Shown: one piece after another, positions 1 to 20,397 of the stretch | How the letters are laid out: the number at the start of each line of letters is the position of its first letter | How positions within the stretch are numbered: the first letter of the stretch is position 1 | Virus record (IMG/VR): IMGVR_UViG_3300009059_000079 | Location: 1 to 20,397 of that record | DNA from: a virus | Length of the DNA stretch: 20,397 bases | Reading direction: 5' to 3' (one strand) | Made by a program: the position numbers and the translations under genes | Notes under the pieces: model-generated | Database searches by the model: none | Told to the model about the DNA's origin: nothing | Seen by the model: only the letters and a program-made list of their open reading frames with translations

Positions 1-618
1 AGAATCGCTAGATTCCATAACATTTTTGGTCCTCAGGGAACTTGGGAAGGTGGTAAAGAAAAATCACCCGCAGCTATGTGTAGAAAGGCTGCTGAGGTAA
101 ATGATTGGGATAAAATTCCAAATCAGGTAAGACCCACATATGAATTAGAGGTTTGGGGTGACGGACAACAAACACGTTCATTCTTATACGTTGATGAATG
201 TGTTGAGGCAGTATTAAGACTAATGGAGAGTGATTTTACAGGTCCTGTTAATATTGGTTCTGAAGAAATGGTAACTATTAATGAATTGGCTCAGTTAGCA
301 ATTGATTTATCAGAAAAAGATATAAAAATTAAAAACATCGAAGGTACAGAATTTAAAACAAAGTATGGATTTACTTGTCCTGTAGGTGTTAGAGGTAGAA
401 ATTCAGACAATAAACTTTACAAAGAAAAAGTTGGTTGGGAATCTAAATTTACCTTGAAAGAGGGTATGGAAAAAACATACAAATGGATTAATGAACAAGT
501 TCAAAAAAAAAGAAATGAACAGGTTTATATCTATGAAAGTCCCGACAAGGGCAAAACAGTATATCGCAGAGAGTTCATGGATACTAAAACACGTGAACTT
601 GTAACTGATAATTCTTAA
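1..618 (+). CDS. GDP-mannose 3,5-epimerase-like NAD-dependent sugar epimerase, 5'-truncated
   Basis: C-terminal part (205 residues visible) of an extended short-chain dehydrogenase/epimerase; the open frame runs off the left edge. The first visible residues, RFHNIFGPQGTWEGG followed by EKSPAAMCRKA, match the sugar-binding region of plant-type GDP-mannose 3,5-epimerases. Further on come the usual C-terminal SDR elements: the ExWGDGQQTRSFLYVDE stretch, GPVNIGSEEMVTINELA, and an RGRNSDN segment. The NAD-binding GxxGxxG and the YxxxK catalytic motif would lie upstream, outside the window. Family knowledge: such enzymes isomerise GDP-mannose to GDP-galactose or gulose forms. The last ~35 residues (from INEQVQKKRNEQVYIYESPD) are an unusual tail, resembling a short YIYESPDKGKTVYRREF-type motif I associate with other phage proteins. 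The gene is followed after 10 bases by phoH and, further on, two glycosyltransferases, which suggests a glycan-modification module. Exact substrate is uncertain. Confidence 0.85.
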   Translation, partial: RIARFHNIFGPQGTWEGGKEKSPAAMCRKAAEVNDWDKIPNQVRPTYELEVWGDGQQTRSFLYVDECVEAVLRLMESDFTGPVNIGSEEMVTINELAQLAIDLSEKDIKIKNIEGTEFKTKYGFTCPVGVRGRNSDNKLYKEKVGWESKFTLKEGMEKTYKWINEQVQKKRNEQVYIYESPDKGKTVYRREFMDTKTRELVTDNS

Positions 619-628
619 TATAAATTAA

Positions 629-1354
629 ATGGCAAATACAAGAACAAGAAAACCAGAGGTTACTCAACAACTGGCAAAAATGACAAAAAAACAAATCATC
701 ACTAACATTTTAGATAAACCACTCAAAAAGAAATTTTTATCAGAAGGTCAAAGAAAATACTTTGAAATACTATCCAACAAAGAAATTGTTCTTTGTACGG
801 GACCTGCGGGTGTCGGTAAATCATATGTCGCTATGAATGCTGCAGTACATTTATTAGCGGACCCAAATAATGGTTATGATAAAATTATTATAGTAAGACC
901 AGCAGTTGAAGCTGAGGAAAAACTCGGAGCGTTACCTGGTAATGTTGAAGAAAAGTTGGACCCATATATTTTTCCGTCTTATTACCTATTAAACAAAATT
1001 ATAGGTAAAGAATGTAGAGAAAAATTAAAAGAATTGGAAGTTATTGAAGTATTTGCCTTGGCATATATGAGAGGTATGAATATAGATAATTCTATTTTGA
1101 TTTTTGAGGAAGCTCAAAACGCAACTCCAAAACAAATGAAATTATTATTGACCAGAATTGGATTTAATTCTAAATTTTTTATTTCAGGAGATTTAGAGCA
1201 AAGTGACAGATATAAAGATAAAACCCATTCAGGTTTGTGGGACGCAATCGAAAAATTTTCAAATCTAAATGAGATAGGTGTGTATAATTTTGATTCGAAG
1301 GATATCATTAGGAATCCAATTATAACTAAAATATTAGAAAGGTACGAAGAATGA
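629..1354 (+). CDS. phoH: PhoH-like ATPase
   Basis: 241-residue P-loop ATPase of the PhoH family, common in marine and T4-like phages. Visible motifs in order: Walker A GPAGVGKS at residues 58-65; the family-typical RPAVEAEEKLGALPG at 90-104; Walker B ILIFEEAQN at about 156-164 followed by ATPKQMKLLLTRIG; and the SGDLEQSD sensor segment near 186-193. Length fits the single-domain phage type without a PIN domain. Its role in phages is unsettled; phosphate-starvation and RNA-metabolism functions have been proposed for the family. It starts 10 bases after the epimerase gene with no Shine-Dalgarno sequence, and its stop overlaps the next start by four bases, so it belongs to the same plus-strand operon. 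Confidence 0.93.
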   Translation: MANTRTRKPEVTQQLAKMTKKQIITNILDKPLKKKFLSEGQRKYFEILSNKEIVLCTGPAGVGKSYVAMNAAVHLLADPNNGYDKIIIVRPAVEAEEKLGALPGNVEEKLDPYIFPSYYLLNKIIGKECREKLKELEVIEVFALAYMRGMNIDNSILIFEEAQNATPKQMKLLLTRIGFNSKFFISGDLEQSDRYKDKTHSGLWDAIEKFSNLNEIGVYNFDSKDIIRNPIITKILERYEE

Positions 1355-1962
1355 AAATCTCAATAGATGTAAACGGTGTACTAAGAGATACTTTAGGTAA
1401 AGTCGAACAAATTTATCAAAAATTTTTTATTGATGATTACGTTAAAGAAGAAAATGAAGAAGATTTTGAATATTCAATGAATGTACCGGTAAAATCTATT
1501 GATTTAATTGACCATTTCACATTCCCACAAAAAGAAGATTTATTTAATTTCTTATATATAGATTTTCCTATGAATATATTTGGACATGCTGGGTCATCAG
1601 AAAATAGTACTTTTCATGTTCTTAATGACATATATTTAGACCTTAGAGATAACCACGATTTAAATATTATTTCTGATGAAATTGGTAAATCAAAACCCGC
1701 AACATTATTTTTCTTGTCAAAATATGGTTGTCAATTAGAAACAATAAAATTTTATTCAACAATCACTGAAAATTGGGTTTGGGAAAATTCAGATATTATT
1801 ATAACATCAAACCCTAAATTATTAGAGAAAAAAATAGAAGGGAAAGTTTTAATAAAATATGAAACAACATATAACGTTGAATCTTATTCTGACTACACAA
1901 TTAAAACTTTGGAGGAATTTAAAGAATTATACAAAACATTAAAACTTAAGCAAGATGATTAA
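1351..1962 (+). CDS. HAD-superfamily-like phage protein with a DxN motif
   Basis: 203 residues. The N-terminus, hydrophobic strand then IDVNGVLRDT (residues 5-14), looks like HAD motif I (hhhDxDGxhxD) with the second aspartate replaced by asparagine (Asp6, Asn8). Later segments fit motif II (NIISDE, 105-110), a motif III lysine (GKSKPATLFFLSK, 112-124) and a weak motif IV-like strand (DIIITSNP, 148-155). HAD proteins usually are phosphatases using the first Asp as nucleophile; the second Asp is the general acid, so its loss may alter or abolish phosphatase activity. I recall similar proteins in marine T4-like phages but cannot name a function. It overlaps phoH by ATGA and overlaps the next gene by 8 bases, so all are probably translated together. 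Confidence 0.7.
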   Translation: MKISIDVNGVLRDTLGKVEQIYQKFFIDDYVKEENEEDFEYSMNVPVKSIDLIDHFTFPQKEDLFNFLYIDFPMNIFGHAGSSENSTFHVLNDIYLDLRDNHDLNIISDEIGKSKPATLFFLSKYGCQLETIKFYSTITENWVWENSDIIITSNPKLLEKKIEGKVLIKYETTYNVESYSDYTIKTLEEFKELYKTLKLKQDD

Positions 1963-2230
1963 CGTACTTGGACAAAACTATTATTTAGATTTAAACGAAT
2001 TGGATAATTTCATCCAAATAAAAAATGAAGAACTGACAGGAAACACTGAAACATTTTCTGTTATCAAATTTGAAGTTGTGAAAACAATGATTGAAGTAAT
2101 CATGACTGAAAGAGAAGATGAAATGGATAATAACTTAGGAACGTATAATCAAAACAAACTAAGTATTCCCTTTAAAATTGCTTTTAATACATTATTAATG
2201 TATAAAATTATTAAACATTTAGAATTCTAA
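1955..2230 (+). CDS. Small hypothetical protein
   Basis: 91 residues, not recognised. It is rich in Asn, Glu and hydrophobic residues, with no signal peptide or obvious membrane segment; the middle (ETFSVIKFEVVKTMIEVIM) and the end (IAFNTLLMYKIIKHLEF) look helical. The start overlaps the end of the HAD-like gene by 8 bases and its stop is one base before the next gene, so it is embedded in a tightly packed operon. Tight coupling on both sides supports that it is real. Its function cannot be inferred beyond location next to a sugar-modification gene set. Confidence 0.65.
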   Translation: MINVLGQNYYLDLNELDNFIQIKNEELTGNTETFSVIKFEVVKTMIEVIMTEREDEMDNNLGTYNQNKLSIPFKIAFNTLLMYKIIKHLEF

Positions 2231-2231
2231 A

Positions 2232-3296
2232 ATGGAACAAGAAACTATTTTGAAGATAGAACAATCTATCAAAAACTTGGAAAGTAAAAGTGCAAGAATA
2301 TATTTCTTAGTACAAGACACCAAAGGAAACGCCAAAGCAGGTATTAGATTTATTTACCAAATGGCTAAATCATTAAAAGATAATGGGTTTAACCCAATTA
2401 TTCTTCACGAAACACAGGCATATCAAGGTGTTGCTGAATGGATGGGTGCAGAATACATGGAAATTCCACACAACGCTATTGAGAATCAGAATTTACAAAT
2501 TTCCCCTGAGGATATTGTAGTAATTCCTGAAATTTATGGACACGTAATGGAGCAAATTTCTAAATTACCTTGTGGTAAAATAGTTCTATGTCAAGCATAC
2601 GACCATATGTTAGAAACACTATCACCAGGTATATCATGGTCACAATATGGGTTTATGAAATGTATCACTACCAGTGACTTACAAAAAGAACACGTCTCTA
2701 AAATCATGAAAAATGTATCATTTGACATTGTGGAACCTTTAATTCCTGAGTTATTCAATAAAAAAGAAAAACCAGCAAAACCAATTGTTTGTATTCACAC
2801 AAGAGAACCAAGAGATACTATGAAAATAGTTAAAGAATTTTATTTGAAGTACCCTCAATATAGATGGATTACTTTTCGTGATATGAGAGCTACAAATCAA
2901 GAAGAATTCGCAAGATTATTAAAAGAATCTTATGTTTCTGTTTGGGTTGATGATGTCAGCGCTTTTGGTACTTATCCTATTGAGAGTATGGCTTCAGGTA
3001 CACCTGTAATTGGTAAAGTACCTAACATGAAACCTGATTGGATGACAGACTCAAATGGTGTTTGGACATACGAACAAAACGGATTAGTTGATATCTTAGC
3101 TGAGTTCACTCAAAATTGGTTGGAGGATAATATTTCAGACCAACTTTACGGTACAGGTTTAAGAACGGCCGAAAGATTTAAAGATGCTGAATATTTCACA
3201 TCTACGGTAGTAAAACATTTTGACGCATACCTATCAACAAGAAAAAATTCATTCCAAGAACAATTGGATAAATTAAAATTAACAGAAGCAGAATAA
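2232..3296 (+). CDS. Glycosyltransferase, GT-B fold (GT4-like)
   Basis: 354 residues in two Rossmann-like halves. The N-terminal half contains IYFLVQDTKGNAKAGIRFIYQMAKSL (residues ~23-48), the usual GT-B acceptor-side strand and helix, and the hinge region carries a CIHTREPRD segment. The C-terminal half contains the donor-binding signature SAFGTYPIESMASGTPVIG at about 241-260, the equivalent of the EX7E region of GT4-type retaining transferases with the first glutamate not conserved. No signal peptide or membrane segment, so a cytosolic enzyme. Family knowledge: transfers a nucleotide-activated sugar. It is followed one base later by a GT2-type enzyme and preceded by an epimerase three genes upstream, so it may use the sugar made there, to modify virion protein, host surface or DNA; the acceptor is unknown. 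Confidence 0.85.
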   Translation: MEQETILKIEQSIKNLESKSARIYFLVQDTKGNAKAGIRFIYQMAKSLKDNGFNPIILHETQAYQGVAEWMGAEYMEIPHNAIENQNLQISPEDIVVIPEIYGHVMEQISKLPCGKIVLCQAYDHMLETLSPGISWSQYGFMKCITTSDLQKEHVSKIMKNVSFDIVEPLIPELFNKKEKPAKPIVCIHTREPRDTMKIVKEFYLKYPQYRWITFRDMRATNQEEFARLLKESYVSVWVDDVSAFGTYPIESMASGTPVIGKVPNMKPDWMTDSNGVWTYEQNGLVDILAEFTQNWLEDNISDQLYGTGLRTAERFKDAEYFTSTVVKHFDAYLSTRKNSFQEQLDKLKLTEAE

Positions 3297-3297
3297 C

Positions 3298-4101
3298 ATG
3301 GAAAATTTAGATATTTCAGTAATATTACCAGTAGAGTCATCTAAACATTTGGACTTTGCAGAATACTTTGACAAAGCAATTTTGTCTATACAAAACCAAG
3401 TTATTGGTATTAATGAATTGGTTATCGTTCACTCAGGTGAAGAGTCATTATCAAATTACATTTCAAACTACAATTTTAGTGGTTTGACTGTAAATATTTA
3501 CCATAATGAAGGTAAAACTGATTTTGGTAGTCAGGTTAACTATGGAGTTTCAAAGGCAAAATCTAAATGGATTTCAATCTTAGAATTTGATGATGAGTAT
3601 GCATCTATTTGGTTTAAAAATGTAAAAGTATATATGGATGCATATCCTGAAGTTGATGGTTTTCTACCGATTGTAGTTGACGTTGACGGTAAGGGTGTAT
3701 TTGCAGGGTTTACTAACGAAGCAACATTTGCGGCTAGCATGAATACTGAAATTGGTATTCTAAGTAACGATATGTTGTTAAGTTATCAAAACTTCCAAAC
3801 ATCAGGTATAGTTCTAAAAAAAGAAACTTATGAGGATTTTGGGGGATTTAAACCATCGTTTAAACTTACATTTATTTATGAATTCTTATTAAGATTAACA
3901 TATAACTCGGCGACATTAATGACTATTCCTAAAATTGGTTACAAGCATATCAATTTACGTGAAGGTTCAATTTTCTGGGGTTACAAAAATGGTACACACA
4001 GAATTACGGATGACGAAGTTCGTTTTTGGATTGATTCAGCTAAAAAAGAACATTTCTTCACTGAAGATAGAGGCATAAAATATGAACCAGTCGATGCTTA
4101 A
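3298..4101 (+). CDS. Glycosyltransferase family 2-like protein
   Basis: 267 residues with a GT-A fold signature. The N-terminus ISVILPVE and a LSIQNQ segment, then ELVIVHSGEES, match the first strands of GT2 enzymes; NYGVSKAKSKWISILEFDDEY (residues ~81-101) contains the acidic DxD-like pair (EFDDE) that normally holds the metal and nucleotide sugar. The segment FQTSGIVLKKETYEDFGGF around 165-182 fits the acceptor side. No transmembrane segments. It starts one base after the GT-B gene and its stop overlaps the sigma factor start (TAATG), so it is cotranscribed with both. Acceptor and donor are not evident. Confidence 0.82.
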   Translation: MENLDISVILPVESSKHLDFAEYFDKAILSIQNQVIGINELVIVHSGEESLSNYISNYNFSGLTVNIYHNEGKTDFGSQVNYGVSKAKSKWISILEFDDEYASIWFKNVKVYMDAYPEVDGFLPIVVDVDGKGVFAGFTNEATFAASMNTEIGILSNDMLLSYQNFQTSGIVLKKETYEDFGGFKPSFKLTFIYEFLLRLTYNSATLMTIPKIGYKHINLREGSIFWGYKNGTHRITDDEVRFWIDSAKKEHFFTEDRGIKYEPVDA

Positions 4102-4856
4102 TGTTAGTAACCGAATTGTCGGGTTCCTCACAAACTCTAACTGAATCGAGAAAGAGGGGTAGAAAACCTACAAATACCAATTATTTTGACGTAAGAGAGG
4201 AGACGGCAGTTAGGATGTTTTTAACTGCCACAACCTATAATGAACGTAATGATATCTATAATGAATTTTTACGTGCACCGTTAGATAAGATGATTGAATC
4301 AATCATAAGACGGTACAAACTATATAGAAAAGATATGGATTTTATTGAAATCCATAATGATACTCATTCTTTTTTAGTTACAAAAATAGAAAAGTTCAAA
4401 CCAGATAAAAACAAAAAGGCATACTCCTATTTTGGTACTATCTGTAAAAACTATTTAATGGGTCAAATTATTAAAGACCAAAAAGAAACAAATAGAAAAA
4501 TATCATATGAAGACATTTCACTTTCTTTAGAAAATAGACCTGACATGATTTATCACATTGATGGTACTACTATTGAACCTATCGATGTTATTGAAAAATT
4601 CATTAAGGAATTAAAAGATTTTTTAATGGACCCTAATATGAGTGAGAATGAACAAAGATTGGGTAATGCACTTGTCGAACTATTTGAAAATTACGAAAAT
4701 ATTTTTATTGGGAATGATAATAATAAATTTAATAAGAATATTATTTTACTTTCACTAAGAGAAATGACAAATCTGTCAACAAAAGAAATTAGAACATCAA
4801 TGAAAAAATTTAAAAAACTTTATTTTGATTTGATGAAAAGACTAAATGAATTATAA
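4101..4856 (+). CDS. gp55: Late-transcription sigma factor, T4 gp55-like
   Basis: 251 residues. A conserved N-terminal patch (RKRGRKPTNTNYFDVREE, 17-34) precedes a sigma region 2-like core: RNDIYNEFLRAPLDKMIESIIRR (49-71) and KKAYSYFGTICKNYLMGQIIKDQK (105-128), the latter resembling region 2.2/2.3 with its aromatic and basic residues. The C-terminus (IILLSLREMTNLSTKEIRTSM, 214-234) looks like a helix-turn-helix similar to sigma region 4. T4 gp55 is about 185 residues and lacks a full region 4, so this protein is longer. Family knowledge: gp55 directs host RNA polymerase to phage late promoters. Its place at the border between the sugar module and virion genes, and the recurring AT box before virion genes, fit this role. 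Start chosen by the TAATG overlap with the upstream gene. Confidence 0.8.
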   Translation: MLVTELSGSSQTLTESRKRGRKPTNTNYFDVREETAVRMFLTATTYNERNDIYNEFLRAPLDKMIESIIRRYKLYRKDMDFIEIHNDTHSFLVTKIEKFKPDKNKKAYSYFGTICKNYLMGQIIKDQKETNRKISYEDISLSLENRPDMIYHIDGTTIEPIDVIEKFIKELKDFLMDPNMSENEQRLGNALVELFENYENIFIGNDNNKFNKNIILLSLREMTNLSTKEIRTSMKKFKKLYFDLMKRLNEL

Positions 4857-4870
4857 AAACTTAGTTGAAA

Positions 4871-4879
4871 TATTTATAG
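4871..4879 (+). promoter_or_regulatory. Candidate late promoter box TATTTATAG
   Basis: TATTTATAG lies in the 27-base gap before the gene at 4884, beginning 13 bases before its ATG. The same box recurs before six other genes. If transcription starts at the distance used in T4 late promoters, the RNA would be leaderless or nearly so. Inferred from position and recurrence only. Confidence 0.5.
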
Positions 4880-4883
4880 TATT

Positions 4884-5261
4884 ATGGCAAGACCTAAAAA
4901 GAAAGATATTATACTCAGTAAAGATTCTGTTTTGAGTCTAATGCAAGAAATCTACAATGAACTTGTAGAACAAAGAACGACTGCGGTTAGAATTCAAAAT
5001 AGATTAATTAGTATGATGAAAGACCCTAAGGATACTGTTGCCATTTCAAACATGTTGAAGGAACAACAAAAAATTATTAATGATACAATTGAAAAGAAAT
5101 TGTCTCTTTCAAAACTACAATCAACAATTTGGGAAAAATCTCAGAATTCAGGTAATGATGAAGCATTTGACCTTTCTGAAATGGACGAAGATGTATTAAA
5201 GGCATTAATCGATAAAGATATTGATAATTCGTCTGGTGGGGGTTATAAACTTAATAAGTAA
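4884..5261 (+). CDS. Small coiled-coil phage protein, possibly terminase small subunit
   Basis: 125 residues. A basic start (ARPKKKD) is followed by a long helical stretch from about residue 12 to 90 with heptad-like spacing (MQEIYNELVEQ, NMLKEQQKIINDTIEKKLSLSKLQ) and an acidic tail (DLSEMDEDVLKALIDKD) ending in a Gly-rich stretch. This architecture resembles T4 gp16-type small terminase subunits, which oligomerise through a central coiled coil, but I do not see decisive identity. The first gene after the sigma factor, with its own promoter-like box upstream; it starts the run of virion genes. A structural or chaperone role is equally possible. Confidence 0.6.
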   Translation: MARPKKKDIILSKDSVLSLMQEIYNELVEQRTTAVRIQNRLISMMKDPKDTVAISNMLKEQQKIINDTIEKKLSLSKLQSTIWEKSQNSGNDEAFDLSEMDEDVLKALIDKDIDNSSGGGYKLNK

Positions 5262-5269
5262 TAACCAAA

Positions 5270-7312
5270 ATGGCTACGGAACCACAAACTAACCCGAGTG
5301 AAACAGACCCTCTATTAGAGAAATACGAAAAGTTTAAAAACAAGGCTCAAGCATTTGAGACTGCAATTGAAACTAAACGGGACCAATTAGATATTATAAG
5401 AAAAAAATCAGGTGACCCTTTTGCACAAGACAAAAAAAGAGCGTTTAGTGCTTTAAATGAATTTGGCGACGACACGAGCACAATTCAAAATGATTTTAAA
5501 AAACAATTACAATCATTTAAAAAAACACAATTAGACCAACTTACTGAAATATTCTTAATAACTAAGAAAAACAACCCTTTAAATACTAAAACAAAATCAG
5601 GTAAAACAAAAAGTGTTTTAAGACAAACTGGTGAAGTTGCAGGTAGAAGAACTATAGATACACTTGTTGACTCTTACAACGATGCTATTTTATCAACAAA
5701 GGCACAAATTCCAAGAATATGGAAAGAAGAGTTAACTAAAATGTTAGGTTGTTCTGAAGAACAAACATATGACAATAATGTAGATATCTACATTAAATTA
5801 GAGTCTATAGATTTTTTTGGAATACTTAAAGAATCTCCCGATTCTTTACCTGGTGGATTATTTTATGAGACGGGTACAACATACAATGGAAAAGTTCCTT
5901 ACAACATGAATAAGGAATTGTACCATAGAACTTTATTTCCCGGTTATAGTTTTATACAAGAATACGGTCAGGATTATTTAGGTGCATCCTCAAATCAACT
6001 TTTTAATATTGAATATGTAACTCAGGACCAATATGGGAATCCTGGTAATTTTTACAAAGTTCAAATGGAATCAAGAACTAATGACGTAAATAAAGTTACG
6101 GACTTTTTGGTTGATTACTACGACTCTATTGAAATATTAGATTTTGATACCTTGATTGCTCAAGTATTGGATATGTTAACAGGTGCCTTTTCTTTTTCAG
6201 CTTCAGTATCGACTGATAAACTTAGAGAACAAAAATGGTTTGAAAAAATACTTCAAAGAATATTAGGGTTATGTTTTGACACTCAACAAGAAATTGATGT
6301 TAGTGGTGTTGCTAAATTATCAGTTTTAGATAATATAGATGATAGTTTCTTTGAATTGTCACCAAGAGAATACGCCGAAATTGATGATGAAATTATAAAC
6401 ATACAAATGGGTGTTACTGAGTTTACATCATGTGACAGTGTAAAACTACCTTTAGATGTTAATTCAATGTACGAATATTCTAACAAGGCAAGAGAAGCAT
6501 CAACACTCACAGACAAATTAGCATCACTTTCAGAATCTTTAGATGAAATGGGTGAAAACCAAGATTGGAAACTTTTGTTACCAAATGTTGAGTTTTCAGC
6601 AGCAATTAAAACTGATTTTTTAAAGATGATTCCTAAGGCAATATTGTCGGCAATATTATCACCTAAAGTCGTATTGGGTGTTATTCTTTTAGCTAAATCA
6701 ATTAAGAATCCTATTGTTGATGAAATTGAAAATTTAACAGATTTTGTAACAAAACTGAGAGATTTAATTATTTCTGTGATGTCAAGAATTGGGGCAATTT
6801 TTGTTGAGACCGTGTTTTTAAATATTAAAAAAAATATGAACAGATTGATTCAAGACCTTTTAATTGACATTATTCGTGAATCTAAAGATGCTAGAATCAA
6901 AATGATTACAAGCCTTATCGCAACTGCAATTATAGTACAAAGAGGTGTAAGAGATTTTAGGAGGTGTAAATCTGTAATTGATGAGTTGTTAGGGTTGTTT
7001 AGAATAATCCAAGCAAACTTAGGTAATCCTGATTTACCACAAATAGCATTAGCGGCAGCTAGAAGGTTGGACGGTATGAATAAAACAAGGGCATTTACAA
7101 AAATAGTTGAGGACCTCCAACAAAAAGGTATGCCGACAGGTGCACTACCTGATGGTTCACCTAACATGATGAACCAAGACAAAAAATCATTCTTAGAAGG
7201 ATTCTTTGATGAAATGTATGAAAACGGTAAAACTGAAATTTTTATTCCACCATTAACTATAACACCCGCAGGATTGACTTTACCTTCCAAGGGTTATGGT
7301 AAATCTTATTAA
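5270..7312 (+). CDS. Large putative virion structural protein (tail/baseplate)
   Basis: 680 residues, not recognised by family. The N-terminal ~115 residues are charged and helical (coiled-coil-like, Lys/Gln/Asp rich). The middle (about 150-440) is mixed, acidic and aromatic. A hydrophobic helix region lies near 448-478 (KAILSAILSPKVVLGVILLAK) and another near 545-560 (ITSLIATAIIVQRG); the C-terminus ends in a Pro/Gly-rich segment (PPLTITPAGLTLPSKGYG). The hydrophobic helices could be real membrane-active segments or buried structural helices. The gene sits between a small coiled-coil gene and the gp5-like baseplate gene in a late-type operon, so a tail or baseplate component is the best guess; a tape-measure-like role is possible but not supported by repeats. 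Eight bases separate it from the preceding gene and no Shine-Dalgarno sequence is visible. Confidence 0.7.
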   Translation: MATEPQTNPSETDPLLEKYEKFKNKAQAFETAIETKRDQLDIIRKKSGDPFAQDKKRAFSALNEFGDDTSTIQNDFKKQLQSFKKTQLDQLTEIFLITKKNNPLNTKTKSGKTKSVLRQTGEVAGRRTIDTLVDSYNDAILSTKAQIPRIWKEELTKMLGCSEEQTYDNNVDIYIKLESIDFFGILKESPDSLPGGLFYETGTTYNGKVPYNMNKELYHRTLFPGYSFIQEYGQDYLGASSNQLFNIEYVTQDQYGNPGNFYKVQMESRTNDVNKVTDFLVDYYDSIEILDFDTLIAQVLDMLTGAFSFSASVSTDKLREQKWFEKILQRILGLCFDTQQEIDVSGVAKLSVLDNIDDSFFELSPREYAEIDDEIINIQMGVTEFTSCDSVKLPLDVNSMYEYSNKAREASTLTDKLASLSESLDEMGENQDWKLLLPNVEFSAAIKTDFLKMIPKAILSAILSPKVVLGVILLAKSIKNPIVDEIENLTDFVTKLRDLIISVMSRIGAIFVETVFLNIKKNMNRLIQDLLIDIIRESKDARIKMITSLIATAIIVQRGVRDFRRCKSVIDELLGLFRIIQANLGNPDLPQIALAAARRLDGMNKTRAFTKIVEDLQQKGMPTGALPDGSPNMMNQDKKSFLEGFFDEMYENGKTEIFIPPLTITPAGLTLPSKGYGKSY

Positions 7313-7313
7313 T

Positions 7314-7517
7314 ATGGAACAAGTAGGTAAATTACAAACAATCATATCAGATTACAAAAACAAATCTAACACAGATTTAAAATACGCCATGGATTATCTA
7401 TCAAATGATTTTGAAGAAACAAAAAGTTTATTAATTAGACTTAGTCATCATTTAGATAATACTGAAAAAATATATAACGAAATATATAAAGAATACAAAA
7501 AAAGGACTAAAGAATGA
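7314..7517 (+). CDS. Short helical hypothetical protein
   Basis: 67 residues from the ATG at 7314, one base after the preceding stop; an in-frame ATG at 7296 would add six residues but overlaps the upstream gene. The sequence is highly charged and almost entirely helix-forming (KLQTIISDYKNKSNTDLKYA, then LSHHLDNTEKIYNEIYKEYK), suggesting a short coiled coil. Its stop overlaps the gp5-like gene's start by four bases (ATGA), so it is translated with the baseplate genes; it may be a small tail chaperone or structural peptide. No family recognised. Confidence 0.6.
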   Translation: MEQVGKLQTIISDYKNKSNTDLKYAMDYLSNDFEETKSLLIRLSHHLDNTEKIYNEIYKEYKKRTKE

Positions 7518-9079
7518 GTTTAACTCCTGATGAAAATAGAATAGTCACCGAAGTCTTAAGAAAAGTTAGACCTTTAGTTAAGACATTTAGACCGGCAAAA
7601 GTTATTGATAACCAAGACCCACAAATGCTTGGGAGAATTCGTTGCGTTCCCGAACAAATAAATGAACAGGATTTACAAGATTCTGTTTATAAATTTAATA
7701 CAAAAAAAGATAAATGGACTGAAAAGGACCCATTTGTTTATTTACCATTCTTACCGTATTTTATTTATCAAGTCCCAAAAACTGACGAATATGTACAACT
7801 ATTATATTCAGACCCTACAGACCCTCTTAACACATCAAGATACTACGTTCAAGGACCATTCTCATCTCCAACAACAATTTATAAAGAGAACGTAAATTCA
7901 GCCAAAACATTTTTAAACTCAGGTATCAGAAATAAAAGATACCGAGCACTTAAAAACCAAGACGGTGAAATAGAAAATCCAAACACGGCAGGAGTATATC
8001 CCGAACCAGGAGATAACGCCATACTTGGAAGATATAATTCAGACGTAATCACCAAAGATGGTGAAATAATTTTTAGAGCTGGTCAACACAAACCGTTTGT
8101 AAATGGACAAATTCCTGTAGCAAATACTGAAAGAGCATTTTTACAACTTAGTGTTTTTGACGAAACTATTCAGACCGCACCAAGGGAGTCTCAAATTAAA
8201 TTAATACCACAGGATAAAGACATTACAAGATTAGTTGAGTACACAATTATTAATCCTGAAAACATGTATAGTGCTCTCACAGGTAATGTTATTATTTATT
8301 CTATTACACCAGACAAATCTAACTCGGGAAATACTTTAGCGGGTAATATTACCCCCACATCTGACTTAGATAGTTACAAATCAATTCAAAAGATTTTACC
8401 ATTTAGTAATCTGTCATTAGGTCAAGTAGCCGAATTTATTAATAGTGTTTTAAGTCAGGTTATGGGAGGTAGATTAAGTGATGGAACACCAATCATTAAT
8501 CAATACCCATTCTATTATAGGTCATCAACAAACTTATTTAGTCAGGTTATGGATAGTGATTTAACTACTGCCCCTGAGGTGTTGATGAATTTGTTGACTT
8601 TATTCCCACTTATTAAACCAACAAATTACATTATATCAAATTCAGGTAACGGACTTATCTACGATAAAAAAGGTTCAACTACGGTTCCAAAAACACCAAA
8701 ACGTGAAAGTTACACACCTAAGAGAATAATTGCTAAAAACAATACCGTGGCAATTATGGGTGCAAAACAATTGTATTTTTTATCACACGATACAATCAAT
8801 CCGACAAGGGGTAAAATACAATTAGACGGGACAATTTACGGTATTGACCAAAATAGATTGGTAGATGAAATTCAGCCAAAAACATCTTCATTTGTGAGGG
8901 GTGAAGAGTTAATACAACTATTATCTAAGATTGTTGAAGTCTTAATAACTCACGTACATCCTTATCCTGGTTTACCACCAGATACTGTAACGGTGAGTGG
9001 TGCGCAGTTAGATACGTTGATTAAAGAGTTAAATGATGCTGGTCAAAAAATATTAAATAAAAATATTCGACTGAACTAA
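7514..9079 (+). CDS. gp5: Baseplate hub OB-fold protein, T4 gp5-like without lysozyme
   Basis: 521 residues. An N-terminal OB-fold-type region resembles the gp5/VgrG spike base: PAKVIDNQDPQMLGRIRC (28-44) is the classic 'drvDPlklGRvRV' strand pair, followed by DPFVYLPFLPYF and DEYVQLLYSDP (72-101), the second half of the barrel. The middle is aromatic and Asn-rich with no visible lysozyme or peptidase catalytic motif. The C-terminal part (KNNTVAIMGAKQLYFLSHD, then a helix LIQLLSKIVEVLITHVHPYP) resembles the end of gp5-like proteins in marine T4-like phages. Family knowledge: this protein forms the central spike base of the baseplate and connects to the tail tube. T4 gp5 (575 residues) carries a lysozyme domain and a triple beta-helix; neither is evident here. 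Overlaps the preceding gene by four bases. Confidence 0.75.
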   Translation: MSLTPDENRIVTEVLRKVRPLVKTFRPAKVIDNQDPQMLGRIRCVPEQINEQDLQDSVYKFNTKKDKWTEKDPFVYLPFLPYFIYQVPKTDEYVQLLYSDPTDPLNTSRYYVQGPFSSPTTIYKENVNSAKTFLNSGIRNKRYRALKNQDGEIENPNTAGVYPEPGDNAILGRYNSDVITKDGEIIFRAGQHKPFVNGQIPVANTERAFLQLSVFDETIQTAPRESQIKLIPQDKDITRLVEYTIINPENMYSALTGNVIIYSITPDKSNSGNTLAGNITPTSDLDSYKSIQKILPFSNLSLGQVAEFINSVLSQVMGGRLSDGTPIINQYPFYYRSSTNLFSQVMDSDLTTAPEVLMNLLTLFPLIKPTNYIISNSGNGLIYDKKGSTTVPKTPKRESYTPKRIIAKNNTVAIMGAKQLYFLSHDTINPTRGKIQLDGTIYGIDQNRLVDEIQPKTSSFVRGEELIQLLSKIVEVLITHVHPYPGLPPDTVTVSGAQLDTLIKELNDAGQKILNKNIRLN

Positions 9080-9080
9080 G

Positions 9081-9089
9081 TATTTATAG
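9081..9089 (+). promoter_or_regulatory. Candidate late promoter box TATTTATAG
   Basis: Identical nonamer to the one before the gene at 4884, in the 22-base gap before the gene at 9102 and beginning 21 bases before its ATG. Supported by recurrence only. Confidence 0.5.
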
Positions 9090-9101
9090 TAAAATACTCA
9101 G

Positions 9102-10607
9102 ATGTCTACAGTAAAATCGTATTTTAGTAAAAACGATACATTAATTTATAATTCTTTTACCAATACAGGTAGAAATCCTGTTATTGAATTATTTTACGGT
9201 AGAGTGGATAATATTATTCCACCTCCAGGTTTTAGCCGTTTAATCTTTGATATTAACTTAGACCTTTTACAAGAACAAGTCGCAGATGGAACCATTTCAA
9301 CGGGATGTTCTCGTTCAATGACTCACGTTCTTAAGATGACAAATACTTCACAGTTTGATGAAGCATTGTTAAATGGGTATTGGTCCGATGGAAGAAGAAG
9401 AGCAACATCATTTGATTTAATTCTATTTAGAATACCAAAGGTTTCGGGCTCAACAGGTAATCTACAAACATGGGACGAAGGTGTTGGTTATGATTACTAT
9501 AACTCTGCAGTTCCTCTTAATTCGTCAAATGCTCAAAGTGTTACTGAACAATTATTAACAGATAAAACATTCTCAACACGTCCTGTAAACTGGTACCAAA
9601 GAACAACAATTGACAATTGGTCCACACCAGGTTTATACAATAACACAAATTCACTTACATCTTTAACAGGTCTTAACTATTCTGCATTAACCATTGTTGA
9701 TGTCCAACATTTTGAATTTGGCAATGAAGATATTGAATTTGATATGACAAATGAAATAAACAATATCTTAACAGGTGCAACTACAGGTCACACAGGTTGG
9801 GGTGTTGCGTTTGTTCCTCAGGTTGAAAACTTAACAGGACTAACAGAAAATTATGCTGTCGGTTTCTTTTCAAGACATACTCAAACATTCTATGAGCCTT
9901 ATTTAGAAACTACTTACGATGACTTAATTACTGATGATAGAAATAACTTCATTGAGGGTCAGACTAATAAGTTGTATTTGTACACCTACGTTAACGGTAA
10001 CCCAATTAAATTGGACACCCCACCCGTAGTTACAATCTATGACCAAAATGATGATATTGTTCAATCAGGTATAACTTCTTGTATGATTACAAGGGGGGTT
10101 TATGAGATTAGTGTAAGTGGTATTACTGCAACTACAATACCTTGTATGTTTTATGATGTTTGGTCAGGTTTATCTTATAACGGTATATCAATTGCCAATG
10201 TTGAAAATGAATTTGTTTTAAAAAGTAATTCTAACTATTTCCAAATTGGAACAAGTACACAAACACCTAAGATATACGCATTTAATTTCTTTGGGATAAG
10301 ACAAAATGAAAAGATAATCAACACGGATATTAGAAAAGTGACTTGTATTATTAGACAAGCATATTCTTCTAATGTTGTTTTAAATACTGTAGATGCATAT
10401 TACAGAGTCTACGTTAGGGAAGGACAGACAGAAGTTGAGGTTCAGGGTTGGACTCCAATTAACAGAACACCTGATAGTTTTTATTTTGTATTTGATACAA
10501 GAGATAAAATTCCAAACGAATACTTCATTGACATGAAAGTAGTGACTGACTTAAATGTTGATATTTATAAACAGACATTACAATTCCAAATCGTAAATAG
10601 AAAGTAA
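9102..10607 (+). CDS. Putative tail fibre/adhesin structural protein with DNRLRE-like domain
   Basis: 501 residues, Asn/Thr/Tyr-rich and beta-type, as in phage fibres. Residues ~1-265 resemble a DNRLRE-type beta module: an IYNSFTNTGRNPV start, a FEFGNEDIEFDMTNEINNIL segment, and a terminal FYEPYLETTYDD which matches the family's closing strand. Residues ~270-370 (LYLYTYVNGNPIKLDTPPVV...) look like an Ig-like or bacterial surface beta-sandwich; the C-terminal part (from ~375) contains another beta domain ending in LQFQIVNRK. No signal peptide. DNRLRE modules are known from bacterial cell-surface proteins, so a phage version could bind host polysaccharide; here function is inferred. It follows the gp5-like gene with its own promoter-like box and ends two bases before the next ATG. 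Confidence 0.65.
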   Translation: MSTVKSYFSKNDTLIYNSFTNTGRNPVIELFYGRVDNIIPPPGFSRLIFDINLDLLQEQVADGTISTGCSRSMTHVLKMTNTSQFDEALLNGYWSDGRRRATSFDLILFRIPKVSGSTGNLQTWDEGVGYDYYNSAVPLNSSNAQSVTEQLLTDKTFSTRPVNWYQRTTIDNWSTPGLYNNTNSLTSLTGLNYSALTIVDVQHFEFGNEDIEFDMTNEINNILTGATTGHTGWGVAFVPQVENLTGLTENYAVGFFSRHTQTFYEPYLETTYDDLITDDRNNFIEGQTNKLYLYTYVNGNPIKLDTPPVVTIYDQNDDIVQSGITSCMITRGVYEISVSGITATTIPCMFYDVWSGLSYNGISIANVENEFVLKSNSNYFQIGTSTQTPKIYAFNFFGIRQNEKIINTDIRKVTCIIRQAYSSNVVLNTVDAYYRVYVREGQTEVEVQGWTPINRTPDSFYFVFDTRDKIPNEYFIDMKVVTDLNVDIYKQTLQFQIVNRK

Positions 10608-10608
10608 A

Positions 10609-11079
10609 ATGAACAACACAAGATATATGTTCTTTCAGAACTTAGAACAAATGAAAAGACAATGTGAGATGCTTCTTCAAATGGATGAATCTATGATTGA
10701 ATCCCTATTGAACAACGGTCACGATTGGGCCGACGACCACATCTCAGAAGCAAAAAATAATATGGACCAAGTATTTGATTTCATTATGAATGAAAAAGAT
10801 GATACCCACGGTGATGAAATGATTATTGATGACGTTATGGAAAACAAAAAAACAATTAGAATCACTGAAGATATGTTAGAGGCAATTATCCGACGTGTAA
10901 TTAGAGAAAAAGAAAAAGACACAACACTTTGCGAAAGAGGTATTACTGCAGCTAAAGCTAAATATGATGTATACCCATCGGCTTATGCTAATGGATATGC
11001 CGTTCAGGTTTGTAAAGGTGACATGCCAGATGTTAATGGTGTAAAAAAATGTTCAGGAAAATATTGTTCAGGTAAATAA
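10609..11079 (+). CDS. Two-part hypothetical phage protein with Cys/Lys-rich C-terminus
   Basis: 156 residues. The first ~60 residues (RYMFFQNLEQMKRQCEML, then NNGHDWADDHISEAKNNMDQ) resemble a small standalone protein I associate with marine phages. Residues 60-100 are an acidic then basic helical linker (KTIRITEDMLEAIIRRVIRE). The C-terminal 49 residues (108-156) begin CERGITAAKAKYDVYPSAYA and contain four cysteines (108, 135, 148, 153); this Tyr-Pro-Ser-Ala-Tyr-Ala motif recurs in small phage proteins and in the related minus-strand protein downstream. A small metal-binding or nucleic-acid-binding role is possible but not shown. Placed two bases after the fibre gene in the same operon. Confidence 0.65.
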   Translation: MNNTRYMFFQNLEQMKRQCEMLLQMDESMIESLLNNGHDWADDHISEAKNNMDQVFDFIMNEKDDTHGDEMIIDDVMENKKTIRITEDMLEAIIRRVIREKEKDTTLCERGITAAKAKYDVYPSAYANGYAVQVCKGDMPDVNGVKKCSGKYCSGK

Positions 11080-11103
11080 ATTGCAATATATTTGCAATCT
11101 AAA

Positions 11104-11111
11104 TATTTATT
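11104..11111 (+). promoter_or_regulatory. Candidate late promoter box TATTTATT
   Basis: TATTTATT lies in the 35-base gap before the gene at 11115, beginning 11 bases before the ATG. Same box as before 4884, 9102 and 18072. The spacing would give a leaderless transcript if T4 late-promoter geometry applies. Confidence 0.4.
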
Positions 11112-11114
11112 TGA

Positions 11115-11309
11115 ATGTCTTACCAAACTTACACCCTAACTAAGGATGATGAACTCATTCTTGAAACTCAAGCAGCAACTGTAGACCGTGCAATTGATTA
11201 CTTTGCAATCGATTATCCGCAAATCTTTTCAGTAAGTAGTGGTTATACAATTGGATTGAAACAAAAGGATAAATACCCATCGTTTCAAAAAGAAAAAAGG
11301 GACAATTAA
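11115..11309 (+). CDS. Small hypothetical protein
   Basis: 64 residues, not recognised. An N-terminal beta-like part (YQTYTLTKDDELILETQAAT) and a short helix are followed by an IFSVSSGYTIGLKQKDKYPS stretch. Preceded by a promoter-like box, and its TAA stop lies in the loop of a terminator hairpin, so it is probably the last gene of the plus-strand late unit. An antisense frame here has no start signal and was ignored. Confidence 0.6.
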   Translation: MSYQTYTLTKDDELILETQAATVDRAIDYFAIDYPQIFSVSSGYTIGLKQKDKYPSFQKEKRDN

Positions 11310-11318
11310 GTCCCTTTT
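11295..11318. terminator. Bidirectional terminator between convergent genes
   Basis: A 9-bp stem (AAAAGGGAC pairing with GTCCCTTTT) with the 6-base loop AATTAA. On the plus strand it is followed by CTTTTTTT and on the minus strand by a T-rich run, so it can terminate from both sides. The stop codons of both convergent genes fall in the loop (plus TAA 11307-11309, minus TAA 11308-11306). Confidence 0.88.
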
Positions 11319-11869
11319 CTTTTTTTATAATATTCTCTAATTGACCACTTATATCCAACATCACCACCCCTTAACAAACTGTTAAGATATAAAACATCTT
11401 CATGTGGTTTCCCTTTATATGATTCTGATAAAGTAACTTGATTATTAAGTTTGTCAAAAAACTCTTTTATTTGTTTTACATCGTCAATACTTACCTCACC
11501 TGAAACAATTCTTTCAGACAATCTGTTACTACCACCTCTTTTTTTAAGGTACTTTAAACCTTTCTTAACTACCTCAATAACTTGTTTAGGTACACGTACA
11601 GTATCAACATCTTCTGTAATACGTATTTTAAGGTCACTGGAACCCTTAAAAATTCTATGGTAGGTCTCTTTATGTATTTCTATTTTTTGTCCAACAGAGA
11701 GTTTCTTTGGTAGTTCATTCTCCATTTGTAGTAACCAATTATCACCTTCAAGAATTTCAACAATTCTATTTTTCTTATCACGGTGCCAAATTAGCTCTTC
11801 CGAGTCCACATCTTTAGAGAAAACTCGTTCAAAAATATTCTTTTTTATATTTTTCTGTGAATAAACCAT
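11306..11869 (-). CDS. Hypothetical phage protein with conserved C-terminal LxGGDxGxxW domain
   Basis: 187 residues from the ATG at 11869, which overlaps the upstream stop (TAATG); a TTG two codons earlier is less likely. The N-terminal half is beta-rich (WHRDKKNRIVEILEGDNWLL). The C-terminal ~85 residues (VKKGLKYLKKRGGSNRLSERIVSG, then VKQIKEFFDKLNNQV and LLRGGDVGYKWSIREYYKK) resemble a short domain found in many phage proteins, where an invariant 'RGG...ARdl..' helix, a 'Vk.m..FF.rhe.dk' helix and an 'L.GGdaG..W' end occur. I recognise this pattern but not its function. It is cotranscribed with the gene above, and ends inside the loop of the shared terminator. Confidence 0.65.
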   Translation of the reverse strand: MVYSQKNIKKNIFERVFSKDVDSEELIWHRDKKNRIVEILEGDNWLLQMENELPKKLSVGQKIEIHKETYHRIFKGSSDLKIRITEDVDTVRVPKQVIEVVKKGLKYLKKRGGSNRLSERIVSGEVSIDDVKQIKEFFDKLNNQVTLSESYKGKPHEDVLYLNSLLRGGDVGYKWSIREYYKKRKGT

Positions 11870-12741
11870 TACCAATATCTTCCAGGAACATTATTACCAA
11901 AATCTTTGTGTGCTCTACACGCCCAATAACCAGGTTTAGTTCTATCTTTCTTTTTTTCACACTGATGTCTTGCCGCAAATGATGCTCTTGCACCTGAGTC
12001 GTTCCACTTTGCCGTCATAACAGGAGAACCATAAGATACTTTTACTATTTTACCTGATTGTGGATTTTTAACATACACATACCATTTTTTTGGTCCACCT
12101 GATTTTGGTTTACCAAGCTCAACATTTTTTCCTTTGTATTCCGCTTCATTAATCATAGGGTAATCCAATGGTAATCTTTCACCTTCATATATAAAAAATT
12201 TTCCTAAATCACTATTCAAAAGTTCGTTATCAAATTCATTTTCATAAATTCCAATTTTCTTTAATTCTCTTGCTTCATTAATTAAGTTAAAATACTTTTG
12301 ACTTCCAGGTCTGAATACATTCTCACTAACAGGAATATCATTTTCCAAATGATATTGTAATTCTTCAGAAATTAGAGAAGTTTCTTTATATTTTTTTAGT
12401 GCCTTTATGATAGATTCTTTCATTGATTCATTTTTTGGTTTGTATGATGTCATTACGGGTTTTTGACCTTTCCCTGTTTGTGTATCTTTCTTTTCGGCTG
12501 CTCTCTTTTGTCTACATGCCGCTTTTTTTTCGGAGTCACTCATTTTACCAGCAACACCTGCTGCTCTACATTTAGGGTATGCTTTAGAGTCCGCATCAGG
12601 TCTACCACACGGTGGATGTTTACCATCTTTATCCCTACTACATATATTAACCCACGGACCTTTTGGTTGTGAACTACCTTTTGGTTTCTTTTTTTTACCG
12701 AACCAAACTGCTAAATCTTCAGAAAGTAGATACTCATTCAT
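11869..12741 (-). CDS. Lys/Cys-rich phage protein (DUF6321-like N-terminus)
   Basis: 290 residues from the ATG at 12741; an ATG at 12771 would add ten residues but lies inside the palindromic promoter region. The N-terminus EYLLSEDLAVWFGKKKKPKG (3-22) and the following WVNICSRDKDGKHPPCGRPD and CRAAGVAGKMSDSEKKAACR segments match a recurrent small basic phage domain that I would tentatively call DUF6321-like, with four cysteines. A helical, less conserved middle (about 95-205) precedes a second basic domain (from ~205) with YVKNPQSGKIVKVSYGSP, WNDSGARASFAARHQCEKK and KPGYWACRAHK, itself a known phage module. Two basic Cys-containing modules in one protein suggest nucleic-acid or metal binding, which is inference. 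It forms a two-gene minus-strand cassette with the gene at 11306. Confidence 0.7.
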   Translation of the reverse strand: MNEYLLSEDLAVWFGKKKKPKGSSQPKGPWVNICSRDKDGKHPPCGRPDADSKAYPKCRAAGVAGKMSDSEKKAACRQKRAAEKKDTQTGKGQKPVMTSYKPKNESMKESIIKALKKYKETSLISEELQYHLENDIPVSENVFRPGSQKYFNLINEARELKKIGIYENEFDNELLNSDLGKFFIYEGERLPLDYPMINEAEYKGKNVELGKPKSGGPKKWYVYVKNPQSGKIVKVSYGSPVMTAKWNDSGARASFAARHQCEKKKDRTKPGYWACRAHKDFGNNVPGRYW

Positions 12742-12759
12742 ATTGATAAATTTTAAAAA

Positions 12760-12779
12760 ATACTTATACATATAAGTAT
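12760..12779. promoter_or_regulatory. Palindromic divergent promoter/operator
   Basis: A perfect inverted repeat, ATACTTATA, CA, TATAAGTAT (9-bp arms, 2-bp centre), lies between divergent genes starting at 12741 (minus) and 12794 (plus). Each strand reads TACTTATA, one base from the TATTTATA box seen before other genes, and also TATAAGTA, one base from the T4 late consensus TATAAATA. It could therefore be two back-to-back late promoters or a dimer-binding operator. Confidence 0.55.
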
Positions 12780-12793
12780 CAAATAAAGTTATT

Positions 12794-13051
12794 ATGTCAC
12801 AAAATTTTGATGAAGGTTTTCTATTCGATGCAATTAAGTATCAGAACAATGATGATTTGGGTCGTTTTTTAGAGAAGATGACACCTGACCAAGGGTTATA
12901 TTGTTTAATTCAGGCAGCTAAATGTGGATTTACACGTGGAGTTTTTTCTATTGAAGAAACTGAAGTGTTATCAAAAGCAATCCGTCTAATTACACGTGAC
13001 TCCGATGCTAGTCCAAGTAGTATCGGTGACCCAGAAGTTCACAAGGCTTAA
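12794..13051 (+). CDS. Small hypothetical protein
   Basis: 85 residues, not recognised. Mostly helical with an acidic, aromatic N-terminus (DEGFLFDAIKYQNNDDLGRF) and an LIQAAKCGFTRG segment in the middle; the C-terminus is Ser/Asp/Pro-rich. No membrane segment or signal peptide. It is a single-gene plus-strand unit: a palindromic promoter region upstream and a strong terminator 28 bases downstream, facing the capsid gene on the opposite strand. Such isolated expression fits a small regulatory or accessory protein, but there is no direct evidence. Confidence 0.6.
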   Translation: MSQNFDEGFLFDAIKYQNNDDLGRFLEKMTPDQGLYCLIQAAKCGFTRGVFSIEETEVLSKAIRLITRDSDASPSSIGDPEVHKA

Positions 13052-13078
13052 TTTTTTTTAAAAAATCTTTAAAACAAA

Positions 13079-13102
13079 AAAAGGGGACCGAAGTCCCCTT
13101 TT
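13079..13102. terminator. Bidirectional terminator after the capsid gene, C(UUCG)G loop on the minus strand
   Basis: A 10-bp stem (AAAAGGGGAC with GTCCCCTTTT) and a 4-base loop. Read on the minus strand the loop is TTCG closed by C-G, the very stable C(UUCG)G tetraloop, and is followed by TTTTTTTGTTTT. It thus primarily ends the major capsid transcript, 20 bases after the capsid stop; on the plus strand (loop CGAA) it ends the gene at 12794. Confidence 0.92.
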
Positions 13103-13121
13103 CTATTTAGTGTTTTGAGTA

Positions 13122-14933
13122 TTATCTCAATTCTCTTAAGTCGAATGTTCTAACACCATCAACTGTTACCTTACCGTAGAATCTGTTGTTAACCATCTTC
13201 TTAGCGTATCTTGTCATGATACCCTTGATAGGAGTGAAGTTGAATGGGTTGTACATAGTTGGAGTCAACTGAAGAGGTACATATGGTGCGTAAACGTAAC
13301 CTGTATCTAACAAAGAGTTACCTTTGTGTCCCAACAATACTGTGTTTGGTGGGAAGTATGGGTCACGATATACTTGATATCTACCTGCTAATGTACCGAT
13401 TCTTTCGATACCCATGTTGTACTGGTCCTGCTCAGGAGCTGCGTTTGAAACGTGGAAGTACTCCAAGTCATCAAAAATTGCACTGATTTCAGAAGATACA
13501 ACAATCCAGTTTGCTCCACCTCTTAAAGTAGACTTGTGAATTTGAGCTGAAATTTGGTTGATTGCAGTAATCAACGTTTGGTTCCAGTCTTTCTGAGTGT
13601 ACTGAGTTAATGGAGTAGCTGTTGTTCCTCTCTTCCAACCGTTGTAGTCCCATCTTAATGTCCAAGCCGCACCTTTTCTAAGGTCTCTCAAGATTTCTCT
13701 GTCGATTTCAGCTGCCACTTGCTCTGACAATAAAGCTGTTAATTCAGCTTCAGCGTCGATGTTGTGGAATGCTGATACGTCTTGTGCCATTTCAGGTGAC
13801 CATTGAGCTCTTAACTTTCTTTCTGTAACAGAAACAGTTACTGCTTCAAGGTCAAAAGAAACTTCACCAATTCTATCTTCGAATTCCATTTCTTTGTAAA
13901 TTCTGTAAGTTGTGGTGAACTGTGAACTTGGTGCCACTGAACCGTTAGCCAATGTTGTGTAACCTGAGTAACCGTCAAACGAACCTGCTCCGATAGAACA
14001 AGGAACTTGGAAGTCAGCCTCAAGGTAAATTTTACCGTCAGCGTCACAAATGTTGTCATAAGAACCACCGTTAGCCGTGTTCGAAGAACCGAATGCTGGT
14101 GATGATGTTCCACCGTACTCAACGATACCTTTACCGTATTTCTGTGTTACAACTCTGAACAACAAGTTACCTGTAACTGCTGACCATGGAGATGTACCTG
14201 GAGTTGATGTAATAGTCAAATCAGAAAGGAATGTTTCTGTGTCGACTGTGTTACCATCAGGACCCATTAACTTACCGTATGAACCTGCGTTAGAGAAACC
14301 TGACATAACAAGTAATACTTTTCTGTATTCACCTGCTGTGTAACCAGATGCTACTAATGAATCACCTACCCATACTACAGTTACGTTTGGTGCAGTTACA
14401 GAAGAGAACTGACCTTTAGAGTAATCGAATAATCCTGGTGGGTCAAGAGCTGGTTCGTTACCTTCGTAGAATCTATCGTAAAGGTCTTTACCGTTGTCTG
14501 CTCCATAACCTTGGTTAGGGTTGTTCTGACCTGAATCAACTGCTTCAGGTGAACCGATTGGTGCGTAGTGTTGTGTGCCGCCAGCGCCACCAACATACTG
14601 TTGAATTTTAGGTACGAAGTAGAACAATTTACCGATAGGTAAGTTCATTGCTTGTACTGATACGATATCGTTAGCCAATAATTTAGAGAATACTCTTCTA
14701 ACGATAGGGAAAACAACCGTCTCAAATGAACCTGTGTCAGATGTAGATGATGCTTCGTTGATTAGGTAAGAAGCTTGGTTTTCGTAAAGTTGAGCCACAT
14801 TTTCTCTCATGTGACCTTTCAAACCTTCCAAGAAACCTAACTTATCCCATTTGTTGATTGTGTCTTCTTTGATAACTTTCAAGTGCTTAAGACCGATGTT
14901 ACCAACAAGACCTGATTCTAATAATGCTCCCAT
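13122..14933 (-). CDS. gp23: Major capsid protein, T4 gp23-like precursor
   Basis: 603 residues. After a ~60-residue helical propeptide come the gp23 hallmark VVFPIVRRVFSKLLANDI (73-90) followed by VQAMNLPIGKLFYFVPK (92-108), and later FEDRIGEVSFDLEAVTVSV and ERKLRAQWSPEMAQDV (about 350-385), then AEAELTALLSEQVAAEIDRE (~393-412). The C-terminus YAPYVPLQLTPTMYNPFNF and MTRYAKKMVNNRFYG is also typical. Residues YLINE-ASSTSD fit the T4 prohead protease rule (I/L-x-E, cut after E), predicting cleavage after Glu60; T4 gp23 is cut after Glu65. The mature protein would be 543 residues and form the hexons. A Gly/Ser/Thr-rich insertion (about 110-350) presumably includes a surface-exposed domain. By eye it has more G+C and a more uniform codon choice than neighbours, as expected for a very highly expressed gene. 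Follows gp22 with a 34-base A-rich leader. Confidence 0.95.
   Translation of the reverse strand: MGALLESGLVGNIGLKHLKVIKEDTINKWDKLGFLEGLKGHMRENVAQLYENQASYLINEASSTSDTGSFETVVFPIVRRVFSKLLANDIVSVQAMNLPIGKLFYFVPKIQQYVGGAGGTQHYAPIGSPEAVDSGQNNPNQGYGADNGKDLYDRFYEGNEPALDPPGLFDYSKGQFSSVTAPNVTVVWVGDSLVASGYTAGEYRKVLLVMSGFSNAGSYGKLMGPDGNTVDTETFLSDLTITSTPGTSPWSAVTGNLLFRVVTQKYGKGIVEYGGTSSPAFGSSNTANGGSYDNICDADGKIYLEADFQVPCSIGAGSFDGYSGYTTLANGSVAPSSQFTTTYRIYKEMEFEDRIGEVSFDLEAVTVSVTERKLRAQWSPEMAQDVSAFHNIDAEAELTALLSEQVAAEIDREILRDLRKGAAWTLRWDYNGWKRGTTATPLTQYTQKDWNQTLITAINQISAQIHKSTLRGGANWIVVSSEISAIFDDLEYFHVSNAAPEQDQYNMGIERIGTLAGRYQVYRDPYFPPNTVLLGHKGNSLLDTGYVYAPYVPLQLTPTMYNPFNFTPIKGIMTRYAKKMVNNRFYGKVTVDGVRTFDLRELR
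14754..14756 (-). other. Predicted prohead protease cleavage position in the capsid protein
   Basis: Codon of Glu60 in the context L-I-N-E followed by A-S-S. The T4 gp21 protease cuts after Glu in I/L-x-E; the site is at nearly the same distance from the N-terminus as the T4 site (65) and lies just before the conserved capsid core. Prediction from sequence only. Confidence 0.6.
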
Positions 14934-14961
14934 TTTAGTTTTTATTTAGTTTTGTTTTAGT
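14934..14961 (-). repeat. Three ACTAAA repeats with 11-base period before the capsid start codon
   Basis: On the minus strand ACTAAA occurs at 14961-14956, 14950-14945 and 14939-14934, the last directly abutting the capsid ATG. The same ACTAAA-ATG junction is found before gp22 (16434-16429). The A-rich leader replaces a Shine-Dalgarno sequence. Confidence 0.55.
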
Positions 14962-14967
14962 TTATTT

Positions 14968-16428
14968 TTATTTTTGTAATTTACTCATTAAATCTTTCAT
15001 TCTTAAGAACTGAGGATTTTCATAAGTTTTTGACTCAATAAGATTTGTAGAAGCTCCTCTTGATGGAGTCTTAGCAACTTTAGCCTCAACTGATTCAGAA
15101 ATAGTTGAGGTTTCTTTGCTTTGATATTCTTCTTTCAAAGTCTTATAAAGAGTCTTTGATTCTTTTAAAGATTCAACAGTGTCAAATCTTCTCAAAATGT
15201 TAATTTTTTCTTGTTTTGTTGTTGTGTGCTCAGTGAACAATCTCGTTGCGTAAGCTAAGTTTGAATTGAAAACAGCTACTTCATTTAATTTTTCTCTGAA
15301 AATATTTAATGCTTTTCTGTATTCTTCATTCTTTGCTCTCAAAGATTCTACTTCTTTAGCCATCTCACTCTCAGATACAGTTCTTACCTTTTGTTTTGGT
15401 AAACCGTGTCTTCTTGGGTCGTTCTTAGAACCATTACCCAAAGTACGAGCAGCTTCAGTTGTTTCAGCTTCTTCTTCCTCCGACATTTCAAATGACTTCT
15501 TTTTCAAGTTCATACCAACACCCTTAGGTTTAATAGTCATTGAACCTTCTTTCATTTCACCGTCTTCCATTTCAGAATCTTCCATTTCAGATAGGTCAAA
15601 TGATTTTTTCTTAAGGTTCATTCCCATACCTTTTGGTTTAATAGTCATTGACTCCTCAACCTCACCTTCGAATGCTTTTGTTTTTTTATTCATACCTTTT
15701 TTTGTTGTGTAATCTTCATCACCTTTATGGGTTTTTGATTTTTCACCCTTTTTCCCGTAGTCACCTTCACTCATTTCTTCGTACTCTTCATCAGAAGATT
15801 CATCTTCATAATCTTCCGTTTCATCTTCGTCTTCAGAAATTTCGATTTCGTAAACTACATCGTCTTCTTCGTACATCTCGTCCATTGTTTCTTCATAGTC
15901 TTCACCTTCTGTGTGAATTTCATATTCAACATCAGAATTAGTATCCTTAAGATGAATTGAATCTTCATCTTTAGAAACAATAATACCATCTTCTTCGCCC
16001 ATGGCTTTGAAGACTTTTAAGATTTCATCATCAGACGCAGTTCTAAGGTCTAAAGGTAATAGAACTTCTTCTTCGTCATCTACTTCTAATTCATCACCAG
16101 GTAGGTCCAAAGACATAAGGTCTTCTTCACCTCCTAATGTTTCATCAGAAAATTCATCGTCAGATTCTTCATCATCAGATTCTTCATCGTCCATTTCAAG
16201 TTCAGCTTGTTCTTCCATTTCGTGAGCGTGCTCACCTTCTTCCATTTCTGATACTTCTTTCATAGACTCCGCTTTTTCAACCTCTTCAAGAGATTCCTTT
16301 ACTAGTTCACTGATTTCTTCCTTCATAGTAGAAGCAAGTATTCCTTTTGCATTTTGAGTTACGGCTTCTTCCAAATTTTTCATTTGTAAAAGTGCCTCTT
16401 CAACTAAAGATTTTTTTTCGTTTTGCAT
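14968..16428 (-). CDS. gp22: Prohead core scaffold protein, T4 gp22-like
   Basis: 486 residues; recognised by position (between the gp21 protease and gp23) and composition rather than strong identity. Residues 1-60 are helical; 60-220 are extremely acidic (runs of D/E with S, Y, M); 230-320 hold basic repeats; 350-486 are a helical, less acidic region (MAKEVESLRAKNEEYRKALN, 356-375, then VFNSNLAYATRLFTE, 386-400) that resembles the conserved C-terminal core region of gp22-type scaffolds. T4 gp22 is 269 residues, so this one is nearly twice as long, mostly because of the acidic segment and repeats. Family knowledge: the scaffold fills the prohead and is degraded by gp21 to allow DNA packaging. 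Several I/L-x-E sites are present. The leader carries a TATTTATT box and ends with ACTAAA directly before the ATG. Confidence 0.78.
   Translation of the reverse strand: MQNEKKSLVEEALLQMKNLEEAVTQNAKGILASTMKEEISELVKESLEEVEKAESMKEVSEMEEGEHAHEMEEQAELEMDDEESDDEESDDEFSDETLGGEEDLMSLDLPGDELEVDDEEEVLLPLDLRTASDDEILKVFKAMGEEDGIIVSKDEDSIHLKDTNSDVEYEIHTEGEDYEETMDEMYEEDDVVYEIEISEDEDETEDYEDESSDEEYEEMSEGDYGKKGEKSKTHKGDEDYTTKKGMNKKTKAFEGEVEESMTIKPKGMGMNLKKKSFDLSEMEDSEMEDGEMKEGSMTIKPKGVGMNLKKKSFEMSEEEEAETTEAARTLGNGSKNDPRRHGLPKQKVRTVSESEMAKEVESLRAKNEEYRKALNIFREKLNEVAVFNSNLAYATRLFTEHTTTKQEKINILRRFDTVESLKESKTLYKTLKEEYQSKETSTISESVEAKVAKTPSRGASTNLIESKTYENPQFLRMKDLMSKLQK
15478..15651 (-). repeat. Tandem protein repeats within the scaffold gene
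   Basis: Residues 260-281 and 296-317 are near-identical (SMTIKPKG, M or V, GMNLKKKSF, then a DLSE or EMSE end), 36 residues apart; a third, degenerate copy lies at about 242-256 (TKKGMNKKTKAFEGE). Basic blocks alternate with acidic Met/Glu/Asp linkers. Pattern of recent internal duplication. Confidence 0.8.
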
Positions 16429-16461
16429 TTTAGTTTTAACAAGAGTTTGTTTATTTTCCTT

Positions 16462-16469
16462 AATAAATA
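16462..16469 (-). promoter_or_regulatory. Candidate late promoter box TATTTATT before the scaffold gene
   Basis: Minus-strand TATTTATT beginning 41 bases before the gp22 ATG and just downstream of the terminator that ends the preceding unit, so a new transcript for gp22 and gp23 can start here, with a leader of roughly 28 bases. Confidence 0.5.
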
Positions 16470-16513
16470 TCTCAGTTTTAAAAAAAGTTTATTTTTTAAT
16501 GAAATGGCAAAAA

Positions 16514-16537
16514 AAAATCGGGTTTTAGCCCGATTTT
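16514..16537. terminator. Terminator between the DUF4494-like gene and gp22
   Basis: A 9-bp stem (AAAATCGGG pairing with CCCGATTTT), 6-base loop TTTTAG, followed on the minus strand by a run of T. It lies after the stop at 16563 and before the gp22 promoter box, so it separates the protease unit from the scaffold-capsid unit. Confidence 0.87.
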
Positions 16538-16562
16538 AATTTTTAATATTTTAATAAATTTT

Positions 16563-16772
16563 TTATTCGAAAACTTCGTCAATCTTACTTTCACTTACTG
16601 AAGTAATTCTCCAATCGTTTGTAAAACCTTCAAACTTTTTAGTAACTTTAGCTTCAACATCAGTAACACTGAAACCTTTTACCAACTTTTCTTCTCTAAT
16701 TTTTTTTACTTTGCCAGTGTCAGTATCGACCAAGTCATACTGAATTTTGGCCACAAAATATTTTTCGTCCAT
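16563..16772 (-). CDS. DUF4494-like small protein
   Basis: 69 residues. The arrangement YFVAKIQYDLVDTDTGKVKK, EEKLVKGFSVTDVEAKVTKK and WRITSVSESKIDEVF matches the pattern of DUF4494: a 'W/YF..KV.Y' start, a 'VT..YLVdAlSFTEAEaRi' middle and a '(F)tVt.ik.a.y.EVF' end. That family is known to me from Bacteroides and relatives; its function is unknown. In T4 the small genes 67 and 68 lie between portal and protease; this one is on the other side of the protease gene. It has no Shine-Dalgarno sequence; the start is 15 bases after the protease stop, and a terminator follows. Identification is by pattern, not by search. Confidence 0.7.
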   Translation of the reverse strand: MDEKYFVAKIQYDLVDTDTGKVKKIREEKLVKGFSVTDVEAKVTKKFEGFTNDWRITSVSESKIDEVFE

Positions 16773-16787
16773 AGTTTTAATTTTTTT

Positions 16788-17498
16788 TTAATAACCTAAA
16801 TAATCGGAAAGTCTTCTCATTAAGTCAACAGACTTATCGTTTTTTGTAATGTTTTCAGGTGATTTTTTTTCTTCCTCTAAGTTTTCTTCGTATTTGTTTT
16901 TGTCTTCTTTATTTAAAAACAAATAAGCTCCTGGCGTGGATGGTGAAGATACTAAGTCAAAACAAATTAATTCAAAATCATCTTGAACTTCATTTTGTTC
17001 TCCTTTCTTAGCTAAAGAACCAATACCTCTTGACGATACTCCCATAGTAACCCCTTGTCTCATTAAGTTAGCTGCAACATCACCAGGTGATGAAACTATA
17101 CCTCTTTCATGGAAACCTGGTGTAGTTAATAATTTAATCTTACCCATAAGGACATTACCCTCCCACCATACATCAGTAATAAGGTGAGATACTCTTTCCA
17201 AATCAATTAGTGAAGATTCAGGGTGATTTAACTCAGATATAGAAAGACCTTTGTTAATTGCTTTCTTATATTTTTCAACTTCTCTCTTTAATATCCTCTC
17301 AGGATAAACTCTACCATTTCTATTTGGTACACCATATTTCTGAAGTGTAGCGTAAAATTCAAAAGGTTTTGAGTGTTCTAACTGACCATAAGATTCTCTT
17401 ATTACTTCAGCGTTTCTGAATTCGTTAGGTGATACTGTTCCCGCATCCCACTCAACCAATATACCATTTCCTAAATCGTTTGGACCTAATACTCTCAT
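16788..17498 (-). CDS. gp21: Prohead core protease, T4 gp21-like
   Basis: 236 residues, serine protease of the T4 prohead maturation type. The N-terminal part carries the substrate strand (YATLQKYGVPNRNGRVYPER, 49-68). Probable catalytic residues: His92 in ELNHPES (89-95), Ser155 or Ser156 in MGVSSRGIG (152-160), and Asp181 in FDLVSSPSTPGA (180-191). Length is near T4 gp21 (212 residues); the extra C-terminal ~40 residues are charged (KEDKNKYEENLEEEKKSPEN) and contain Glu-rich segments that may be removed by self-cleavage. Family knowledge: it cuts scaffold and capsid precursors after Glu in I/L-x-E inside the prohead. Its place next to portal, scaffold and capsid genes is the T4 order. A TATTTATT box lies 21 bases before the ATG. 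Confidence 0.93.
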   Translation of the reverse strand: MRVLGPNDLGNGILVEWDAGTVSPNEFRNAEVIRESYGQLEHSKPFEFYATLQKYGVPNRNGRVYPERILKREVEKYKKAINKGLSISELNHPESSLIDLERVSHLITDVWWEGNVLMGKIKLLTTPGFHERGIVSSPGDVAANLMRQGVTMGVSSRGIGSLAKKGEQNEVQDDFELICFDLVSSPSTPGAYLFLNKEDKNKYEENLEEEKKSPENITKNDKSVDLMRRLSDYLGY

Positions 17499-17511
17499 TG
17501 TATTTTTTTAT

Positions 17512-17519
17512 AATAAATA
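17512..17519 (-). promoter_or_regulatory. Candidate late promoter box TATTTATT before the protease gene
   Basis: Minus-strand TATTTATT beginning 21 bases before the gp21 ATG, in the 31-base gap after the gene at 17530. Same spacing as before 9102 and 18295-19026. Confidence 0.5.
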
Positions 17520-17529
17520 CTATGGAATA

Positions 17530-17967
17530 TCAAATGTTTTTTGATTTTGATTTTGATAGTTGAAAATATTCCGACCTTAAAAGTTCATCTTGATAAACAG
17601 ACTTAGCAATTTTTTTAATTTTTTCTTTTAAAATTTGTGATTTGAATTCAAGAGAATCTTTTAGAAATAGTGTGATTTCTAAACTCATAAAACTTTTTTT
17701 ATTTAGTTGTATCCCACTTGAGCGTAGGTCCAAATCAACAATAGAGTTTTTTTCAAACACATCTTGGTCAATAACCTCTAACAAATTATGTTTAATTTGT
17801 CTATTTAAATTTCCCGTTACTCTATCCCAATTTTCTACTTCCTTTATTGGTTCAACCCAAGATTGTATGTTTATGTAAAGTGATTTAAAATTTATTGAAT
17901 CTACAGTTCCGTACACACATTTCGCATTATCAAAAATTGATAATTTCGATGTTTTTCCTTTTTTCAT
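17530..17967 (-). CDS. Hypothetical protein in the head gene cluster
   Basis: 145 residues, not recognised. Basic at both ends (MKKGKTSKLS; SKSKSKNI). The middle has beta-like strands (KCVYGTVDSINFKSLYINIQ, SIVDLDLRSSGIQLNKKSF, MSLEITLFLKD) and ends with an amphipathic helix (KSQILKEKIKKIAKSVYQDE). It could be a small head or packaging component since it lies between the portal and protease genes, the place of T4 genes 67 and 68. Preceded by a perfect TTGACA/TATAAT promoter, unlike all its neighbours, which have the TATTTAT box. Confidence 0.6.
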   Translation of the reverse strand: MKKGKTSKLSIFDNAKCVYGTVDSINFKSLYINIQSWVEPIKEVENWDRVTGNLNRQIKHNLLEVIDQDVFEKNSIVDLDLRSSGIQLNKKSFMSLEITLFLKDSLEFKSQILKEKIKKIAKSVYQDELLRSEYFQLSKSKSKNI

Positions 17968-18003
17968 TTATTATTTCATCTAAGAAGTTTTATTGTTTGA
18001 TAT

Positions 18004-18032
18004 ATTATAATCAAAAAAAAAGTATTTGTCAA
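18004..18032 (-). promoter_or_regulatory. Perfect sigma70-type promoter TTGACA-17-TATAAT
   Basis: On the minus strand TTGACA (18032-18027), exactly 17 bases, then TATAAT (18009-18004). The predicted start near 17997 gives a ~30-base leader for the gene at 17967. This is the host-type vegetative consensus of most bacteria (not the Bacteroidota TAnnTTTG form), distinct from the late boxes. Confidence 0.65.
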
Positions 18033-18052
18033 AAACTTCCCAAACTCAACTA

Positions 18053-18060
18053 TATTTATT
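18053..18060 (+). promoter_or_regulatory. Candidate late promoter box TATTTATT before bS21
   Basis: TATTTATT beginning 19 bases before the bS21 ATG. It lies 20 bases from the -35 of the minus-strand sigma70-type promoter, so the two units diverge from this 100-base gap. Confidence 0.5.
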
Positions 18061-18071
18061 AAGATAGTATT

Positions 18072-18266
18072 ATGATAGTAATAGAAGTACAAAAAGGTGA
18101 AAGTATCGAAAAAGCGTTAAAACGATACAAGTACAAGGTCATTAAGACCAAACAGATTGATATGTTACGTGAAAGACAGGAATTTGTCAAAAAATCGGTA
18201 ACAAAAAGAATGAAGAAACAAAAAGCCAAATACAAACAATATCTTCAACACATAGACACAAAATAA
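18072..18266 (+). CDS. rpsU: Ribosomal protein bS21 homologue
   Basis: 64 residues, the normal bS21 length. The pattern MIVIEVQKGESIEKALKRYK, then a K(V)IKTK segment, LRERQEFVKKSV and KRMKKQKAKYKQYLQ follows bS21 closely: 'V..GEsiekALkRyKrk', '.L..R..f.KpS..r' and a basic tail. bS21 sits on the 30S platform near the 3' end of 16S rRNA and helps in initiation; in Bacteroidota it is one of the proteins that hold the anti-Shine-Dalgarno tail. Phage bS21 copies are known in several marine and large phages. It has its own promoter-like box and a terminator directly after its stop, and is the only plus-strand gene inside the minus-strand head cluster, so it is expressed independently. No Shine-Dalgarno sequence is visible before it. 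Confidence 0.93.
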   Translation: MIVIEVQKGESIEKALKRYKYKVIKTKQIDMLRERQEFVKKSVTKRMKKQKAKYKQYLQHIDTK

Positions 18267-18292
18267 AAAAGTCCGAATAAATCGGACTTTTT
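18266..18292. terminator. Bidirectional terminator after bS21
   Basis: An 11-bp stem (AAAAAGTCCGA with TCGGACTTTTT) and the loop ATAAA; the plus side ends in TTTTTCTTT and the minus side in a T run. It begins in the last base of the bS21 stop codon and ends two bases before the stop of the minus-strand gene at 18295, so it serves both convergent genes. Confidence 0.92.
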
Positions 18293-18294
18293 CT

Positions 18295-19026
18295 TTATAA
18301 CCCTTGTTCTAATTGTTTAAGTTTATATAACGAAATCAAATCAGATTCACTTTCTTGTATTTTTTGAATTGTATTACCAATCTTTTCTTTTAACTCAGAA
18401 TCATCTGACTCAGCAATTTTATCTGACAATTTTAATATAACGTTTTCTTTGACTAATTTAATTTCTTCTGAAATTTGTTTTTTATTCAAGGACAATAAAG
18501 ATTTTAATTCTTTTTTATCTTCTTCAGAAATATTTGAATATTCTTTATTGAATGTATTTGTAACAATTTTTAACATAGATGAAAGTGGAATGTTCACACT
18601 TTCTTGAATGTTTTCTTTTTTTGTTGAAAGTAAAAGACTTTTAATTTGTGTTTTTGTCTCTAATATTCTTTCAAGATTTGTAATCTTATTTTCGTAAACC
18701 ACAAAATCAATGTTGGAATATTCATTTTCAACATCACCTTCTAAATTTGTTTTTACCCACTTATATAGTTCATCAATTTTTTTCTGATTAGAAGAAATTA
18801 AATCAGATAATCTTTCGAACGATTCATTAACGTATTCACCTGCAATATCTTTGTTGATACCTTTTTGCGCTGATAAATCATTATATATAAAGTACATCTC
18901 AGAGATGGCTTTGTCGGATAAGAAGTTCTTTTTGAACTCTTTTATAACGGTTTTGAAATTTTCTTTACCGTATGATTGAACGATTAGATGGTCTAAATTT
19001 GATTTAAATTGTCCGAACTTATTCAT
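18295..19026 (-). CDS. Helical hypothetical protein, possible prohead core component
   Basis: 243 residues, almost entirely helix-forming and rich in Lys, Glu, Ser, Asn and Ile/Leu, with heptad-like stretches (KITNLERILETKTQIKSLLL, then KKELKSLLSLNKKQISEEIK and a C-terminal KEKIGNTIQKIQESESDL). No family recognised. It follows the portal gene by 20 bases, in the place of T4 genes 67/68, which encode prohead core proteins, so a core or scaffold-like role is a reasonable inference. A TATTTATT box lies in the gap before its ATG. Confidence 0.62.
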   Translation of the reverse strand: MNKFGQFKSNLDHLIVQSYGKENFKTVIKEFKKNFLSDKAISEMYFIYNDLSAQKGINKDIAGEYVNESFERLSDLISSNQKKIDELYKWVKTNLEGDVENEYSNIDFVVYENKITNLERILETKTQIKSLLLSTKKENIQESVNIPLSSMLKIVTNTFNKEYSNISEEDKKELKSLLSLNKKQISEEIKLVKENVILKLSDKIAESDDSELKEKIGNTIQKIQESESDLISLYKLKQLEQGL

Positions 19027-19038
19027 AATAATTTTATT

Positions 19039-19046
19039 AATAAATA
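19039..19046 (-). promoter_or_regulatory. Candidate late promoter box TATTTATT after the portal gene
   Basis: Minus-strand TATTTATT directly abutting the portal stop codon (19049-19047) and beginning 20 bases before the ATG of the gene at 19026. Its spacing matches the boxes before 9102, 17498 and 18072. Confidence 0.5.
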
Positions 19047-20397
19047 TTACTTATTCAGTAACTCATTAAGTTTATCTTCAATTTCACCCAAAGATTTTCT
19101 TCCTTTGGACAAATCAAGTATATCTTGACCTCTCAAAATGTCATCCTCAATCAAAAGATTCATATCTCTATCTTTGATTGATTCGGGTGTAACTTCAGCA
19201 TCACCACCACCTGGTGCTGGTGCCTCAGGCGTTTCAGGAATTTCAGGAGCTCCCGTTTCTAAAGATGCTGGTTCACCAAATCCACCTAAATCACCAATAG
19301 CAGGTTCTGTTGTTTCACCTGCGGGTTCTTCACCCGGAGCTGGTTGTGTTCCTTTATTACCGTATAACTTATCCAAGTTATCAAATATACCTGTCTTAGT
19401 TATTACTTGAGGTGTTTGTTCAAGTTCAGCGGCTACTGCCTTTTCAATTCTTTGTTGTTGAATATCAAGTTTAATTTCTTCATCTGAAAAACCAAGAATA
19501 TGTTTTTTAGCCCATGAAGATGAAACTGCCTGTATACCATTACCAGGGTCACCAACAGCATCTTTGTAAAGAAGAATTTTTTCTTTCCAAGTTTCTAATT
19601 TTAACAAATCAGCTTGTGATGACGGGTTTGTTAATCCTAAAACAAAATTGTTTAGCTCATCTTCAAATCCAAGAATGTATAAGTGAATAATTGCAATCTT
19701 ATTCATTTCTTGAATCATCGACTTTTGAATTCTGTTAATAGTTCTTGCAAAACGAATATCTTGCAATGATAAATTTTTACCATCACCTACAACATCTTCA
19801 AAACCTAAAAATGCTTTAGGAACACGAAGTGCTGTTAACAATTTCTTTTGAATGTATTCAATGTCCGCAATCTCGGATAAATTTTGAGCTCCAGGTAAAG
19901 TGTCAATTGGGTTTGGCGCATTTGGGTCACGAACAGGAATAAAAAAGTCTTGGTCTACTGCCATTTGATTAAATCTCAAATCAACATTACCTGTTTGTGG
20001 GTCTGAAATTTGGTCCCTTTTAAACTTATTGGCAACTCTTTGTACATATGGTTCAACGTCTTTGTCATCCATATTACCAACAAACACTTTGAACACACGT
20101 CTTTCAGGTGCTCTTGAAGTTCTGTATACTAACATCGCATCTTCTGACAAAATTAACTGTTTCCAAATACGACGGGCTTTTTCTAACATTGAGGTACCGT
20201 AAGGTAACTTTCTATCATCACCCAATAATCTAAAGTGAGCTATTTCCCATGTGTTAAATTCTAAACCTTTTTCATTCCAAATAAATTTCAACGCTTCTGC
20301 AGTGGCATCTGTTTGATATTTACCTGCAGAAATTTTCATTCCTCTTTCAATCCTTTCAAGTTGAATGTTTGGTAATTGTTGGGAACCCATGATTCCC
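19047..20397 (-). CDS. gp20: Portal vertex protein, T4 gp20-like, 5'-truncated
   Basis: 449 codons visible; an ATG at 20390 exists but the frame stays open to the window edge and the family is longer (T4 gp20 is 524 residues), so the true start probably lies outside. Conserved portal segments, numbered from that ATG: RAPERRVFKVFVGNMDDKD (93-111), the dodecamer clip region; DFFIPVRDPNAPNPIDTLPG (148-167), AQNLSEIADIEYIQKKL (168-184) and ALRVPKAFLGFED (187-199), all gp20 hallmarks; then FARTINRIQKSMIQEM. The last ~120 residues are unusual: a Pro/Glu/Gly-rich linker (about 335-400) and an acidic helical tail (DILDLSKGRKSLGEIEDKLN). Family knowledge: the portal nucleates the prohead and is the DNA entry channel. 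Confidence 0.93.
   Translation of the reverse strand, partial: GIMGSQQLPNIQLERIERGMKISAGKYQTDATAEALKFIWNEKGLEFNTWEIAHFRLLGDDRKLPYGTSMLEKARRIWKQLILSEDAMLVYRTSRAPERRVFKVFVGNMDDKDVEPYVQRVANKFKRDQISDPQTGNVDLRFNQMAVDQDFFIPVRDPNAPNPIDTLPGAQNLSEIADIEYIQKKLLTALRVPKAFLGFEDVVGDGKNLSLQDIRFARTINRIQKSMIQEMNKIAIIHLYILGFEDELNNFVLGLTNPSSQADLLKLETWKEKILLYKDAVGDPGNGIQAVSSSWAKKHILGFSDEEIKLDIQQQRIEKAVAAELEQTPQVITKTGIFDNLDKLYGNKGTQPAPGEEPAGETTEPAIGDLGGFGEPASLETGAPEIPETPEAPAPGGGDAEVTPESIKDRDMNLLIEDDILRGQDILDLSKGRKSLGEIEDKLNELLNK

Follow-up and report, generated by a model that had tools for sequence, protein, structure and literature searches.

Why does a phage carry its own copy of the ribosomal protein bS21, and why does it place that copy among its head genes but on the opposite strand? 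bS21 is the commonest ribosomal protein among viruses, and its benefit to a phage is unproven. We examined the question in 20,397 nt of the virus record IMGVR_UViG_3300009059_000079 (hereafter the window), a 20-kb fragment with TerL outside it. A preliminary description of this DNA had proposed that bS21, made late together with capsid from its own transcription unit, changes the share of ribosomes that contain bS21 and so redirects translation from host to phage mRNAs. Overall, that interpretation is partly supported.

A bS21 gene among the head genes

The bS21 locus and the genes around it are as follows.

18053-18059, + strand: TATTTAT box of bS21, a probable late promoter, with the bS21 ATG 12 nt downstream
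18072-18266, + strand: bS21 gene, 64 aa, Tyr54 kept (ORF call, Pfam, and PDB alignment)
18265-18293: hairpin of 12 pairs with A/T flanks, a bidirectional terminator between the bS21 and 18295-19026 genes
18295-19026, - strand: 243-aa protein, convergent with bS21 and a conserved neighbour of it, with a TATTTAT box at 19040-19046
19047-20390, - strand: portal (gp20-like), 5' part past the window end
18004-18032, - strand: promoter-like TTGACA-17-TATAAT sequence for the 17530-17967 gene; most relatives have a recognisable copy
17530-17967, - strand: 145-aa conserved protein, divergent from bS21, which it adjoins in 24/24 relatives checked
16788-17498, - strand: prohead protease (gp21-like, PF03420); TATTTAT box at 17513-17519
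14968-16428, - strand: acidic protein at the place of the scaffold gene (gp22), with a TATTTAT box at 16463-16469
13122-14933, - strand: major capsid protein (gp23-like), lacking a TATTTAT box within 60 nt

The 64-aa product matches the Pfam family PF01165 (Ribosomal_S21) over residues 4-57, scoring 46.1 bits where the cut-off is 27 (E=4e-12), and its closest PDB relatives are the Bacteroidota bS21s in 9i5v and 7JIL (F. johnsoniae), at E ~1e-11, which supports its assignment as a Bacteroidota-type bS21. Alignment with 7JIL places a tyrosine at position 54, the residue that stacks on A1534 and turns the tail of 16S rRNA into the platform pocket (McNutt 2023, PMC9976891). Tyr54 was found in all 119 phage loci long enough to read, which represent 56 distinct proteins, and an aromatic residue 54 in phage bS21 is likewise reported by Chen et al. 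2022 (PMC9723584). That the protein is of Bacteroidota type, with the residue for the anti-Shine-Dalgarno (anti-SD) tail kept, is supported. The window protein resembles the rpsU product of F. johnsoniae (PMC9976891, 7JIL) in family, length, Tyr54, and predicted place in the anti-SD pocket; it differs in having KKS for KPS near positions 40-42 and TK for TG at positions 26-27. The phage appears to be a T4-related myovirus with a presumed Bacteroidota host, the observations that bear on the host being the type of bS21, genes that lack a Shine-Dalgarno (SD) sequence, and a gp23 near that of the Flavobacterium phage immuto.

The T4-type head module lies on the - strand in the order portal, 243-aa protein, 145-aa protein, prohead protease, 69-aa protein, acidic protein in the scaffold position, and gp23 major capsid protein, and bS21 is the sole + strand gene within that stretch. 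A scaffold role for the acidic protein is suggested by its position and acidity. Both flanking proteins adjoin bS21 in 24/24 representative loci, and in the same number bS21 lies opposite in strand to, and among, the portal, protease, and capsid genes, as far as the contigs reach. The preliminary description had a complete bS21 gene with its own box and terminator inside the head operon. The gene, box, and hairpin are all present and bS21 does lie among head genes on the opposite strand, but "inside the operon" did not stand: since the 17530-17967 gene has its own promoter-like site, bS21 sits at a junction of - strand units rather than within one, and since bS21 and the - strand gene ending at 18295 are convergent, the terminator is common to both. 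The arms of the hairpin covary in related phages with pairing kept (GTCCGA, GTCCCC, GGTCC, and GGGGTC versions). The hairpin is missing from other phage clades; in several, bS21 is followed by a small gene on the + strand. The TTGACA-TATAAT site (18032-18004, a 12/12 match) was also considered as the bS21 promoter and rejected, as it points away, toward 17530-17967.

The 145-aa protein is possibly the product of the bS21_CN gene of Chen et al. 2022, a putative identity. It has a confident predicted fold (pLDDT 88), and its model found no PDB match at E <0.001; its one viral structural relative is an uncharacterised protein from Myoviridae sp. ctPuP5. A weak profile match to RelE (E 0.5) was not credible.

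Much of this is familiar. Chen et al. 2022 (PMC9723584) describe jumbo myoviruses of Bacteroidetes in which bS21 lies among the TerL, portal, protease, and capsid genes on the other strand, and they propose that the phage protein takes the place of its host counterpart and favours phage mRNAs. The window resembles the myoviruses of their clades a-e in the strand of bS21 relative to portal, prohead protease, and MCP, a GC content of ~32%, PhoH, the aromatic residue 54, closeness to Flavobacteriia bS21, predicted Bacteroidetes hosts, and late transcription, the last known from RNA of the Chen phages. Unlike those genomes, the window covers 20 kb and lacks TerL, the gene whose similarity (~70% or more) ties a phage to these clades, and its membership in them is thus putative. 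Mizuno 2019 (PMC6375957) had already shown a phage bS21 entering E. coli ribosomes and published the takeover idea, and McNutt 2023 (PMC9976891) discusses both sets of findings in light of bS21 autoregulation. The protein of Mizuno 2019, from pelagiphage HTVC008M, is similarly phage-borne in an aquatic T4-type phage; in contrast to the window bS21, it is alphaproteobacterial in origin and host, and it was absent from the tblastn matches to the window bS21 at E 1e-5. The gene kind, the layout, and the takeover idea are therefore largely known, and the observation as first written is a rediscovery. What appears to be new here is a probable late-promoter box, a phage bS21 gene that lacks the rpsU feedback signal, and a clade that groups nearest to SD-less paralogues; the promoter motif, the SD comparison, and the paralogue link are not described in the text of Chen et al. 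2022 (PMC9723584) as available.

A TATTTAT box shared with virion genes

The box upstream of bS21 recurs in the window, where TATTTAT is found in the sense orientation upstream of genes 8 times versus 0.8 in dinucleotide shuffles, and its reverse complement was not found upstream of any window gene. Besides the copies listed above, examples on the + strand include the following.

4871-4877, + strand: TATTTAT box before gene 4884-5261
9081-9087, + strand: TATTTAT box before gene 9102-10607
11104-11110, + strand: TATTTAT box 4 nt before gene 11115-11309

In an unbiased enrichment of upstream 7-mers, TATTTAT ranked first in six of eight related contigs (including the window) and second in the other two, and sense copies exceed antisense copies across the eight. 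It is also the top upstream 7-mer of the cultured Flavobacterium phage immuto (13 versus 1.6 expected), where boxed genes include terminase, portal, tail sheath, and tail completion genes. Boxed genes in another relative encode baseplate wedge, tail tube, tail sheath, head-tail adaptor, and a DnaB-like helicase. The box is present at 116 of the 120 phage bS21 loci, where the base rate among genes is 28.7%; relatives' sequences are not independent and genes in the large contigs were called simply as ORFs, and among distinct upstream sequences the count is 45/49.

The distance from box to ATG peaks at 4-5 nt and at 13-16 nt, and in the 12-17 nt class bases 5-7 after the box are A in 90-98%. No conserved element was found upstream of the box. 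TATTTAT is thus probably a phage late promoter. Transcription of bS21 is predicted to start at about 18064-18066, which would give a leader of 6-8 nt; in many genes the inferred start coincides with or just precedes the ATG, and late mRNAs from this promoter are probably leaderless or carry very short leaders. Because the MCP gene has no box within 60 nt and a DnaB-type helicase gene has one, the box may not be strictly late. We judged it unlikely to be a translation signal, since its distance to the ATG ranges from 0 to ~57 nt and it is missing inside tight gene runs. An origin of the bS21 box in the Bacteroidota -7 element TAnnTTTG was rejected, as other boxed genes do not have TA at the required position. 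A search of the open-licence literature found no prior description of the motif, which, given that scope, is not proof of novelty.

Three further observations concern the distribution of the box. A 521-aa gene with an Fe/Mn superoxide dismutase domain in another phage contig (L097:13857-15422) has a TATTTAT box. A separate group of viral bS21 genes (L226, L227, and L228) has no TATTTAT within 60 nt. Immuto (MW353176), a cultured T4-type relative, has the same box and no annotated bS21 between portal and protease, which makes it a natural comparator.

The box map predicts three separate units: bS21, scaffold with MCP, and protease with the 69-aa gene (16563). RNA mapping in Chen et al. 2022 (PMC9723584) gives units in which capsid is joined to the gene upstream of it and protease to the one downstream, and pairs bS21 with its other-strand neighbour, unlike the box-predicted units. 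The two maps are in line except for that pairing. The same RNA data place bS21 transcription late in relatives, which supports the proposal that bS21 is made at the same time as capsid and is consistent with a TATTTAT box common to virion genes.

A candidate gp55-like sigma factor

T4 late promoters consist of a lone TATA-like box about one helical turn before the start, with no -35 element (PMC2988020). The window also encodes a candidate for the corresponding factor.

4101-4856, + strand: candidate gp55-like late sigma factor (remote profile match)

Its match to the gp55 family by hhalign is remote (94%, E=1.3e-7), and its top PDB match is T4 gp55 (E=0.012). The protein has 79% mean column identity across six relatives, and its gene ends a run that holds PhoH and glycosyltransferase genes. 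Its AlphaFold model is of low confidence (65), and the top PDB matches of the model are mostly sigma factors, none of them significant. The system resembles T4 late promoters (PMC2988020) in a single AT-rich box, no -35 conservation, an AT-rich stretch after the box, and a gp55-like sigma, the start sites here being predicted ones. In contrast, the box is TATTTAT here and TATAAATA in T4, and the box lies so close to the ATG that leaderless mRNAs would result in many cases. The T4-type TATAAATA was tried as the window's late promoter and had no sense match upstream of window genes. TATTTAT is probably read by the phage's own gp55-like sigma.

Shine-Dalgarno sequences and rpsU feedback

The claim that nearly all genes here start without SD sequences was confirmed: anti-SD pairing below -6 kcal/mol occurs before 4.2% of window genes versus 4.6% in shuffles. 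An extended SD before rpsU, used in the autoregulation of bS21, was reported by McNutt 2023 (PMC9976891), and we measured this feedback signal as the computed pairing of the bases upstream of the bS21 start with the 16S tail. For the window bS21 the value is -1.8 kcal/mol, well short of the below -13 that marks autoregulated rpsU. Across the 120 phage bS21 loci the median is -0.8 and the best value -6.2 kcal/mol, with a strong SD in 0/120. In contrast, the rpsU genes of 30 Flavobacteriaceae have a median of -18.7 kcal/mol, with 27/30 below -13; a class-wide rpsU sample is more mixed (8/34 below -13 kcal/mol). The phage gene thus differs from F. johnsoniae rpsU in having no extended SD and hence no autoregulatory signal, and because its message has none, phage bS21 would escape host feedback. 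The absence need not be selected, since SD-lessness is the default of this phage's genes.

Relationships of phage bS21

A scan of a genome collection with the phage protein gave two loci only, and we therefore used family searches. We built a tree from 85 sequences, and in it all 28 proteins from phages fall into a single clade (99/97), distinct from host rpsU. Residues peculiar to this clade are found in the N-terminal half of the protein and near positions 21-28. The clade's nearest neighbours are bS21 paralogues encoded without an SD on Flavobacteriaceae chromosomes, not rpsU (93/90), a placement that uses only 60 columns and is not decisive. Both the phage proteins and the SD-less paralogues tend to have KKS for the KPS of rpsU, and K for the G of TG.

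Many Flavobacteriaceae genomes carry one or two additional chromosomal bS21 genes, and most extra copies examined have no extended SD. The paralogue-bearing groups listed by McNutt 2023 (PMC9976891) do not include Bacteroidota. In one Flavobacteriaceae MAG (L163:1903-2980), an SD-less bS21 paralogue directly follows a gene for a sigma-70-type factor.

Possible roles of phage bS21

The proposal that a changed share of bS21-containing ribosomes would by itself redirect translation from host to phage mRNAs did not fare well. In Flavobacterium, almost every mRNA is SD-less and is best initiated by ribosomes that contain bS21, those that lack bS21 initiate poorly on SD-less mRNAs, and the sole known message favoured by bS21-lacking ribosomes is rpsU (McNutt 2023, PMC9976891). 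The redirection step is weak because host and phage are both SD-less, so that anti-SD pairing gives no difference between them. A top-up of bS21-replete ribosomes fits better than redirection. The explanation that we lean towards is that the phage makes a working Bacteroidota-type bS21 from a late-transcribed, SD-less message and so keeps ribosomes replete, free of host feedback. bS21 would be transcribed late from its own TATTTAT promoter, probably by the gp55-like sigma, as a short SD-less message. The protein would then join host 30S subunits, to which bS21 binds loosely, and would sequester the anti-SD tail as the host protein does. With the extended SD missing, bS21-replete ribosomes would not throttle phage bS21 synthesis, and ribosomes would stay replete while virion mRNAs, SD-less and with short leaders, are made in a late burst; as a side effect, translation of host rpsU would be depressed. 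Two of these steps have precedents in relatives and other phages, namely late transcription (Chen 2022, PMC9723584) and the presence of phage bS21 in E. coli ribosomes (Mizuno 2019, PMC6375957).

A selective ribosome, in which phage bS21 replaces the host protein and its divergent N-terminal helix chooses phage over host messages (as in Chen et al. 2022, PMC9723584), strikes us as rather unlikely. The separateness of the phage clade from rpsU (99/97), its own residues in the N-terminal half and at positions 21-28, and the conserved gene order are what this would lead one to expect, and late phage leaders, probably far shorter than those of the host (mean 33 nt, PMC6847099), could serve as a recognisable feature. 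Against it, besides the promoter box we found no phage-specific sequence close to start codons, and host mRNAs are SD-less to the same degree. Leader length is nevertheless a possible discriminator between host and phage mRNAs, and we tentatively entertain a paired strategy, on balance doubtful, in which a promoter 4-16 nt before starts would yield leaderless or nearly leaderless virion mRNAs while a feedback-free, paralogue-related bS21 remodels ribosomes to favour them.

Phage bS21 could also act as an inhibitor, given that purified E. coli ribosomes with pelagiphage bS21 were only ~5% active in vitro, in a heterologous system (Mizuno 2019, PMC6375957). That the protein weakens or traps ribosomes, and so, late in infection, shuts down translation in the host or a defence response, is nonetheless improbable in our view: the assay put an alphaproteobacterial phage protein into E. 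coli, bS21 is co-timed with capsid genes that themselves need translation, and Tyr54 is invariant. More improbable still is a small basic protein that is packaged in the virion and carried into the next cell, or has some other role outside the ribosome. Its location among head genes would suit packaging, which Chen 2022 (PMC9723584) raises as a possibility, but the conserved fold residues and Tyr54 are best explained by a role in the ribosome.

Under the explanation that we favour, the difference between a host rpsU with an extended SD and a phage bS21 without one would turn the takeover idea into a measurable prediction, namely a feedback-free supply of bS21 and a fall in rpsU translation late in infection. 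Similarly, the short-spaced TATTTAT box predicts leaderless late mRNAs, and the same box in the cultured Flavobacterium phage immuto is open to direct mapping.
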